A DNA stretch of 64,000 nucleotides from an uncultured Lutibacter sp. (GTDB lineage: Bacteria; Bacteroidota; Bacteroidia; Flavobacteriales; Flavobacteriaceae): the NCBI RefSeq assembly GCF_947495725.1, contig NZ_CANLZZ010000004.1, forward strand, positions 310,001 to 374,000, read 5' to 3'. Positions 1-64,000 of the stretch are shown here, piece by piece. The notes beneath the pieces are model-generated. The model did not search any database, was not told the origin of the DNA, and saw nothing but the letters and a program-made list of their open reading frames with translations. Every line of letters starts with the position of its first letter. Positions within the stretch are counted from its first letter, which is position 1. Made by a program: the position numbers and the translations under genes.

Positions 1-147
1 ACGGGCTTATCTAAAAAAGCTGAACCAATTTTTATAGATTTATTTGGAACTATTTTAAATAAATTTGGCTCTCTGTTAGTTGTAATAATGTTTATACTGT
101 TTATTTTAGGAACTGTATTGAATCTTTTTAAAACTCTGACCAGATAA
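1..147 (+). CDS. C-terminal end of an unidentified membrane protein (partial)
   Basis: The frame is open from the first base of the window and ends with TAA at 145-147, leaving the last 48 residues of a protein that begins outside. About residues 20-41 of this piece form one strongly hydrophobic stretch (LLVVIMFILFILGTV), so the protein probably ends with a transmembrane helix and a short basic tail (FKTLTR). No family motif is left to assign a function. It faces the minus-strand cluster that follows, so the two are convergent. Confidence 0.5.
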   Translation, partial: TGLSKKAEPIFIDLFGTILNKFGSLLVVIMFILFILGTVLNLFKTLTR

Positions 148-261
148 TTTACATTTTCTTTTTCAAATAAGCTTGTTCTTTTATATTGATCTTCAATAAG
201 TATATTGTTTGTCATAAGTAATTTATTAAAAAATAAATTTATTAAATTTATTTGTATTGTG

Positions 262-756
262 TTAGTTTTTAAAGCGAGTATCCGCCCGAAGATTTTCAAT
301 TGGCAAGTTTTCAGGCTTATCCAACCATCCAGATTTAGTATTTATTCTGTTATCAAACCTTGAAAAAAAAGGCTTTATGTCAATTAAAGGTGTTTCATTT
401 AGCATATCAACCATTTCAATATGGATTATATTTTTTTCAATTCCCAACAGTTTAACGGTTGAAAAGCCAATTGAATTTGGACGTTTTGGTGATTTTGTGG
501 CAAATATCCCGTGCTCTAATGTATCCATAAAAGGTTTTACAGTTAAATTATAGCCTTTTATTTTATGAAAATAATACAAAAGTGTTATATGTGAAAACCC
601 ATCCAAATCCTTAAGCCCTTCTATATATTCAGGAAATAGTGCAATATAACCTTTTATCCCTTTCGCTGCTAGTGGTTGAATTGGCATTCCTTCAACATTA
701 TTAAAAGGAGTATGAACAATTCCAATAGGATTTATAGTTATTTGTTTTAATTCCAT
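262..756 (-). CDS. trmO: TrmO/TsaA-family methyltransferase (short form)
   Basis: The 164-residue product belongs to the UPF0066/TsaA family. In E. coli the family member TrmO uses S-adenosylmethionine to N6-methylate t6A37 in tRNA. Seen here: DLDGFSHI at 50-57, the hallmark ATKSPKRPNSIGFS at 86-99, and LNETPLIDIKPF at 119-130. The C-terminal extension of the 235-residue E. coli enzyme is absent; such single-domain versions are common, and some may have other substrates. It is the last gene of a tight minus-strand run, starting 2 bp after the stop of the MBL-fold hydrolase, so it is almost certainly co-transcribed with it. Family assignment is firm; tRNA as substrate is inferred. Confidence 0.85.
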   Translation of the reverse strand: MELKQITINPIGIVHTPFNNVEGMPIQPLAAKGIKGYIALFPEYIEGLKDLDGFSHITLLYYFHKIKGYNLTVKPFMDTLEHGIFATKSPKRPNSIGFSTVKLLGIEKNIIHIEMVDMLNETPLIDIKPFFSRFDNRINTKSGWLDKPENLPIENLRADTRFKN

Positions 757-758
757 TT

Positions 759-1541
759 TTAAAAATTTAAAATCATCCCTGTTTTTAGTTGTTCTATATT
801 AAAATTTATATAAAAAGCAGCTAGTGCAGGCAAAGCAGTACAATGTGATGGATATATACTATTAATATTATTATTTTTAAGAAAATTTATAGTATTTATA
901 GTTTGTTGATTGTTATGCTTTAAATGAAAACCACCAATTACCAATCTTACTTTATTAATACCAGTAACTTTCTGTGCGTAACTTATAATATTACAAATTC
1001 CCGAATGTGAACAACCTGTAATTATTACTAACTCTTTATTTTGCACAATAGCTATTGCAGAATCATCAATTACAAAATCAGGTTTTCCAAATTCATCTAA
1101 AAATGGTGTTTCTTTTGCTTCAAAATCATTTAACCTTGGAATTTGTCCTAAAAAAACAACGCTATCTGAAATATAATATGGTTCTTCTTTTAAAACTAAG
1201 TTAAATTTTTGCTTGAGTTCACTTTTTGGTAGGCTTAGCCCAATATTAGCCGTTTCATTTTTTCTGAATCTCTTAATAAAAGCATTGGGATGAGCAATTA
1301 ACGTTTTATTTTGAAGATATTTTAATCCATCTCCGTGATCCCAATGACCGTGACTAAGAACAACCTTATTTACTTCTTTTTGAATATTAATTCCGAGTTT
1401 ACTGGCATTTTTTATAAAAACATCTGTATGCCCAGTATCAAACAATATTGTTTCACCTTTATGCTCAATTAAATAAGATAATCCATGTTCTGCAAGAAAT
1501 ACAGATCCTGCGCAATTTTCCGTAAGTACAGTTATTTTCAT
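759..1541 (-). CDS. MBL-fold metallo-hydrolase
   Basis: The 260-residue protein has a metallo-beta-lactamase fold: FDTG at about 34-37, the metal-binding SHGHWDH at 63-69, GCSHSGI near 177, and GGFHL near 204. This arrangement resembles the family annotated as dihydropterin-ribofuranosyl-aminobenzene-phosphate synthase-like hydrolases; the substrate is unknown. The ATG at 1541 was chosen over a GTG two codons upstream because it overlaps the stop of the preceding thioesterase gene as ATGA, the classic form of translational coupling. No signal peptide is present, so it is cytoplasmic. Its neighbours (ribA, NifX-like, DUF134) hint at a role with pterin- or flavin-like cofactors or metals, but that is inference. 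Confidence 0.85.
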   Translation of the reverse strand: MKITVLTENCAGSVFLAEHGLSYLIEHKGETILFDTGHTDVFIKNASKLGINIQKEVNKVVLSHGHWDHGDGLKYLQNKTLIAHPNAFIKRFRKNETANIGLSLPKSELKQKFNLVLKEEPYYISDSVVFLGQIPRLNDFEAKETPFLDEFGKPDFVIDDSAIAIVQNKELVIITGCSHSGICNIISYAQKVTGINKVRLVIGGFHLKHNNQQTINTINFLKNNNINSIYPSHCTALPALAAFYINFNIEQLKTGMILNF

Positions 1542-1957
1542 AAACACTCACTTTTAAATTCGGGCTCTAGCGTTTCCAATACAAATTTAGGAACAGCTAT
1601 TGGTAAACGCGATTGACTGTCTACAAAAACAACAGTAGATTTAGCTCTACTCAATAAGGTATTGTGTTCATTTTTTATTTCAAATTCGAAATTAACACGC
1701 ACTTGCGGCATTTCTTTAATAGTTGTTTTAATTGATATAAGTTCATCGAAATGAGCTGGTTTTTTATACTTTATATCAAAAGAAATTACAGGCAACAATA
1801 TCTGATTTTTCTCAAATTCACTCTCGTAAATCCCAAACTTCCTTAACATTTCTGTACGTGCTTGATGGCAATAAGAAACATAGTTAGCATGGTATACATA
1901 CCCCATTTGATCTACTTCCCCATACCGAGGTCTAAATTTAAAAATATCAGTTATCAT
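1538..1957 (-). CDS. Acyl-CoA thioesterase, hot-dog fold (YbgC/FadM type)
   Basis: The 139-residue protein carries the 4-hydroxybenzoyl-CoA thioesterase signature near its N-terminus, YGEVDQMGYVYHANY at 12-26. Asp16 is the expected catalytic residue. Family members hydrolyse short acyl-CoA or aromatic-CoA thioesters in the cytoplasm. An ATG nine codons upstream is possible, but ATG at 1957 puts the start signature where the family has it and overlaps the ribA stop by 11 bp, which suggests coupled translation. Its 3' end overlaps the MBL gene by 4 bp. The acyl-CoA substrate cannot be read from the sequence. Confidence 0.85.
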   Translation of the reverse strand: MITDIFKFRPRYGEVDQMGYVYHANYVSYCHQARTEMLRKFGIYESEFEKNQILLPVISFDIKYKKPAHFDELISIKTTIKEMPQVRVNFEFEIKNEHNTLLSRAKSTVVFVDSQSRLPIAVPKFVLETLEPEFKSECL

Positions 1958-2582
1958 AACACTGATATTCTTGCTCTTCCTCATTTAACAAATGTCCCAT
2001 TCGAATTTCTTTTGTATTTAAGTAATCTTTATTAAATTTATTTGATTTTATTAATAACGGAATGCGATTAACAACTTCGACTCCATACTGCTCTAAACCA
2101 TTAATTTTCTCAGGATTATTGGTTATTAATTTTACTTTATTAACACCAATAGCAATTAGAATCTCGGCTCCAATTTTATAATTTCTCTCATCTGCAGCAA
2201 ATCCAAGATGCAAGTTTGCCTCGAGTGTATCAAAACCCTGCTCTTGTAATTTATATGCCTTTACTTTGTTCATTAACCCTATTCCCCTTCCTTCTTGTTG
2301 TAAATACACAATTACACCTTTGCCAATGGTCTCAATCATTTTCATAGCCTCAATTAACTGCTCTCCACAATCGCATTTTAAGGAGCCAAACAAATCTCCG
2401 GTAGCACAAGCAGAATGAATTCTAGTAAAAACAATTTCGTTTAACTTAAAATCGCCCTTAATTAATGCAATATGCTCTACTCCATTTAAATTTTCTTGAA
2501 ATGGTATAAGTTTAAAATGACCATATTTAGTAGGCAGTTGAATAGTTTCCCCTTGGGTAATAGTTGAATTTTTTTGATTCAT
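1947..2582 (-). CDS. ribA: GTP cyclohydrolase II
   Basis: This 211-residue enzyme opens the imidazole ring of GTP to give the pyrimidine precursor of riboflavin. The zinc-binding segment has Cys59, Cys70 and Cys72 in CATGDLFGSLKCDCGEQL, and the GTP-binding QQEGRGIGL lies at 95-103. It is monofunctional: the RibB (DHBP synthase) domain that many bacteria fuse in front is absent. No other riboflavin gene is adjacent, so it sits outside a rib operon. It starts a tightly packed set with the thioesterase, MBL and TrmO genes, and it is separated from the upstream NifX-like gene by 124 bp that contain a hairpin but no recognisable FMN riboswitch. Confidence 0.93.
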   Translation of the reverse strand: MNQKNSTITQGETIQLPTKYGHFKLIPFQENLNGVEHIALIKGDFKLNEIVFTRIHSACATGDLFGSLKCDCGEQLIEAMKMIETIGKGVIVYLQQEGRGIGLMNKVKAYKLQEQGFDTLEANLHLGFAADERNYKIGAEILIAIGVNKVKLITNNPEKINGLEQYGVEVVNRIPLLIKSNKFNKDYLNTKEIRMGHLLNEEEQEYQCYDN

Positions 2583-2657
2583 TAGAACAGCTTATTTACT
2601 AATTGTAAATTTTTGATATTGAATATAGTTTTAGTCTAAAATGAAGCTTATATTTTT

Positions 2658-2691
2658 CCATTAATTGAATGAAAAAATTCAATTAAAATGG
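2658..2691. other. Inverted repeat upstream of ribA
   Basis: CCATTAATTGAAT is followed by a GAAAAA loop and ATTCAATTAAAATGG. The arms match except for two extra A residues. Neither strand has the U-run expected of a terminator in the direction of the flanking minus-strand genes. It lies 76-109 bp upstream of the ribA start and could be a protein-binding site or an mRNA hairpin. No function is assigned. Confidence 0.4.
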
Positions 2692-2706
2692 TTTTATAAA
2701 CTCATA

Positions 2707-3096
2707 TTAATGACCGCAACTGTGACCGTCACCATCTCCATGGTGATGTTCGTGCTGTAAACAACTTTCCCCACTATCAATTAGCTGTCCATTAATATAT
2801 TGAGCAAGAATGTCGGTCACATTTCCTGAACAACCACGTAACACATCAATGCCTGAATTATTTAAAACATTAATTGCGCCTGCTCCTATACCTCCCGCAA
2901 GCATTAAAGTAACACCTTGCATAGCTAAAACACTGGCTATATTAGATTTACACCCACAACCTTGCTCCGATTCTAATATTTGAGCATTAATAATTTCATT
3001 TTTATCAGAAATTGTATAAATACCGTAGAATTCACATTGACCAAAATGGTCTTCTAATTGATTATTTTCAGAAACTGGAATTGCTATTTTTTTCAT
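2707..3096 (-). CDS. NifX/NifB-like dinitrogenase Fe-Mo cofactor family protein
   Basis: The 129-residue protein starts like the dinitrogenase iron-molybdenum cofactor family: IAIPVSE, then DHFGQCEFYGIY at 16-27. It has a GCGCK motif at 46-50, GGIGAGA at 68-74 and GCSG at 88-91. The last 15 residues are a metal-binding tail rich in His plus one Cys (HEHHHGDGDGHSCGH). Relatives bind or carry Fe-S or Mo-Fe clusters; most occur in organisms without nitrogenase, and no nif gene is seen here. It lies 18 bp downstream of the DUF134 gene, a pairing that recurs in anaerobic and facultative bacteria. A metallocluster carrier or sensor role is inferred. Confidence 0.85.
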   Translation of the reverse strand: MKKIAIPVSENNQLEDHFGQCEFYGIYTISDKNEIINAQILESEQGCGCKSNIASVLAMQGVTLMLAGGIGAGAINVLNNSGIDVLRGCSGNVTDILAQYINGQLIDSGESCLQHEHHHGDGDGHSCGH

Positions 3097-3114
3097 TTTT
3101 TAAATATTATAATA

Positions 3115-3705
3115 TTAATCTTTCTTTTTGTGTACTTTTTTTCTTTGCCCTTTGCCGTTGCAGTGTTGCTTTCCTTTTCTAGCTCCCAAGTCTACAATTT
3201 CTTTTTTTTCGGCTTCAGTTTTTCGACATTTTCCTAGTTTTCGTCCCGATTTTGGTCCTAAGCCATCCGGACCTTTGTGATCTAAATTAGGCATAACTTT
3301 ATTATTTAATTTTATTAATTCATCTTCACTATAATCAATACAATTCTTACATTTTTTTTGATTTCTAGGGTTTTCTATTAAATTATAGCACTTTGCACAT
3401 CGATACCATTCCTTATCCAATTCATAATTTCCACCTTCAAATTCAATAGCTTTTCCTTCTACAAATGCTTTTGCAATATTTTTTAATGCCTTGTTATAAA
3501 TACGTGTTAAAGTTGGTCGAGAAATGTTCATTTGTTCTGCCGCTTTATCTTGAGGAAGCCTGTTATACGTAACCAAACGAATACTTTCGTACTCTTCGAA
3601 TGTTAATTTTATCTTTTCAATTTTGCATAATGGAATACCAAAAGGTTTAAAACCTTGCATAAGTGGCGGTCTGCCTATTTTCCTGTTTTTCTCTGGTCGA
3701 GGCAT
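3115..3705 (-). CDS. DUF134 (UPF0251) DNA-binding protein with zinc ribbon and Gly-Pro motif
   Basis: This 196-residue protein begins with the family MPRP start (MPRPEKNRKIGRPP) and has a sigma-r4-like helix-turn-helix at about 34-82 (LTFEEYESIRL, then AAEQMNISRPTLTRIYNKAL). Cys103, Cys106, Cys119 and Cys122 form a zinc-ribbon pattern. The C-terminal third adds GPDGLGPKSGRKLGKC at 145-160, which resembles the core of the small DUF5320 proteins, and ends in a Lys-rich tail. It leads the cluster and is probably its transcriptional regulator; a palindrome abuts the -7 box of its own promoter. The DNA-binding role follows from the family; the ligand or metal it senses is unknown. Confidence 0.85.
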   Translation of the reverse strand: MPRPEKNRKIGRPPLMQGFKPFGIPLCKIEKIKLTFEEYESIRLVTYNRLPQDKAAEQMNISRPTLTRIYNKALKNIAKAFVEGKAIEFEGGNYELDKEWYRCAKCYNLIENPRNQKKCKNCIDYSEDELIKLNNKVMPNLDHKGPDGLGPKSGRKLGKCRKTEAEKKEIVDLGARKGKQHCNGKGQRKKVHKKKD

Positions 3706-3736
3706 TAATAATTAAAATTTCATTAGAAATAAAATA

Positions 3737-3760
3737 CAAATATAATGAACCTACGTTCAT
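3737..3760 (-). promoter_or_regulatory. Promoter of the DUF134 cluster with abutting palindrome
   Basis: On the minus strand, TATATTTG (3737-3744) matches the Bacteroidota -7 consensus TAnnTTTG, 31 bp upstream of the DUF134 start codon. Directly upstream lies ATGAAC-N4-GTTCAT (3745-3760), a palindrome with six-base arms. Its position between the -7 and -33 elements would let a bound protein block the promoter, so autoregulation is plausible. Confidence 0.6.
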
Positions 3761-3970
3761 AATAAAATTAATTAATCAAATTTTACAAAATATTAACTAA
3801 ATAATTTTTGAGAGTGAATTTGAACTTATTTTTTTAAAAATTGATGAGAATCATACCGATAAATCTATTTAAACCAACAATTTAAACTAAAAGTGACCAT
3901 CCTCATTGTTACCAAATAAATTACCTTTTACCTTCACATTAGTAAGTGATTAACTAAAATTAAATGAATT

Positions 3971-4474
3971 ATGAAAAAAATATTAATTGGCTTATTAGTT
4001 TTTGGATTTGCCTTCCAATCTTTTGCCCAGATAAGAACTGAAAAATTATCTGAGGTTGTTATTGCTGCAACAAACTACAAATACCTAAATAAAGTAGGTT
4101 TGGAAAATGCAGATGTTAATGTTTCAATGCTTGAACAGAAAGTTGCCAGTTTCGACTTAAAAAATGCCGAGTTTTATCGTGATGAATATGATACTTATGC
4201 GGTTGATTTTTATATTCCAGATGGCAAGATTCTTGTAGCTTACGATAAAGATGGTAATATAATACGTACTATTGAAAAATTTAATGATGTTGCTCTTCCA
4301 AGAGAAGTTATAGAATCTGTTGCTAAACAGTATCCTAATTGGACTTTTAAAAAAGATGTATATTTGGTTAACTACCACGAATCAGGCAACATAAGCAAAA
4401 AATACAAAATCGTTTTAGAAAATAATGATAAACGTATTCGTATTAAAGTTGATGCTGAAGGAAACTTCTTATAG
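3971..4474 (+). CDS. Secreted PepSY-like protein
   Basis: The 167-residue product has a signal peptide (MKKILIGLLVFGFAFQSFA, cleaved before Gln20) and is exported to the periplasm or surface. The rest looks like a PepSY-like domain: VAYDKDGNIIRTIEKF at about 90-105, LPREVIESVAKQYP at 110-123, and a repeated beta-strand pattern ending KIRVKVDAEG-like at the C-terminus. Such proteins are common in Bacteroidota and are thought to bind or inhibit other proteins or to respond to envelope conditions; no specific function is known. A strong hairpin terminator follows it, so it is probably transcribed alone. Confidence 0.6.
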   Translation: MKKILIGLLVFGFAFQSFAQIRTEKLSEVVIAATNYKYLNKVGLENADVNVSMLEQKVASFDLKNAEFYRDEYDTYAVDFYIPDGKILVAYDKDGNIIRTIEKFNDVALPREVIESVAKQYPNWTFKKDVYLVNYHESGNISKKYKIVLENNDKRIRIKVDAEGNFL

Positions 4475-4485
4475 TCAACCATTTT

Positions 4486-4527
4486 AAAACTGTTTGAAAG
4501 CTAAATTGCCTTCAAGCAGTTTTTTTC
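4486..4527 (+). terminator. Rho-independent terminator after the PepSY-like gene
   Basis: AAAACTGTTTGAAAG (4486-4500) pairs with CTTCAAGCAGTTTT (from 4509) across a short loop, with G-U pairs, and is followed by seven T. It ends transcription of the gene that stops at 4474 and shows that a TTG at 4494 is not the start of the next gene. Confidence 0.8.
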
Positions 4528-4550
4528 TAACTAAAAAACAACAACTAGTT

Positions 4551-5183
4551 ATGTTAAAAATAGGAGTTATATTTTTTATTATACTATTAACTAGTTGTTC
4601 TTCAACTCAAATAGCCGATAGTTGGAGCAATGATTCATTTTCAGAGTTTGAACCAAAACAAGTCCTAATTTTAGGAGCAACACCAAATACAATTGCAAAA
4701 AAAATTTACGAAAGTGAGCTTAGTTCCGCCTTCATAAAAAGAGGTATTAATGCCTATGAAGCATCAAATATTTTGGAACCTTCATTTACAACCTTAGAGC
4801 AAGCTGAAACTACCATTAATAAAGAAGTTTCTAATTTATCTAAACTAGGTTTTGATTCCGTTCTAATTGCAACCGTTAAAGGCTATGAAGAAAAAACACC
4901 ATACAAAGGAAATCTTTTCGACAACAATACAACATTCAACGATTTTGAAAATTATTATTTTTTAAATCAACATGTTTATTTCGATACGGACTATTATGAC
5001 AATTATAAGGTTTTTCATATTGAAACCTCCTTATTTTATATTGGCACCGATAATAATAAAGATTTGGTTTGGATTGCATCTTACAATCTTATTAATCCTC
5101 AGAAAATTAAAAATGCAATTAAAGGATGCAACAAAGCAATTCTAAAATCTTTAGAAACTGCTCATATTATTCCAACATTATAA
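4551..5183 (+). CDS. Putative lipoprotein
   Basis: The 210-residue protein starts MLKIGVIFFIILLTSC, a lipoprotein signal with Cys16 as the lipidation site followed by SSTQ. A longer frame reaches an in-frame TTG at 4494, but that codon lies inside the upstream terminator hairpin, so ATG 4551 is preferred. The mature part begins ADSWSNDSF and has an alpha/beta pattern (VLILGATPN, then AIKRG-like helix), somewhat like the outer-membrane lipoproteins in which a small compound-binding domain follows ADSW. I do not recognise the family. The 3' end overlaps the convergent L,D-transpeptidase gene by 6 bp. Confidence 0.65.
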   Translation: MLKIGVIFFIILLTSCSSTQIADSWSNDSFSEFEPKQVLILGATPNTIAKKIYESELSSAFIKRGINAYEASNILEPSFTTLEQAETTINKEVSNLSKLGFDSVLIATVKGYEEKTPYKGNLFDNNTTFNDFENYYFLNQHVYFDTDYYDNYKVFHIETSLFYIGTDNNKDLVWIASYNLINPQKIKNAIKGCNKAILKSLETAHIIPTL

Positions 5184-6113
5184 TGGAGAAGTTTTATAGC
5201 CATATATGTTTTTAAAAGTTAGAGTATCACCTTTACTATCTACACTTTTTAAATTATACCTAATAACAACTTTTGTATTTATAGGCGCATAATAATAGAG
5301 TTCCCAAGCATCACCTTCTCCTATTCCTACACAACCATTAGAATATGCTTTACTAAGTGTTTCTGGATTTGTTGTTGGATGAATTAATTGCCCATTTCTT
5401 ACGCCATTTATTTCTGTTTCAAGAAAAGGAACTTGAGGTAATTTTGTAATTTTATTATCATCTCGTTTTGTTAAATAATACCTATGCCCATTTACTGGAT
5501 TGTAATAATCAGGATTTTTTACATGTTTTACAATTTTCCCAATTCCCTGTATCGTTTTTAAATCAGTAATTCTATCACCCATTTTAAGATATTTTTTTTC
5601 ATTTCTTCCCACTCTAACCGGAAATTTTAATATTTCTCTGGAATCTTCTAAAACTCGAAGTTTAAACTCCGGAATATTAATATCTATATAAGTATTATCG
5701 AAAATAGTAAGCAAATTTGAAACAGCAATTGAATCAGGAATTAAAATTTTACTTCCTTTTTTTAAAACAATAAGTTCTTTTTGATCATAAACAAATGAAT
5801 CTTTAGCCATCATTTTATAATAATCGGTCTGCGACAAAGAATCAATAATCCAAGGATTGTAGCGTACAAGAAGGTGCTCAGTTAAGTTTAAATCTTCCTT
5901 ACTATTTAAATATTTAATAACGGAATCTAGGAATGGAAAATAATTTTTAACTAAAATGTTCTTAGGAACCAGTATAAACTTTGCCGAATCTCGAACACAG
6001 TAATCCCTATAATATTTTTTAGAAATTAAAGATTGATTGTTTATAGATAAAGGAACTATTAAAAACAACAACAATATACTTACATGATTCACTATTAATT
6101 TTAAAAAATTCAT
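5178..6113 (-). CDS. L,D-transpeptidase (YkuD) family protein
   Basis: The 311-residue protein has an N-terminal hydrophobic anchor or signal (about 8-24) and a C-terminal YkuD domain. The catalytic motif is HPTTNPETLSKAYSNGC, with His245, Ser258 and the nucleophile Cys261; LRVLEDSREILKFPVRVGR at 152-170 is the usual start of the fold. These enzymes make 3-3 peptidoglycan cross-links or attach proteins to peptidoglycan in the periplasm. The Arg that normally follows in SHGCxR is replaced by Gly264 (SNGCVGI), and His by Asn259, a variation also seen in the E. coli-type ErfK/YcbB group to differing degrees. Activity is likely but not certain. Confidence 0.85.
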   Translation of the reverse strand: MNFLKLIVNHVSILLLFLIVPLSINNQSLISKKYYRDYCVRDSAKFILVPKNILVKNYFPFLDSVIKYLNSKEDLNLTEHLLVRYNPWIIDSLSQTDYYKMMAKDSFVYDQKELIVLKKGSKILIPDSIAVSNLLTIFDNTYIDINIPEFKLRVLEDSREILKFPVRVGRNEKKYLKMGDRITDLKTIQGIGKIVKHVKNPDYYNPVNGHRYYLTKRDDNKITKLPQVPFLETEINGVRNGQLIHPTTNPETLSKAYSNGCVGIGEGDAWELYYYAPINTKVVIRYNLKSVDSKGDTLTFKNIYGYKTSPL

Positions 6114-6254
6114 AAAATTAGCTTTAAAACATTGCTTTCTCCCTAACTAAATTTATAAATAAAGAAGCTTTCAAAAAATAATAAATATCACTTTTTAAAG
6201 CTGTTTTAGCTATTTAACTTGACCAATATCATATAAATAAAATCAAAACTGCTT

Positions 6255-6262
6255 TACCTTTG
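6255..6262 (+). promoter_or_regulatory. -7 box of the mla operon
   Basis: TACCTTTG matches TAnnTTTG and lies 30 bp upstream of the mlaE start codon. No convincing -33 TTG is found at the usual spacing; the nearest is at 6219-6221. Confidence 0.5.
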
Positions 6263-6292
6263 ATATACACGTTCTAATTAAGCTTATTAATT

Positions 6293-7075
6293 ATGACTAT
6301 TTCACATAAAATAGCACAAAAAACAAAAACCTTTCTAATAGAAATTGGTGAACTTTCATTTTTTGCGTCACGCTATTTTAAGGAACTTTTTTCAAAGCCC
6401 TTTGAATTTAACGAACTGCTATTGCAATGTTATAAAATGGGAAATAAATCGTTGCTATTAGTCGGCGTAACTGGTTTTATTTTAGGATTGGTTTTTACCT
6501 TACAATCACGACCAACGTTAATGGAATTTGGCGCTGAATCTTGGATGCCATCAATGGTTAGTATTTCAATTGTAAGAGAACTTGGACCGGTTATTATTGC
6601 CTTAATTTGCGCAGGAAAACTAAGTTCTGGAATTGGAGCAGAACTAGGCTCTATGCGAGTTACGGAACAAATAGACGCAATGGAAGTCTCTGGAACCAAT
6701 CCGTTTAAATACTTAGTGGTAACACGCATTTTAGCAGCAACATTAATTTTACCTTTACTTATAATTTTTGGCGATACAATTGCACTTGTTGGGTCTGCAC
6801 TTATTGAAAATTTAAAGGGAGACGTATCATTTCAACTTTATTACAACAAGGTTTTTAATGCTCTAAAATTTTCTGACATTATTCCAGCCACAATTAAATC
6901 TTTTTTCTTTGGATTTGCAATTGGACTGGTAGGTTGTTTTAAAGGTTACAACTGCAAAAAAGGTACAGTTGGTGTTGGTGAAGCATCTAATTCTGCTGTT
7001 GTATACGCATCTATGCTATTATTTGTAATCGATTTTATTGCTGTATTTATCTCTGATATTTTCTTTGAAATTTAA
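6293..7075 (+). CDS. mlaE: MlaE-family lipid ABC transporter permease
   Basis: The 260-residue membrane protein has the MlaE/YrbE pattern: a leading helix, then GVTGFILGLVFTLQSRP and the conserved segment IVRELGPVIIALICAGK, followed by GSMRVTEQIDAMEVSG, the coupling-helix region that touches the ATPase. Five or so hydrophobic helices are visible. It forms the inner-membrane channel of a complex that moves phospholipids between inner and outer membranes. It starts an operon with the ATPase (2-bp gap) and the MCE protein. MlaB and MlaC homologues are not seen nearby, as is usual in Bacteroidota. Confidence 0.92.
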   Translation: MTISHKIAQKTKTFLIEIGELSFFASRYFKELFSKPFEFNELLLQCYKMGNKSLLLVGVTGFILGLVFTLQSRPTLMEFGAESWMPSMVSISIVRELGPVIIALICAGKLSSGIGAELGSMRVTEQIDAMEVSGTNPFKYLVVTRILAATLILPLLIIFGDTIALVGSALIENLKGDVSFQLYYNKVFNALKFSDIIPATIKSFFFGFAIGLVGCFKGYNCKKGTVGVGEASNSAVVYASMLLFVIDFIAVFISDIFFEI

Positions 7076-7077
7076 CA

Positions 7078-7818
7078 ATGAACAAAATAACAAACATAAA
7101 ACCCGTACTAAAAATTCAAAATTTAAAAAAAAGTTTTGGAAATAATCACGTTTTAAATGGTTTTAATATGAATTTATTTGAAGCGGAAAATCTGGTATTA
7201 ATGGGTAAATCTGGTTCTGGAAAATCTGTTATGATAAAATGTGTAGTTGGCTTAATGCAACCCGATACCGGCACAATTGAAATTATGGGAAAGGATATTT
7301 CAAAACTCAATCAAAAAGAATTCAATAATTTAAGATCTGAAATTGGTTTTCTGTTTCAAGGAAGTGCTTTATACGATTCAATGACGGTTCGAGAAAATTT
7401 GGAATTTCCACTTAGAAAGTTTCCAGAATACGCAAGTAAAAGTGAAAAATTAGTAAGTGAAGCACTCGAAAATGTTGGACTAAGTAGCGCCATAGATTTA
7501 ATGCCTGAAGAACTATCTGGAGGAATGAAAAGAAGAATTGCATTGGCAAGAGCCATAATTCTTCGTCCAAAAATAATTATTTACGACGAACCAACAACTG
7601 GTTTAGATCCAATTACATCAAAAGAAATAATACAGCTAATGAAAGGCATACAGCAACAATTTAAAACCTCATCACTAATTATAACACACGATGTGGATTG
7701 CGCCAGAGTTATTTCAAATCGTATGATTTTGCTTATAGACGGCATCAATTATATGGAAGGTACGTTTAACGATTTATCCGCTTCAAAAGATAAAAAGGTT
7801 CAGGAATTTTTTAAATAA
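7078..7818 (+). CDS. mlaF: MlaF-family ABC transporter ATP-binding protein
   Basis: The 246-residue ATPase has a Walker A motif GKSGSGKS at 43-50, the ABC signature LSGGM at 146-150, Walker B IIIYDEP at 166-172 and the switch His204 in ITHD. It powers the MlaE permease encoded 2 bp upstream. MlaF proteins use the LSGGM form of the signature instead of LSGGQ, which agrees with the neighbours. Cytoplasmic, bound to the inner membrane through the permease. Confidence 0.93.
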   Translation: MNKITNIKPVLKIQNLKKSFGNNHVLNGFNMNLFEAENLVLMGKSGSGKSVMIKCVVGLMQPDTGTIEIMGKDISKLNQKEFNNLRSEIGFLFQGSALYDSMTVRENLEFPLRKFPEYASKSEKLVSEALENVGLSSAIDLMPEELSGGMKRRIALARAIILRPKIIIYDEPTTGLDPITSKEIIQLMKGIQQQFKTSSLIITHDVDCARVISNRMILLIDGINYMEGTFNDLSASKDKKVQEFFK

Positions 7819-7825
7819 CAAGGTT

Positions 7826-8809
7826 ATGAAAAAATCAAATTCACATAAAATAAAACTAGGTTTATTTATAATTATAAGTTCTCTATTTTTAATTATTGCC
7901 TTGTACTTTATTGGTAACAGACAAAATCTTTTTAGCAAGAACTTTAAAATAAGTGCCGTATTTAATAATGTAAACGGCTTAATTTTAGGAAATAACGTTC
8001 GCTATTCAGGTATTAATGTTGGTACGGTAAAAAATATACATATGATTAATGACACCACAATATGTGTGGACATGCATATAGATTATAAGTTTTTAAAACA
8101 TCTTAAAAAAAACGCCGTTGCAGGTATTAGTTCCGATGGTTTAGTAGGAAGTATGGTAATTAATATTGCTCCTGAAAAAGAGTTTGCTCCTCCATTAAAT
8201 CCAGGAGATACAATAAAATCATATAGTAAAATCTCAACAAACGACATGTTGGAAACCTTAAATACTACCAATGATAATATTTCATTATTAACATCAGATT
8301 TATTAAAAATAACCACATCAATAAAAACTGGTGATGGCACATTAAGTATGCTAATTAATGACCCCGAAATGGCAACAAATCTAAAAACAACCGTTAAAAA
8401 TTTAAAAACAGCAAGTAGCAGCGCTTCAAATTCTTTAAATGAATTTAACAAAATAATAAAGTCTATTAATTATAATGAAAGTATGGCCGCTGTGTTATTA
8501 AGCGACTCAGTTACAGCACTTCAAATGAAATCTATTATAACAAATTTAGATAAATCGAGTACTGGAATGGACGCTTCAGTTTCAACTATAAATGAGCTGC
8601 TTAAATCTTTAAAAACCAGTGAAGGTTCTTTAAATTATATTATTAAAGATACACTACTTGTAAAAAACATTGATGAAACAGTAAAAAACATAAAAGATGG
8701 AAGCCTTAAATTAAATGAAAATTTAGAAGCCCTTAAACATAATTTTCTTTTTAGAGGTTATTTTAAAAAAATAGAGCGACAAAAAGCAAAAGAAGCTAAA
8801 AAAGAATAA
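7826..8809 (+). CDS. mlaD: MlaD-family MCE-domain protein
   Basis: The 327-residue protein has one N-terminal transmembrane helix (about 12-28) and an MCE/MlaD domain at about 38-115 (FNNVNGLILGNNVRYSGINVG is its typical start, here read in two parts). The long C-terminal region (about 130-320) is helical with heptad-like spacing (TTVKNLKTASSSASNSLNEF). MCE proteins assemble as hexameric rings that bind lipids in the periplasm. Third gene of the operon, 7 bp after mlaF. The C-terminal helices probably form a tube or needle, as in related MCE proteins; that is inference. Confidence 0.9.
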   Translation: MKKSNSHKIKLGLFIIISSLFLIIALYFIGNRQNLFSKNFKISAVFNNVNGLILGNNVRYSGINVGTVKNIHMINDTTICVDMHIDYKFLKHLKKNAVAGISSDGLVGSMVINIAPEKEFAPPLNPGDTIKSYSKISTNDMLETLNTTNDNISLLTSDLLKITTSIKTGDGTLSMLINDPEMATNLKTTVKNLKTASSSASNSLNEFNKIIKSINYNESMAAVLLSDSVTALQMKSIITNLDKSSTGMDASVSTINELLKSLKTSEGSLNYIIKDTLLVKNIDETVKNIKDGSLKLNENLEALKHNFLFRGYFKKIERQKAKEAKKE

Positions 8810-8901
8810 CTAATACAATGCTTTTTTTCCATGTATATTGAGATATATCATTCCAATTATATTGGCGTATTAGTAAATTGTATAATATAAATTTTACAAT
8901 T

Positions 8902-9279
8902 ATGAAAAAAGTAAGTTTAACACTAGTAAGCACAGTTTTTACAGTTGTATTTACACTCTTAAGCTGTGGCCCTGTCGTATTTTCATCAAGATTAGGCGCT
9001 CCTCCTCCACCATGGTTTTATCCAAATAGAGTAGAACATGTTAGATATGTTTACTTCCCCGAATTTGAGTTTTATTATGATTTTACGCAAAAAAACTATA
9101 TTTATTTTAATAATGGATCCTGGTTATCTGTTAAAATTTTACCTTCAAAATATGCCGGTATTAATTTAAGAAGAAGCCGCCAAGTTCGCATCAAAAATTA
9201 TCATGGAGACAACATTAAAAAATATCATAATAATACTATTATAAAAAGAAGAACACCTTCAACAAAAAGAAATAATTAA
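8902..9279 (+). CDS. Small putative lipoprotein, basic C-terminus
   Basis: The 125-residue product starts at ATG 8902 (a GTA/TTG-rich stretch upstream in the same frame is unlikely to be translated). It has a lipoprotein signal ending LLSC with Cys22. After GAPPPPWFYPNR the mature part contains many Tyr and Phe residues (VRYVYFPEFEFYYDF) and then a highly basic tail (RRSRQVRIKNY, IIKRRTPSTKRNN). I do not recognise a function. It follows mlaD by about 90 bp on the same strand and may be envelope-associated. Confidence 0.6.
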   Translation: MKKVSLTLVSTVFTVVFTLLSCGPVVFSSRLGAPPPPWFYPNRVEHVRYVYFPEFEFYYDFTQKNYIYFNNGSWLSVKILPSKYAGINLRRSRQVRIKNYHGDNIKKYHNNTIIKRRTPSTKRNN

Positions 9280-9290
9280 AATTAAAAAAA

Positions 9291-9768
9291 ATGAAAACAG
9301 ATAATCTAGAATCATTGGTAAACGATTATAAAATCTGTTGTTGAAAAGAAAATTCTATGGGAAACCAAAACAAAAAAACTACTTATTTCCACTTTAAATA
9401 CCATAGTAAAAAAATACGATATTGGATGGCGAGTACAAGAATTAAGTTGGATTAACACCAATGAAGCTGTAAATATAACATTTGACTCTTTTCCACCTGA
9501 ACTTATTACAAGCACCAATAAAATACCATCTTATCAATTTATACAAGGAGGCGCTTTGGTTTTTTCACAATCATATAGTGGAGATGTAAATGTATTTATA
9601 CTTTATCCTTTTGTCGAAAATTTAGATAATCGACCAAATGAAAAAGAGCCTGAAACATTTACTCCAAACTCTATTTCAGAAGCACTTATTATTGATAAAG
9701 TTGAAGGTTTTTTAAAAGAAATGATTGCTTGGGAACTTCCAACAATAACAAACAAAGTTGGTTTTTAA
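9291..9768 (+). pseudogene. Frameshifted gene of unknown function
   Basis: From ATG 9291 the frame reads MKTDNLESLVNDYK and stops at TGA 9342-9344. If one A of the AAAA run at 9330-9333 is removed, reading continues without a stop from 9334 to TAA 9766-9768 and gives one protein of about 158 residues (NDYKSVVEKKILWETKTKKL, later GWRVQELSWIN and ALVFSQSYSGDVNVF). The downstream frame has no good start of its own until ATG-like codons deep inside, so the two parts belong to one gene. It may be a recent pseudogene, a sequencing error, or a site of ribosomal slippage. The product is not recognised. Confidence 0.7.
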
Positions 9769-9788
9769 ATTGAACTAAATTTTAAAGT

Positions 9789-11006
9789 TTATTTAATTCC
9801 AATTGTAATTAAGCTAATTTCAGGTCGCATACCTAATCTTCCTGGAAACCCTAACCAACCTAGCCCTTTGTTAACATGTAAATATTGTTCTCCTATTAGA
9901 TACAATCCGGCCCAATGTTTATATTTGTATTTTATTGGACTCCATTTTATGTTTTTAGTTTGAACACCAGCTTGCATTCCATGTGTATGTCCTGAAAGAG
10001 TTAGTGAAATATCCGTTTTACGAACAACTTCTTTACTCCAATGTATTGGATCATGCGACAACAATATTTTAAATTTAACATCTTTTACTGCAGCCAACGC
10101 CTTTTGCAGATCTCCATACTGCTTAAATGGTGGTATTCCCCAATTTTCGACACCAATTATTGCTAACTTGTTTTTATTAAGTGTTACAACCTCAGCACTA
10201 TTTAGCAATAAATTAAACTCTATCTTTTTAAAAAAATATTTTATCGATTCGTGATTAGATTGTTTAGCTTTTAAAGATTTCCATTTACTGTAATCACCAT
10301 AATCGTGATTTCCTAATACAGCATATTTACCCATTTTAGCCTTCAACTTTAGCAAAACACTACTCCAACCTTTTAACTCCCAAGCATAATTATTTACCAA
10401 ATCGCCGGTAAAAAAAATAAAATCGGGATTTAATTTATTAATTATTGTAACGGCTTTTTCTAAAATAGCATAATTAAAACTAAAACTTCCCAAATGCAAA
10501 TCTGATATTTGAACAATTTTCAACTGATTAAAATCAATCGGTAAATTTTTAAATTTAATAATATTTCTACGCACTTCAAACTTATATTTTGTGCTAAAAA
10601 TTCCATATAAAATTGTAAAAAAAGGTAGAAATCCAGATACTAAACCAATTAAGGGTAACACTATTAATGACGCCTCTTTTGAAATTATATAATTTGTAAA
10701 ATAAAGTGTAGAAAAAACAACTACAAAAATAAATTTAGGAACTAAAGACACAACCACTAACCCGTATAGCGACGAAATAAAAAGTTGCCTTCTATAAGCT
10801 TGTATTTTTTTTAACCTACTTCTTAAAATTATTATTGAAGCAATAAGTCCAATTGTAAATATCCAAAATGCAGCATAAATGACATATTTCACCAATAAAG
10901 TAGTAATTATTTGTGTAATAGATAACAACCAATAAAAAGCAAAAATATCAACTAATAAAATTACAAAACATAATAATAACACTGCAGAAAACGGATAGGA
11001 TCTCAT
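9789..11006 (-). CDS. Membrane-anchored metallophosphoesterase
   Basis: The 405-residue protein has about four N-terminal transmembrane helices (roughly 6-30, 38-62, 75-102 and 112-138) and a C-terminal calcineurin-like domain. Metal-binding motifs in order are ISDLHLG (167-173), GDLVNN (201-206), GNHDY (232-236), SHDP and SGHTHG. It resembles the YkuE/YaeI group, some members of which act on lipid-linked phosphates such as UDP-diacylglucosamine; the substrate here is unknown. It is probably co-transcribed with no gene downstream, and lies 11 bp after the CDP-alcohol phosphatidyltransferase gene, which also suggests lipid metabolism. Confidence 0.88.
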   Translation of the reverse strand: MRSYPFSAVLLLCFVILLVDIFAFYWLLSITQIITTLLVKYVIYAAFWIFTIGLIASIIILRSRLKKIQAYRRQLFISSLYGLVVVSLVPKFIFVVVFSTLYFTNYIISKEASLIVLPLIGLVSGFLPFFTILYGIFSTKYKFEVRRNIIKFKNLPIDFNQLKIVQISDLHLGSFSFNYAILEKAVTIINKLNPDFIFFTGDLVNNYAWELKGWSSVLLKLKAKMGKYAVLGNHDYGDYSKWKSLKAKQSNHESIKYFFKKIEFNLLLNSAEVVTLNKNKLAIIGVENWGIPPFKQYGDLQKALAAVKDVKFKILLSHDPIHWSKEVVRKTDISLTLSGHTHGMQAGVQTKNIKWSPIKYKYKHWAGLYLIGEQYLHVNKGLGWLGFPGRLGMRPEISLITIGIK

Positions 11007-11017
11007 AGTATATTTGA

Positions 11018-11599
11018 TTATTTCTTTCTTCGTTTATCTTTTAATGCCCAATAAATCCCTTTAACTCCAGCAACCCAATTATCGTACATATAAATAAGGG
11101 TAATCTCTTCAATAGTTTCTAATATCCCAAGAATAATCATAACATAAAACAACCAATATATTGGCTCAAAGAATAACAACCAAAGTATAAATATGCTTTG
11201 TATAATTGCTGATAATTTAGCTAAATATGTATGAAAAGCTGTAGCCTTTCCATATTTTAAAAAAGCTAAAATCATTTGTAAAATATATGGTGAAAACGAA
11301 ATTACTATTAAAGTGTAATTCTCTTGAATAAAATCAAATTCAAACACTAATATTCCAATTAAACCAATAATAAATGTAATTTGATCACCAAAGGAATCTA
11401 GTTGCGATCCACGAGCACTTGTAATTTGTAATTTACGCGCAATAAACCCATCAATTGCATCGGTACAATAACTAATTAGCAATAGCCAAGTAAAAATTTC
11501 TTGTTTTTCAAACCATAGTAATAAAAGTAAAATTGGCGCTGACGCAATTCTATAAAATGAAAACCAATCTGCAATATTAAAATTTTTAAATGTTAGCAT
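11018..11599 (-). CDS. CDP-alcohol phosphatidyltransferase family protein
   Basis: The 193-residue integral membrane protein has the full catalytic motif D-x2-D-G-x2-A-R-x8-G-x3-D-x3-D at about 47-72 (DAIDGFIARK, then GSQLDSFGDQ). Family enzymes transfer a phosphoalcohol head group from a CDP-alcohol, as in phosphatidylglycerophosphate or phosphatidylserine synthesis; which reaction is used here is not evident. About five further hydrophobic helices follow. It is upstream of, and probably co-transcribed with, the membrane metallophosphoesterase. Confidence 0.88.
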   Translation of the reverse strand: MLTFKNFNIADWFSFYRIASAPILLLLLWFEKQEIFTWLLLISYCTDAIDGFIARKLQITSARGSQLDSFGDQITFIIGLIGILVFEFDFIQENYTLIVISFSPYILQMILAFLKYGKATAFHTYLAKLSAIIQSIFILWLLFFEPIYWLFYVMIILGILETIEEITLIYMYDNWVAGVKGIYWALKDKRRKK

Positions 11600-11668
11600 T
11601 TTTAAGTTTTAAATGTAACTATCTATTCATTATTTTAAACGCAATTTGATATTCTATAAAATTAAATT

Positions 11669-12115
11669 TTAAAACATAATATTCTGGTATACTATATTCT
11701 TAATGTCCTTTGGCAACTCAGTTCTAATATCTTCGAGTTCTCCTAACGAAATATATTTACGTAAAACAATGAAAGTAGTTTTCATATAATTTTCTAGCAC
11801 TTCATCCGATTCAAAATCGTTTAATGATGTTGGTTGATTCAATAGCCAAACCAAATCAATAAATTCGGTCAAATTTTTAATTTTTCTTTTTTTTCGACCA
11901 GACCATCCATTTACATAAACAGCTTTTAAAAACATTGGCAATTGAGCTAACAATTGAAAAGACTCCTCAGTTGAAATTATTTCTCTTAATCCATGTAAAA
12001 TTGCAGATAAAATTCTACTTGCTTTATCTGTTTCACCTTTCAAATTTATTTGTTGCTCATACTCTTTCATAAAAGTATTAGCTTCTACTGCAAATTGATT
12101 AAAATTAAGTGCCAT
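11669..12115 (-). CDS. DUF2267-like protein
   Basis: Translation is taken from ATG 12115 (MALNFNQFAVEA), giving 148 residues; the longer frame adds a 20-residue Ile/Asn-rich stretch that lies in the intergenic spacer and looks non-coding. The protein is all-helical with the DUF2267 pattern: a FAVEANTFMKEYE start, DKASRILSAILHGLRE, and LLAQLPMFLKAVYVNGW. No signal peptide. Function unknown; DUF2267 proteins are often stress-associated. It follows the WG-repeat gene by 10 bp. Confidence 0.65.
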   Translation of the reverse strand: MALNFNQFAVEANTFMKEYEQQINLKGETDKASRILSAILHGLREIISTEESFQLLAQLPMFLKAVYVNGWSGRKKRKIKNLTEFIDLVWLLNQPTSLNDFESDEVLENYMKTTFIVLRKYISLGELEDIRTELPKDIKNIVYQNIMF

Positions 12116-12125
12116 ATTTTTAAAA

Positions 12126-12728
12126 TTAATATTTATAAATATTCCATTTCTTATTTTTATTTTGAACTGCAACAATTCCAGGCGCTATAAATTTCGAATG
12201 TATTTTTGGTGGAGTTAGCTGAGTTCTTTTAGGAATAATATATTCTATAGGATTTTCTAAATATTTTATTGTTTTCCCTGAAACATCAATAATATATTCT
12301 TCCAATTTATATTTTGTAAGTGGCTTTCTAAACACTTCGTTATAGCCAATAGTATCTTTTAAAAGTTTCACTACAATGGCATATCCATTTTCGAAATTTG
12401 ACGCATTTAAATATTGAGGTGTAACTACATCATTTCCATTTTCGTCTATAAAACCATACATATAAATATTATCAATTAACCGTTTAACTAAACATCTTCC
12501 ATTTTTAAAAATTGGATATTTTTCATTTGAATCATTATTTAAAACAATATCACTTCTATAGTTTATTTTTAAAACACCTTCTTTATTTATAAATCCCCAA
12601 GTTCCACTTTTTCGAACTGCAGATAATTCGCCATAAAATGGATATATAGCATCAACATCCGTTACTATTTGACTAAAACTTGGACCACTAAACAAAAGGC
12701 AAAAAATTAAGAATAGTAGATTTTTCAT
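12126..12728 (-). CDS. Secreted WG-repeat protein
   Basis: The 200-residue protein has a signal peptide (MKNLLFLIFCLLFSGPSFS). It then contains WG/KWG-type repeats: SGTWGFINKEG at about 41-51, MYGFIDENGNDVV at about 91-103, and a last partial unit NKKWNIYKY at the C-terminus. Such repeats form small beta structures and are frequent in exported Bacteroidota proteins of unknown role. It lies upstream of the DUF2267-like gene with a 10-bp gap, so the two may share a transcript. Confidence 0.65.
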   Translation of the reverse strand: MKNLLFLIFCLLFSGPSFSQIVTDVDAIYPFYGELSAVRKSGTWGFINKEGVLKINYRSDIVLNNDSNEKYPIFKNGRCLVKRLIDNIYMYGFIDENGNDVVTPQYLNASNFENGYAIVVKLLKDTIGYNEVFRKPLTKYKLEEYIIDVSGKTIKYLENPIEYIIPKRTQLTPPKIHSKFIAPGIVAVQNKNKKWNIYKY

Positions 12729-13164
12729 AATAGATTTATTTTGTATAATAAAGCTAAAAATTGTTTCTCTCTCCCTAAATGATATTCCTCATATACTTAT
12801 TCTCTATATGTTAAAAAAAGTCTAATTTTCAGCGTTTTAATCCAAAATAAAAACTTCAACAAGCCATTAATTTGATATTTATCATTTTACAATTTACTCT
12901 TTATATATCCCTATTATTTTAATACTCTTAAAATATGAGAAATTACAATCCGCTTTCTCTTTGATTTAGAAAGAATTTTCAAAAAAAACTTATTTTTAAA
13001 AACCCTAGTTTAAAACAAGGTAAAATACTGTTTATCAAGGCTTTTTTTTATTGTTTAGACACCTTAAAAATTACACTCTAAATTAAAGATAACACCCTAC
13101 TTAAAAAAAATAAAAAAAAGCTTGTTTTTTATCAATAAAGTAATTTAATTTGCACACGCAAAAA
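12729..13164. other. Intergenic stretch upstream of tRNA-Thr
   Basis: I see no coding potential in these 436 very AT-rich bases. The right end holds a likely tRNA promoter: TTG at 13122-13124, 21 bp, and TAATTTG at 13146-13152 (one base short of the TAnnTTTG consensus), 12 bp before the tRNA. Confidence 0.6.
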
Positions 13165-13238
13165 GCCGATGTAGCTCAGCTGGCTAGAGCAGCTGATTTG
13201 TAATCAGCAGGTCGTGGGTTCGAGTCCCTCCATCGGCT
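13165..13238 (+). tRNA. tRNA-Thr (TGT)
   Basis: A complete cloverleaf can be drawn. The acceptor stem is GCCGATG/CATCGGC with discriminator T at 13238, the D-arm contains AGCTCAGCTGG, the anticodon stem is GCTGA/TCAGC around the loop TTTGTAA (anticodon TGT), and the T-arm has GGTTCGAGTCC. CCA is not encoded (CAA follows). A terminator lies just downstream. Confidence 0.95.
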
Positions 13239-13247
13239 CAAGTTTAA

Positions 13248-13280
13248 AAAGACTATCTTTAAAAGATGGTCTTTTTTTTT
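13248..13280 (+). terminator. Terminator after tRNA-Thr
   Basis: AAAGACTATC (13248-13257) pairs with GATGGTCTTT (13265-13274, one G-U) around TTTAAAA, and a run of T continues to 13281. Confidence 0.85.
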
Positions 13281-13355
13281 TACCAAAAATGCTTCTAAAA
13301 AATTAATTGCACTAAAAAACAGCATTAATTAGGTTCACTACAAAAAGAGATTCAT

Positions 13356-13363
13356 TAAATTTG
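13356..13363 (+). promoter_or_regulatory. -7 box upstream of udk
   Basis: TAAATTTG matches TAnnTTTG and lies 18 bp before the udk start codon, so the mRNA leader would be only about 10-12 nt. Confidence 0.5.
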
Positions 13364-13381
13364 TAAAATTAAAACTATTTT

Positions 13382-13987
13382 ATGCTAATTATTGGTATTG
13401 CCGGAGGCACCGGAAGTGGAAAAACAACTGTTGTAAATCAAATTTTACACGAATTACCAGCTGATGAAGTTTGCGTAATTTCACAAGATTCATATTATAA
13501 TGAAACAGAACATTTAAATTATGAAGAACGTACAAAAATAAATTTTGATCACCCAAAGGCAATTGATTTTGACTTATTAGTAAACCATTTAACTTTATTA
13601 AAAAAAGGTGAAATTATTGAACAACCTGTATATTCCTTTATAACTCATAATCGCACAAAAGACACTTTAATAACACACCCCAGAAAAGTGGTAATTGTTG
13701 AAGGTATTTTAATTTTCAACAATAAACCTTTACGCGATATCTTCGATATAAAAATATTTGTACATGCAGATACTGATGAACGTTTAATTAGAAGAGTTAG
13801 AAGAGATATTGAGGAAAGAGGGCGCGATATAAATGAGGTTTTAAATCGCTATCAAACAACTTTAAAACCAATGCACCAGCAGTTTATTGAACCAACAAAA
13901 AACTATGCTGATATTATTATTCCTAACGATCGATACAATAATGTTGCAATAGATATAGTTAGAACTGTTATTACAAATAAATTATAA
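13382..13987 (+). CDS. udk: Uridine kinase
   Basis: The 201-residue enzyme phosphorylates uridine and cytidine in pyrimidine salvage. It shows a Walker A motif GGTGSGKTT at 8-16, VISQDSYYN at 32-40, NFDHPKAID, and the RRVRRDIEERGRD lid-region segment. Its length is typical. It heads an operon-like run with ftsB (4-bp gap) and the mutase-related genes, an order I recall as common in Flavobacteriaceae. Confidence 0.93.
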   Translation: MLIIGIAGGTGSGKTTVVNQILHELPADEVCVISQDSYYNETEHLNYEERTKINFDHPKAIDFDLLVNHLTLLKKGEIIEQPVYSFITHNRTKDTLITHPRKVVIVEGILIFNNKPLRDIFDIKIFVHADTDERLIRRVRRDIEERGRDINEVLNRYQTTLKPMHQQFIEPTKNYADIIIPNDRYNNVAIDIVRTVITNKL

Positions 13988-13991
13988 TAAC

Positions 13992-14309
13992 ATGACTTTT
14001 AAGCAATTCAAAAACAAGCCACTCGTAAAACTTTTATCCAATAAGTATGTATTAATACTTATGTCTTTTTTAGTTTGGATGGTTTTTTTTGATGAAAACT
14101 CTTACCTAAACCATAGAGAATTTAATAAAGAAATAGAAAAACTTAAAAATGAAAAAGAATACTATCAAAATGAAATTAACTCTGATAAAGAATTGATTAA
14201 AAACTTAGATGATAAAAAAGAGTTAGAGAAATTTGCACGAGAAGAATACAAAATGAAAAAAGAAAACGAAGAAATTTATATTATTGAATACGACACCATA
14301 AAAAAATAA
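13992..14309 (+). CDS. ftsB: FtsB/DivIC septum formation initiator
   Basis: The 105-residue bitopic protein has a short cytoplasmic N-terminus, one transmembrane helix at about 18-35 (YVLILMSFLVWMVFF), and a coiled coil at about 42-80 (EFNKEIEKLKNEKEYYQNEI) followed by LEKFAREEYKMKK, the segment typical of FtsB/DivIC. It acts at the division site with FtsL and FtsQ. It starts 4 bp after udk. Confidence 0.85.
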   Translation: MTFKQFKNKPLVKLLSNKYVLILMSFLVWMVFFDENSYLNHREFNKEIEKLKNEKEYYQNEINSDKELIKNLDDKKELEKFAREEYKMKKENEEIYIIEYDTIKK

Positions 14310-14366
14310 CAGCACCGTACCTATAAAAAAGTTTTTTTATAGACGTTAACTAGTACTAAACAAAAC

Positions 14367-15686
14367 ATGAACAACCTTTATTCTGAAGATTTTGAACCCA
14401 GTTCTTCCGCAGCCTGGAAGCAAAAAATTCAATTTGAATTACAAGGTGCCGATTATAATAAAACACTCTTAAAGCAAACTCTTGAAGGAATTTCTATAAA
14501 GCCATTTTATCACTCTGATTCTTTTCAGAAATTAAATTCTACTTCAAAACAAAACACTGCACAACTTTGCGAACCTATTAATATTGATTCAGAAATAAAC
14601 GCAAATAAAAAAGCCTTATTCGCAATAAAAAATGGTGCAAATGCAATAAAATTTAATGTAAAAAACAGTTTTAATAGCACTATTCTATTTGACAATTTAC
14701 TTAATAAAAACATTACATTTCATTTTAACTTTCACTTCTTAAACGAGGTCTTTTTAACAGAATTAATACAGAAATTAGAAAATGAAGTTGTTTTTTATAA
14801 CATAGATATAATTGGTAATTTAGCAAAAACAGGTAATTGGCACTCTACAATATCTTCCGATTTTAACATTATTGAAAACCTTTTAAAAAGAAATGCTTCA
14901 ACTTTTATTTTAGGTATCAACTCTAATATTTATCAAAATGCAGGCGCAAACAACGTTCAACAAATTGCCTATACACTGGCTCATGTAAATGAATATTTAA
15001 CAAAATTTGGAGCCAATATTGCTTCCAAAATTCAATTTAACTTTTCAATTGGAAGTAATTTCTTTTTTGAAATAGCGAAAATAAAAGCATTTCGCTATCT
15101 CTATAACTTAATACTTCAAAAATACAATATTAGTGCAAATGCAATAATTTTTTGTGAACCTACAAAACGAAATAAAACCAAAATAGACTTAAAAACAAAT
15201 ATTATACGATCAACTAATGAATGCCTGAGCGCTTCAATAGGTGGCTCCAATACTGTATCCACTTTTTTGTTTGACAATTTATTTACACTTAACAATACAT
15301 TAAGTGAAAAGGTATCTAAAAACCAATTGCTTATATTAAAAAAGAAATGCAACATTGAAAACATTCAAAACATTGCAGAAGAAGCAAGTTACATAGAATC
15401 CTTATCTGTCCAAATTGCTGAAAAGTCTTTAGCTATTTTTAAAGATATTGAAAAAAGTGGTGGTTTTTTAAGCCAATTAAAAAATGACACTATTCAAAGA
15501 AAAATTAATGAGAATGCACAAAAAGAACAAACTGCTTTTAATAATGGAACTATTGTGTTAACTGACATAATCAATTTAAAAAAACACAACACAAACAAAC
15601 CCTCAAAAAACAAACTTAAAGCTGGATATAAAACATTAATCACCCCAATTATTGAAAAACGATTAACTGAAAAATTAGAACATTAA
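14367..15686 (+). CDS. mutA: Methylmalonyl-CoA mutase small-subunit family protein
   Basis: The 439-residue protein matches the small, non-B12-binding subunit of heterodimeric methylmalonyl-CoA mutase: FEPSSSAAWKQKIQFELQGA at the start, IGSNFFFEIAKIKAFRYLYN in the TIM barrel, PTKRNKTKIDL, NECLSASIGGSNTV, and the ending PIIEKRLTEKLEH. This subunit normally only supports the catalytic large subunit. It keeps most family landmarks but is Asn/Lys-rich and somewhat diverged. The adjacent large-subunit relative is truncated and lacks the cobalamin domain, so a functional mutase from this locus is doubtful. Confidence 0.85.
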   Translation: MNNLYSEDFEPSSSAAWKQKIQFELQGADYNKTLLKQTLEGISIKPFYHSDSFQKLNSTSKQNTAQLCEPINIDSEINANKKALFAIKNGANAIKFNVKNSFNSTILFDNLLNKNITFHFNFHFLNEVFLTELIQKLENEVVFYNIDIIGNLAKTGNWHSTISSDFNIIENLLKRNASTFILGINSNIYQNAGANNVQQIAYTLAHVNEYLTKFGANIASKIQFNFSIGSNFFFEIAKIKAFRYLYNLILQKYNISANAIIFCEPTKRNKTKIDLKTNIIRSTNECLSASIGGSNTVSTFLFDNLFTLNNTLSEKVSKNQLLILKKKCNIENIQNIAEEASYIESLSVQIAEKSLAIFKDIEKSGGFLSQLKNDTIQRKINENAQKEQTAFNNGTIVLTDIINLKKHNTNKPSKNKLKAGYKTLITPIIEKRLTEKLEH

Positions 15687-15699
15687 ATTAGTAAAATAA

Positions 15700-16845
15700 A
15701 TGAGACGTAAAGATTTTTCAGATTTAAAAATTGATATTCAAACCGAAAAAAAACAAAGTTTTGAATACGAGCAATCTATTGCTGGGAATGCACCTTTTTT
15801 AAGAGGAATTTACACCTCAATGTTTATTCAAAAACCTTTGAAATGTAAAATGGTAATTGACCACAACTCTCCATTAAAAAGTAATGAAATAATTAAAATA
15901 AATTTAAAAAAAGGATATCAAGATTTTATATTAAAATTTACATCAAAAAATTCATCAAATGGAATTAAAGTAAACTCCGTAGATGATATGTGCATACTTT
16001 TAAATGACCTACCTTTAAATAATATTTCTTTTACACTTAATTTAGACACAACCTTAAACATACCTTTGATTGCAATTTTTTTAGCAACATCAGAAGAACT
16101 TGGTTTTAATAACAAACAAATAAATTTTTCTATACAACATTGCATTAAAAATTCAATTAAAAAAAACAATTTAACCGACACTCTTTTTTACCTAAATAAA
16201 CACGTCTCACAATTCGAAACAATTTTATTTTCAACCACCTTTTCCGAGAAAAATATAAATTTTGAAAATACCTTAGCCAAATTAATTTCTAATATCTCAA
16301 ATTATATTGAAGTATGCCTCTCAAAAGGTTTAAAAATCGATAACATCGCACCTAAATTCAGCTTAAGTATTGAACTTAACGGTTCACCCTCAAATACCAT
16401 TGCTCAATTAAGAGCCTTGCGTATAGTATGGTCAAAACTTATAAAACAATACTCTCCAAAACTGGAAGAATCGCAAGCACTAAAAATTCATATAACAAAT
16501 TCCAATAGTTATTTAAATACCCTATCAGCAGTTTTAGGAGGAGCACAAAGCTGCATAACTTCAAAAGAAAATTTCAATTTAATTGAAAAAGAGACTTTTA
16601 TTACAAAAACTGTAGATCCATTTGGCGGATCAAATATTATTGAAGAATTTACCAAAAAAAGCGCCAACAAAATTTGGAATTTAATTACTGAAATTAAAAA
16701 CAATAATTTTAAAAAGGAGTTTAATCAAAATAAAACCAATAAACCCAAGTTAAGATCTAAAAATATTTTAGAACTATCAATTGATGCTGCTAAAAAAAGA
16801 ATTAAATTAGGTGAAATTTTCAATATTATTGAAGATATAGAATAG
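15700..16845 (+). CDS. Truncated, apparently non-catalytic methylmalonyl-CoA mutase large-subunit homologue
   Basis: At 381 residues this is about half the usual 700-720. Landmarks of the large-subunit TIM barrel survive in order: APFLRGIYTSMF (31-42), VDDMCILLNDLPLNNIS (94-110), QLRALRIVWSKLIKQYSPK (236-254), LGGAQS (279-284) and VDPFGGS (305-311). It ends at ILELSIDAAKKRIKLGEI, the linker that in full-length enzymes precedes the B12-binding domain. That domain (DxHxxG motif) is absent, and the next gene starts 23 bp later. The RQY active-site segment, the SGYH segment with the catalytic His, and the segment before LGGAQS are replaced or deleted. The frame has no internal stops, so it is probably still translated as a pseudo-enzyme. 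Confidence 0.8.
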   Translation: MRRKDFSDLKIDIQTEKKQSFEYEQSIAGNAPFLRGIYTSMFIQKPLKCKMVIDHNSPLKSNEIIKINLKKGYQDFILKFTSKNSSNGIKVNSVDDMCILLNDLPLNNISFTLNLDTTLNIPLIAIFLATSEELGFNNKQINFSIQHCIKNSIKKNNLTDTLFYLNKHVSQFETILFSTTFSEKNINFENTLAKLISNISNYIEVCLSKGLKIDNIAPKFSLSIELNGSPSNTIAQLRALRIVWSKLIKQYSPKLEESQALKIHITNSNSYLNTLSAVLGGAQSCITSKENFNLIEKETFITKTVDPFGGSNIIEEFTKKSANKIWNLITEIKNNNFKKEFNQNKTNKPKLRSKNILELSIDAAKKRIKLGEIFNIIEDIE

Positions 16846-16868
16846 AATAAATACATAAATATTTTAAA

Positions 16869-18074
16869 ATGTCAGCAAATTACTTCAAAAATTACCCAAA
16901 CCCAGAAGGTTTTTTCAATGAATATGGCGGAGCTTTTATTCCTCCTCAATTGGAAGCAGAAATGAAAAAGATTAATGATGCATATTTTGCTATTAGCAAA
17001 TCTCATAAATTTATTTCAGAATTAAGAGACATCCGTAAACATTTTCAAGGAAGACCAACACCTGTATATCATTGCCATCGTTTATCACAAAAATATGGTG
17101 GACAAATTTATTTAAAACGCGAAGATTTAAATCATACCGGAGCTCATAAACTAAACCATTGCATGGGTGAAGCTTTACTTGCAAAACACCTTGGAAAAAA
17201 GAAATTAATTGCTGAAACTGGAGCAGGACAACATGGTGTTGCCTTAGCTACTGCCGCTGCTTTCTTTGGTTTGGAATGTGAAATTCATATGGGAGAAGTA
17301 GATATTGCAAAGGAATATCCAAATGTTTTAAGAATGAAAATTTTAGGAGCTAAAGTTGTTCCTGCTACACATGGATTAAAAACACTTAAAGAAGCCGTTG
17401 ACAGTGCATTTGGAGCCTATTTAGAAGACCCAATTAATACTATTTATTGCATAGGATCAGTTGTTGGACCACATCCTTTCCCAATGATGGTGCGAGATTT
17501 TCAACGTATTGTTGGAATTGAAGCAAAAGATCAATTTTTTGATATGACTGGTGAACTTCCAGATAACGTTGTAGCTTGTGTTGGCGGAGGTAGTAATGCA
17601 ATAGGAATTTTTTCAGCATTTTTAGAAGATGACGAATGCAAATTATATGGTGTTGAACCGGGCGGAAAATCATTAGAAACAATTGGAGATCACGCTGCAA
17701 CTATGACATTAGGAACACCTGGAATTATTCATGGATTTAAATGTTATACATTACAAGATGAAAAAGGTGAACCAGCTCCTGTACACTCTATTGCAAGTGG
17801 GCTTGATTATCCAGGTGTGGGACCCGAACATAGTATGTTAAAAGATTTAAAAAAAGTAACTTATGAAAGTATTTCAGATGATGAATGCATTGCAGCTTTT
17901 TATGAATTAAGCAGAATGGAAGGAATTATTCCAGCATTAGAAAGTGCCCACGCCGTTGCATACGCTTTAAAATTAGCCAAAGCAAACCCAAAACAATCAA
18001 TACTTGTAAATTTAAGTGGAAGAGGAGATAAAGATTTGGATTATGTTGTAGAAAACTACGGAGTGCCTGAATAA
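16869..18074 (+). CDS. Orphan TrpB-like PLP enzyme
   Basis: The 401-residue protein is a fold-type II PLP enzyme closely resembling the tryptophan synthase beta chain. The PLP lysine is Lys94 in HTGAHK, followed by AETGAGQHG (catalytic Glu116), phosphate-binding GGGSNAIG (239-246), [11 protein letters not shown] (311-321) and SGRGDKD (383-389). No trpA or other trp gene is nearby. The canonical HKINN after the PLP lysine is HKLNH here, and GPxHAYL is GPEHSML. TrpB as such is plausible, but without TrpA it may use free indole or serve another beta-replacement reaction. It ends at a strong bidirectional terminator. Confidence 0.85.
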
Positions 18075-18101
18075 TAATTATCTTAATCATATATAAAAAA
18101 T

Positions 18102-18139
18102 AAACCCATAACTTAGACTTTCATCTAAATTATGGGTTT
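18102..18139. terminator. Bidirectional terminator between trpB-like and the glycerol operon
   Basis: AAACCCATAACTTAGA (18102-18117) and TCTAAATTATGGGTTT (18124-18139) pair at 15 of 16 positions around CTTTCA. A-rich and T-rich flanks on either side suit both convergent transcripts. Confidence 0.85.
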
Positions 18140-18176
18140 CGTAAATATAAAGAATTTTGTATAATTAAATTTTTAA

Positions 18177-18941
18177 TTAAAATACAGTAACGGCTAGTTG
18201 AACTCTCGCAATTTTTAAAGAAGGGTTCCAAAGTGTAGTTGCCGATACCGGCATACTATAATTACCCAATTTTACAACTTTTGAAGCTGTTAAACCAACA
18301 TTTACTAAATCAAAGTTCTCTTGTCCATCTCCATATAAATGAGTATCTCCATTCAATGAAAATCCAGCACCAACAAATCCATTAAGATTTACTTTAGCCT
18401 CACTTATTAAAGGATAAGCAACCTGCATATAAGTAGAATATCGTTTCTCATACTCACCATCAGTTATTTGAGAATCAGCACTTCCGTGTAATAAAAAATC
18501 AGCCTCTAAGGTTAAGGGAAAACTCTCCCCAAAATTATAAGATGTTCTTAAGTCTAAAATATGACCTGTTGTTTCTTTGTCATAATTCCATACATCAGGG
18601 CTATCTACTCCACGTGTATTAAACAAGTCCCACAATCCAATAGAAAAACCATTTTTTGCATATTGAACATAGTAATTTATTTCTTTATAAGAAGTTCCAT
18701 CACTTTCATTTGAAAAAGACATTCCTCCCCAAAAACCAGTTGTAAAACTGCCAGATTTGTTTAGTTTTATAGAAGTAAAAACCGCAACCATAGGTTTATC
18801 TGTAATTACTAAACCTCTCCATAAATGATTTGATTTTAAATCCACCGAAAAATCAATTGGACTGTCTTTTAATTTTTTTTCTTGAGCAATATTTACCTGC
18901 ACCGCAAATGCAGCTACTAGTATTAATAATACTTTTTTCAT
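18177..18941 (-). CDS. Outer-membrane beta-barrel protein of the glycerol operon
   Basis: The 254-residue protein has a signal peptide (about 1-19, ending VNIAQ) and alternating beta-strand pattern ending in a C-terminal Phe (QLAVTVF), typical of outer-membrane barrels. HLWRGLVITDKP at about 39-50 resembles the SKYxxRG start of TorF-like and related putative porins. It is the last gene after glpF (30-bp gap) on the same strand, so it is probably co-regulated with glycerol uptake. Transport of glycerol or glycerol phosphates through the outer membrane is inferred from position only. Confidence 0.65.
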   Translation of the reverse strand: MKKVLLILVAAFAVQVNIAQEKKLKDSPIDFSVDLKSNHLWRGLVITDKPMVAVFTSIKLNKSGSFTTGFWGGMSFSNESDGTSYKEINYYVQYAKNGFSIGLWDLFNTRGVDSPDVWNYDKETTGHILDLRTSYNFGESFPLTLEADFLLHGSADSQITDGEYEKRYSTYMQVAYPLISEAKVNLNGFVGAGFSLNGDTHLYGDGQENFDLVNVGLTASKVVKLGNYSMPVSATTLWNPSLKIARVQLAVTVF

Positions 18942-18971
18942 TTTATTTGTTTTATATTTTTATGGAATAAT

Positions 18972-19709
18972 TTAAGCTAATGCAACATACAAAAGAGCGG
19001 CTATAACAGCTCCAATAATTGGCCCAACAACAGGAATCCACGAGTATCCCCAATCACTTCCACCTTTTACAGGCAATAAAGCGTGCATAATTCTTGGACC
19101 TAAATCACGTGCAGGGTTAATTGCATATCCAGTTGTTCCGCCTAATGATAATCCAATAACCCACACTAAAAATGCAACTGGTACTGCTCCAATAGACCCC
19201 AAACCAATAATAGCTCTGGCATTTACATCCCCAAGAATATCAAGACTTGGCCCTGCTAAATAAAATATTACAAATACTAAAACAAAAGTTCCTATTATTT
19301 CACTTGTTAAATTAGAAAAAGTGTTTTTAATTGCTGGACCTGTACTAAAACAGGCAAGTTTACCTCCTTCATCTTCTGTCGCCTTAAAGTGATCTTTATA
19401 AAAAACCCATACTAAAAACGCTCCTAACATTGCTCCAATCATTTCTCCAGCTATATATTCGGGAACTAAATCCCAAGAAAGTTTCCCTGCGGTTGCCAAA
19501 GCAACAGTTACCGCCGGATTTAAATGAGCACCACTATATGGACCCGCAACTACTACCCCAACAAAAACGGCCAAAGCCCAACCTGTTGTTATTACTATCC
19601 ATCCTGAATTATTTCCTTTTGTTCCATTTAAAACTACATTGGCAACTACTCCATTCCCTAAAAGAATAAGCATCATTGTACCTAATATTTCTGCTACTAA
19701 AATTGACAT
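18972..19709 (-). CDS. glpF: Glycerol facilitator (aquaglyceroporin)
   Basis: The 245-residue MIP channel has the two NPA boxes, SGAHLNPAVTVA (NPA 64-66) and GYAINPARDLGPR (NPA 198-200). Asp202 after the second NPAR is the aquaglyceroporin mark. About six transmembrane helices are visible. It lets glycerol cross the inner membrane for trapping by GlpK, which is encoded 18 bp upstream. Confidence 0.93.
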   Translation of the reverse strand: MSILVAEILGTMMLILLGNGVVANVVLNGTKGNNSGWIVITTGWALAVFVGVVVAGPYSGAHLNPAVTVALATAGKLSWDLVPEYIAGEMIGAMLGAFLVWVFYKDHFKATEDEGGKLACFSTGPAIKNTFSNLTSEIIGTFVLVFVIFYLAGPSLDILGDVNARAIIGLGSIGAVPVAFLVWVIGLSLGGTTGYAINPARDLGPRIMHALLPVKGGSDWGYSWIPVVGPIIGAVIAALLYVALA

Positions 19710-19727
19710 AATATTATATTTTAAAGG

Positions 19728-21224
19728 TTAATCTTCTATCCAATTTTGAGCACACTTAACAGCTTTATGCCAGTAATGCAACATTTTTTCAACTTTCTCT
19801 TCCTCTAATTGCGGATAGAATTCTTTATCTACTATCCATTGGGATTGAATATCATCAACACTATCCCAATAACCAACAGCTAGCCCAGCTAAATAAGCAG
19901 CACCTAATGCAGTTGTTTCTAATGTTTTTGGTCTAATAATTTTAAATCCAAATAAATCTGATTGAATTTGCATTAACAAGTCACTTGCAGCAGCACCACC
20001 ATCAACTCTTAATTCAATACTTTTTTCACCTGCATCAGCCTCCATAGCTTTTACAATATCATACACTTGGAAAGCAATTCCTTCTAATGTTGCTCTTGCA
20101 ATATGATTATCTGTAGTTCCTCTAGTAATTCCCATAATAACCCCACGAGCATATTGATCCCAATATGGAGCTCCTAACCCTGTAAGTGCTGGCACAAAAT
20201 AAACGCCTCCATTATCTTCTACGGTATCAGCTAAGGTGTTTACACCTGGCGCAGTTTTAATAACTCTTGCACCATCACGTAGCCACTGAACTGCAGCTCC
20301 TCCTACAAATACACTTCCTTCCAAAGCATAGGTAGTTTTACCATTTATTTTCCAACCTATTGTTGTTAATAAATTATTTTCGGAATAAACTGCTTTTTCT
20401 CCTGTATTCATCAACAAGAAACAACCGGTTCCATAAGTATTTTTAACCATCCCTGGTTTCGTACACATTTGTCCAAATAATGCAGCTTGTTGGTCTCCTG
20501 CTATTCCCGCAATTGGAATTTTAGTAGAGAATAAAGTAGTAGCAGTAGTTCCATAAATTTCACTACTCTCTTTTACTGTTGGTAAAATTGCTTTAGGAAT
20601 ATTGAACAGCTCTAATAATTCTTCATCCCATTCTAACGTATGAATGTTTAACAACATGGTTCTACTCGCATTAGAAACATCTGTGATAAACATATTTCCA
20701 CGTGTTAGTTTCCATACTAGCCAGGTATCAATTGTTCCAAAACATAATTTACCTGCTTCTGCTTTTTCTCTTGCCCCTTCAACATTGTCAAGAATCCACT
20801 TTAATTTTGTTGCAGAGAAGTATGCATCTAAAACCAATCCTGTTTTCTTTTTAATCATATCAATATGGCCTGCTTCTTTTAACTCATCACAATACTTTGA
20901 AGTTCTTCTATCTTGCCAAACAATTGCATTGTAAATAGGCTCACTAGTTTCGCGATCCCAAACAACAGTTGTTTCTCTTTGATTAGTAATTCCAATCGCA
21001 GCTATATCTTCACCTGTGATGCCTTTTTGAGCAACAACTTCAGCAGCTACAGATATTTGAGACGACCATATTTCATTCGCATCATGCTCAACCCATCCTG
21101 GTTTTGGGAAAATTTGCTCAAATGGTTTCTGAGAAACCTTTACTATTTCACCATTTTTATTAAATAAAATCGCTCTGGATGATGTTGTGCCTTGGTCTAA
21201 GGCTAATATTAATTTATTTTCCAT
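19728..21224 (-). CDS. glpK: Glycerol kinase
   Basis: The 498-residue FGGY-family kinase makes sn-glycerol 3-phosphate from glycerol and ATP. Seen: [13 protein letters not shown] at the N-terminus, [28 protein letters not shown], and [15 protein letters not shown]. The length is the family norm. It lies between glpD and glpF in one minus-strand operon with short gaps (36 and 18 bp). Confidence 0.95.
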
Positions 21225-21260
21225 TATATATTGGTTGTTTTGGTTAATTTGTTCGTATTC

Positions 21261-22820
21261 TTACAAAATATAATTAGATGTAATTTCTTGATATTCTGCC
21301 ACTTGATTTTTTTGCCAATCAAGATCTTTTCCCATTTCAGTTGCCATAACTTCCGCAACTCTTGGTGCCATTCTAATACTTTCCTTAGCATCTAGCAGTT
21401 GACAACGAGTTCTTCTTGCCAGAAAATCTTCCACAGTGCGAGCCATTTCATTTTTAACAGCCCAAACCACCTGAGCATCTATCACCTCAAGCTTTTTACT
21501 AATTATATTGCTATTTCCATTTACTTTTGCAATTTTTAATATTTCATTTTCATCAGAACCATAAAAATAAAGAGGATTGTTATGATCTACATTTTCTTTA
21601 TATCCATGTATCTTTAAATGCTTTGTTTTTGATGGTACATGTTTCCATCCGTGATTTTTTTCAGTTTTATCAACTAAATCCTGCCCCATTTTTCTATATG
21701 TTGTCCATTTTCCACCAACCATTGTCAACAATCCCGAATCAGAAGTAAAAATTTTATGACTTCTTGATATCTCTTTCGTTTTTTTTCCATCACCACTTGG
21801 AGCAGCCAAAGGTCGAAGCCCAGCAAATACGCTTAAAACATCGCTTCTTTTTGGAGATTTTTTCAAATATCTTCCTGCTGTATTTAAAATAAATTCTATT
21901 TCTTCCTCAAGAGCAATTGGCTCTAAAGATTCCTTTTCTATTGGAGTATCAGTAGTTCCAATCACTACTCTATTATGCCAAGGCACTAAAAACAAAACTC
22001 TACCATCATCCGTTTTAGGAATCATAATAGCATCATTTTCAGGTAAAAACGATTTATCCAACATTAAATGTACACCTTGACTTGGAGCAATTGTTTTTTT
22101 TGCATTTGGAGAATCCATTCTTAAAACATCGTCAGCAAACACTCCGGTTGCATTTACTATTTGTTTTCCTTTTATTTTATATTCAATTCCTGTTTCTTCA
22201 TCAATAAACTCAACACCCGAAACTTTCCCTTCCTTATTTTTAACTAGCCCCTTTACATTGCAATAATTTAAAACTATTGCGCCCATTTCAGAAGAAGACT
22301 GCAATGTATTAATTGCCAATCTAGTATCATCAAACTGACCATCATGATACACAACACCAGCAGTAATTTTCTCAGCATTAATGTTTGAAATTCTTTTAAG
22401 GGTTTTTGCTTTCGAGATTCTTTTTGACCTTCCTAAACTTAATTTACCAGCTAGCAGGTCATATAGCGTTAAACCAACAGTATATTGTAATTCATCAAAC
22501 AATCCTTGCGTAGGAATTATAAACGACTGATTTTTAACTAAATGAGGTGCATTTTGAGTTAGCAGCCCCCTTTCTACAACGGCCTCTCTCACCAAACCTA
22601 CATCTCCTTGAGCTAAATACCGAACTCCACCATGAACTAATTTTGTACTTTTGCTCGAAGTTGACTTTGTAAAATCAGATTTCTCCAATAACACTACAGA
22701 ATACCCACGTGCCGAGGCTTCTAATGCAATTCCAATTCCTGTTGCCCCACCACCAATAACTATGAAATCATACTCATTTGAGCTTTTTCCAACCTTATTA
22801 ATCATTTCACTTCTTACCAT
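21261..22820 (-). CDS. glpD: Glycerol-3-phosphate dehydrogenase (FAD, aerobic type)
   Basis: The 519-residue flavoprotein oxidises glycerol 3-phosphate to dihydroxyacetone phosphate at the inner membrane and feeds the quinone pool. The FAD-binding motif is IVIGGGATGIGIALEA at 20-35; KLVHGGVRYLAQGD and WTTYRKMGQDLVD are family signatures. An internal ATG five codons in (22805) is an equally possible start. It is the first gene of the glpDKF operon, and GAAAC repeats occupy the region upstream. Confidence 0.94.
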   Translation of the reverse strand: MVRSEMINKVGKSSNEYDFIVIGGGATGIGIALEASARGYSVVLLEKSDFTKSTSSKSTKLVHGGVRYLAQGDVGLVREAVVERGLLTQNAPHLVKNQSFIIPTQGLFDELQYTVGLTLYDLLAGKLSLGRSKRISKAKTLKRISNINAEKITAGVVYHDGQFDDTRLAINTLQSSSEMGAIVLNYCNVKGLVKNKEGKVSGVEFIDEETGIEYKIKGKQIVNATGVFADDVLRMDSPNAKKTIAPSQGVHLMLDKSFLPENDAIMIPKTDDGRVLFLVPWHNRVVIGTTDTPIEKESLEPIALEEEIEFILNTAGRYLKKSPKRSDVLSVFAGLRPLAAPSGDGKKTKEISRSHKIFTSDSGLLTMVGGKWTTYRKMGQDLVDKTEKNHGWKHVPSKTKHLKIHGYKENVDHNNPLYFYGSDENEILKIAKVNGNSNIISKKLEVIDAQVVWAVKNEMARTVEDFLARRTRCQLLDAKESIRMAPRVAEVMATEMGKDLDWQKNQVAEYQEITSNYIL

Positions 22821-22880
22821 GACTTCTATTATAATTTGTTTAAACTTATTCTTTTCTACAATGTAAATTTATAAATTTTA

Positions 22881-23076
22881 GAAACATTTCGAAACTTTTT
22901 GAAACTTTTTTTTAGTAATTTTTCATTTTAGTAGGTTTCATAAGCGTTCCGCTATAACGTTTTAGTTTCGTTTTATATCAATTTAACATACTTTTGTGTT
23001 ATTATTAGGTTTCGTTTTAGAAAATTTTCAATCTATTTCTTCTTAAAAGTTACTTTCATCACACAAAACTGAAACA
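22881..23076. promoter_or_regulatory. Repeated GAAAC/GTTTC boxes, candidate GlpR operators
   Basis: This 302-bp divergent region holds GAAAC at 22881, 22891 and 22901 in exact 10-bp phase, GTTTC at 22935, GTTTCGTTTTA at 22965-22975 and again at 23009-23019, and GAAACATT at 23071-23078. DeoR-type regulators often bind arrays of short TTTC/GAAA repeats. The positions flank the putative glpD promoter and lie upstream of the regulator gene. Confidence 0.6.
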
Positions 23077-23095
23077 TTCTAGTCAATTTTTTACG

Positions 23096-23103
23096 TATAT
23101 TTG
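23096..23103 (+). promoter_or_regulatory. -7 box of the DeoR-type regulator gene
   Basis: TATATTTG is an exact TAnnTTTG match 19 bp before the start codon at 23123. A GAAAC box at 23071 lies about 20 bp upstream of it, in the -33 region, which would suit autoregulation. Confidence 0.55.
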
Positions 23104-23122
23104 TTTAAAAACATGAATTACT

Positions 23123-23890
23123 ATGAGCATTAAAATAGCAGAAAGACACAAGCTAATCCTTAACAAATTAGAAAAAGATGGCTCAGTTACAGTTTCCGAA
23201 CTAAGTAAAGAATTTAACGTTTCATCCGTAACCATAAGAAAGGATTTAAAGCTTTTAGAAGAATTAAACTTATTATTTAGATCACATGGAAAAGCTATAC
23301 CATCAAATCCATACGCCACAGAAAAAACGGTTAACGAAAAAGAAAAGCTCCATAAAGAAGAAAAATTTAGAATAGCCCAATGTGCAGTAGACACTTTAGT
23401 TCCAAATGACAGCATTATTCTCGCATCAGGCACTTCAATTATTGAATTTGCACATCAACTCAACGATATTACTGATTTAACAGTACTTTCCGCATCATTA
23501 AACGCAGCCCTTATAATCTCAGAAAAAACAAATATCGATGTTCTTCAGCTAGGTGGCGTTCTTAGGAAAAGCTCATCCTCAGTAATTGGCCCTATTTCTG
23601 AAAAAATGTTAGCTGAATTTACTTGCACTAAATTATTTTTAGGAGTTGACGGAATAGATTTAGAATACGGATTAACAACCACCAGCTCAATGGAAGCATC
23701 ATTAAACAAAGCAATGATTAACGCTGCACAAAAGATTATTGTATTAGCCGACTCGTCAAAATTTGGCAGAAAAGGTTTTGGCAGAATATGTGGCTTAGAA
23801 GAAGTTGACCAAATTATAACCGACAAAAATATTGATAGTAAAACTCATGCTAGATTAACCGAATTTGGAATTGAAGTAACCCTAACTTAA
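23123..23890 (+). CDS. glpR: DeoR/GlpR-family transcriptional regulator
   Basis: The 255-residue protein has a DeoR-type helix-turn-helix at about 18-58 (VTVSELSKEFNVSSVTIRKD) and a C-terminal DeoRC sugar-phosphate sensor domain (SIILASGTSIIEFA, LFLGVDGID, VLADSSKFGR). It is divergent from glpDKF and so probably represses it, with glycerol 3-phosphate as the likely inducer. That link is inferred from position and family. Confidence 0.88.
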   Translation: MSIKIAERHKLILNKLEKDGSVTVSELSKEFNVSSVTIRKDLKLLEELNLLFRSHGKAIPSNPYATEKTVNEKEKLHKEEKFRIAQCAVDTLVPNDSIILASGTSIIEFAHQLNDITDLTVLSASLNAALIISEKTNIDVLQLGGVLRKSSSSVIGPISEKMLAEFTCTKLFLGVDGIDLEYGLTTTSSMEASLNKAMINAAQKIIVLADSSKFGRKGFGRICGLEEVDQIITDKNIDSKTHARLTEFGIEVTLT

Positions 23891-23915
23891 AAACACACAA
23901 CTAAAAAATATTAAA

Positions 23916-24482
23916 ATGAAATACATCTTTACAATTACAACACTTTTTATAGCTATCTCAAGTTTTTCTCAAATGAATAATGAAAAAAAAATTGGGGATA
24001 AAATAACCAATTTCTCAGGAATTGATGAAAACGGAAAAGAATGGAATTCATCGAATATTGACTCCAATTTTTTAGTAGTTTATTTTTACCCTGCAGCAAT
24101 GACTGGAGGCTGCACAAAACAAGCTTGCGCATACCGAGATGACAAATCTTCATTCTCCAATCTTGGAATTTCAGTTGTAGCCATTAGCGGTGACGACGTT
24201 GAAAATCTAAAACACTTTAAAGACAATTATCAATTAAATTTCCCTTTACTTTCAGACAAAACTGGTGAAATTTCTAAGTTATTTGGAGTTCCAATTAAAA
24301 AAGGAGGATCAATAAAAAGAATAATCAACAACGAAGAGCTTATTTTTTCACGTAATCTTACAACACCTAGATGGACTTTTGTTTTAAACAAAAAAAGAGA
24401 AATTATATACAAAAACGCAGAAGTGAATGCAGCTGAAGACAGCAAAAAAGTGAAAGAAGTTATTAAAAATTATTTAAAATAA
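23916..24482 (+). CDS. Exported peroxiredoxin (BCP/PrxQ-like)
   Basis: The 188-residue protein has a signal peptide (about 1-19, ending SSFSQ) followed by an AhpC/TSA domain. The peroxidatic and resolving cysteines are Cys66 and Cys71 in TGGCTKQACAYRD, the C-x4-C spacing of BCP/PrxQ. The usual Pro-x-x-x-Thr/Pro-Gly-Cys is AAMTGGC here, keeping Thr. It reduces peroxides, probably in the periplasm. It starts 25 bp after the DeoR-type regulator and may share its transcript. Confidence 0.82.
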   Translation: MKYIFTITTLFIAISSFSQMNNEKKIGDKITNFSGIDENGKEWNSSNIDSNFLVVYFYPAAMTGGCTKQACAYRDDKSSFSNLGISVVAISGDDVENLKHFKDNYQLNFPLLSDKTGEISKLFGVPIKKGGSIKRIINNEELIFSRNLTTPRWTFVLNKKREIIYKNAEVNAAEDSKKVKEVIKNYLK

Positions 24483-24527
24483 AACATTAACACCTCTATT
24501 CTAATTACCACTACTAATTAAACAAAA

Positions 24528-25145
24528 ATGAAATTTCTAACTGTAACTCTAATTGTTCTCACTTTATTATCATGCTCAACACCACCTAAAACATACCAAG
24601 AAAGCATTCAACAATTTCAATATAAATTAAATACACAATTCGCTGATAGAAATGAATCACCGCTAACCAATGAAGATTTCAAAACATTTAAATCATTAGA
24701 TTTTTTTAATATTGATGAAAATTATAAAGTTAACGCTAGTATCACCCATACACCTAATGCTCCAATTTTCGAAATGCCAACCACAACAGAAAGAGCTCCG
24801 CTATACAAAAAATACGGAATTGCCAAATTTGAATTAAACGGAACCACCTTGGAGTTAAGCATTTACCAAAACCACGATTTAAATTTAACCCCAAACAACA
24901 ACTATTTATTTTTACCATTTAACGACAAAACCAACAGCACATCTTCATATAGCGGCGGAAGATACATTGACCTAGAAATCCCAAAAAATAACAACAACAA
25001 AATAATTATCGATTTTAACAAGTCCTATAATCCGTATTGCGCATACAACCACAAATTTTCCTGCCCAATTCCTCCAAGCGAAAACATTTTGCCCATAGAA
25101 ATTCTAGCAGGAGTTAAGGATTTTCATAAACCACAAAACAAATAA
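24528..25145 (+). CDS. DUF1684 lipoprotein
   Basis: The 205-residue protein has a lipoprotein signal ending LLSC (Cys16) and the DUF1684 pattern: FKTFKSLDFFNID, AKFELNGTTLELSIYQ, SGGRYIDLEIP, IDFNKSYNPYCAYN, and CPIPPSENILPIEILAG near the end. The function is unknown; the conserved Asn-Pro-x-Cys-x-Tyr and Cys-Pro-x-Pro-Pro-x-Glu-Asn blocks suggest a metal or redox site. It follows the peroxiredoxin gene on the same strand and ends at a terminator. Confidence 0.85.
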   Translation: MKFLTVTLIVLTLLSCSTPPKTYQESIQQFQYKLNTQFADRNESPLTNEDFKTFKSLDFFNIDENYKVNASITHTPNAPIFEMPTTTERAPLYKKYGIAKFELNGTTLELSIYQNHDLNLTPNNNYLFLPFNDKTNSTSSYSGGRYIDLEIPKNNNNKIIIDFNKSYNPYCAYNHKFSCPIPPSENILPIEILAGVKDFHKPQNK

Positions 25146-25165
25146 CCTATTAAACAAATTAACAA

Positions 25166-25199
25166 AAAAAACCCGCTTAATATATTAAGCAGGTTTTTA
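25166..25199. terminator. Bidirectional terminator
   Basis: AACCCGCTTAATA and TATTAAGCAGGTT form a near-perfect hairpin (one C-A mismatch) flanked by A8 and T5, between the convergent DUF1684 and amt genes. Confidence 0.8.
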
Positions 25200-25224
25200 T
25201 ATTTATTTTAAATTTTATAAAAAA

Positions 25225-26469
25225 TTAATGCTGATTTAATCGAAAGTCAGGATATGCATCCATACCATGCTCATGTATATCCAACCCTTCTTGCTCTTCT
25301 TCGGACGAAACTCTAATACCAACAGTACTTTTTAATGTTTTAATAATTGCATAAGCAGACACCAAACAGGTAACACCCACAGCAACAACACCAATTATTT
25401 GATATCCAAATTGAGCCCAACCAGCTAAATCTCCAAATATTCCAACCGCTAACGTACCCCATATACCACAAATTAAATGAACAGCTATTGCACCAACAGG
25501 ATCATCTAATTTTAACTTATCTATTAAAGAAACACCTAACACAATAAGCGCCCCAGCAATAAACCCAATAACAATTGAATCTGTTACACTCATTAAATCA
25601 GCTCCAGCCGTAATCCCAACTAGCCCTCCTAGAACTCCATTTAAAAACATAGACAAATCATATTGCTTATATTTAAATAAAGAAACTAAAAAAGCAGACA
25701 TTCCCCCGGATGCAGCAGCAACACAAGTTGTAACTAACACAAGTGAAGTAGCTCCAGGATCTGCAGACAACACAGAACCTCCATTAAAACCGAACCAACC
25801 TAACCAAAGAATAAAAACTCCAGCAGTTGCAAAAGGCATATTATGACCAGGAATAGCTCCTACGGAACCATCTTTTTTAAATTTACCAATACGAGCTCCC
25901 AATAACCAAACAGCAACTAAAGCTGCCCAACCACCAACTGAATGCACCAATGTTGAACCTGCAAAATCATAGAACCCTAACTCATCCAACCAACCTAATC
26001 CCCATTTCCAAGAACCAACAATTGGATAAACCAAACCTACATAAACAAGTGCAAATACCATAAATGCTCCCAATTTAACTCTTTCAGCTACAGCTCCAGA
26101 CACAATTGTTGCAGCAGTAGCCGCAAACATACCTTGAAATAAAAAGTCAGTCCAATAAGTATAACCTCCATCAGCATACTCTGCCGTCAATCCATTCTCA
26201 GGTAAACTTAGACCAAATAAATCAACAAAATAATCTGGCAACACACCTCCCCAAATAAACGAACCAGGATACATTAAATTAAAACCTACTAAAGCATAGA
26301 GTATCAACCCAATACATATAATAAATACATTTTTAAACAAAATGTTTATTGTGTTTTTTTGTCTTGTTAATCCAATTTCTAAAAGCGAAAATCCTAAATG
26401 CATTAAAAATACCAACGCGGTACATATCATCATCCAAACATTATTCACTGTAAATAGCGTTTCTTCCAT
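25225..26469 (-). CDS. amt: Ammonium transporter (first copy)
   Basis: The 414-residue Amt channel has about 11 transmembrane helices. The twin histidines are in STLVHSVGGW and VGAIAVHLICG, the Trp/Phe gate region shows GMFAATAATIVSG, and the cytosolic tail IRVSSEEEQEGLDIHEHG is the PII-binding type. It imports ammonium at low concentration. It follows its PII gene by 20 bp and is clearly paralogous to the transporter at 28157-29353, with a longer periplasmic loop at about 78-105. Confidence 0.94.
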   Translation of the reverse strand: MEETLFTVNNVWMMICTALVFLMHLGFSLLEIGLTRQKNTINILFKNVFIICIGLILYALVGFNLMYPGSFIWGGVLPDYFVDLFGLSLPENGLTAEYADGGYTYWTDFLFQGMFAATAATIVSGAVAERVKLGAFMVFALVYVGLVYPIVGSWKWGLGWLDELGFYDFAGSTLVHSVGGWAALVAVWLLGARIGKFKKDGSVGAIPGHNMPFATAGVFILWLGWFGFNGGSVLSADPGATSLVLVTTCVAAASGGMSAFLVSLFKYKQYDLSMFLNGVLGGLVGITAGADLMSVTDSIVIGFIAGALIVLGVSLIDKLKLDDPVGAIAVHLICGIWGTLAVGIFGDLAGWAQFGYQIIGVVAVGVTCLVSAYAIIKTLKSTVGIRVSSEEEQEGLDIHEHGMDAYPDFRLNQH

Positions 26470-26489
26470 AATATAATCTTAAATATTTT

Positions 26490-26828
26490 TTAGTTTAGCG
26501 TATCTGAACCCTTTTCTTTTGTCCTTATTCTGTAAGCCTCTTGAATATCTGAAACAAAAATTTTTCCATCACCTACATGCCCTGTAGCTCCAGAATCCAT
26601 AATTGCCTTAACAGTTCTTTCTAAAAAAGGATCAGAAACCACAATTGATAAATACCTCCTCTGTATATCTGAAGTACTATAGCTTACACCTCTATAAACG
26701 TGCCCTTGCTTTTCATTTCCAACACCAGTTACATCCCAGTAACTAAAAAAATTAACCTCAATTTCATGTAAAGCTTCCTTCACTTCATTGAATTTGGATT
26801 TTCGAATAATTGCTTCAATTTTCTTCAT
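26490..26828 (-). CDS. glnK: PII signalling protein (first copy)
   Basis: The start at ATG 26828 gives 112 residues, the same as the paralogue at 29399-29737; an upstream frame extension contains the promoter. Seen: MKKIEAIIRKSKFNEVKEAL, a T-loop GNEKQGHVYRGVSY, the B-loop TGHVGDGKIFV and the C-terminal YRIRTKEKG. The T-loop is about two residues shorter than the enteric GHTELYRG but keeps the Tyr that uridylylation uses. It controls the Amt encoded 20 bp downstream in response to nitrogen and energy status. Confidence 0.93.
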   Translation of the reverse strand: MKKIEAIIRKSKFNEVKEALHEIEVNFFSYWDVTGVGNEKQGHVYRGVSYSTSDIQRRYLSIVVSDPFLERTVKAIMDSGATGHVGDGKIFVSDIQEAYRIRTKEKGSDTLN

Positions 26829-26858
26829 AATAAACTGTTTTATATAATTGATCGTGTG

Positions 26859-26918
26859 CAAAAGTAAAAAAAAATATTAACCCCCTATAAATTATAGGGG
26901 GTTAATATTTTTTTTTAC
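26859..26918 (-). promoter_or_regulatory. glnK-amt promoter with 27-bp-arm palindrome
   Basis: The minus-strand -7 box TACTTTTG (26859-26866) lies 30 bp before the glnK start. Just upstream is a perfect inverted repeat with arms 26864-26890 and 26892-26918 around one A. Its core is CCCCCTATAAATTATAGGGGG, centred on 26891, 25 bp upstream of the -7 box. A similar motif sits at the same place in the second glnK promoter, which argues for an operator rather than a terminator. Confidence 0.7.
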
Positions 26919-26994
26919 AAAAAATGCAATATTACCCCATACTTTTTAATACATGCAAATCAATAAATGATTTTTTAAGAATATTATACAAAAC

Positions 26995-27031
26995 AAAATT
27001 GCCTAACAACACATGGTCATTAGACAATTTT
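26995..27031 (-). terminator. Terminator after the porin gene
   Basis: On the minus strand, AAAATTGTCTAA and TTAGGCAATTTT pair (one G-U) around a 13-nt loop, and GTTTT follows. It lies 73 bp beyond the porin stop and separates the two ammonium modules. Confidence 0.65.
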
Positions 27032-27103
27032 TAAACTAAACCTCAATTATATATTTTTATAAAGTGGCAATTTACATTAAGATACACCTAATGAAAATAC
27101 ACA

Positions 27104-28108
27104 CTAGAATGAATAAATTGCAGCTATTAAGAATGAAGATAATTTATCTGTAGCCAATCCATCAGCATCAACATACGGCATATCATCACTCCAAGAGTCT
27201 AATCTAATCTCTGGCTTGATTGTTAAATTTTCAACAGTATAACTTCCCGTAAGAGTTGTAGCAAAAACACTTTTTTCAGGATCAACATCAGACTTAGTTC
27301 CAAAATACTCCCCTCTTAAACCTAATGTAAAACCATCTGAAAGACCTAACTGAGGATACAGTGCAGCACCATAAAAACCTTCACCATCGTTATCTGCAAG
27401 AGCAGCATTAATTCCTAAGTAAAAAGAATCTGACACATCAAAACCACCTGTATAATCAATTTCAAAACCTAATGCTTCTCCATTATCATAATATAAATTT
27501 AAGTACTGACCTGCAATTCCAAATTGAGCACCAAGAGAGTAATTACCTGTTAAGTTATTATTTACATCCGTAACATTCATAATAGCCAACATTAAACTAG
27601 CGCTTTCAGATAAAGCAAAATCCGCTTTTAAACCTACGTGTGAAAAAGGCCCACTTGAAAACAAATATGAAGTACTATAGTTAAAATTACCTACTGGAGA
27701 AATAACTTCATACCCTAAGAACGTATTAAATCTACCCATTGTTAAAGTTGTACTTTCTGAAACATTTAAATAAGCATATAACTGATTTAAGTTATAACCA
27801 CCTGTAGCGTCATCACCACGTGGCCCAAAAGTAATATCAGCTACAACACCAGTTTTTTCACCTTCATAAGCCGCAACAATATTAGCCATTCCCATTGCAA
27901 AACCTAATTCATTAGCAAATGACGACCCAAAAGATTGAGCATCAGTATCAGAAGCACTCAAATTAGTTTGGTAATACGCATCTACAGACCCGCTTAAACT
28001 TAATTTTTTCTCTGCTTTTTCTTCTTGAGCATAACCTGAAGCCGTTACAAAAATTACAGCTAAAAGTAGAAATGCCTTTACGTATGTACTTTTTAAAATT
28101 GTTTTCAT
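27104..28108 (-). CDS. Outer-membrane porin (OmpL/bbp2-like)
   Basis: The 334-residue protein has a signal peptide (cleaved after GYAQ at about 28) and an alternating beta-strand pattern with LSLSGSVDAYYQTNL at the start and IAAIYSF ending in Phe, typical of the putative beta-barrel porin-2 family. The barrel is acidic and Gly-rich. It lies 48 bp after the second amt gene on the same strand, so it is likely part of that operon and may let ammonium or another nitrogen source through the outer membrane; that role is inferred. Confidence 0.75.
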   Translation of the reverse strand: MKTILKSTYVKAFLLLAVIFVTASGYAQEEKAEKKLSLSGSVDAYYQTNLSASDTDAQSFGSSFANELGFAMGMANIVAAYEGEKTGVVADITFGPRGDDATGGYNLNQLYAYLNVSESTTLTMGRFNTFLGYEVISPVGNFNYSTSYLFSSGPFSHVGLKADFALSESASLMLAIMNVTDVNNNLTGNYSLGAQFGIAGQYLNLYYDNGEALGFEIDYTGGFDVSDSFYLGINAALADNDGEGFYGAALYPQLGLSDGFTLGLRGEYFGTKSDVDPEKSVFATTLTGSYTVENLTIKPEIRLDSWSDDMPYVDADGLATDKLSSFLIAAIYSF

Positions 28109-28156
28109 TTTTTTAATTTTTATTTATTAATGTTCTTTATTATTTAACCTATCTTA

Positions 28157-29353
28157 TTAATTATATACACTTGATTTATGTTCGTGCTCATCTAATCCAT
28201 CTACCTCTTCTACTTTAGAAACTCTTAACCCAATAGTTTTCTTTAAGATAAACAACACTACAAATGCAGTTGCCGCAGCCCAAGCTCCAATTGCCACAAC
28301 ACCAATTGCCTGAACACCTAATAGTGAAACACCTCCACCATATAACAATCCACCATCAGTTGCGAACACCCCAACCAATAAAGTTCCTAGCGCACCACAA
28401 ACACCGTGTACCGAAACTGCACCAACAGGATCATCAACTTTTAATTTTTTATCGATAAAATCAATTGACAACACAACAACAGAACCTCCGATTAGCCCAA
28501 TAACAAAAGCACCTGCAGGACTAACTGCTGCACAACCAGCGGTTATTGCAACCAAACCAGCTAAAGCACCATTCAACGTCATAGACACATCTGGCTTTCC
28601 ATATCTTATCCAAGAAACACACATAGCAGCAAGAGCTCCAGCCGCAGCAGCCAAGTTTGTAGTAATAACAATACCCGCAACAGCATTTGCACTATCTCCT
28701 GAAATAGCTAATTCAGAACCAGCATTAAAACCAAACCAACCTAACCATAAGATTAGCACACCTAAAGCCCCTAACACCAAGTTATGACCTGGAATCGCGT
28801 TCGATTTTCCATTTGTATATTTCCCTAACCTAGGACCCACTAAAATTGCAGCCACTAGTGCAGCCCATCCACCAACTGAATGTACTACAGTTGAACCAGC
28901 AAAATCAACAAAACCAAGTTCTGTTAACCAACCTTCACCTTGCCACACCCAGTGACCAGAAATTGGATAAATAACCACAGTCATTATAAAAGAAAAGATA
29001 ATATACGTAGTAAACTTTGTTCTACCAGCAATTGCCCCTGAAACAATAGTTGCAGCAGTCGCAGCAAATACAGTTTGAAAAAACAAGTTATGCATATCTT
29101 CTACATTATCGTAAAACAACGTTGGCTTCCCTATAAAAGAACCTATTGTTTCTCCATACATTACAGTATAACCTATTGCCCAGAACCCAATACTCCCAAT
29201 ACAAAGGTCCATTACATTTTTCATAATTATATTTCCTGCGTTTTTCGATCTGGTAAACCCAACCTCAACAAGGGTAAAACCCGCTTGCATAAAAAACACT
29301 AAAATTCCGCAGATCACAATCCACATTAAATCCAATACAGCGTTAGCTTCCAT
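28157..29353 (-). CDS. amt: Ammonium transporter (second copy)
   Basis: The 398-residue channel has the Amt signature in STVVHSVGGW and VGAVSVHGVCG (twin His), VFAATAATIVSGA, and a PII-binding tail LRVSKVEEVDGLDEHEH. It is shorter than the copy at 25225-26469 because the first periplasmic loop is reduced. It lies between its PII gene (45-bp gap) and the porin gene. Confidence 0.94.
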   Translation of the reverse strand: MEANAVLDLMWIVICGILVFFMQAGFTLVEVGFTRSKNAGNIIMKNVMDLCIGSIGFWAIGYTVMYGETIGSFIGKPTLFYDNVEDMHNLFFQTVFAATAATIVSGAIAGRTKFTTYIIFSFIMTVVIYPISGHWVWQGEGWLTELGFVDFAGSTVVHSVGGWAALVAAILVGPRLGKYTNGKSNAIPGHNLVLGALGVLILWLGWFGFNAGSELAISGDSANAVAGIVITTNLAAAAGALAAMCVSWIRYGKPDVSMTLNGALAGLVAITAGCAAVSPAGAFVIGLIGGSVVVLSIDFIDKKLKVDDPVGAVSVHGVCGALGTLLVGVFATDGGLLYGGGVSLLGVQAIGVVAIGAWAAATAFVVLFILKKTIGLRVSKVEEVDGLDEHEHKSSVYN

Positions 29354-29398
29354 AATTTTTTATTTTTTAATAATTAGTTAATTCTTTTTTTTAATTTT

Positions 29399-29737
29399 TT
29401 AGTTTACAGCGTCAGTTCCTTTTTCCTTGGTTCTAATTCTATAAACCTCATCAATTGTAGAGACAAATAATTTACCATCTCCTACCATTCCTGTTCCTGC
29501 AGATTTTAGAATTGCATCAATAGTTATATCTAAGAAAGGATCAGAAACTACAATAGACAAAAATCTTCGTTGTATATCTGTTGTGCTATAACTAACACCT
29601 CTATAAACATGACCTTGTTTTTCGTTTCCAACTCCAGTTACATCCCAGTAACTAAAAAAATTGACTTCAATTTGATGTAAAGCTTCTTTAACTTCATCAA
29701 ATTTTGACTTTCTAATAATAACTTCAATTTTCTTCAT
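29399..29737 (-). CDS. glnK: PII signalling protein (second copy)
   Basis: The 112-residue protein differs from the first copy at only a minority of positions. It keeps the T-loop GNEKQGHVYRGVSY exactly, with B-loop VGDGKLFV and the C-terminal YRIRTKEKG. Differences cluster at about 72-90 (DITIDAILKSAGTGM against ERTVKAIMDSGATGH). The pair arose by duplication of a glnK-amt unit. It is the first gene of a glnK-amt-porin operon. Confidence 0.93.
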   Translation of the reverse strand: MKKIEVIIRKSKFDEVKEALHQIEVNFFSYWDVTGVGNEKQGHVYRGVSYSTTDIQRRFLSIVVSDPFLDITIDAILKSAGTGMVGDGKLFVSTIDEVYRIRTKEKGTDAVN

Positions 29738-29768
29738 AATAAAGTGATTTTTATAATTGATTTCTTGA

Positions 29769-29862
29769 CAAAAATATATTTATTTTTTTTACCCCCCTAA
29801 TTTTTAGGGGTAGTAAATGTTATTTTTACATTTTATTTATTTTTACCCCTATTTTTTTAGGG
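29769..29862 (-). promoter_or_regulatory. Second glnK-amt promoter with two CCCCTA/TAGGG palindromes
   Basis: The -7 box TATTTTTG (29769-29776, minus strand) lies 31 bp before the glnK start. CCCCTA-N5-TAGGGG at 29794-29810 is centred 26 bp upstream of it, and a second copy, CCCCTA-N6-TAGGG at 29846-29862, is 52 bp further. The first copy matches the position of the motif in the other glnK promoter. Confidence 0.65.
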
Positions 29863-30238
29863 TTTTGCAATTTTGATATGCTATTTTATCAATTTTAGAC
29901 TTCTTTTACCTGAGCTTTACAACTTCACGGATAATAGAAGACATAAAAAAAATGTTAAATAGTTTAATTTTGAAGATTCAACGCATAACAAATCAGCTAG
30001 AAAACTGATTATCTAAGCTAGAATTATAAAATTAGATGGAGAATTAACCTAAATGAGAAATATGATAGGTTTATATAAAAAATAGAATATAATTAAGTTA
30101 CACCGTTAAATAATGCATTATTTAAACAACACTTAAATATATAATTGAATAATACTTTGAATATTTAATGAAATAAATTCCATAAAAACAAAACATTAGG
30201 AAAAGGTAATAATTATACTAATAAAAATGGTAAATCAA
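29863..30238. other. Non-coding stretch upstream of the glnK-amt-porin operon
   Basis: I find no gene, tRNA, repeat or convincing promoter in these 376 AT-rich bases beyond the operator region on their left. Short open frames are all under 15 codons. Confidence 0.5.
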
Positions 30239-31204
30239 TTATTTAAAATCCAATTTACTAACATCCACCCAACTCCATTTACCCATTACAGTGCCGTTTT
30301 GCAAGGTTATAACACCTGGGTTTGACCTAATAATTGTTTTTAACATGGTTTCATCACCAAACAACATATCGAAATTTAAATTATATGTGTTTTTTATTTC
30401 AGAAAATTCTTCATTTAAAGAAGACGACAATGCATATACCAAATATCCATTATCAATTGCTTTATCTGTAACAACTTTAATATTTGAAAAACCCTCTTTA
30501 TCACTAACACTTAAATTATATGCCACAACTAACATTACCTTATCACCTTGTAATATTGAAGTTGTAAGATCTTCTCCATCACTAGATTCCAAATAAAAAT
30601 CATGAATTGGAGGCTCTATGTCGCCCACATATTCCATACCATCTGGAATGTTTTTTCCAATTGCATAAGGTCTAAAATCTATTAAAGGTAAATGGACTAA
30701 CACATAATATATAATATATAAGAAAAGAAAAAACGAAAGAAACGAACTCCATTTAGCAACACTAATATTAAATAATGGTTTAATTTCTTTAACACCAATA
30801 ACTAAAATAGCAATAAACGCAATTAATACTATATTTTTATAAAAAGTTCCCCAACTGGATAGTTTTACAGCATCACCAAAACAGCCACAATCTGTTACCT
30901 TATTATAATATGCCGAATACCACGTTAAAAAAAGAAATACCAATATAATACCAAGCAAACTCCAAACAGTTAATTTTGGCAAATACCCAACCAACAACAT
31001 AACACCAAGCATTATCTCTGCTAATATTAATATAATAGAAAAAGGTAATGCATAGGGAATTAAAAATTCTAGATTTAAAACATCAGCTCCAAAATACTCT
31101 TGAAACTTATATGTTGACCCCAAAGGATCGACTAATTTTACAAATCCTGAAAAAATAAATGTTAAAGAAACGATTAAGCGAGAAATGTGAATTAGTATTT
31201 TCAT
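30239..31204 (-). CDS. BT_3928-type DoxX/MauE-like membrane protein with thioredoxin-like domain
   Basis: The 321-residue protein has an N-terminal four-helix DoxX/MauE-like membrane part (ISRLIVSLTFIFSGFVKLVDP at the start, TDCGCFGDAVKLS at about 107-119 with a CxC pair), a fifth helix near 160-180, and a C-terminal soluble part (about 200-321) that looks like a degenerate thioredoxin fold (PPIHDFYLESSDGED, then NPGVITLQNGTV) without a CxxC. Redox or protein-thiol function is inferred. ATG 31204 is preferred over one five codons upstream that overlaps the DUF1599 gene by 11 bp. Confidence 0.75.
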   Translation of the reverse strand: MKILIHISRLIVSLTFIFSGFVKLVDPLGSTYKFQEYFGADVLNLEFLIPYALPFSIILILAEIMLGVMLLVGYLPKLTVWSLLGIILVFLFLTWYSAYYNKVTDCGCFGDAVKLSSWGTFYKNIVLIAFIAILVIGVKEIKPLFNISVAKWSSFLSFFLFLYIIYYVLVHLPLIDFRPYAIGKNIPDGMEYVGDIEPPIHDFYLESSDGEDLTTSILQGDKVMLVVAYNLSVSDKEGFSNIKVVTDKAIDNGYLVYALSSSLNEEFSEIKNTYNLNFDMLFGDETMLKTIIRSNPGVITLQNGTVMGKWSWVDVSKLDFK

Positions 31205-31208
31205 TGTT

Positions 31209-31748
31209 TTAAGCTTCATTTATATGTATAAGTGCAAACACTGCGTAATTAATCATGTCTTGATAGTTAGCATCAATCCCTTCTGAAACCAATGTTTTCC
31301 CTTTATTATCCTCAATTTGTTTTACTCGTAACAACTTCTGTAAAATTAAATCGGTTAATGAGCTAACACGCATATCACGCCACGCTTCACCATAATCATG
31401 ATTTTTATCTTCCATTAATTGCTTAGTAATTGCAATTTGCTCATCATAATAAGTAATGGCCTCCTCATTTGATAAATCTGGTTGTTCAACAACTCCTTTG
31501 TCTAGTTGAATTAACGCCATAATTGAATAATTAATAATTCCAATAAATTCAGAAACTTCACCTTCATCAACTTTTCTGGTAGAATTTTGCTGCAACTGAC
31601 GAATTCGTTGTGCTTTTATAAAAATTTGATCGGTTAAAGATGGTAAACGTAAAATTCGCCAAGCACTTCCATAATCTTTTAGTTTATTTATATATAATGA
31701 TCGACATTTTTCAATAACTGCGTCGTATTGTTTTGAAGTTTGTTGCAT
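31209..31748 (-). CDS. DUF1599 protein with two tandem domains
   Basis: The 179-residue protein has two copies of one domain: about 1-88 (KLKDYGSAWRILRLPSLTDQ, then GIINYSIMALIQLD) and about 100-179 (KNHDYGEAWRDMRVSSLTDL, then DMINYAVFALIHI). DUF1599 members have an all-helical fold related to nucleotide-handling proteins; the function is unknown. It is the first gene of a two-gene unit with the BT_3928-like gene, which starts just 4 bp after its stop, and the pairing is common in Bacteroidota. Confidence 0.85.
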   Translation of the reverse strand: MQQTSKQYDAVIEKCRSLYINKLKDYGSAWRILRLPSLTDQIFIKAQRIRQLQQNSTRKVDEGEVSEFIGIINYSIMALIQLDKGVVEQPDLSNEEAITYYDEQIAITKQLMEDKNHDYGEAWRDMRVSSLTDLILQKLLRVKQIEDNKGKTLVSEGIDANYQDMINYAVFALIHINEA

Positions 31749-31778
31749 GTAACTTTAAATATTTCCGTAAATTTCGAA

Positions 31779-31786
31779 CAAATTTA
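31779..31786 (-). promoter_or_regulatory. -7 box of the DUF1599 gene
   Basis: TAAATTTG on the minus strand matches TAnnTTTG 30 bp before the start codon. The leader would be roughly 24 nt. Confidence 0.5.
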
Positions 31787-31813
31787 ATGAATTAACCAAA
31801 CATTTAATAAATA

Positions 31814-32395
31814 ATGAAGAAAGTTGCTGTTTTTTGTGGTTCAAGTTTAGGATTTAGTGAAGTTTATAAAAATGATGCCATAAAACTTGGTAATTATTTT
31901 GCTGAAAACAACATTGGATTAGTATATGGAGGTGGAAAAATTGGAATGATGGGTGTTTTAGCGGATACCATTATAGATAAAAAAGGAGAAGTAATTGGCG
32001 TAATTCCAGGTTTATTAAGACACGAAGAAGTTGCTCATACAAATATTACAGAAATGATAGTGACTAAAACCATGAGTAAACGAAAGGTTAAAATTAGTAG
32101 ATTGGTCGACGGCTACATTGCTCTTCCTGGTGGATTTGGAACTTTGGACGAAATTTTTGAAGCACTAACACTAGGTCAATTAGGAATTGAGCAAAAACCT
32201 GTGGGAATTTTAAATACAAATGGTTTTTTTAATTTTTTAATTAAACAACTAGACGTAATGGTTAAAGAAGGATATTTAAAACAATCTAATAAAGACATGT
32301 TAATTGTATCTAATTCTATTGATGATTTATTGATGCAAATGTTTAATTACAAAGCTCCGGTGATGACCAAAGTAATTAATACAGTTGTGAGCTAA
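31814..32395 (+). CDS. LOG-family protein (cytokinin riboside monophosphate phosphoribohydrolase-like)
   Basis: The 193-residue Rossmann-like protein shows VYGGGKIGMMG at about 35-45 and PGGFGTLDEIFEALT at about 99-113, the PGGxGTxxE nucleotide-binding signature. Homologues hydrolyse AMP or N6-modified AMP to base and ribose 5-phosphate. The substrate here is not proven. Its stop codon overlaps the folP start by one base. Confidence 0.9.
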   Translation: MKKVAVFCGSSLGFSEVYKNDAIKLGNYFAENNIGLVYGGGKIGMMGVLADTIIDKKGEVIGVIPGLLRHEEVAHTNITEMIVTKTMSKRKVKISRLVDGYIALPGGFGTLDEIFEALTLGQLGIEQKPVGILNTNGFFNFLIKQLDVMVKEGYLKQSNKDMLIVSNSIDDLLMQMFNYKAPVMTKVINTVVS

Positions 32396-33219
32396 TGAGT
32401 AGTATTAATTGTAATGGAACATTAATTAACTTAAACGCCCCAAAAGTAATGGGGATTCTAAATATAACTCCCGACTCTTTTTTTGATGGCGGTAAACACT
32501 CAACCAATGAATTAATTATTAAGCACGTTAAAAAAATGCTAAACGAAGGAGCTACCTTTATAGATATTGGTGCTTATTCATCTCGACCTGGAGCCAAACA
32601 TATTTCAGAAAAAGAAGAATTAATCAGACTACTTCCTGTTTTAGAATTAATCTTAAAAAATTTCCCGAAAGCAAGAATCTCTGTAGATACTTTTAGAAGT
32701 AACGTTGCCGAAAAAGCTATAATAGAAGGTGCTAGTTTAATTAACGATATCTCTGCAGGTGCAATGGACACTAAAATGTTTAGCACGGTTGCAAAACTTC
32801 AAGTACCATATATAATAATGCATATGCAAGGCACACCACAAACTATGCAAACAAATCCAAGCTACAAAAATGTAGTAACCGATGTGCTGTATTACTTTTC
32901 TGAAAAATTGCAACAATTACGATTGGAAGGTATTAACGATATTATTGCAGATGTTGGCTTTGGCTTTGGAAAAACCATTGAACATAATTACACTTTATTA
33001 AATAACCTTGAATTGTTTAAAAATCTTGAAATTCCAATACTTTCTGGTATTTCTAGAAAATCTATGCTGTACAAGCCTTTAAATATTTCATCAAACGAGG
33101 CTCTTAACGCAACAACTATTGCAAATGTAATAGCATTGCAAAAAGGGACAAATATTTTAAGAGTGCATGATGTTAAAGAGGCTATGGAAGCAATAAAAAT
33201 TTTAGATTTACTTAGTTAA
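32395..33219 (+). CDS. folP: Dihydropteroate synthase
   Basis: The 274-residue TIM-barrel enzyme condenses p-aminobenzoate with dihydropterin pyrophosphate in folate synthesis. Seen: VMGILNITPDSFFDGGKH at about 18-35, FIDIGAYSSRPGAK, INDISAG, MHMQGTPQTMQ, and SGISRKSM. It starts one base before the LOG gene ends and is followed by a lipoprotein gene and cdaA, an order often seen in the phylum. Confidence 0.95.
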   Translation: MSSINCNGTLINLNAPKVMGILNITPDSFFDGGKHSTNELIIKHVKKMLNEGATFIDIGAYSSRPGAKHISEKEELIRLLPVLELILKNFPKARISVDTFRSNVAEKAIIEGASLINDISAGAMDTKMFSTVAKLQVPYIIMHMQGTPQTMQTNPSYKNVVTDVLYYFSEKLQQLRLEGINDIIADVGFGFGKTIEHNYTLLNNLELFKNLEIPILSGISRKSMLYKPLNISSNEALNATTIANVIALQKGTNILRVHDVKEAMEAIKILDLLS

Positions 33220-33224
33220 AAAGA

Positions 33225-33935
33225 ATGAAAAAACTCACACTACTATTAATATTCGCTATATCTATTAGCTGTTCAAAAAAAGAAATAAAAATCCCAACAT
33301 TAGCTATTAATGGAATTCAGGAAGTACACGACCACTCTCAGGTTTGGATGTTTTTAAAAATTGAAGACAATGATACTATTGCTGATATAAACAGAAAAAA
33401 TACTATCAGCTCAACCAACTGGATTTATAACATTGATAAAAATCTACCTCTAAAATCCATAATTCCTTCTATAAATAAATTAAAACACAAACATGCTAAT
33501 GGAATTCATTCAAAAGAAGGCAAGCATGATTATTTTAGCTACTCAGATACTATTTCTAAAAAACTTTCTTTTATTGAATTTGATAAAACAACATTTATTA
33601 CCGACAGCGTTTTATCTAAAACTTTTATTAAAGAAAACAGCCAAGACTATAGTAATTACAACAACATAAGCTTAACTTTCAATCCAACAAACACTTGGGT
33701 TAATGATGCAAAAATGGAAAACGGAGAATTCAAAGAAACCCTGCTTCAATTTGTTGAATTTTCTGCTGAAGGTAATCAAACAATGCTACATTTAAATTTT
33801 AATCAAAACCTCAGGTACAAGGATTATCTGCTATATTTAACCCAAATACAATCGTTAAGGAATAACGCAATTTTAACAAATAACATTGAGTTTATTTTCG
33901 ACCCAAATAAAGTTCCCGATTGCGGATGTGATTAA
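33225..33935 (+). CDS. Putative lipoprotein
   Basis: The 236-residue protein starts MKKLTLLLIFAISISC, with Cys16 as lipidation site. The mature part is hydrophilic: IQEVHDHSQVWMFLK at about 28-42, INKLKHKHANGIHSKEGK at about 86-103, and a Cys-containing tail VPDCGCD. I do not recognise a family. It lies 5 bp after folP, and cdaA follows 48 bp later, so it is likely in the same operon. Confidence 0.7.
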   Translation: MKKLTLLLIFAISISCSKKEIKIPTLAINGIQEVHDHSQVWMFLKIEDNDTIADINRKNTISSTNWIYNIDKNLPLKSIIPSINKLKHKHANGIHSKEGKHDYFSYSDTISKKLSFIEFDKTTFITDSVLSKTFIKENSQDYSNYNNISLTFNPTNTWVNDAKMENGEFKETLLQFVEFSAEGNQTMLHLNFNQNLRYKDYLLYLTQIQSLRNNAILTNNIEFIFDPNKVPDCGCD

Positions 33936-33983
33936 GCAACCAATATGTAATCTTTTTCCTATTTTTACAAAAAAAATAAACTA

Positions 33984-34757
33984 ATGCTAGACTTTTTAGA
34001 CTTTACTTTTCTTGATGCACTAGACATAGTATTAGTTGCTCTTTTGCTGTATTACATATATAAACTTTTAAAAGGAACTGTTGCTATTAATATTTTTATT
34101 GGTATTGCGTTGGTGGTTTTAATTTGGAAAATTACTCAAGCCTTACAAATGGAAATGCTTAGCGGCTTGTTGGGTACTTTAATAAGTGTTGGAGCCATCG
34201 CAGTTCTAATTGTTTTCCAGCCTGAGGTTCGTAAATTTTTATTAATGCTTGGGTCCACAAATTTTTCAAACAAAAGAAATTTTTTAAAACAATTAAAATT
34301 TTTAAATACCGAAATTCATACCAATATGAATGTAGAAACTATTATTGCCGCCTGTGAAGCAATGGCCTCTACAAAAACAGGTGCTTTAATTGTTTTGGAA
34401 AGAACCCATAATTTAGACTTTGTAAAAAATAGTGGTGATATAATGAATGCAGAAATTAATCAACCAATTTTAGAAAGCATTTTCTACAAAAATAGTCCAC
34501 TACACGATGGAGCTCTAATTATTAAAGAAAATTACATAATCGCAACTCGTATAATACTACCATTATCAAAAAAACAACTACCATCTCGGTTCGGCTTAAG
34601 ACATAGAGCTGCAATTGGTATTACTGAAAAAACCGATTGTTTATGTATTGTTGTTTCCGAAGAAACCGGAAAAATTACTTATATTAAAGATGGTGAATTT
34701 GTTCTATATAAAAATACTAATGAATTGATTGAAACTATAAGGTACGATTTAAATTAA
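33984..34757 (+). CDS. cdaA: Diadenylate cyclase CdaA
   Basis: The 257-residue membrane enzyme has three N-terminal transmembrane helices (about 12-30, 34-50 and 60-80) and a DAC domain with the catalytic DGA (175-177) and RHR (206-208) motifs. It makes cyclic di-AMP from two ATP. Cyclic di-AMP controls potassium, osmotic balance and cell-wall state. No CdaR-type partner is seen nearby. Confidence 0.93.
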   Translation: MLDFLDFTFLDALDIVLVALLLYYIYKLLKGTVAINIFIGIALVVLIWKITQALQMEMLSGLLGTLISVGAIAVLIVFQPEVRKFLLMLGSTNFSNKRNFLKQLKFLNTEIHTNMNVETIIAACEAMASTKTGALIVLERTHNLDFVKNSGDIMNAEINQPILESIFYKNSPLHDGALIIKENYIIATRIILPLSKKQLPSRFGLRHRAAIGITEKTDCLCIVVSEETGKITYIKDGEFVLYKNTNELIETIRYDLN

Positions 34758-34765
34758 CTCTAATT

Positions 34766-36529
34766 TTACACAACCTCATTGGCAAATTGCATATCGTATA
34801 AATTTTTATAATAACCTTCTTTCTCTAACAATTCAGCATGAGAACCTTGCTCTACAATTAAACCTTTATCCATTACAATAATTCTATCTGCTTTTTTTAC
34901 GGTAGTTAATCTATGGGCAATAATAATTGAAGTTTGATATTTAGTTATTTTATCTGTTGCCTCTTGAATTAATTTTTCTGAATATGAATCAATTGATGAT
35001 GTTGCTTCATCCAAAATTAACACACTGGGATTACTAACATAGGCTCTTAAAAAGGCTATCAATTGTCGTTGACCAGATGAAAGCATAGCTCCCCGCTCTT
35101 TTACATTGTAATTATAATCGTTTGGTAAACTCATAATAAACTTATGAATTCCAATTTCTTTTGCCGCTTTTTTTACATCATCTAAAGAAACACCCTCTTT
35201 ATTTAAAACAATGTTATTAAAAATGGTATCTGAAAATAAAAAAACATCTTGCAAAACCACTGCAATTTGATTTCTTAAGGACTGTAATGTATATTGAGCA
35301 ATATTATGATTATCAATACAAATTTCACCATTATCTATATCGTAAAAACGATTTACTAAATTAATTATAGTGGATTTTCCCGCTCCGGTGGCACCTACTA
35401 TTGCTACAGTTTCCCCAGCTTTAACGTTAAATGATATACCTTTTAAAACTTCTTCACCTTTTATATAACTAAAACGAACATCTTTAAAAGCTATATCACC
35501 TTTAAAATGCTCGGCAACAACTGTCCCATTTTTTGCAATTCTACTTTCAGTGTCCAATATTTCAAAAATACGATCACCGGCAACCATACCCATTTGCAAA
35601 GTATTAAACTTATCAGCAATTTGTCTTAAAGGTCTAAACAACATTTGAGACATCATAATAAAAGCTACTATTTCACCCGCATTAGTAATTCCTGAATTAA
35701 CAATGTCAATTCCTCCAAACCAAACAATTAAACCTACTGCTATAGAAGTTAACACTTCCGCAATTGGAAAAAATATGGAATAATACCAAACTGTTCTTAT
35801 ATAGGCTTTTTTATGCTTTTCGTTAATTTTTACAAAGTTCTCATATTCTAATTTTTCGCGATTAAACAGTTGAACAATATTCATCCCTGTAACTCTTTCT
35901 TGCACAAAGCCATTTAAATTAGCAACTTGAGTTCTTACTTCTTGAAATGATGATTTAATAGCAATTTGAAATATTTTTGTAGCATATATTAAAATTGGCA
36001 GCACAATAAAAGCAACCAATGCCAGCTTCCAATTAATCAATAGCATTACAATTGCCACTACAAGCATTTTTAATAAATCACTTATAATCATAAACAAACC
36101 TTCACCAAAGAACTGTGCTATTGTTTCGGTATCTGAAACCAAACGTGTAACCAATTTACCCACAGAAGATTTATCGAAATAGGCCATTTTAAATTGCAAC
36201 ATATGATTTTGCAATTTCACTCTAATATCTTTTATAATATGTTGTCCTAGCCAGTTAACTTTGTAGATAAATACAAATTGCAACAAAACTTCCAAAATTA
36301 AAAAACCGCACATTATTAGCGAAAAATTTAACAAACCTACTTTGTCTTTACTCTCGAAGTATGTGTTTATTATTTCTTGAAGCAAAATTGGCTTAGCAAC
36401 AGCTACTACCGAAAGAATAATTGCGGCAAGTGTACTTATAATAAATTCATAACGGTAACTCTTTGCAAAAGACATTAACCTGCTAAATATTTTTAAATCA
36501 AAGGCTTTACCTGTAATTTTTTTACTCAT
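34766..36529 (-). CDS. ABC exporter, fused permease and ATPase
   Basis: The 587-residue half-transporter has six transmembrane helices (about 28-310) and an ATPase domain with Walker A GATGAGKST, the Q-loop segment VLQDVFLFSDT, the signature LSSGQ in GAMLSSGQRQLIAFLRAYV, and Walker B VLILDEATSS. It belongs to the MsbA/Sav1866-like exporter group; lipids or drugs are possible substrates. Its start overlaps the end of truA by 8 bp. Confidence 0.9.
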   Translation of the reverse strand: MSKKITGKAFDLKIFSRLMSFAKSYRYEFIISTLAAIILSVVAVAKPILLQEIINTYFESKDKVGLLNFSLIMCGFLILEVLLQFVFIYKVNWLGQHIIKDIRVKLQNHMLQFKMAYFDKSSVGKLVTRLVSDTETIAQFFGEGLFMIISDLLKMLVVAIVMLLINWKLALVAFIVLPILIYATKIFQIAIKSSFQEVRTQVANLNGFVQERVTGMNIVQLFNREKLEYENFVKINEKHKKAYIRTVWYYSIFFPIAEVLTSIAVGLIVWFGGIDIVNSGITNAGEIVAFIMMSQMLFRPLRQIADKFNTLQMGMVAGDRIFEILDTESRIAKNGTVVAEHFKGDIAFKDVRFSYIKGEEVLKGISFNVKAGETVAIVGATGAGKSTIINLVNRFYDIDNGEICIDNHNIAQYTLQSLRNQIAVVLQDVFLFSDTIFNNIVLNKEGVSLDDVKKAAKEIGIHKFIMSLPNDYNYNVKERGAMLSSGQRQLIAFLRAYVSNPSVLILDEATSSIDSYSEKLIQEATDKITKYQTSIIIAHRLTTVKKADRIIVMDKGLIVEQGSHAELLEKEGYYKNLYDMQFANEVV

Positions 36530-37274
36530 TTATAAATACTTTTTTAGGATACTTTACTTCAGTTAAAAACAAACCGCGTGCAGGAGCCGATGGCCCCGCA
36601 TTTTTCCTATCTTTACTTTCTATTATTTTAATAAAATCTTCAATTGTAATTTTCCCAACTCCAACATCAATTAGAGTACCAACTACGGCGCGCACCATAT
36701 TTCGTAGAAAACGATCGGCCGAAATATGAAAAACTAAATCATTTCCTTTCCTTACCCAAACAGCATTAGTTACATCGCAATTATACGTTTTAACATCAGT
36801 GTTAGAGCGAGAAAAACACTTAAAGTTGGCGAAAGTTAATAAAATTTCAGCCGCTTTATTCATTAATTCAACATTTAACTTTTTATTAATAAGTTGCCAG
36901 GTTGTATCTGTTAAAAAAGGATTTTTACCAAAATAAATACGGTATTCATAGCTTCTACTAAGTGCATCAAACCTTGCATGCGCATCGTCAAATACTTTAA
37001 AAATATTAAGCACCGCAATATCAATAGGTAGTAATGAGTTCATTTTATATAAAAATTCATTAGAATCAATTGAAGCATCATAGTCGAAATGAGCAAACAA
37101 TTGTTGAGCATGTACGCCAGAATCTGTTCTTCCTGCTCCAACAACATTAATATCACATCTTAATATCGTTGTTAAAACCTTATTAATTAATTCTTGAATT
37201 GTTATAGCATTTGGCTGTAATTGCCATCCATGATAATTTGTTCCTTTATATGCTATTTCTATAAAATATCTCAA
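36522..37274 (-). CDS. truA: tRNA pseudouridine synthase A
   Basis: The 250-residue enzyme converts U38-U40 in many tRNAs to pseudouridine. The catalytic Asp51 lies in GAGRTDSGVHAQQ, and SRSYEYRIYFGKNPF and RFLRNMVRAVVGTLI are further signatures. Its length is typical. A -7 box directly upstream overlaps that of the divergent phosphodiesterase gene. Confidence 0.94.
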   Translation of the reverse strand: MRYFIEIAYKGTNYHGWQLQPNAITIQELINKVLTTILRCDINVVGAGRTDSGVHAQQLFAHFDYDASIDSNEFLYKMNSLLPIDIAVLNIFKVFDDAHARFDALSRSYEYRIYFGKNPFLTDTTWQLINKKLNVELMNKAAEILLTFANFKCFSRSNTDVKTYNCDVTNAVWVRKGNDLVFHISADRFLRNMVRAVVGTLIDVGVGKITIEDFIKIIESKDRKNAGPSAPARGLFLTEVKYPKKVFINE

Positions 37275-37283
37275 TTGAAATGC

Positions 37284-37307
37284 TAATTTTGTACGACTGC
37301 AAATATA
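37284..37307. promoter_or_regulatory. Facing promoters of truA and the phosphodiesterase gene
   Basis: TAATTTTG at 37284-37291 (plus strand) and TATATTTG at 37300-37307 (minus strand) both match TAnnTTTG. They point toward each other with 8 bp between them, so the two transcripts would overlap slightly at their 5' ends. Confidence 0.55.
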
Positions 37308-37340
37308 ATGCTTATTTGTGAGTTTAAATTTTCAATAAGA

Positions 37341-37835
37341 ATGAAAAAAATTATTTTACTTTCCGATACGCACAGTTTTATAGATGACCAAATACTTAAG
37401 TATATTAAAAAAGCAGACGAAGTTTGGCACGCTGGAGATATTGGAAGTATTGAGGTTGCTGATATCATTTCTAAATTAAAACCATTAAAGGCTGTTTACG
37501 GAAACATTGATAATAGCACTATTAGATCTGAATTTCCGTTAGATAATAAGTTCGAAACAGAAGGTGTTTCTGTTTGGATTACCCACATTGGAGGTTACCC
37601 AAACAAGTATGATTTTAGAGTAAAAGATGAACTTATCGCAAATCCTCCTAAAATTTTTATAAGCGGGCATTCACATATTTTAAAAGTAATTTATGATAAA
37701 AAATTAAACCTGCTGCATTTAAACCCTGGCGCCGCTGGTAAAAGTGGCTTTCATAAAGTAAGAACAATGCTTCGTTTTCAAATTTCAAAAGGAAATATTT
37801 CTAATTTAGAAATTATTGAATTAGAAAAACGTTAA
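37341..37835 (+). CDS. YfcE/MJ0936-type metallophosphodiesterase
   Basis: From ATG 37341 the product has 164 residues; an 11-codon extension upstream overlaps the promoters and is unlikely. Motifs of the calcineurin-like YfcE/MJ0936 family appear in order: LLSDTHSF, WHAGDIGS, VYGNID, THIGG and SGHSHI. The family hydrolyses phosphodiesters in a metal-dependent way; the natural substrate is unknown. The 3' end overlaps the convergent kinase gene by 4 bp. Confidence 0.9.
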   Translation: MKKIILLSDTHSFIDDQILKYIKKADEVWHAGDIGSIEVADIISKLKPLKAVYGNIDNSTIRSEFPLDNKFETEGVSVWITHIGGYPNKYDFRVKDELIANPPKIFISGHSHILKVIYDKKLNLLHLNPGAAGKSGFHKVRTMLRFQISKGNISNLEIIELEKR

Positions 37836-39538
37836 TTCTCAATTGGAACAGAAATAAAAATTTGAGTTCCTTCTTTTGAAGAATTTACTTCTATTGTACC
37901 GTATAAAACTTTTATTCTAGCTTTAACTTGATTTAAACCAATTCCTGCTTTACCCGAAATTCCCTTAGCGTCAAAACCAACTCCATTATCAGAAACATTT
38001 ATAATTAAATTTGCATCTAACTGCTCTAATGAAATAATCCCTTTTTTTGCTTTACTATGCTTTAAAATATTATTAACACATTCATTTATAATATTAAACA
38101 TTTTAATTTCAAAATTTTCTGAAAATCTACCTATATCTTTAGATATACAAATTAAACTAATACTTGAATTTGATGATTTTTCACACAAATCTTGAACTGC
38201 TACTGATAATCCAAATTTTACAAGTACTGATGATATTAAGTTGTGCGACAAATCTCTAATTTGCTCTGAAGCTTCATCTAATATTTGTTGAGCTTTTTCA
38301 ATTTCAGTTGGAACATTTTCCTTTAATTTCTTTTTACTTGCATACAAATGTAAATTTGTTGCAGATAGTAAGGCACTAACATTATCATGAAGTACATTAG
38401 CAATCTTTTTTCGTTCTTCAAGTCTCCCATCTAAAGTAGCCGCTAAAATTTTTGATTGATTATCGGTTTTTATTTTTTCAATTTTATTCTGACTTAAAAG
38501 CTGCTCTTGATTTATTTGTAATACGTGATTTCTCTTGTTTAACTTATACAATTTATGTAAAAAATAAACGCCTAATAACAGTATTATTACTGCTATACTT
38601 AGGCCAAAAGTTAAATACTCTGCATCCTTTCTTTTGGCTTTTTCAATTTCTTTTTCCTTTTCTTTCTTCTCTAAATTATATTCAGATTGTATAACCGCAA
38701 TTTCCTTATACTTTAACTCCTTTTGTAAAGAATCATTAAGTGAAAAATATTTATCCTGATATTCAAATGCTTTTTTATAATCTTTTAGTTTGCTATATGC
38801 ATACGCCATATTTATATATGACTTATTTCTAGTTTGTTTTTGTAAATCTTCTTGTCCAAAACCTACTAAATCAAATGCCTTTTGAAAAGTTTCTAAAGCA
38901 TTCGTGTATTTCCCTTGCATATAATAAACACTCCCAATATTGTTTAAAATTCCTGCTTCAATATCTTTGTTCCCAAGAATTTTTTGAAAATTGGCTGCTA
39001 TTTTAAAATATTTAATTGCACTATCGTAATCACCATTTAAATAAAATATGCCTGATAAATTTGAATATAATTTTGCTTTTAAATCCTCGTTATCTACTAC
39101 TTTTTCACCAACTTCAACTGCTTTTTCATAAAAAACTTTTGCAGAATCAATTTGACTATCTCTTTGAAAATTTCCTCCTTTTTTAAAAAAAACATATTCT
39201 AGGTTTCTAAGATCATCAGAAATTAAAGGAATAACTTCGTTAAAAATTGATGTGGATTTTTTATAATCTCCATTTTCTCTATAAATATCAGCAAGTAAAA
39301 TTTTTGCCTCAATAACCTTTTTATTTTCTTTAGTTATTTTTACTTCTTCAATATATTTATATAATTTCTCTAAAGCCTCTTCACTTTTGCCATCTTCTAA
39401 AAGTTTTTTAATAAGTTTTAAGCTTCCATTATCAGATTCTAAATAATTAAAATGTTCATAATCAAACTTAAAATTAGCGGCTGCTACATGGTTTATCCCT
39501 AAAAAAAGTATTAGAAAACAATATAAAACTTTATACAT
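37832..39538 (-). CDS. TPR-containing sensor histidine kinase
   Basis: The 568-residue protein has a signal peptide (about 1-20), a periplasmic region of tetratricopeptide repeats (roughly 50-290, for example GDYDSAIKYFKIAANFQKIL and GKYTNALETFQKAFDLVG), one transmembrane helix at about 307-327, a coiled coil, and a HisKA_3/HATPase_c kinase core. The phospho-acceptor is in KIANVLHDNVSALL, and the ATP-binding part shows NVSDNGVGFD. It pairs with the NarL-type regulator encoded 21 bp upstream. The stimulus is unknown; the TPRs may sense periplasmic proteins or peptides. Confidence 0.88.
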   Translation of the reverse strand: MYKVLYCFLILFLGINHVAAANFKFDYEHFNYLESDNGSLKLIKKLLEDGKSEEALEKLYKYIEEVKITKENKKVIEAKILLADIYRENGDYKKSTSIFNEVIPLISDDLRNLEYVFFKKGGNFQRDSQIDSAKVFYEKAVEVGEKVVDNEDLKAKLYSNLSGIFYLNGDYDSAIKYFKIAANFQKILGNKDIEAGILNNIGSVYYMQGKYTNALETFQKAFDLVGFGQEDLQKQTRNKSYINMAYAYSKLKDYKKAFEYQDKYFSLNDSLQKELKYKEIAVIQSEYNLEKKEKEKEIEKAKRKDAEYLTFGLSIAVIILLLGVYFLHKLYKLNKRNHVLQINQEQLLSQNKIEKIKTDNQSKILAATLDGRLEERKKIANVLHDNVSALLSATNLHLYASKKKLKENVPTEIEKAQQILDEASEQIRDLSHNLISSVLVKFGLSVAVQDLCEKSSNSSISLICISKDIGRFSENFEIKMFNIINECVNNILKHSKAKKGIISLEQLDANLIINVSDNGVGFDAKGISGKAGIGLNQVKARIKVLYGTIEVNSSKEGTQIFISVPIEN

Positions 39539-39559
39539 AATTGAAAAAATAGCTAAATA

Positions 39560-40219
39560 TTAAACAATATTGTGTTTCATTGCATAAATAGCCAACCCAA
39601 CAACATTTTTAACTTTCAACTTATTTATTAAATTTTTTCGATGAGTTTCAACAGTATTAACACTAATATGAAGTTTAGCACTTATTTCTTTTGAATTCAT
39701 TTCCTTACAAATTAATTTTAGCACATCTATTTCTCTTGGAGTTAGCGCACTAAAAAAAGTTCCATCTTGAGAAATTTCTTCAATGCTAGATGGGTTTGTT
39801 GAAAATGTAAGAAGTAGTTTTTCTTTAATACTATCGCTAAAATATTGTTTTCCACTATAAACATCATTTATTGCATTAACAATGCTATGTCCCGCACATT
39901 TTTTTGCTAAAAAACCACGTGCGCCAATTTTTAAAACCTCTTTAATTAATTTAGAATCATCGTAACTAGACAACACAATAACACTTTGTTGTAAACCTTT
40001 ACTTAAGAAGCTTTTTAAAACAGAAATTCCATCAATCTTTGGCATATTAATATCTAAAATTAAAATATCTGCCTTATGATTATCAAACCAACTCAATACT
40101 TCTTCTCCATTGAGCGAAGTACCAACAATTTCAATATTTTCTTCTGATGATAATACTGCAACCAAACCATCAATTAACAATTGATGGTCATCGGCAATAT
40201 GAACTGTTATCTTTCTCAT
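39560..40219 (-). CDS. NarL/FixJ-family response regulator
   Basis: The 219-residue regulator has a receiver domain with phosphorylation site Asp56 (ILILDINMP) and acidic Asp10/Asp11, and a LuxR-type helix-turn-helix at about 150-212 (LTPREIDVLKLICKEMNSKE, then VNTVETHRKNL). It is the partner of the TPR-type kinase downstream, 21 bp away. Confidence 0.92.
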   Translation of the reverse strand: MRKITVHIADDHQLLIDGLVAVLSSEENIEIVGTSLNGEEVLSWFDNHKADILILDINMPKIDGISVLKSFLSKGLQQSVIVLSSYDDSKLIKEVLKIGARGFLAKKCAGHSIVNAINDVYSGKQYFSDSIKEKLLLTFSTNPSSIEEISQDGTFFSALTPREIDVLKLICKEMNSKEISAKLHISVNTVETHRKNLINKLKVKNVVGLAIYAMKHNIV

Positions 40220-40311
40220 AAATTTCCCTTTGCAAATATATTATTTAATAAAATCCCATACCATACTTAAAAGTAATGAAATTTATCCATCACGGAAAAC
40301 CGTTAGAAACA

Positions 40312-40345
40312 AAAAACCATTTTAATTAAAATTAAAATGGTTTTT
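40312..40345 (-). terminator. Terminator after the DUF4293 gene
   Basis: AAAAACCATTTTAAT (40312-40326) and ATTAAAATGGTTTTT (40331-40345) are perfectly complementary around TAAA, and T/A runs on both sides allow use in either direction. It sits 29 bp beyond the DUF4293 stop. Confidence 0.75.
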
Positions 40346-40373
40346 CTGCACTAAATATACTAAGATGTTAGGT

Positions 40374-40808
40374 TTACCGCAATCTGTCGACAGATTTTAC
40401 AAGCTCCTCATCCTTTTTAATTGCTTTATTAGCCATTACAACTAATAGTATCGTTAAAATTGGAATAAGCAACCCAATACCCTTCTCCGAAACTTCCATT
40501 TCTCCAGATAAGTTTTGTGCAAAATATACGAGCACACCTAATAAAATAAAGTTGATCAAAATTGAAAGACGTCCCAAAACAAATTGTAGTTGTCTTTTTT
40601 TATATTGAAATACCGCAATTAATGTTATTAAAGATGATACTAAAAACAATAATGTAATTAATTTCAATAACATACTATCGGTATTAAAGGAATCTGTAGC
40701 AAAATACTTATTTCCCTCTTCAGTAACCCATAAATTCAAGAAGAAAATTAACCCTCCCGAAAATAAAGTTGCTAATAACAAGTAAATAGTTTGTATCCTT
40801 TGAATCAT
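40374..40808 (-). CDS. DUF4293 membrane protein
   Basis: From ATG 40808 (MIQRIQTIYLLLATLF) the product has 144 residues. A longer frame exists, but a -7 box at 40826-40833 lies inside it. Four transmembrane helices are visible at about 7-27, 48-66, 77-97 and 104-122, with a charged tail ending VKSVDRLR. DUF4293 is a Bacteroidota-specific family of unknown function found next to rho, as here, where the two genes are divergent. Confidence 0.85.
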   Translation of the reverse strand: MIQRIQTIYLLLATLFSGGLIFFLNLWVTEEGNKYFATDSFNTDSMLLKLITLLFLVSSLITLIAVFQYKKRQLQFVLGRLSILINFILLGVLVYFAQNLSGEMEVSEKGIGLLIPILTILLVVMANKAIKKDEELVKSVDRLR

Positions 40809-40825
40809 AATAAATTGATGGATTG

Positions 40826-40833
40826 CAAAAATA
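40826..40833 (-). promoter_or_regulatory. -7 box of the DUF4293 gene
   Basis: TATTTTTG on the minus strand matches TAnnTTTG 17 bp before ATG 40808, giving a leader of about 10 nt and excluding the longer reading frame. Confidence 0.6.
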
Positions 40834-40879
40834 CATTTTATTTTTAAAGTTCTAAACATTATTATGTGAAATATTTTCA

Positions 40880-40887
40880 TATATTTG
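40880..40887 (+). promoter_or_regulatory. -7 box upstream of rho
   Basis: TATATTTG is an exact TAnnTTTG match on the plus strand. If used, the rho mRNA has a leader of about 130 nt, long for this genome; rho is autoregulated by early termination in E. coli, so a regulatory leader is conceivable. Confidence 0.5.
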
Positions 40888-41024
40888 CATATCAATTGAC
40901 TCTTACAAAGCAATTCGACTACAATTAAAACAACTAACCATCATTTAGTTTACTCACAATAAAATTCTTAGAAAGAATAACATATTACGTACGTTTATAA
41001 AAACAATAATTACAAAATAACATA

Positions 41025-42752
41025 ATGTTTGAAATTTCCCAACTAAAGGAGAAAACTCTTGTTGAGCTACAAGAGATAGCAAAAACAATTGGAGCTAAAA
41101 AATATAGCCAGCTTAAAAAATTAGATTTAGTATATTTAATTTTAGATATTCAAGCTTCTACGCCTTCCAAAGTTCTTAAAAAAGAACCTACAAATAGTGA
41201 TAACAAACCGAAGCGTAAAAGAATTACTAAAAAAGTTCCTGTAAAAAAGGAATCTTCTCCTGCTAATACTGATAAGCCTAAACAAAATGAAAAAGTTATT
41301 GAAGCAAATGCTGTTCCAATAACAAAAGAAATTAAGCCTAATTTACCTAAAGAGGCTAATGGAGAAACTCCTAAAGAAACTCCTAAAGAAACTCCTAAAG
41401 GTAAACCTAATCAACAACCAAAAAAGGCTATTTCTAATTCTGAAGCAACATCAAAAACAGCTACAAGAGAGGCTAAACAACAAGTTAAGCAACCTGCAAA
41501 ACAACAGACTAAACAACCTCACAAACAACAAAATCCGAATCAACAAAATAGAGGTAAACAACAAAATCCTAATCAACAAAAGGATCAAAAAGATTCTCGA
41601 AAAAACAACAATCGCTACAGAGATCCCGATTATGAATTTGACGGAATTATCGAAAGCGAGGGTGTACTAGAAATGATGCCTGATGGATACGGTTTTTTAC
41701 GTTCATCTGATTACAATTATTTATCTTCGCCAGATGATATTTATTTATCTCAATCTCAAATAAAACTATTTGGATTAAAAACTGGTGATACTGTTAAGGG
41801 AGTTGTACGCCCACCAAAGGAAGGAGAAAAATATTTCCCTTTAATACGCGTTTCAAAAATTAATGGATTAAATCCAAATGTTGTAAGGGATCGTGTTTCT
41901 TTTGAGCACTTAACGCCCTTATTTCCAGAGGAAAAATTTAATTTAGCAGGGAGATCAAATACACTCTCTACTAGAATAATGGATTTATTTTGCCCAATTG
42001 GAAAAGGTCAAAGAGGTATGATTGTTTCTCAACCTAAAACGGGTAAAACAATGTTATTAAAAGACATTGCTAACTCTATTGCATCGAACCATCCTGAAGT
42101 TTATCAAATAATCTTATTAATTGATGAAAGACCAGAAGAGGTTACAGATATGCAACGAAGCGTTAGAGGTGAAGTGGTAGCTTCTACTTTTGATGAACCT
42201 GCAGATAAACATGTAAAAGTTGCCAATATTGTATTAGAAAAAGCAAAGCGATTGGTTGAATGCGGTCATGATGTTGTTATACTTTTAGATTCAATTACTC
42301 GTTTAGCAAGAGCATACAATACTGTTGCGCCTGCATCTGGGAAAATTTTATCGGGTGGTATTGATGCTAATGCTTTACATAAACCAAAAAGATTTTTTGG
42401 AGCCGCACGTAACATAGAAAATGGTGGTTCTTTATCTATTATTGCAACTGCATTGACTGAAACTGGATCGAAAATGGATGAAGTTATTTTTGAAGAGTTT
42501 AAGGGTACAGGTAATATGGAGCTTCAATTAGAAAGAAATATTGCTAACCGTAGAATTTATCCTGCTATTGATTTGGTAAAATCCAGTACAAGAAGAGATG
42601 ATTTATTATTAGACCCAAAAACTGTTAAACGCATGTGGGTACTAAGAAAATATTTAGCAGATATGAATCCTGTTGAGGCAATGGAATTTATTAAAGATAA
42701 AATTCAATTTACCACTTCAAATGAAGAATTTTTAATATCTATGAACGGATAA
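41025..42752 (+). CDS. rho: Transcription termination factor Rho with disordered insert
   Basis: The 575-residue protein has the Rho N-terminal domain ([20 protein letters not shown] at about 3-22), a disordered region at about 50-205 rich in Lys, Gln, Asn and Pro ([20 protein letters not shown]), the RNA-binding cold-shock-like domain (about 212-285, [16 protein letters not shown]), and the RecA-like ATPase with Walker A QPKTGKTM and the segment [13 protein letters not shown]. coli Rho has 419 residues and lacks the insert. In the insert KETP is repeated (codons near 41369-41401). A strong intrinsic terminator follows. Confidence 0.95.
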
Positions 42753-42766
42753 CTTAAAACCTCATA

Positions 42767-42804
42767 TCATAAAAAAAGCGAGCTAATGCTCGCTTTTTTT
42801 ATGA
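42767..42804. terminator. Terminator between rho and the PPIase gene
   Basis: AAAAAAAGCGAGC (42771-42783) and GCTCGCTTTTTTT (42788-42800) pair perfectly around TAAT, with four more flanking pairs. It serves both convergent genes. Confidence 0.9.
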
Positions 42805-42827
42805 TTCAATTTATGTACATTTATAAA

Positions 42828-44990
42828 TTAAAAGAATCTAGCTCTATTATCATTAATGTCTGCTGTTTCTTCTAGCACTTTATAAACTTGATTTCCTCTT
42901 CCTTGATATTCTGTTATAATTTTCTTTCTAAAAGAATCATAGTTTTCTAATTCAACAGGAGCGTCACGTTTTGTTACCTTCACAACAAATACTCCTTTTT
43001 CACCAGAAATTTTATCAGAAATTTCATTAATTTTTATTGTTGACATAGCCCCAACAACAGCAGGTTCATTTCCTACACCCGATAATAAAGGACTAGACAA
43101 ACTAACCGAAGATGCGCTTCTAACAGTAACTCCGCTATTTTTTGCAATTTCTTCTAAAGAAGACCCAGTCATTTTTTTCTCAATTAATCCTGCCTTTTTC
43201 TTTTCAATTAATTCTTTTCGAACTCCAGTTAATAAATCTGACGAAAATGATATACCATCTTCAGTATAAATATTACTTAAAACAGTAACTGCATATCCTC
43301 TTTTTCCATTAACATCAATGTCAAATCTTTTTGAGTCTCCTTTTTCTCTTTCCTCATTAAACGCCCAAGTAACCATTTGACGTTGCGCACCCAATCCTGG
43401 AATTACTTCTGACAAAGCTTTTAAATCCATTGCCGATTGAACTATGTATTTATTTTCTTCAGCTACTTCATTTATATCTTTTCCCTCTGCTAACATTGCA
43501 TTAAATGTTTCAGCCTGTTCAAAAATAATGTTTTCAGTTTCTTCTGAAGCCTCAATTAAACGAGCAAAGGTAGCCAGCTTCACAGCTTTCTCATATTTAG
43601 TTTGATCGTCTATTCTAATAATATGAAATCCAAATGCTGTCTCCACAATATCAATACTACCTTTTTTATTTTTATAAATAAAGTTTGCAAAATCTTTATC
43701 AAACGAAGCTGAAAATGCTTGATCTTTACGAACCCATCCAATATCTCCACCTTTACCTTTTGTTCCATCTGAATTAATTTCATCTGCAATTGATGTAAAT
43801 TTGGATTTATTATTTTTTACAAGAGCAAAAACACTATCTATAGTTTTTCTTGCTTGTTCTTTTGTTTTTGTAGAAGTTGATCTTGTTGTTCCTGCAAATG
43901 GAACAATAATATGGCTAGATTTTACAGAATCTGGTAATTGAATTGTTTCAACAACTTTTGATATTTTATAATAACCATTTTGTTTATAAGGACCAACAAC
44001 TATTCCTACTTCAGAATTAAATATTTCATCTGAAACTTCAGCATAAACTTGATTTTTGAACTTATATCCATTATCAATTCCTAAATCAGACTTGTTTTCG
44101 CTTAAAAATGCTTCATAATCTGTTGCATTTTTTAATCCAGCTATTTTAACTGTTGTTTTAGCAGCATTACTATACTCTTCTCTATCATTAATAAAGTTTT
44201 CAACTGTTTGTTTCGTTTCTGCGTCATCAGATTCAGAAGGAACTATATCAAATTTCACGTATTTTAAACTTCTTCCAGCTTCTGCCTTAAAACGTTTTTT
44301 ATTATTTTTTAAATATGCTTGAATTTCATCTCTAGATACAGATCCTAAACTATCAGGTATTGAAGCGTATGGCACATATACAAACTGTGCATCCATTTTG
44401 GTGTTATTAAACAAATAATCGCGTTCACCTTCTTTTAATGAAGCACCTAAACCTGCTCTTACCAATGATGTATATGCCTCTCTTTCTAAGTTTTGTTTAA
44501 TACTTTTTTCTGTAGCCAACCAACTTGTCCATGCTTGTGGATTACCAGCGTCTGCATCATCTTTCATATTAGCTATATATTCTTTAAGCTTTTCCTCATC
44601 AAATAAACCAGCCTCATTTTTAAATAATGGAGAATTCTGGATTTCGTTTAATGAAACCATTGCATCCCAAATATCCTTCTCTCCTACTACAATTCCAGCT
44701 TTTTCTAATTGGTCTTGAAAAACTTTTTCACCAACCATTCCTGTCCAAACTGCATTTACTGCTTGCATCTGTGAAACTCTGCCTCCATTTTGAGATCTAT
44801 AATTCTCAACTTGACGTGCAAATTCCTCTCTATCTATTTCCTCTCCATTGACCTCTCCAATAGCATTAATCTTACTGGTACTGAAAAATTGTTGTATAGA
44901 ACTTGGATCTAATACGAATGCAAAAAGTGCTAATCCTACAATTAGGATTAGAAACATTGAACGATCTCTAATTTTTGATAAAATTGCCAT
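42828..44990 (-). CDS. PpiD/SurA-like periplasmic peptidyl-prolyl isomerase
   Basis: The 720-residue protein has one N-terminal transmembrane helix (about 12-30, MFLILIVGLALFAFVL), a SurA_N-like helical domain with GEVNGEEIDREEF, and a parvulin (PpiC) domain at about 350-455 (SSHIIVPF, then KGGDIGWVRKDQAF and TAFGFHIIRIDD), followed by a second, less conserved parvulin-like part. It assists folding of exported proteins in the periplasm. It lies downstream of the CNNM-protein gene, at the end of the coaX run. Confidence 0.9.
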   Translation of the reverse strand: MAILSKIRDRSMFLILIVGLALFAFVLDPSSIQQFFSTSKINAIGEVNGEEIDREEFARQVENYRSQNGGRVSQMQAVNAVWTGMVGEKVFQDQLEKAGIVVGEKDIWDAMVSLNEIQNSPLFKNEAGLFDEEKLKEYIANMKDDADAGNPQAWTSWLATEKSIKQNLEREAYTSLVRAGLGASLKEGERDYLFNNTKMDAQFVYVPYASIPDSLGSVSRDEIQAYLKNNKKRFKAEAGRSLKYVKFDIVPSESDDAETKQTVENFINDREEYSNAAKTTVKIAGLKNATDYEAFLSENKSDLGIDNGYKFKNQVYAEVSDEIFNSEVGIVVGPYKQNGYYKISKVVETIQLPDSVKSSHIIVPFAGTTRSTSTKTKEQARKTIDSVFALVKNNKSKFTSIADEINSDGTKGKGGDIGWVRKDQAFSASFDKDFANFIYKNKKGSIDIVETAFGFHIIRIDDQTKYEKAVKLATFARLIEASEETENIIFEQAETFNAMLAEGKDINEVAEENKYIVQSAMDLKALSEVIPGLGAQRQMVTWAFNEEREKGDSKRFDIDVNGKRGYAVTVLSNIYTEDGISFSSDLLTGVRKELIEKKKAGLIEKKMTGSSLEEIAKNSGVTVRSASSVSLSSPLLSGVGNEPAVVGAMSTIKINEISDKISGEKGVFVVKVTKRDAPVELENYDSFRKKIITEYQGRGNQVYKVLEETADINDNRARFF

Positions 44991-45102
44991 TATATTATTT
45001 GTTTTATTATAGTGTGCGAAAATACAATTAAGTATTTAATTATGAAAGTGAAATTACCACAATTAACAGTAAAAATAGGAACTAATAAATTATACATTTA
45101 TT

Positions 45103-46368
45103 CTATTCAACTTTATCGATAATTTTTAGGTAAACTTCATTGATTTTTGATGAATCAACTCGTGTCATTTTAAATTGAAATTCATTAATTTCAATTATTT
45201 CTTCTTCTTTTGGAATATCTTCGTGATGATAAACTATAAAACCTCCCAAAGTTTCATAAGCTTCATTTTCTTCTATATTTAGATTATACGTTTCGTTTAT
45301 ATAATCAACCTCTAATCTTGCAGAAAATTCATATTCTCTATCATTAATTTTATTTTCAAGTAATTCTACAGTATCGTGTTCATCAATTATTTCCCCAAAT
45401 AATTCTTCTACAATATCTTCTACTGTTATAACACCCGAGGTTCCACCAAATTCATCTAAAACAACAGAGATGCTTCTCTTTTTTTTGGTTAACACATTTA
45501 AAACATTGTTTATCATCATACTTTCTGGAACAAATTCAACAGGAAGTAGTATGGACCTTATGTTTTTTGGTTTTTTAAATAACTCAAACGCATGAACATA
45601 TCCTAAAACATCATCTAAAGAAACTTTATATACAAGTATTTTTGAATACCCTGTTTCTATAAATAATTTTTTTAAATTAGTAATAGTCTCTCCTATTTCA
45701 ACGGCAACAACTTCGGTTCTAGGAATCATTATCTCCCTAGCTTTTAAATTGTTAAAATCTAATGCATTTTGAAAAATTTGAATTTCCGTATCTACATCCT
45801 CATAATCTTTTGCATTTTCTAATTGTTTTGTAATATAATTTCCCAATTCTATTTTGGTAAACTCTTTTTGCTCAACGTCTTTTGTTGAATTAAAAAAAGT
45901 TCTCAGAAAAAAATCTGATATAAAGGTTATAAAATTTGATATAAAATGAAAAATCACATAAAAAAAGTAGGCCAATGGTGCAAAAAACCAAAGCATTTCA
46001 TTAGCGTAAATTCGAAATATTGCTTTAGGTAAAAATTCGGCCGATACTAAAATTATAATAGTTGAAATTATTGTTTGAAGAAATAAAAGTGTAAATTCAT
46101 TAAAACTCTCAATGGGAAGTAATTGAATTAAAAATTCTCCCATAAAAAAACTATAAACCACAAGAGCTATATTATTACCAACCAACATGGTAGTAATAAA
46201 TTTGGAGGAGTTTGAAGTAAGCCTACTTAAAATTTTCGAGGTAAAACCTATTTTCTTTTTTTCAAGTTCAACTTGAAATTTATTAGCCGATACATATGCT
46301 ATCTCCATCCCCGAAAAAAAGGCAGAAAGCAATATAGATATTAATATTACAGCTATTTGAACCTCCAT
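45103..46368 (-). CDS. CNNM/CorC-type hemolysin family membrane protein
   Basis: The 421-residue protein has the CNNM (DUF21) domain with about four transmembrane helices (5-25, 57-80, 88-108 and 125-150), two CBS domains at about 205-330 (REIMIPRTEVVAVEIGE, then VVLDEFGGTSGVITVED), and a C-terminal CorC_HlyC domain (about 345-420). Relatives move or sense magnesium and cobalt; in gliding Bacteroidota the similar GldE exists, but assignment to it is not possible here. Its start codon directly follows the stop of the 64-residue gene upstream. Confidence 0.88.
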   Translation of the reverse strand: MEVQIAVILISILLSAFFSGMEIAYVSANKFQVELEKKKIGFTSKILSRLTSNSSKFITTMLVGNNIALVVYSFFMGEFLIQLLPIESFNEFTLLFLQTIISTIIILVSAEFLPKAIFRIYANEMLWFFAPLAYFFYVIFHFISNFITFISDFFLRTFFNSTKDVEQKEFTKIELGNYITKQLENAKDYEDVDTEIQIFQNALDFNNLKAREIMIPRTEVVAVEIGETITNLKKLFIETGYSKILVYKVSLDDVLGYVHAFELFKKPKNIRSILLPVEFVPESMMINNVLNVLTKKKRSISVVLDEFGGTSGVITVEDIVEELFGEIIDEHDTVELLENKINDREYEFSARLEVDYINETYNLNIEENEAYETLGGFIVYHHEDIPKEEEIIEINEFQFKMTRVDSSKINEVYLKIIDKVE

Positions 46369-46563
46369 TTAATCTTTAGTCCTATTTTCCATTCTAGCTC
46401 TAAATCTTTTCTTAAAGAAATACATAAAAATCGCTAAAATTGCAAAAACCAATAGTAAATAAGATCTAGATCTATCCGTATTCCAATTTAATACAGTTTC
46501 TACTAAGAACACAACGGCAATAATTAAGTAACCGTATTCAAATATTTTGGAAATATTTTTCAT
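46369..46563 (-). CDS. Small membrane protein
   Basis: The 64-residue product has two hydrophobic segments, about 8-24 (FEYGYLIIAVVFLVETV) and 33-50 (RSYLLLVFAILAIFMYFF), and a basic tail (KKRFRARMENRTKD). Its stop abuts the start of the CNNM gene and its start is 3 bp after lptC, so it is translated as part of that operon. The function is unknown; it is conserved in position in related organisms as far as I recall. Confidence 0.75.
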   Translation of the reverse strand: MKNISKIFEYGYLIIAVVFLVETVLNWNTDRSRSYLLLVFAILAIFMYFFKKRFRARMENRTKD

Positions 46564-46566
46564 AAT

Positions 46567-47127
46567 TTATTCGTTTAATTTAATAACTCCACTTTGATTT
46601 TTAACCCACCAAATATCTAAATCTTCTGAAGCTTCGAAACCAGTTCCATAAATGGTATCTGTTTCAGTGTAAAATACAAATCTTTTTTCAGTAAAAAAAT
46701 AATGTGTTTTTTGATCCCAATAAATTTCTGAAGTCTCTAATTTATTCTTTTTTGAATAATTAATTATTACAACATTATTTCTTATTTCAGAAACTTCTGT
46801 CTTATCGTAGCTTTTTGCATAATCTCCTTTTATAGAAGTAGAATCACCATTTTTTTCAATTGTGGTTATATAAATACCTTCCGGAAATTCTGAATACGGA
46901 TGTTCTTCTCTATTTCTAAAATCGAGCATAATTGGAGATTTCATTTTAACATCCACCCTACCAGAGTCTGTATGTTTCATATAAATATCCTTAGCTACTC
47001 CAATGGGTAAATTTTTATCAGCTAAAAAATCTCTCACTTCTTTAGCGTCGTTAGTACATGAAAAAAACATTGCTATTGAAAATACAATAGCAATGTTTCT
47101 TACATTATGTACAATTGATTTTGTCAT
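46567..47127 (-). CDS. lptC: LPS export protein LptC, lipoprotein form
   Basis: The 186-residue protein has a lipoprotein-like N-terminus (IAMFFSC, Cys24) and a beta-jellyroll LptC domain, with DVKMKSPIMLDFRN, YSEFPEGIYI, KGDYAKSYDKTEVSEIRNNV and KLETSEIYWDQKTHYFFTEK. LptC links the inner-membrane Lpt ABC transporter to LptA in lipopolysaccharide export. Its ATPase and permease partners are not in this window. Confidence 0.88.
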   Translation of the reverse strand: MTKSIVHNVRNIAIVFSIAMFFSCTNDAKEVRDFLADKNLPIGVAKDIYMKHTDSGRVDVKMKSPIMLDFRNREEHPYSEFPEGIYITTIEKNGDSTSIKGDYAKSYDKTEVSEIRNNVVIINYSKKNKLETSEIYWDQKTHYFFTEKRFVFYTETDTIYGTGFEASEDLDIWWVKNQSGVIKLNE

Positions 47128-47167
47128 ATAACAAATATAATCAATTATAATATTTTAATTAAAATTA

Positions 47168-48517
47168 TTAAGGAACTCTAACTGTTTCATTTATCCAACA
47201 TCCTATTTTATGTGATGTTCCAGATTTAACACCTGCAACAAATAAATCTTTTGTAGTAGGAATATTACCCGAATAAGAATTTATAAATCTATTGGCAAGA
47301 GAACTAATACTAGGATCAATTGCTTTTGCTTTTCTAGCTTTATTTAATGCTGCCACATATACCATTCTTTTTGAAACAATATCAGTTCCACAAGAGTTTG
47401 CACTAGATGCATACATACTTCCTATTAACAAGTAGGCTTTACCCATTGTTGGCTGTTGTTCTAAAGCTTGGTAGCAATAACTTCTTGCTTCAGACTTTCT
47501 TCCTTTTTTACTAAGAATTTGTGCTACTTTATATAAGTGACCCGCCTTTTTGTAAGTATCGGTTTCTTGATCAACCGCTTTTTTAAAGTATTCCATTGCC
47601 TTATTTGTTTCACCATTCTTCATTAAAATACCAGCGTAAAATACAGAGGCCTGAGGAGAAGGATCGGCATGAACATAAGCCTCAACTAACTGATCATAAA
47701 GTGGATCGTCTGTACATTCTTTATTATACATTCTCGATACAGCTCTTTTTAACCAAATACCATCATTTTTAAATTTATCAAAGTTCTTTCTATTAAAAGG
47801 AATTAATCGTTCACACGTAGATATAGAAGCAAGTTTTTGATCTAATCCACTTTCTACAATAGATAAATTTGTTGTTAATTGTTGATAAATTTTTCTGTTT
47901 TTAACATCTTTTGATGAAATTTTTGTAGAATCTTTTGCATTAATTGCTCCAATTTTTTTTGCGTAATATTCTCTTTTTAATTCAATAGCTTCTCCAACTT
48001 CATCATAGGTATCAAATACTTTTTGAGTGTCAGAATCTTTATATTTATTTAAAATAATATCAAAATAACTGTAAATGTTTTTTGGTGAAAGTTCTGTTGG
48101 ATCTAATTTAAAAGTTTGCTCTAATAATCCGTAAACAACGTCTTCAGATGAACCTGCTTCAGCTTCAAAAGTTGCCATCTTATCTAAAACATCTGCTTTA
48201 TCTTTTGGAAAATGCTCTAATCTTTGTTTGAAAACTCTTCTTACAACATCCGCAGCAGCAGCTTTATCTGCAGGAGCTGCATTTTCAAATTTATGCTCTG
48301 CTATTTTGACTCCATACTTATAAATATTAACAGATAAAGTTGGACAGTTATCCATACACCACATCCAGTTTTCATAAGCATTATCATAATTTTTTGCGTT
48401 GTAATCTCCTTTAAAAAGGTTATACTTTATAGTACAATCTGCATTAGCTTGTGCAAATACAATGGGTGTTGATACTAATAAAAATAATAAGGTTACTACA
48501 TGTCTCATTTTTTTCAT
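47168..48517 (-). CDS. Secreted tetratricopeptide-repeat protein
   Basis: The 449-residue protein has a signal peptide (about 1-22, ending VFAQ) and helical repeats, for example NAKNYDNAYENWMWCMDNCP at about 36-54 and KNGETNKAMEYFKKAVDQE near 302-320, then KAYLLIGSMYASSANSCGTD. Six or so Cys residues are present. It lies between the FadL-like barrel gene and lptC in one envelope-biogenesis run, so it probably sits in the periplasm; the function is unknown. Confidence 0.8.
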   Translation of the reverse strand: MKKMRHVVTLLFLLVSTPIVFAQANADCTIKYNLFKGDYNAKNYDNAYENWMWCMDNCPTLSVNIYKYGVKIAEHKFENAAPADKAAAADVVRRVFKQRLEHFPKDKADVLDKMATFEAEAGSSEDVVYGLLEQTFKLDPTELSPKNIYSYFDIILNKYKDSDTQKVFDTYDEVGEAIELKREYYAKKIGAINAKDSTKISSKDVKNRKIYQQLTTNLSIVESGLDQKLASISTCERLIPFNRKNFDKFKNDGIWLKRAVSRMYNKECTDDPLYDQLVEAYVHADPSPQASVFYAGILMKNGETNKAMEYFKKAVDQETDTYKKAGHLYKVAQILSKKGRKSEARSYCYQALEQQPTMGKAYLLIGSMYASSANSCGTDIVSKRMVYVAALNKARKAKAIDPSISSLANRFINSYSGNIPTTKDLFVAGVKSGTSHKIGCWINETVRVP

Positions 48518-48532
48518 TTCTCTAATTTTTAA

Positions 48533-49810
48533 TTAAAATATTTCTCGTTTTTTAAACCATTTATCATTTAATGAAAAACTCAATCTAAAATTCATATAAT
48601 TTTCCTGAATTAATCCATTAGTAATTTTTCCTCTTTTTCCAAATTCGAATCCAAGATTTAAGTTAGATAACTGATTACTTACTGGTAACCCTACTCCAAA
48701 AGATATGCCAAAATCGTCAATTGGTGTAAAATCACTACCAACTCCATCTCCATTAACCTTTAAACCTGTTTTTTCAAACTTTAATCCAGCTCTATAAGTT
48801 ACTCTTTCCCAGTAACTTGTAATTGACGTAAACTTTGGAGTATAAAATCCTCCAATTGAAATTTTACTGTATTTGTCGTATGCTATTCTTGAATAATTTG
48901 CATTTACACTTCCTTCTAACTCTATAGCTTCCTGAAAACTATAATCGACACCAGCAAACCATTTATTTTCTCGTCCAACTCCAATACCAACAGAAGATTT
49001 TAAAGGTGACTTTATTAACCCTTTACTTTCTAGGCTTAAAATTGTATCTCTTGGAACACCTGCCGCAGATAAAGAATAAATATTTTCCTTCCCATCTGTA
49101 TCAGTTTCAGATTCTATTTCAAAATTCGCTCCTAAATGAAAATTCAATTTATCATTTAATTTAGTTATGTATTGAAATCCACCGTTCAACGCAAATCCTT
49201 TTACAGTAGAAATAGTTTCATATTTTGTTCCTAAAGAAGCGCCTTTTAATTGATTTACAATACTGTTTTCAACTTCTCCAAAAATATAATTTCCTTGAAG
49301 ACCAACACTAAGTCCTTTAAATGGTTGAATTCCAAAACCTAAAAATACCTTATTCGTACCTCCTTCTCCTTCATAAATTGAAACTTCAGATAGTTCATTC
49401 TCAGAATCATATATACTTGATGTTAAAGAATAACCAACGGATGAGTTTGGCATTAAACCAAACGATAATCCAGCTTTTTCACTTAATGGGATTCCCATAG
49501 CTAAATAGGAAAGGTACGTAGCAGAACCTGCCTCTGAATCAACACCATCTTTAGCTGTTATATTTATGTTTTCAATTCCAAGTGTATAGGTTGTAAATTT
49601 TAGACCCGATAATGATGCTGGATTGGATAAGTTTAAACGAAAAGCTTCATTTAATGAAACTCCAATTCCACCCATACTAATTTGATCAACAGTATTTGTA
49701 TTGTTTTTATCTCCAATACCAAAAAAAGAATATGCCGAGGCATTATTTTTTTGAGCAAAACTGATAACCGATATAAATAGTGTTAAAACTACTATTATTT
49801 TTTTTATCAT
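48533..49810 (-). CDS. Outer-membrane beta-barrel protein (FadL/PorV-like)
   Basis: The 425-residue protein has a signal peptide (about 1-20, ending SFAQ) and a start NNASAYSFFGIGDKNN, then GGIGVSLNEAFRLNLSNPASL, the N-P-A block typical of OMPP1/FadL-like barrels. The rest alternates beta strands. In Bacteroidota such proteins include PorV-like members and transporters of hydrophobic compounds. Its start directly follows the coaX stop, and the TPR gene follows 15 bp later. Confidence 0.75.
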   Translation of the reverse strand: MIKKIIVVLTLFISVISFAQKNNASAYSFFGIGDKNNTNTVDQISMGGIGVSLNEAFRLNLSNPASLSGLKFTTYTLGIENINITAKDGVDSEAGSATYLSYLAMGIPLSEKAGLSFGLMPNSSVGYSLTSSIYDSENELSEVSIYEGEGGTNKVFLGFGIQPFKGLSVGLQGNYIFGEVENSIVNQLKGASLGTKYETISTVKGFALNGGFQYITKLNDKLNFHLGANFEIESETDTDGKENIYSLSAAGVPRDTILSLESKGLIKSPLKSSVGIGVGRENKWFAGVDYSFQEAIELEGSVNANYSRIAYDKYSKISIGGFYTPKFTSITSYWERVTYRAGLKFEKTGLKVNGDGVGSDFTPIDDFGISFGVGLPVSNQLSNLNLGFEFGKRGKITNGLIQENYMNFRLSFSLNDKWFKKREIF

Positions 49811-50536
49811 TTATTTTAAATTATAGGTCAAAATTGTATTTAATCCTTCTAGCAAAAAATTAGGATTGGCAAATATGCTATTTTTTAATTTATTTGACAA
49901 GAATTTAGCATCTCCTCCTGTTAAAACTACTGTTAAATCTCTATTTTTTTTTCTATAATCAAAAATTGAACCATCAATTTCATTTATAATGCCATTAATT
50001 ACTCCCGAGTGAATACTGCTTTCGGTTGAATTTCCAATTAATTCTATTGAAAAAATAGGTTCAAGAAGTGGTAATTTTTTTGTGAACATATTAAGTGCCA
50101 TATACCTCATTTTTAAACCTGGTGAAATGGCTCCTCCAAAATAGCATTTAATACTATTAACAAAATCATAGGTTATACAAGTACCTGCATCAATTATTAA
50201 AACATTTTTATTTTTAAACTTTGAAACTGCAGCCGAAACCAAAGCAATTCTATCTACTCCAAGCGTTTTTGGTGTTGAATAATTGTTTTTAAATGGAATT
50301 TTAGTGTCAGAATTCAACTCTATTAGCTTAATTTTTGATTTTATTTCTTCAATTTCATTTTTTTTTACATTTCCAACCGAAGAAATTATTCCACTTGTAC
50401 AATTGTATTTTTCAATTAAAACAATTGCAGTATGAAGAAGATTTTTCTCTGTAATCACTTCATTATAAATTAATTCACTATTATTAAAAACAGCAATTTT
50501 AATTCTAGTATTTCCTATATCGATTATTAAATGCAT
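49811..50536 (-). CDS. coaX: Type III pantothenate kinase
   Basis: The 241-residue enzyme catalyses the first step of coenzyme A synthesis, phosphorylating pantothenate. The ASKHA-fold motifs are IIDIGNTRIKIAVF at 4-17, TLGVDRIALVSAA and LIIDAGTCITYDF, with GGAISPGLKMR. It is the first gene of the run that includes the barrel, TPR, lptC, CNNM and PPIase genes. Confidence 0.93.
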   Translation of the reverse strand: MHLIIDIGNTRIKIAVFNNSELIYNEVITEKNLLHTAIVLIEKYNCTSGIISSVGNVKKNEIEEIKSKIKLIELNSDTKIPFKNNYSTPKTLGVDRIALVSAAVSKFKNKNVLIIDAGTCITYDFVNSIKCYFGGAISPGLKMRYMALNMFTKKLPLLEPIFSIELIGNSTESSIHSGVINGIINEIDGSIFDYRKKNRDLTVVLTGGDAKFLSNKLKNSIFANPNFLLEGLNTILTYNLK

Positions 50537-50586
50537 TAAGTTTTTTTAACAAGTATCAAAAATACGACAGATTTTTTAAAAAATGT

Positions 50587-50618
50587 TTGGTTTAGTATAA
50601 AAAATACATTTATATTTG
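50587..50618 (+). promoter_or_regulatory. Promoter of tRNA-Phe
   Basis: TTG at 50587-50589 and TATATTTG at 50611-50618, with 21 bp between them, form a full Bacteroidota -33/-7 promoter. The tRNA begins 16 bp further on. Confidence 0.75.
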
Positions 50619-50634
50619 CATCCGCTAACGCAAT

Positions 50635-50710
50635 GGTGCCTTAGCTCAGTTGGTAGAGCAAAGGACTGAAAATCCTTGTGTCCCTGGTTCGATTCCTGGA
50701 GGCACCACCA
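50635..50710 (+). tRNA. tRNA-Phe (GAA)
   Basis: The cloverleaf has acceptor stem GGTGCCT/AGGCACC, D-arm AGCTCAGTTGG, anticodon stem AAGGA/TCCTT around CTGAAAA (anticodon GAA), and T-arm GGTTCGATTCC. The terminal ACCA is encoded, unlike the tRNA-Thr in this window. Confidence 0.96.
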
Positions 50711-50711
50711 T

Positions 50712-50740
50712 AAAAACCCGAACAAAAGTTCGGGTTTTTT
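50712..50740 (+). terminator. Terminator after tRNA-Phe
   Basis: AAAAACCCGAAC (50712-50723) and GTTCGGGTTTTTT (50728-50740) pair around AAAA and end in a T-run, 1 bp after the tRNA. Confidence 0.9.
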
Positions 50741-50762
50741 AATTTTACATATAGTATAAAAA

Positions 50763-50791
50763 AAAACCTGTTGATAATTTCAACAGGTTTT
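50763..50791. terminator. Terminator of the acidic 98-residue gene
   Basis: AAAACCTGTTGA (50763-50774) and TCAACAGGTTTT (50780-50791) pair around TAATT, with A and T runs on both sides, between the tRNA and the minus-strand gene ending at 50815. Confidence 0.85.
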
Positions 50792-50814
50792 TTTATGGCT
50801 TATATTTTTTTTAA

Positions 50815-51111
50815 TTAATCATCTAAATCAGCTTCTAAATCTACATCATCCACTGAAATATCTAAATCATCGTTAATTTCTGTATCTTCTTCTTCTTCTT
50901 CATAATTATCCATTGAATCGGCTAATTCTTCGCTTATTTTAACCAAATAAATGGTATCCTCTGTTTTTACTTCAACCGCATCAACAAATTGACCTTTATG
51001 ATTTGTAAAATGGACAATATCTCTAATTCCGTATCCGTCAGGAAATTTTTCTACCAATAAATTTAATATTTCTGGTGTTAATTTTTTATAATCTACTATT
51101 ATCCTCTTCAA
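50815..51111 (-). CDS. Small conserved protein with acidic tail
   Basis: The 98-residue protein reads RIIVDYKKLTPEILNLLVEK, then FPDGYGIRDIVHF, VDAVEVKTEDTIYLVKIS, and ends in a strongly acidic tail (about 68-98, EEEEEDTEINDDLDISVDD). The only start that keeps the N-terminal block is a TTG at 51111; no ATG occurs in frame before residue 67. The globular part resembles a small family that I recall in Flavobacteriaceae. The function is unknown. Confidence 0.7.
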   Translation of the reverse strand: MKRIIVDYKKLTPEILNLLVEKFPDGYGIRDIVHFTNHKGQFVDAVEVKTEDTIYLVKISEELADSMDNYEEEEEDTEINDDLDISVDDVDLEADLDD

Positions 51112-51257
51112 AATAAATATGTTATAATTAGACTTAAAACTGTAATAATTACACTAAAAATGTAATTTCAATTTCTCAAATATAAAAAAATAAATGAATG
51201 AATAAATAAAGTAAATAAAAAAAAACTAAATTTATTTTAAACAAAAAAGACATAAAA

Positions 51258-51281
51258 AAAACCAAGATTCCTCTTGGTTTT
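51258..51281 (-). terminator. Terminator after the rluB-type gene
   Basis: AAAACCAAGA (51258-51267) and TCTTGGTTTT (51272-51281) pair perfectly around TTCC with flanking A/T runs, 22 bp beyond the stop at 51304. Confidence 0.8.
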
Positions 51282-51303
51282 AGACTTAGATTAATGATCT
51301 GTT

Positions 51304-52269
51304 TTACAACATTTTAAGATTATTAACTTCCATCTCTGTTAAATATCTCCAATGTCCTCTTGGTAAATCTTTTTTTGTTAATCCTGCAAAAATAACGCGA
51401 TCTAATTTTGAAACGCTATAATTAAAATGTTCAAAAATTCTTCTTACAATTCTATTTCTACCAGAATGAATTTTAACACCAACTTCATTTTTCGGTTGAT
51501 TTAATATATAGGATATTTCATCAACTTGAATCCTACGTTCATCAAGTATAAAACCTTCGGCTATTTTATTCAAATCTGAATTGCTTAATTTCTTATCTAA
51601 TGTAGCGTGGTATATTTTTTGAATATTATGCTTAGGATGTGTTAATTTTTTGGCAAGCTCTCCATCATTTGTAAACAATAAAAGTCCTGTTGTATTTCTA
51701 TCTAACCTTCCAACTGGATATATACGTTCCTTTGATGCATTTGAAACAAGATCCATTACCGTTTTTCGCCCTCTATCATCTTCCATTGTGGTTATGAAAT
51801 TCTTTGGCTTATTAAGTAAAACATATCTCTTTTTTTCTGGACTTATTAAAGATCCATCAAATCTTACTTCATCGGTTGGCATAACCTTATACCCCATTTC
51901 GGAAATTATTTTACCATTAACAGTGGCATTTCCAGCAGCAATAAAAACATCTGCCTCTCTCCTTGAACATATTCCTGAATTTGAAATATACTTATTTAAG
52001 CGAATTCCCTCGCTTTCATTAGAAATACTTACTTGTTTAGGCTTACTTCTTTCCTTATCTTTATCTACAAATTTTCTTTTTGTGTCAAATTTTTTATTTG
52101 AAAAATTTTGAGATCCTCCCCTAGTATCAGAATCAGTAGATTTTTTAAAAGGTTTTGATTTTGAATGATCTGAAAATTTTCTATTCCCTCCAGATTTACT
52201 TGTTGAAGATTTTTGAGGACTCTTTTTTCCTTGGTGTCGTCCTCTCGACGAGTTTTTATTAGAATTCAT
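51304..52269 (-). CDS. 23S rRNA pseudouridine synthase (RluB/RsuA family) with disordered N-terminus
   Basis: From ATG 52269 the product has 321 residues. The first 80 or so are Lys/Ser/Arg-rich and disordered (RGRHQGKKSPQKSSTSKSGG). An S4 RNA-binding domain follows at about 88-135 (IRLNKYISNSGICSRREADVF), then the synthase domain with catalytic Asp190 in VGRLDRNTTGLLLFTNDG. The C-terminal VGVKIHSGRNRIVRRIFEHF is also typical. It modifies rRNA, probably 23S. A -7 box at 52285-52292 covers an in-frame TTG upstream, so ATG 52269 is preferred. Confidence 0.9.
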   Translation of the reverse strand: MNSNKNSSRGRHQGKKSPQKSSTSKSGGNRKFSDHSKSKPFKKSTDSDTRGGSQNFSNKKFDTKRKFVDKDKERSKPKQVSISNESEGIRLNKYISNSGICSRREADVFIAAGNATVNGKIISEMGYKVMPTDEVRFDGSLISPEKKRYVLLNKPKNFITTMEDDRGRKTVMDLVSNASKERIYPVGRLDRNTTGLLLFTNDGELAKKLTHPKHNIQKIYHATLDKKLSNSDLNKIAEGFILDERRIQVDEISYILNQPKNEVGVKIHSGRNRIVRRIFEHFNYSVSKLDRVIFAGLTKKDLPRGHWRYLTEMEVNNLKML

Positions 52270-52284
52270 TATTTTAATTTTTTG

Positions 52285-52292
52285 CAAAAGTA
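52285..52292 (-). promoter_or_regulatory. -7 box of the rRNA pseudouridine synthase gene
   Basis: TACTTTTG on the minus strand matches TAnnTTTG, with 15 bp between it and ATG 52269. The mRNA leader would be only about 9 nt. Confidence 0.6.
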
Positions 52293-52578
52293 TATCTAAT
52301 CTTCTTATAAAAAAAATAACATTTCAAAAATTACAACGGTAACAAATTATAAAACAGATTGATATAGAGGTATAAACACTAAAATTAAATTATTATAAAC
52401 AACTACATTTTTTACACTATTATTACTTATTTAAACTATTAGCTTTTCACAAACTAAAACAAAAAATTTTACAAGTAGCTTTAAAAGACAAAAAATTCAA
52501 GATAATATGTGGTAGCTAAGAGCAACAAACAAGGAATACAGATTTAAATTTAGTTGATAGTTTAAAATAATATCTCTT
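52293..52578. other. Non-coding stretch downstream of the UbiA-type gene
   Basis: I find nothing to support a gene, terminator or repeat in these 286 AT-rich bases; with the leader they form a spacer of about 309 bases. Confidence 0.4.
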
Positions 52579-53508
52579 TTACAATATTCGATTTATTATA
52601 ACAGAATAATCAATTAATGCAAGGCTAAAAACTCCTGCCAATATTAGAAACTTTAATAGTAAATGAAGAATTACAAATTGCTTTTTACTTTTACTAAACC
52701 ATAACAAAAATACAAATACAGTTAACACCAATATACTTCCATAAAAATAATATTTCATCCCTCCAATTTCAGGGTATTTTAATAAAAAGTAAATTGGATT
52801 GAGTGTTAAAAAAACCAATAAGGTTATTAATATTTTCGTAAAATATTCTCCGTATTTAACCGCAATTGTTTGATAGTCTTGGACAAAATCTCCTTGAATT
52901 CTTTCTAAATCTTTAATTAATTGCCTTACTAACAATATAAAAAACAAAAAAGCGGCGTGCGTAAAAATAATTTCAGAAAAATTTTTATAGTAAACAAATA
53001 TTGCGAAAAAAGGTAAAATTTCGAGAATTGCAGCTGTAAACAATCCAATTAATGGATATTTTTTTAATTTATGTGAATAAAACCAAATTCCAAAAATATA
53101 AACTGCAAAAAACAATGATGCCCTAAAAGAGACAAATAAGGCAATTAAAACGCCTATAAAATTTAGAGCAAAATAGATACGTAATTTTACTCTTTGGCTT
53201 ACAATAGCATCTATTTTAGATTTCACTGGACGATTTATACGATCTGTTTCTGTATCGTAAAAATTATTAATAATATACCCCGCGGCAATTACGCATAATG
53301 TTGACAACACAATTAAATATAAGTGAATATCTAATAATACGTGACGAAGTGATTTATCCGGTGAAAAAATAAAAATTGATGCTAAATATTGAGCTATTAC
53401 AATTAAAAAAATATTATAACCGCGAACAACAGAGAATAAACTTAATAGTTTTATATATAACGGAGCATTTTTTTTGCTGTTATTTTTTGAGATTTCTAAT
53501 AAATCCAT
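52579..53508 (-). CDS. UbiA-family prenyltransferase
   Basis: The 309-residue membrane protein has eight or nine helices and the two Asp-rich motifs of the UbiA superfamily: NNFYDTETDRINRP at 81-94 and DLERIQGDF at about 204-212. It is of the geranylgeranylglycerol-phosphate geranylgeranyltransferase type often annotated in Bacteroidota. The prenyl acceptor is unknown. It lies 28 bp after the mevalonate-kinase gene in an isoprenoid operon. Confidence 0.85.
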   Translation of the reverse strand: MDLLEISKNNSKKNAPLYIKLLSLFSVVRGYNIFLIVIAQYLASIFIFSPDKSLRHVLLDIHLYLIVLSTLCVIAAGYIINNFYDTETDRINRPVKSKIDAIVSQRVKLRIYFALNFIGVLIALFVSFRASLFFAVYIFGIWFYSHKLKKYPLIGLFTAAILEILPFFAIFVYYKNFSEIIFTHAAFLFFILLVRQLIKDLERIQGDFVQDYQTIAVKYGEYFTKILITLLVFLTLNPIYFLLKYPEIGGMKYYFYGSILVLTVFVFLLWFSKSKKQFVILHLLLKFLILAGVFSLALIDYSVIINRIL

Positions 53509-53536
53509 TATTGAAATTTTTCTCGATTACAAACTC

Positions 53537-54463
53537 TTAAAATCTATAAACTAACTCTAAATTATAGTTTTTTAGCAGCTCTTTTGTTTTGTTGTAATCC
53601 TTAGTAAAGCCTAAAATATAACCTCCACCTCCAGAGCCACAAAGTTTTAAATAATAGTCGTTAGTTTCTAAACCTTTTTGCCAAACATTATGAAAGCGTT
53701 GAGGAATCATTGGTTTAAAATTATCTAATACAACTTTAGAAAGTCCTTTTACATTTCCTAATAAGGATTTAACGTTTCCTTTCAAAAAATCATCTATACA
53801 AGCATCTGTATATTTAGCAAAATCTTCATTTAACATTTTTCGAAAACCTTCATTTTTCATTTTTGTCATAAAAATGTTAATCATAGGTTCCGTTTCACCC
53901 ATTATTTCAGAATCTAACAAGAAAACTGCTCCTTTTCCTTCCCTTTGAGCAGGTATTCCTGTTGCTTCTAAATTATCTTTTGAATTGATTAAAATTGGAA
54001 TGCTTAAATATGAATTTAATGGATCTAAACCTGAACTTTTTCCGTGAAAAAAAGATTCCATTAAAGAAAAAACTTGTTTTAACAACATTAACTTATCACG
54101 AGTTAAGTTTTCTAAAACAGTAATTTTATCATCGGCATATTTATCATAAATTGAAGCAACTAGCGCTCCAGAACTCCCAACTCCATATCCTTGTGGAATA
54201 CTAGAATCAAAGTACATACCATCTTCAATATCAGCTTTAAATTCATCTAACCTAAAATTTACTAAGTTAGTTTCCAATCTTTTTAAATAGACGTAAAACT
54301 TCTTTAAATTCTCATTAGATTTTTTGGCATTATCATTTAGCTCTTCTGTCTTTTTTAAAGCTCCTTGAAAACTATTGTAAGGAATGGCCAAACCTTTGGA
54401 ATCTTTTATAATTCCATACTCACCAAATAACAATATTTTAGCGTAAAAAAGTGGTCCTTTCAT
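53537..54463 (-). CDS. Mevalonate kinase (GHMP family)
   Basis: The 308-residue GHMP kinase starts YAKILLFGEYGIIKDSKGLA and has the ATP-loop GYGVGSSGALVASIYD at 92-107. The C-terminal motif LKLCGSGGGGYILGF is complete. It phosphorylates mevalonate, as inferred from its position 5 bp after the mevalonate diphosphate decarboxylase gene. A second GHMP kinase at 60387-61316 may supply the phosphomevalonate step, although the roles could be exchanged. Confidence 0.8.
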   Translation of the reverse strand: MKGPLFYAKILLFGEYGIIKDSKGLAIPYNSFQGALKKTEELNDNAKKSNENLKKFYVYLKRLETNLVNFRLDEFKADIEDGMYFDSSIPQGYGVGSSGALVASIYDKYADDKITVLENLTRDKLMLLKQVFSLMESFFHGKSSGLDPLNSYLSIPILINSKDNLEATGIPAQREGKGAVFLLDSEIMGETEPMINIFMTKMKNEGFRKMLNEDFAKYTDACIDDFLKGNVKSLLGNVKGLSKVVLDNFKPMIPQRFHNVWQKGLETNDYYLKLCGSGGGGYILGFTKDYNKTKELLKNYNLELVYRF

Positions 54464-54468
54464 AAATG

Positions 54469-55581
54469 TTAATTATTGGATACTAGTTTTGCCCCTATTC
54501 CAACTCTATCGCAAATATAGTGATTTTCTTGACAATACTGAATTAACTCACTTGTTATAAAATTGTTAACCTCTTCTTTTTCTATTTCAGGAAACAATAT
54601 ATGTACATTGGCACCGGCATCTAACGTAAAACAAATGTTACTATTTGTTGAGGCTCTAAACTCCCAAATTTTGTTTATTATTTTTAATGTATTAGGTTTC
54701 ATTAAAATAAAATATGGATTACTCGTCATCATCATTGCATGTAAACTCAATGCTTCACTTTCAACAATAGCAATAAACTGTTTTAATTCTCCATTTTGAA
54801 GTATTTCTGATAGTTTTGAAACATTATCATTAGCCTGTTTAAAACGTTGTGCCGCAAAAGGATGCTTATGCATTAATTTATGCCCAACTGTACTAGAAAC
54901 TTGCTTTTCCCCTTCATCAACCAACAAAATAGTATCGTGGTAATTTTTAAAGTTATCATGAACTTTATTAGGATATTTAATTCCAAATAAATTAGAACTT
55001 CCTTTAATATCTTTATGACTACCCCAAACAATTAATTCTCCTTCTATACTTCTACAAGCACTACCAGAACCTAGACGCGCTAAAAACGATGCTTTTTTAT
55101 TGAAATATTCATCTGTCATTTTAAGATTTAATTCCTTTTCAATACTCATTAAACACAAAGCTAAGGCACTCATTCCGCTAGCCGAAGAAGCAATTCCACT
55201 ACTATGAGGAAAGGAATTTCTTGATTCAATAATAAAATTGAAGTCTTTTAAAAAAGGAATGTATTGTTCAACCCTTTTAAAAAATGTTTCAATTTTTGGT
55301 TTAAAATCCTCTTTCTTTTTCCCTTCAAAATAAACTTCAAAATTATAACCACCATTATGAGATTCTGAATTAAGTTTAGAATGACGTTTTGTATATTTTA
55401 AAGTAGTTAACGTAAAACAAGCGTCTAATGTAAAACTAACAGAAGCATTTTCTGGTAATTGCGGATCGCGTTTTCCCCAATATTTTACCAAAGCAATATT
55501 GCTAGGAGTTTTCCAAGTAGCATTCCCACTTTTTATGGAATTTGAATTATAATTTTCTAAAATAAAATCGGCTTCAATCAA
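54469..55581 (-). CDS. mvaD: Diphosphomevalonate decarboxylase
   Basis: The family landmark WKTPSNIALVKYWGKRDPQL lies near the N-terminus, followed by PENASVSFTLDACFT, HSSGIASSASGMSALALCL, and GSGSACRSIEGELIVWGS. It makes isopentenyl diphosphate from mevalonate diphosphate with ATP. The start is most likely the TTG at 55581 (370 residues, reading IEADFILENY); a TTG six codons upstream falls inside the -7 box at 55597-55604, and no ATG is available. It heads an operon with the mevalonate-kinase and UbiA genes. Confidence 0.9.
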   Translation of the reverse strand: MIEADFILENYNSNSIKSGNATWKTPSNIALVKYWGKRDPQLPENASVSFTLDACFTLTTLKYTKRHSKLNSESHNGGYNFEVYFEGKKKEDFKPKIETFFKRVEQYIPFLKDFNFIIESRNSFPHSSGIASSASGMSALALCLMSIEKELNLKMTDEYFNKKASFLARLGSGSACRSIEGELIVWGSHKDIKGSSNLFGIKYPNKVHDNFKNYHDTILLVDEGEKQVSSTVGHKLMHKHPFAAQRFKQANDNVSKLSEILQNGELKQFIAIVESEALSLHAMMMTSNPYFILMKPNTLKIINKIWEFRASTNSNICFTLDAGANVHILFPEIEKEEVNNFITSELIQYCQENHYICDRVGIGAKLVSNN

Positions 55582-55596
55582 AACAAAAATTTTGCG

Positions 55597-55604
55597 CAAA
55601 GATA
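55597..55604 (-). promoter_or_regulatory. -7 box of the mevalonate operon
   Basis: TATCTTTG on the minus strand matches TAnnTTTG. There are 15 bp between it and the TTG start at 55581, and it lies 10 bp beyond the stop of the LytTR gene. Confidence 0.6.
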
Positions 55605-55614
55605 AATGTTTTAG

Positions 55615-56331
55615 CTAAACATTATCTAATCTTTGAAGTACATCTTTTTTATAACTTCTACTTATGGGCAATGCTTTTTTATGAATCTCAATAAACTCGT
55701 TTGTAAACGATTCAATTTTTGAAATTGAAACAATAAATGAGCGATGAATTCTTAAAAAATCTAATTTAGGCAATTTTGCTTCAATACTTGATATTGTTTC
55801 GCGAGTAACAATAACCTTTTCATTTAAATGGAATTTTAAATAATCGCTAAAACTTTCGACATATTTAATTTCTGAAAAATTAATTTTCATCATTTTACGA
55901 TCAGCACGCACAAAAATAAAATCATTTTTTTCGGGCTTTATTTCTATTGAAGAATTAGTTACTTCAACATTTGTTTCTCCTAAAAATTTATTTACAGCTT
56001 GCAATAGACGTTCAAACGAAATTGGCTTTAATAAATAATCTACCGCTTGCAAATTAAAACCGTCAATAGCATATTCTCTATAAGCTGTTGTAAAAATTAC
56101 TTTTATGTTTTTATTGATTGATTTCGCAAACGAAAGTCCTGATATTTCAGGCATGTTTATATCTAAAAAAATTAAATCTATTTGGTTAGAATTTATTGCA
56201 TTAAACGCTTCAATGGCATTTTTACAAGTGGCAACCACATTTACTGCGTCTACTTTTTGTAAATGATTTTGCAAAATTTCACGTGCCATGGGCTCGTCAT
56301 CAACAATAATACAGTTAACTAATTTACTCAT
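55615..56331 (-). CDS. LytTR-family response regulator
   Basis: The 238-residue regulator has a receiver domain with Asp57 (LIFLDINMPEISG) and a LytTR DNA-binding domain at about 135-235 (FIFVRADRKMMKINFSEIKY, FLRIHRSFIVSISKI). It pairs with the LytS-type kinase upstream, whose gene end it overlaps by 8 bp. Target genes are unknown; the ExbB-like channel gene lies upstream of the kinase on the other strand. Confidence 0.92.
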   Translation of the reverse strand: MSKLVNCIIVDDEPMAREILQNHLQKVDAVNVVATCKNAIEAFNAINSNQIDLIFLDINMPEISGLSFAKSINKNIKVIFTTAYREYAIDGFNLQAVDYLLKPISFERLLQAVNKFLGETNVEVTNSSIEIKPEKNDFIFVRADRKMMKINFSEIKYVESFSDYLKFHLNEKVIVTRETISSIEAKLPKLDFLRIHRSFIVSISKIESFTNEFIEIHKKALPISRSYKKDVLQRLDNV

Positions 56332-57397
56332 TTTTAAACTGTTTTAAATTCTTAATAATCAATTTTACTTTAAAACTATTGTCCGTTTGTTTGGTTTCTA
56401 ATAAATATTTATTTGTGTATAACATTTCCAATCGTTTTTCAATATTTTCCAACCCAATTCCTTTATTAATTTTATTTTCTTTTATTGATGTGTTTTCTAT
56501 TTCAAAAAATAACTTATTTCCTTCTGTTTTTATACTAATTTCAACATTTAAACTACCATTTATAATATCACCGTGTTTAAATGCATTTTCAACAAAAGGT
56601 ATTAATAACATAGGTGCAGTTTGAGTAGTATTATTTGAAACTTCAATTTTGGTTTCCACCTCTAATGTATCATGAAATCTCATTTTTTCAAGAGAAACAT
56701 AATCCATTAAGTGATTAATTTCGTCCATTAATAAAACTTGTGGTTTTTCAATTTGATATAAAATATAATCTAGTAAATTAGAAAGTTTTAGAATCATTTC
56801 TGGTGCTTCATCTTTCTTTTTTAGAGCAAAACCGTAAATGGTATTTAATGAATTAAATAAAAAATGTGGATGAATTTGCATCTTCAAAAACCGTAATTCT
56901 TGATCTTTAATTTGTAGCTGGGTTTGCAGTATTTTATTCTTTAAATTTTCATTACTCACTATAGATTTATAATTGTACATTATTAAACTAAATGACACAA
57001 TAATTAACACCACAAAATAAACTCCTAGCACAATAAATGGCAGTGTTTTAGTTAGTGGTGCAGAATTACCAACATTTTTATAACCTTCAGAATATAGTAA
57101 TCCATACATTATGGATAAAATAATTAAAAACACCGAGAGAATAAGTGTGTAAATACTGTATAAAATAAAATATAAATATTTTTTAGTGAGTAAATAATTA
57201 GGGATTAAATAATAAATTAAAAAATAGCTTACAAGAATTGTAATAGGCATTAAAAACGCCGAAAACAATTTTACATATTGCGTATTTGAACTTCCATATC
57301 CTAAAAAATAGGCGTAAAAATTATAAATTACTATCCAAAATAGTAGGTGACCACAAATGGTTAAAATATATTTTAAAATAGTATTCTTACTTTTCAT
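56324..57397 (-). CDS. LytS-type sensor histidine kinase
   Basis: From ATG 57397 the product has 357 residues (a TTG three codons earlier is an artefact). Four transmembrane helices lie at about 12-32, 45-66, 76-98 and 120-145. The His_kinase domain has the phospho-acceptor in MQIHPHFLFNSLNTIYGF, and the ATP-binding part shows IPFVENAFKHGD and GIGLENIEKRLEMLY. It signals to the LytTR regulator. The N-terminal helices may sense a membrane signal. Confidence 0.9.
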   Translation of the reverse strand: MKSKNTILKYILTICGHLLFWIVIYNFYAYFLGYGSSNTQYVKLFSAFLMPITILVSYFLIYYLIPNYLLTKKYLYFILYSIYTLILSVFLIILSIMYGLLYSEGYKNVGNSAPLTKTLPFIVLGVYFVVLIIVSFSLIMYNYKSIVSNENLKNKILQTQLQIKDQELRFLKMQIHPHFLFNSLNTIYGFALKKKDEAPEMILKLSNLLDYILYQIEKPQVLLMDEINHLMDYVSLEKMRFHDTLEVETKIEVSNNTTQTAPMLLIPFVENAFKHGDIINGSLNVEISIKTEGNKLFFEIENTSIKENKINKGIGLENIEKRLEMLYTNKYLLETKQTDNSFKVKLIIKNLKQFKNE

Positions 57398-57573
57398 AAA
57401 GTGCAATATGCAAATAATGCTAAAGTTAAATCTATTTTAGCGACAGAAACAGAAAAAATCACCTCATTTTACCAATTTCCAACTTTATTCTACAAAATTC
57501 TGGTTTAATCTGTTGATTATCGTAACTTTCTTGTCAATTACCGCAATTAAATTTAACTAATTAGTAAACAATT

Positions 57574-57581
57574 TACTTTTG
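57574..57581 (+). promoter_or_regulatory. -7 box of the ExbB-like gene
   Basis: TACTTTTG matches TAnnTTTG 26 bp before the start codon at 57608. It is divergent from the LytS-type kinase gene. Confidence 0.55.
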
Positions 57582-57607
57582 ACTTATAATTTTAAAAAAA
57601 CCACATT

Positions 57608-57997
57608 ATGTTATTAGCACTTCAAACCTTTAAACCTTTAATTGGAAATCCATTTTTAGCAAGATTAGATGAAGGAGGTCCATTATTTATGTACACAACA
57701 CTTTTTATTTTAATTGTAATTATTGCACTTTTAATAAGAGGTTTTGTAAAACCAACAACACGAGACAAAACGGTTACTGTGGTAAGTTCCATTAGTTTAT
57801 TTGTATTGGTTTGGGGATTTTTAGGTCAAATGATTGGTTTAATAACTGCGTTTGACGCAATTCAAGCAATGGGAGATGTTTCACCTTCTATTTTAGCTGG
57901 CGGACTTAAAGTTGCAATTCTTTCTCCTTTATTTGGTATGATTGTTTTTCTAATTGCCAGAATTGGAATTATTATTTTGAACATACTTAAAAAATAA
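57608..57997 (+). CDS. Short MotA/TolQ/ExbB-family proton channel protein
   Basis: The 129-residue protein has three hydrophobic helices (about 28-46, 55-75 and 95-125) and the TolQ/ExbB signature in GFLGQMIGLITAFDAI at about 70-85 and GGLKVAILSPLFGMIVFLIAR at about 98-118. It is much shorter than the usual 200-250 residues: the cytoplasmic loop is missing. No ExbD/TolR partner is adjacent. It may be a minimal channel or an accessory component next to the LytS/LytTR pair. Confidence 0.8.
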   Translation: MLLALQTFKPLIGNPFLARLDEGGPLFMYTTLFILIVIIALLIRGFVKPTTRDKTVTVVSSISLFVLVWGFLGQMIGLITAFDAIQAMGDVSPSILAGGLKVAILSPLFGMIVFLIARIGIIILNILKK

Positions 57998-58037
57998 ATT
58001 TTACACTTATCTGCCTTTTTAGTTACTTTTACAAAAT

Positions 58038-58646
58038 ATGAAAACTAAAAAGGCTTTTATTCTTTTAAATGGGTTAAAACCGAAGGTTTTTCCAGACTTA
58101 TCTAAATACGATTTTTCGTGTGCAATAGATGGTGCGTACAACCATTTTAAAGAAAATAATATTGTTCCGGATTTGGTTACTGGTGATTTTGATTCTATAA
58201 ATAAAGTTCCAAAAGATGTAGAAGTTATTAATACTCCCGATCAAAATTTTACCGATTTTGAAAAAGCCCTTCAAATTATAAAAGATAAAGGGTTTACTTC
58301 TATTGATATTTATGGAGGAAGCGGGAAAGAGCATGACCATTTTTTAGGAAATTTAAGTACGGCACTTTTATGGATTAATGATGTACGAATAACTTTTTTC
58401 GATGATTTTGGAACCTATTTTTTTATAAATAACGAATGTATTTTAGAAAATGTTTTAAACAAAACTATTTCATTGGTTCCTTTTCCTGAAGCTCATAGCG
58501 TTAAAACCAAAGGATTAAAATACCCTTTAAATGATGAAAGTTTAATATTTGGAATGCGAGTTGGAACAAGAAATAAAGCCATTGAAAATACGGTAAAAGT
58601 TTCTTTAGCAATTGGCGATTTACTAATTTACATTAGTAATAAGTAA
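58038..58646 (+). CDS. Thiamine diphosphokinase
   Basis: The 202-residue enzyme transfers pyrophosphate from ATP to thiamine. Motifs: AIDGAYNHFKENNIVPDLVTG near the N-terminus (Asp-rich, read across two blocks), GDFDSINKVP, TDFEKALQII, and GGSGKEHDHFLGN at about 95-107. The length is typical. The small conserved gene at 58649 starts 2 bp after its stop. Confidence 0.9.
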   Translation: MKTKKAFILLNGLKPKVFPDLSKYDFSCAIDGAYNHFKENNIVPDLVTGDFDSINKVPKDVEVINTPDQNFTDFEKALQIIKDKGFTSIDIYGGSGKEHDHFLGNLSTALLWINDVRITFFDDFGTYFFINNECILENVLNKTISLVPFPEAHSVKTKGLKYPLNDESLIFGMRVGTRNKAIENTVKVSLAIGDLLIYISNK

Positions 58647-58648
58647 TT

Positions 58649-58882
58649 ATGAATAGAAAATTAAAACTAATTTGGGATTTTAAAGGCCCGGCTTCTCAAA
58701 AAACTGCTGAACACCATTGTATTCATTTAAAAGAGTTTGCATTAATTGAAAAATTACATTTCTACGAAATTAACTTTTTAATAATTTCCGAAATGCACGC
58801 TATTGCGTTTATTATTGTTGATGAAGTTGATATGAAAACCTACAGAGACGCTTTAAAACCGCATCGTGGACAATTGGCATAG
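58649..58882 (+). CDS. Small conserved protein of unknown function
   Basis: The 77-residue protein reads KLIWDFKGPASQKTAEHHCI, then HLKEFALIEKLHF, a hydrophobic middle and DALKPHRGQLA at the end. It has two conserved-looking His residues (HHCIH) that could bind a metal. No signal peptide. It starts 2 bp after the thiamine pyrophosphokinase gene and is probably translated with it. The function is unknown. Confidence 0.7.
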   Translation: MNRKLKLIWDFKGPASQKTAEHHCIHLKEFALIEKLHFYEINFLIISEMHAIAFIIVDEVDMKTYRDALKPHRGQLA

Positions 58883-58902
58883 CTTATCATTTTTTATCAT
58901 GT

Positions 58903-59056
58903 TGAAGAATCTCGGGTTCTAATTATGTGAAAGATTCTTCATATCGTATATACTTTATCTAGAATTATAAATGTCATTTTAAGCGATAGCGAAAAATCTT
59001 ATGTTTCAATTCAAACAAGATTCTTCAATTCGTTAACACCACTTTCAGAATGACAT
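58903..59056. repeat. Dispersed intergenic repeat, GAATCTT/GTCAT type
   Basis: TGAAGAATCT (58903) faces AAGATTCTTCA (58931), and ATGTCATTTTAAGCGATAGC (58971) leads to GAAAAATCTT, facing AAGATTCTTC (59017) to AGAATGACAT (59047-59056). These nested inverted repeats match the common Bacteroidota intergenic element built on GTCATTCTGA...GAAGAATCT. It lies between convergent genes. Confidence 0.7.
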
Positions 59057-59062
59057 CAAAAA

Positions 59063-60274
59063 TTAATTACCAACTGAATTCGCTACAATCCAACCACCTG
59101 TCCAAGCATTTTGAAAATTAAATCCACCTGTTACCGCATCAATATTTAACACTTCCCCTGCAAAAAATAAATTTTTATGGAATTTACTTTCAAAACGTTT
59201 AAAATTAATTTCTTTTAAATCAACACCTCCTGCAGTTACAAATTCCTCTTTAAACGTACTTTTTCCATTAACTTTAAATGTACATTTAGTTAATTGGTTA
59301 GCTAAATCTTCTAACTGTTTATTACTTAATTGTGCCCATTGAGCAGTTTCCGAAATTCGAGCAGCCTTCACTAGTTTAAACCATAAACGTTTTGAAACAT
59401 CTTCAAAAACTGAACGCAAAATAACTTGCTTTTTTCCGTTTTTATTTTTTTGAATTTTTAAAAACTCTAAAACTCCTTCTGTAGGTTTGGACAGCCAATT
59501 TACCTCTATTTCAAAATTATAATTTTTATTAGATAATTCTGTTGCGCCCCAAGCCGAAAGTTTTAAAATTCCAGGTCCACTTAATCCCCAATGTGTAATT
59601 AATAATGGTCCTTGCTCTGCTAGTTTTGAATTTAGAATTTTTACTGAAGCATTTGGAACCGAAATTCCTGGAATATTTTTCAATCTTTCATCAGAAATAT
59701 TAAAGGTAAATAATGAAGGTACTGGAGGAACAATTTTATGTCCTAAACCTTCCACTAAACTCCAGACTTTAGCATTACTACCAGCGGCAATCAATACATA
59801 ATCTGTAATAAATTCTTCAGAATTTGTTTTTACAACAAACTGTTCACCTTTCTTTTCAATAGTATCTACTCTAGAACTGGTTTTTAATACAACTCCTGCA
59901 TTATTAGCACTTTCAGTAAAACAATCTATAATAGTTTGAGATGAATTACTTTCGGGAAAAATACGATTATCGTCTTCAATTTTTAAAGGAACTCCTCTAT
60001 TTTCAAACCATTCCATGGTATCTCCAGTCATAAATTGATGAAAAGGACCTAGTAATTCTTTTCTTCCTCTGGGGTAAAACTCGGTTAAATCATTTGGTAT
60101 AAAACAAGCATGTGTAACATTACAGCGTCCACCTCCACTTACTTTAACCTTTTGAAGTACTTTATTACTCCCTTCTAAAATAACAACTTCCAATTCTGGA
60201 TTTAATTCTGCTGCATTAATTGCTGCAAAAAAACCTGCTGCACCTCCACCAACTATTATTAGTTTTTTCTTCAT
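59063..60274 (-). CDS. HI0933/BaiN-like flavoprotein oxidoreductase
   Basis: From ATG 60274 the product has 403 residues. The FAD-binding motif IIVGGGAAGFFAAINAA is at the N-terminus, followed by VSGGGRCNVTHAC, the family mark; ITHWGLSGPGILKLSAW and FVTAGGVDLKEINFKRFESK appear later, and FFAGEVLNIDAVTGGFNFQ near the C-terminus. The physiological substrate of the family is uncertain. An upstream TTG is not used, as it lies in the spacer next to a repeat. Confidence 0.85.
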   Translation of the reverse strand: MKKKLIIVGGGAAGFFAAINAAELNPELEVVILEGSNKVLQKVKVSGGGRCNVTHACFIPNDLTEFYPRGRKELLGPFHQFMTGDTMEWFENRGVPLKIEDDNRIFPESNSSQTIIDCFTESANNAGVVLKTSSRVDTIEKKGEQFVVKTNSEEFITDYVLIAAGSNAKVWSLVEGLGHKIVPPVPSLFTFNISDERLKNIPGISVPNASVKILNSKLAEQGPLLITHWGLSGPGILKLSAWGATELSNKNYNFEIEVNWLSKPTEGVLEFLKIQKNKNGKKQVILRSVFEDVSKRLWFKLVKAARISETAQWAQLSNKQLEDLANQLTKCTFKVNGKSTFKEEFVTAGGVDLKEINFKRFESKFHKNLFFAGEVLNIDAVTGGFNFQNAWTGGWIVANSVGN

Positions 60275-60301
60275 ATTTTCAACTTGCTTATTTTTGGTCA
60301 A

Positions 60302-60376
60302 CCTGAATTTAGTTCAGATTCACATAATAATTATTGCCAAGATTGATGAGATCCTGAAATAAATTCAGAATGAGGA
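60302..60376. repeat. Dispersed intergenic repeat, GATCCTGAAA type
   Basis: CCTGAATTTAGTTCAG (60302-60317) and GAGATCCTGAAATAAATTCAGAATGAGGA (60348-60376; read in parts) form opposed copies of the Bacteroidota element usually written GAGATCCTGAAACAAGTTCAG. It lies between the flavoprotein and GHMP-kinase genes. Confidence 0.65.
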
Positions 60377-60386
60377 TTTTCACCAA

Positions 60387-61316
60387 TTATAAAATTAAAT
60401 CTTGATATGGAATTATTGTTTGAAATCCTTTTTGTTTGAAATACTTTATCGAATTTTCATTTCCTGTTGCAAGAATAAAATCGCCTCCCCAAGCTCCTAA
60501 ACTTTTTGTTTGCCCAAAATAATCTGAAAAATATATTTCTTGTACTGTTTTTAGTTGAATTGTTTTTGAAACCAATTGCTCATGTTCTTGTAATAGTTTT
60601 TCAAAATCTTGTAAATTATTACATTCCACAAAGGCATTTGTTAAACTCGAAATATCACTTAATTCTGAGGTTAAATTGCCTTTTAACTCTTTAAACCGTT
60701 TAATCCCTTCTCTACTATTTTGCTTTTTATTTAAGTACACAAAATACAGTTGATCTTTAAACTGAGGATTAAATTCGGCTTGTTCTATAGTTGGTTTTAT
60801 TCCATTTCTTGTATAAAAAATTGATGTATTATGTTTTGCACAAGCTAAGTCGTAACCACTTCCTCCAAAAGTATTCTGAAGTAAAATATATGGATTTACC
60901 TCTGCCCAATTTGCTAAATTATTTATTAATGTTGAAGAGGTTCCCAATCCCCAATTTTTAGGAAAGGTTAAATGTGTTTCCACTAAATAGCCTTTATTGC
61001 TATTCAAGAAATTAGGATTTAAATTTCTAACCTCCTGTAAAATATGCATTAAGGTTTCCGCTAATGTATCATTTCCTCCATCTTCACTTGCTTCAAAATC
61101 GGCACTAAACAAACGTAATTTTGGTAAATCGAAAATAGCTTCTAACCAACATTCGTCAGTATTTGTGTAGCTCTTCCAAATTAATTGCTGTTCTTCAATT
61201 TGCTTTACAATTAAATTTTGTCCACAAGTTGTTGGTAAAGCTAGAGATTTTGCTCCATCTAAGACAAAATATTCTCCCGTTAATAATAATTTTCCGTTGC
61301 TGTAAAATTCTTTCAT
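60387..61316 (-). CDS. GHMP-family kinase next to HMG-CoA reductase
   Basis: The 309-residue protein starts FYSNGKLLLTGEYFVLDG and contains GLGTSSTLINNLANWA at about 122-137, the ATP-loop of GHMP kinases, and GSGYDLACAKHNTSIFYT, a motif typical of phosphomevalonate-kinase-like members. The C-terminal KSLGAWGGDFILATG replaces the usual Cys-Gly-Ser-Gly-rich loop. It overlaps the HMG-CoA reductase stop by one base, so the two genes are coupled. The role as phosphomevalonate kinase is inferred. Confidence 0.8.
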   Translation of the reverse strand: MKEFYSNGKLLLTGEYFVLDGAKSLALPTTCGQNLIVKQIEEQQLIWKSYTNTDECWLEAIFDLPKLRLFSADFEASEDGGNDTLAETLMHILQEVRNLNPNFLNSNKGYLVETHLTFPKNWGLGTSSTLINNLANWAEVNPYILLQNTFGGSGYDLACAKHNTSIFYTRNGIKPTIEQAEFNPQFKDQLYFVYLNKKQNSREGIKRFKELKGNLTSELSDISSLTNAFVECNNLQDFEKLLQEHEQLVSKTIQLKTVQEIYFSDYFGQTKSLGAWGGDFILATGNENSIKYFKQKGFQTIIPYQDLIL

Positions 61317-62593
61317 TATCTATTTTCAACCAATTTATTATAAGCCTCTACAACAGCATTATGTGTTACAGTTTTGTTCTCAAAATACTTTATTAAAAAC
61401 TTTTTATGAGTTTCACTTGCACCTAAACCTTTAATAATATTAGTTAAATGCATTTTCATATGTCCTTTTTGAATTCCTGTTGTTGTTAGTGCTCTCAAAG
61501 CTGCAAAATTTTGTGCCAAACCTGCCACTGCAATTATTTGCATTAATTCTTTTGCAGTAGGATTTCCTAACAATTGCATTGAGAATTTAGACAAAGGATG
61601 TAATGATGTTAAACCTCCAACGGTTCCTAATGCCAATGGAATTTCAATCCAAAATTTAAATATTCCTTTTTCAATAGTTGCATTGGATAAACTTTTATAC
61701 CTACCATTTTTGGCGGCATATGCGTGTACACAAGATTCTATGGCTCTAAAATCATTTCCTGTGGCAATTACAACTGCATCAATTCCATTCATAATGCCTT
61801 TGTTATGTGTTACTGCTCTATACGGTTCTATATTTGCAATTTGAACAGCTTCTACAAATTTTTGAGCTAAAAATTCTGAATTATCCGCATATAAATTTTC
61901 AACATTACAACTTATTTCTGCTCTAACTAAACATTCCGGAACATAATTTGAAAGTATGCTCATTATTACTCTGATAGTTTCTTTTTCAAACTCACTAGCA
62001 ATTGCTTCTAAACAAGAATTTATAAAGTTAGCTCCCATGCTATCAACAGTTTCAAAAGTAACGTGTAGTTGATAATAGTTTTGTAAATCTTTAGTCTTGT
62101 CGCGCAACTCAATGTCTAAAATTCCACCTCCTCGCTTACGCATATTTTTGGTGATACTTTCAGTTGCTTTAAGTAAATCTTTCTTTTTTGTATTAAAATA
62201 ATTTTGAAGTTCAGCTTTATTACCCTCGAACATAAAATGTACTTGTCCAATTTTAACTGTTGAAATAACTTCAGCTTTAAAACCTCCTCGTGTACTCCAA
62301 AATTTAGCTACTAATGAAGCCGCTGCAACTACTGAACTTTCTTCAATAGCCATTGGAATAGTATAATCCACACCGTTTATCAAAAAATTAGGCGCTATTC
62401 CAAATGGTAAATAATAGTTAGAAATAGTGTTTTCAATAAAATCATCGTGTAAATCTTGAATAATTTTATTGTCATTCCAATACTGACTTAAAATTTTTCG
62501 TGCTTTTTTATCACCTTCAAAAAAATTTTCAATAAGCCAATCTATTTTTTCAATTTTAGTCAACTTTGAAAACCCGTTAATTGTTTTAGACAT
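61316..62593 (-). CDS. Hydroxymethylglutaryl-CoA reductase, class II type
   Basis: From ATG 62593 (425 residues) the start is MSKTINGFSKLT. Landmarks of class II HMG-CoA reductases are FGIAPNFLING, MAIEESSVVAAASLVAKFW (with catalytic Glu), KGIMNGIDAVVIATGNDFRA (Lys and Asp), GTVGGLTSLHPLSKF, and a C-terminal His in GASETHKKF. In the mevalonate pathway it makes mevalonate; class II enzymes can also run in reverse. A TTG nine codons upstream lies inside the -7 box and is excluded. Confidence 0.92.
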   Translation of the reverse strand: MSKTINGFSKLTKIEKIDWLIENFFEGDKKARKILSQYWNDNKIIQDLHDDFIENTISNYYLPFGIAPNFLINGVDYTIPMAIEESSVVAAASLVAKFWSTRGGFKAEVISTVKIGQVHFMFEGNKAELQNYFNTKKKDLLKATESITKNMRKRGGGILDIELRDKTKDLQNYYQLHVTFETVDSMGANFINSCLEAIASEFEKETIRVIMSILSNYVPECLVRAEISCNVENLYADNSEFLAQKFVEAVQIANIEPYRAVTHNKGIMNGIDAVVIATGNDFRAIESCVHAYAAKNGRYKSLSNATIEKGIFKFWIEIPLALGTVGGLTSLHPLSKFSMQLLGNPTAKELMQIIAVAGLAQNFAALRALTTTGIQKGHMKMHLTNIIKGLGASETHKKFLIKYFENKTVTHNAVVEAYNKLVENR

Positions 62594-62617
62594 TTTTAAT
62601 CTTGAATTTAAAAAAAG

Positions 62618-62625
62618 CAAAGATA
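62618..62625 (-). promoter_or_regulatory. -7 box of the HMG-CoA reductase gene
   Basis: TATCTTTG on the minus strand matches TAnnTTTG, with 24 bp between it and ATG 62593. It has the same sequence as the -7 box of the other mevalonate operon (55597-55604). Confidence 0.6.
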
Positions 62626-62741
62626 CTTGATTAATTAAACATAATTATATATTACCAAATTTGTATTTTTTATGATTTTATTCACCCTTTAATTACCAAA
62701 ATTTTCTTAAACTTGGCATTTATTTTTCGAAATTACAATTT

Positions 62742-64000
62742 ATGAAAAAAATTATTTTTCTTTTTTTTGCTGTAACAACTTTAGTTTCAGCACAAAAAAA
62801 AGATATTACCCTAGAAGAAATTTGGAGTGGTGCTTTTAGAACCCAAGGAATGAATGAATTAAACTCCATGAATGGGGATTTCTATAGTCTTCTAAATTTT
62901 AATGAAAACACTAAAAGTATAAGTGTTGACAAATATAGTTACAAAACTCTTGAAAAAATTGAAACGGTTGTTGATAGTAAAAATTTATCCGAATTGCGCT
63001 ATTTTGAAACTTATAATTTTAATCAAAATGAAACTAAACTACTTTTAGGTGTAGCTATTGAACCAATTTACAGACATTCAACATTAGGTAATTATTTTGT
63101 GTATGATTTAAATTCTAAAAGTGTAACAATTATTGACGATGAAAAAATTCAAGAACCAATTTTTTCTCCCGATAGTAAAAAAATAGCCTTTGTAAAAAAC
63201 AATAACATCTATATTAAAAATTTAGAAACTAAGGAATTAATTCAGGTTACAACAGACGGTAAAAAAAATAAAATTATAAATGGAATTTGTGATTGGGTTT
63301 ATGAAGAAGAATTTAGTTTTGTAAGAGCCTTTGAATGGAGTAATGATAGTAAACATTTAGCTTTTTTACGTTTTGATGAAACAAAAGTGCCAACATTTTC
63401 AATGGATATTGTTGGAAATAATTTATACCCAACTCAACAGGTTTTTAAATATCCAAAAGCTGGTGAAAAAAATTCTATTGTTACACTTCATATTTACAAT
63501 ACTGCAGTTAACAAGACTTCAAAAGTGGATTTAGGCAGTTACGAATACATACCGCGAATTAAGTGGACAAAAAATACTGAAACATTAAGTGCAATTACCT
63601 TAAACCGTCACCAAAATAGTTTAAATTTATTTTTTATAAATACTTCAACAGGCACAACCAATGTTGTATTAAATGAAACTGATAAAGCCTATGTTGATAT
63701 TCATGACAACTTTACTTTTTTAGAGGACAACAGCTTTATTTGGACAAGCGAAAAAGATGGTTTCAATCATATTTATCATTATTCTAAAGAAGGAACATTA
63801 AAAAATCAGATAACTAAAGGGTTATGGGAAGTAACCGATTTTTATGGCGTTAATGAAAAAAGTAAAACCATTTTTTACCAAAGTACTGAAAATGGCTCCA
63901 TAAACAGAACCGTTTATTCAATTGGTTTTAATGGAAAAAACAAAAAACGTTTAAGTAATGCTTCTGGAACTAATTCTGCTTCATTTAGTAAAAATTTAGA
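62742..64000 (+). CDS. S9-family (DPP-IV-type) peptidase, N-terminal part (truncated by the window end)
   Basis: The frame runs from ATG 62742 to the window end without a stop (about 419 residues). A signal peptide (about 1-17, ending VSAQ) is followed by a beta-propeller of the DPPIV_N family. The motif DWVYEEEF at 184-191 carries the paired Glu that hold the substrate amino terminus in dipeptidyl peptidase IV. The catalytic alpha/beta-hydrolase domain lies outside the window. It is an exported protease that removes N-terminal dipeptides, probably in the periplasm. Confidence 0.85.
   Translation, partial: MKKIIFLFFAVTTLVSAQKKDITLEEIWSGAFRTQGMNELNSMNGDFYSLLNFNENTKSISVDKYSYKTLEKIETVVDSKNLSELRYFETYNFNQNETKLLLGVAIEPIYRHSTLGNYFVYDLNSKSVTIIDDEKIQEPIFSPDSKKIAFVKNNNIYIKNLETKELIQVTTDGKKNKIINGICDWVYEEEFSFVRAFEWSNDSKHLAFLRFDETKVPTFSMDIVGNNLYPTQQVFKYPKAGEKNSIVTLHIYNTAVNKTSKVDLGSYEYIPRIKWTKNTETLSAITLNRHQNSLNLFFINTSTGTTNVVLNETDKAYVDIHDNFTFLEDNSFIWTSEKDGFNHIYHYSKEGTLKNQITKGLWEVTDFYGVNEKSKTIFYQSTENGSINRTVYSIGFNGKNKKRLSNASGTNSASFSKNL

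Follow-up and report, generated by a model that had tools for sequence, protein, structure and literature searches.

A conserved CC-N13-GG dyad upstream of glnK-amt and glutamine synthetase genes in Flavobacteriaceae: a probable operator of nitrogen assimilation

Two CCCCTA/TAGGGG palindromes, one upstream of each glnK-amt operon in a 64,000-nucleotide stretch of an uncultured Lutibacter genome (the window), belong to a promoter layout that recurs across the Flavobacteriaceae and is probably an operator at which a regulator dedicated to nitrogen assimilation in this family binds as paired dimers and activates. Marine members of the family rank among the main degraders of algal matter. In the open-access literature we found no paper on the motif, on a nitrogen regulator of this family or on its control of nitrogen assimilation, and none describing a regulator for the motif, as the initial annotation of this DNA had also stated. 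The operator points to a family-wide gene set comprising glnK-amt and the glutamine synthetase genes GSIII and GSII, joined in some genomes by gltB, a porin gene and ald. It also offers DNA bait of defined geometry with which to look for its regulator, and a clear setting in which to study how the Bacteroidota TAnnTTTG promoter is controlled.

Both palindromes lie where they were first placed (Table 1), and none of 100 dinucleotide-shuffled versions of the window contained their gapped pattern (CCCCTA-N3-9-TAGGGG). The exact core (N4-8) has just two copies in the whole 4.24-Mb genome, each upstream of a glnK-amt operon, and its reversed control has none; looser patterns in the same genome rose little above their reversed controls (8 versus 5 and 30 versus 27). 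The 25 and 26 bp first reported between the palindromes and the -7 boxes hold to the edge of the box, the centre-to-centre distances being 28.5 and 29.5 bp. The sequence agrees with the reported absence of a clear TTG at -33 in both promoters, but replacement of this element by the palindrome fails as a general rule, as in glutamine synthetase genes the dyad mostly lies at least 40 bp from the box.

Table 1 Features of the two glnK-amt promoters and operons in the window
Feature	Position	Strand	Basis or remark
amt1, ammonium transporter	25225..26469	-	TIGR00836 above cut-off
glnK1 (PII)	26490..26828	-	PF00543 above cut-off; start 26828 by homology
-7 box of glnK1, TACTTTTG	26859..26866	-	sequence
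Proximal dyad of glnK1	26864..26918, core CCCCTA-N7-TAGGGG 26882-26900, centre 26891		perfect inverted repeat, 27-nt arms
A-tract of glnK1, GTAAAAAAAAA on minus strand	26908..26918	-	sequence and promoter alignment
Distal half-dyad of glnK1, minus-strand GGGG (plus-strand CCCC)	26935..26938	-	conserved GGG columns, 33-promoter alignment
BBP2-family beta-barrel porin, downstream of glnK2-amt2	27104..28108	-	PF07642
amt2, ammonium transporter	28157..29353	-	TIGR00836 above cut-off
glnK2 (PII)	29399..29737	-	PF00543 above cut-off
-7 box of glnK2, TATTTTTG	29769..29776	-	sequence and promoter survey
Proximal dyad of glnK2	29792..29811, core CCCCTA-N5-TAGGGG 29794-29810, centre 29802		29.5 bp upstream of -7 box centre
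TAAAAAT element of glnK2, between both dyads, conserved	29822..29828	-	sequence and alignment
Distal dyad of glnK2	29845..29863, centre 29854		52 bp upstream of proximal dyad

Comparison of glnK promoters refined the form of the motif. The pattern CC-N13-GG fits all 73 distinct A/T-spacer dyads upstream of glnK (from 55 of 76 loci), and CC-N12-GG fits 72 of the same 73. The conserved motif is better described by a constant CC-N13-GG unit than by CCCCTA halves with a floating spacer, and the 5-7 bp variation in spacer reflects the length of the C/G run. Surveyed with CC-N13-GG only, 48 of 78 glnK promoters (47 among the 76 named loci, and glnK2 of the window) carry paired dyads, all 52-54 bp apart; 19 of the 76 named loci have a single dyad, and the same scan found none at 10. 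Wherever a paired-dyad promoter has an exact TAnnTTTG (n = 40), the proximal dyad is centred 29-31 bp upstream of the centre of this box, which a Flavobacterium psychrophilum study describes as the sigma-A box, spanning -12 to -5 (PMC9723704). We aligned on the box those promoters with an exact TAnnTTTG and enough sequence (49 of 78, leaving 33 after removal of near-duplicates): the CC and GG of both dyads and an AAAAAT stretch exceeded the shuffled maximum, with a conserved TAAAAAT element between the paired dyads.

The glnK2 promoter of the window has the full layout of two dyads, spacing, box and TAAAAAT, so that the single palindrome per promoter of the initial annotation does not hold there, its distal dyad having been overlooked. 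At glnK1, the distal dyad is represented by its promoter-side half, in the expected register, and the A-tract lies in the register of the TAAAAAT element or one base off, overlapping the long arm of the proximal dyad. The motif is conserved before orthologous glnK genes across many genera, the point on which the initial annotation had staked its reading beforehand. In a phylum-wide sample, related PII proteins were found in 79 of 148 genomes; among 30 glnK loci of this sample, dyads precede glnK in 4 of 9 family loci (our own included) and in 0 of 21 loci from outside the family, two of which are from the same class.

Fixed placement also bears on whether the palindromes act as RNA, that is, as an intrinsic terminator or attenuator hairpin instead of a protein site. 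The glnK1 dyad has long arms followed by a T-run, a terminator scan calls a minus-strand terminator there, and several exact-core matches elsewhere (AAAACCCC..GGGGTTTT) are terminator-like. Among the dyads of the window, however, this shape (a G+C stem with a U-run) is found at glnK1 only, and its perfect arm of 27 nt from the centre compares with a maximum of 15 among 97 exact A/T-core sites of other loci, a maximum itself set by a terminator-like site. Dyad length is instead held by CC-N13-GG, no Rfam family reached its gathering score in 26400-30300, and a separate terminator-like hairpin at 26995-27031 belongs to the porin gene. The dyads do not fit the description of intrinsic terminators, and because their distance upstream of the -7 box is fixed, an activator site is favoured over a terminator or hairpin, which we consider very improbable.

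The same sites extend to glutamine synthetase genes. In 38 Lutibacter genomes, 39 of 40 distinct exact sites precede glnK (27 sites, at 62-224 bp) or the type-III glutamine synthetase (GSIII) gene (12 sites, at 78-88 bp), against 2 sites for the reversed control pattern; the one exception is terminator-like (site L177). Glutamine synthetases are therefore to be counted in the gene set of the motif. Our own genome has a further dyad between divergent GSIII and GSII genes and none at gltB. Before GSII, the dyad lies 79.5-85.5 bp from the box in 7 relatives and 81 bp from it in our own genome, and at GSIII promoters outside Lutibacter this distance ranges from 29.5 to 98.5 bp. Helical phasing over all genes, with all Lutibacter GSIII loci entered as one value, is moderate (p = 0.004 with 19 values, 0.03 with 13 and 0.19 for GSIII alone).

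Elsewhere in the family, the dyad precedes some gltB, Amt-linked porin, amt and alanine dehydrogenase (ald) genes. A porin homologue has its own upstream dyad in four relatives (one scan behind the porin-linked dyads counted those whose spacer is A/T-only and whose runs reach 3 or more), and at two ald promoters the dyads are 53-54 bp apart. No dyad was found before the 27 porin, 6 gltB and 102 amt starts passing a start-anchored filter (a start codon, with the alignment beginning no later than residue 12); this filter left aside the dyad-bearing porin, gltB and amt loci. In a family sample of 30 sites (L118-L147), 14 of the 19 whose spacer is A/T-only stand ahead of ammonium-assimilation genes, against 0 of the 11 with a mixed spacer. 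These counts leave out the hand-picked sites L148-L176 (mainly A/T-only), where, among the matches listed, assimilation genes follow 18 of the 28 A/T-only sites and all 3 mixed ones. Together with the 39 of 40 exact sites in Lutibacter, the L118-L147 counts accord with a restriction of the dyad to ammonium-assimilation promoters. The exact core is absent from 132 of 249 family genomes, and since 44 of these 249 contain its reversed control, some of the 117 core-positive genomes reflect chance.

We propose that each 17-bp CC-N13-GG unit, with its A/T-rich core, binds one protein dimer, and that at most glnK-amt promoters two dimers would sit five helical turns apart, flanking the conserved A-tract; if -8.5 is taken as the centre of the -7 box, they would lie at about -38 and -91 from the start of transcription. 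Under nitrogen shortage, these dimers would most likely activate sigma-A RNA polymerase at promoters with a good TAnnTTTG box and no -33 element. A common regulator would also govern GSIII and GSII here and, in relatives, gltB, the Amt-linked porin, other amt genes and ald. The comparisons establish the geometry, the conservation and the set of genes, while the binding of dimers, their activating role and the coupling to nitrogen status are what we infer from this arrangement; given the conserved layout and the cores before glutamine synthetase genes, the site of a nitrogen or ammonium regulator, as initially suggested, remains the best reading.

A repressor would work in the opposite sense, a dimer over -33 blocking RNA polymerase under nitrogen excess with help from the second dyad through looping. 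The overlap of the proximal glnK dyad with -33, a partner site five turns off and the variable dyad-to-box distance at GSIII outside Lutibacter (29.5 to 98.5 bp) would all suit it, but at GSII, here as in relatives, some 80 bp separate the dyad from the box downstream of it, a long way for simple occlusion, the glnK distance is constant within 1-2 bp and no -33 element is visible. We therefore regard repression as unlikely and retain activation as the preferred mode.

As to the regulator itself, the best candidate, still a tentative one, is an AsnC/Lrp-family protein (L415:90-557 and L352:5425-5829) whose closest match in NCBIfam is the AsnC model, at a score below cut-off. Lrp and AldR control gltB and ald in other organisms. 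In one genome (G265), the candidate lies two genes from an ald (TIGR00518) bearing tandem dyads, an adjacency seen in that genome only. A 69%-identical copy is present in G201, a 1.4-Mb genome that carries dyads at GSIII/GSII and upstream of gltB; regular expressions run over about half of that genome picked out four transcription factors, this copy among them. According to a report on Ss-LrpB, a Lrp-family protein, cooperative dimers occupy A/T-centred palindromes at regularly spaced sites (PMC4046817). Against the candidate, Lrp consensus sites do not fit (15 bp versus 17 bp here).

A short MerR protein resembling GlnR and TnrA is a more doubtful candidate: the GlnR/TnrA site, TG-N13-CA, has equal 17-bp geometry, and a 106-residue G201 protein weakly matches GlnR and TnrA structures. 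These structure matches, however, are scattered over MerR proteins generally, the neighbouring genes look housekeeping-like by eye, and this small MerR kind is presumably phylum-wide, whereas no dyad was seen at the 21 non-family loci. An IS1-transposase-like protein beside gltB (L188:804-1220) was rejected on its genome distribution: it occurs in 28 of the 38 Lutibacter genomes but in 24 of the 249 from the family, in two (G199 and G212) of 14 family genomes with a sampled site before an assimilation gene, and in neither G016 (160 contigs, rated 100% complete) nor G027 (one contig), both of which have the operator before glnK (L091 and L101). As for autoregulation, no convincing regulator gene lies beside the family sites inspected. 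By eye, an ECF-sigma-like gene lies 301 bp from an A/T-only site (L128) and a DtxR-like gene near a mixed-spacer site (L129). Clustering and inspection of glnK flanks yielded just two regulator-like genes, one ArsR-like (six Flavobacterium loci) and one BlaI-like (two loci).

The layout shares single traits with several known systems. In Proteobacteria, NtrC with sigma-54 acts through palindromic sites arranged in tandem before glnK-amtB and glnA, a likeness to the paired dyads. The initial annotation saw no NtrC-type regulator or sigma-54 promoter, and our site searches point the same way: TGCACC-N5-GGTGCA had at best 6 of 12 mismatches in the window promoters, and the -24/-12 element TGGCAC-N5-TTGCW at best 4 and 5 of 11 in the two 140-bp promoters. 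The F. psychrophilum study (PMC9723704) reports sigma-54 promoters mainly for protein quality control, envelope stress and gliding. The promoters described here carry sigma-A boxes, in contrast to the sigma-54 promoters of the NtrC system.

GlnR and TnrA (MerR family, Bacillota) regulate amt, glnK, GS and GOGAT genes through a 17-bp palindrome that also has N13 between its outer dinucleotides, but its half-sites are TGT/ACA rather than CC/GG, and TGTNA-N7-TNACA matched with at best 2 of 8 mismatches, off the dyad centre. The cyanobacterial activator NtcA (CRP family) acts on glnA and amt from a site near the -35 region, similar in position to the proximal dyad; GTA-N8-TAC, looked for in the -41 region, is absent at the proximal dyads, its best match elsewhere having 1 of 6 mismatches. 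Lrp/AsnC proteins (Lrp, AsnC, AldR and Ss-LrpB) share A/T-centred palindromes and count gltB and ald among their targets; Ss-LrpB binds as several dimers in a regular array, to which the dyad pairs 52-54 bp apart in 48 of 78 promoters may correspond. They differ in their 15-bp sites with other half-sites, and YAGHAWATTWTDCTR-like or TTGCAAAATTTGCAA-like 15-bp sites had at least 3 of 15 mismatches. Whether the family has a global nitrogen regulator of its own, unlike NtrC, NtcA, GlnR, AmtR and NrpR in both site and mechanism, is to us an evenly balanced proposition; in such a system, paired dimers spaced by five helical turns, with the A-tract between them, would form a looped or wrapped complex that takes the place of the -33 element in the unusual TAnnTTTG promoter.

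The initial annotation described a palindrome shared by the two PII and ammonium transporter operons (glnK1-amt1 and glnK2-amt2), replacing the -33 element at both glnK promoters and read as a nitrogen regulator's site. Both palindromes (exact core CCCCTA-N5-7-TAGGGG) are present where it placed them; none of 100 shuffled versions of the window contained the gapped core, and across the whole 4.24-Mb genome it occurs only at these two sites (reversed control pattern, 0). Their -7 boxes, TACTTTTG and TATTTTTG, fit TAnnTTTG, the sigma-A box found at -12 to -5 in F. psychrophilum (as given in the available text of PMC9723704). A second, distal dyad, further from the -7 box and absent from that annotation, lies upstream of glnK2. 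The operons run glnK2-amt2-porin, then glnK1-amt1 (PII identified by PF00543, porin by PF07642 and Amt by TIGR00836). The nearest named relatives are Lutibacter species, with PII 95% identical in L. citreus and L. oceani.

Coordinates of the sites and genes discussed (window numbering unless a contig or locus is named)
Feature	Position	Strand
glnK1 proximal core	26882-26900	
glnK2 proximal core	29794-29810	
glnK2 distal dyad	29845-29863	
glnK and amt operons		-
BBP2-type porin	27104-28108	-
GSIII/GSII intergenic dyad (genes divergent), own genome	G000:C9:74395	
Transposase-like protein, 139 residues	L188:804-1220; G000:C4:18412-18828	- (L188)
Third amt-PII pair	L314:11336-12952 (G000:C3)	
Exported protein, two genomes	L303:6830-8020; L310:1-1194	

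The exact core is present in 31 of 38 congeneric genomes. Each of the 40 distinct sites was inspected: glnK follows 27 of them at a distance of 62-224 bp, bearing out the expected conservation upstream of this gene, the type-III glutamine synthetase gene (GSIII) follows 12 (78-88 bp) and one is terminator-like; the reversed control gave 2 sites in the same genomes. GSIII was assigned by PF12437 and type II (GSII) by PF00120 with PF03951. A looser pattern, ACCCYW-N4-9-WRGGGT, matched the own genome at 8 places versus 5 for its reversed control, namely the distal glnK2 dyad, the GSIII/GSII dyad, four places inside ORFs and two that look terminator-like by eye.

Family-wide, the exact core was found in 117 of 249 genomes and the reversed control in 44 (our own count); hence a share of the 117 is due to chance. 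Thirty tool-chosen loci gave 19 sites with A/T-only spacers, preceding amt (4), GSIII (3), glnK (3), porin (2), gltB (1), GSII (1) or none of these (5). Of the 11 mixed-spacer sites, 0 preceded any of these ammonium-assimilation genes. Hand-picked sites, counted separately, added A/T-only dyads before glnK (8), GSIII or GSII (5), porin (3), the alanine dehydrogenase gene ald (2) or none (10), and three mixed-spacer sites, all before glnK or amt. Identification was by TIGR00518 for ald and by PF00310 with PF04898 for gltB. At L124 (G213:C8), an A/T-only dyad lies directly 3' of a gene for a nitrate-type ABC transporter (above the TIGR01184 cut-off) and 5' of two small uncharacterised genes; in some genera the dyad gene set may be connected with nitrate uptake.

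The BBP2-type porin recurs near glnK-amt in the family, has its own dyad in four relatives and may let ammonium in through the outer membrane. At L126, L134, L156 and L164 the porin dyad separates the porin gene from a divergently oriented gltB. In two genomes glnK-amt-porin is followed 3' by an exported, weakly amidohydrolase-like protein (below cut-off). The own genome also carries a third pair, amt then PII, behind thrABC-like genes; its PII is 40% identical to glnK2, and two looser dyad patterns found no dyad there.

Dyad geometry at glnK was regular. Among 76 named glnK loci, two dyads were present at 47, a single dyad at 19 and no dyad at 10; 73 distinct A/T-spacer dyads, from 55 loci, had A/T stretches of 9-13 bp and measured 17-20 bp from first C to last G. 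CC-N13-GG fitted all 73 (N12, 72; N11, 66; N14, 56). The constant is CC-N13-GG, the 5-7-bp spacer of the initial annotation being a by-product of C/G run length. The spacing within all 48 pairs, that of glnK2 included, was 52-54 bp; where an exact TAnnTTTG was present (40 pairs), the box lay 29-31 bp downstream of the proximal dyad and 82-84 bp downstream of the distal one. In an alignment of 33 non-redundant promoters anchored on the -7 box alone, CC and GG of both dyads were conserved, with exactly 13 bp inside each pair, and a third element, TAAAAAT, stood between the dyads (one A column 33/33, first T weaker); CC/GG and AAAAAT columns held 0.6 to 2.3 bits versus 0.47 bits at the 95% point of shuffled sequences. 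glnK1 retains the proximal dyad, an A-tract and, of the distal dyad, the half facing the promoter; judged by eye, the glnK1-type promoters of L178 and L179 also have that half alone, and that of L180 a weak version.

A conserved role as terminator is unlikely, since, of the sites scanned, glnK1 alone has the long arms and the dyads stand upstream of the -7 box. The gene set, the fixed spacing to this box at glnK, sites five turns apart and the lack of any visible -33 element together point, on sequence grounds, to an activator that would bind the dyads as dimers and act with the housekeeping polymerase; the dyads could conceivably be repressor sites instead.

At other promoters, dyad-to-box distance was 40.5 bp in 11 Lutibacter GSIII loci and 41.5 in one, varied from 29.5 to 98.5 for GSIII of other genera, and for GSII was 79.5-85.5 bp in seven relatives with an exact box and 81 bp in the own genome. 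In two ald promoters, which lack an exact TAnnTTTG, tandem dyads stand 53-54 bp from each other. The distances leaned to a single helical phase, with p 0.004 for 19 values and p 0.03 for 13 (one per class except for GSIII); GSIII alone did not share this tendency (10 values, p 0.19).

The transposase-like protein resembles IS1 transposases over their N-terminal part (below the NF033558 cut-off), occurs as one strong copy per genome at 83-91% identity in 27 other Lutibacter genomes (38 examined), and shares its locus with gltB in 25 of 28. It resembles a regulator domesticated from a transposase; its distribution across genomes rules it out as regulator of the dyads. Among 51 loci with this protein, the gltB start was not found in 25 (22 from other genera); of the remaining 26 promoters, 23 share a different conserved palindrome, ATTAYAACGTTTTCGTAAT, 57-81 bp before the inferred start (within L189-L216 and L250), with near-matches by eye in the other three. 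It is possibly the protein's operator.

The open-access literature, to which our search was confined, yielded neither an account of this operator nor one of a nitrogen regulator in Flavobacteriaceae. The consensus sites of NtrC, sigma-54, NtcA, GlnR/TnrA, Lrp and CRP do not fit the dyads. The genome G201 (1.4 Mb) carries dyads at GSIII/GSII and upstream of gltB. Searching 747 kb of it, roughly half, with 673 called genes, by regular expressions led to four Pfam-confirmed transcription factors: Lrp/AsnC, MerR, an OmpR-type response regulator and a sigma-54 activator. In G265, an Lrp/AsnC gene 69% identical to the G201 copy lies two genes beyond ald with its tandem dyads (leuS, SemiSWEET, dyads, ald, zinc peptidase, Lrp/AsnC). 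This protein, whose nearest NCBIfam model is AsnC (below cut-off), is a candidate regulator of the dyads, a lead rather than a proof.
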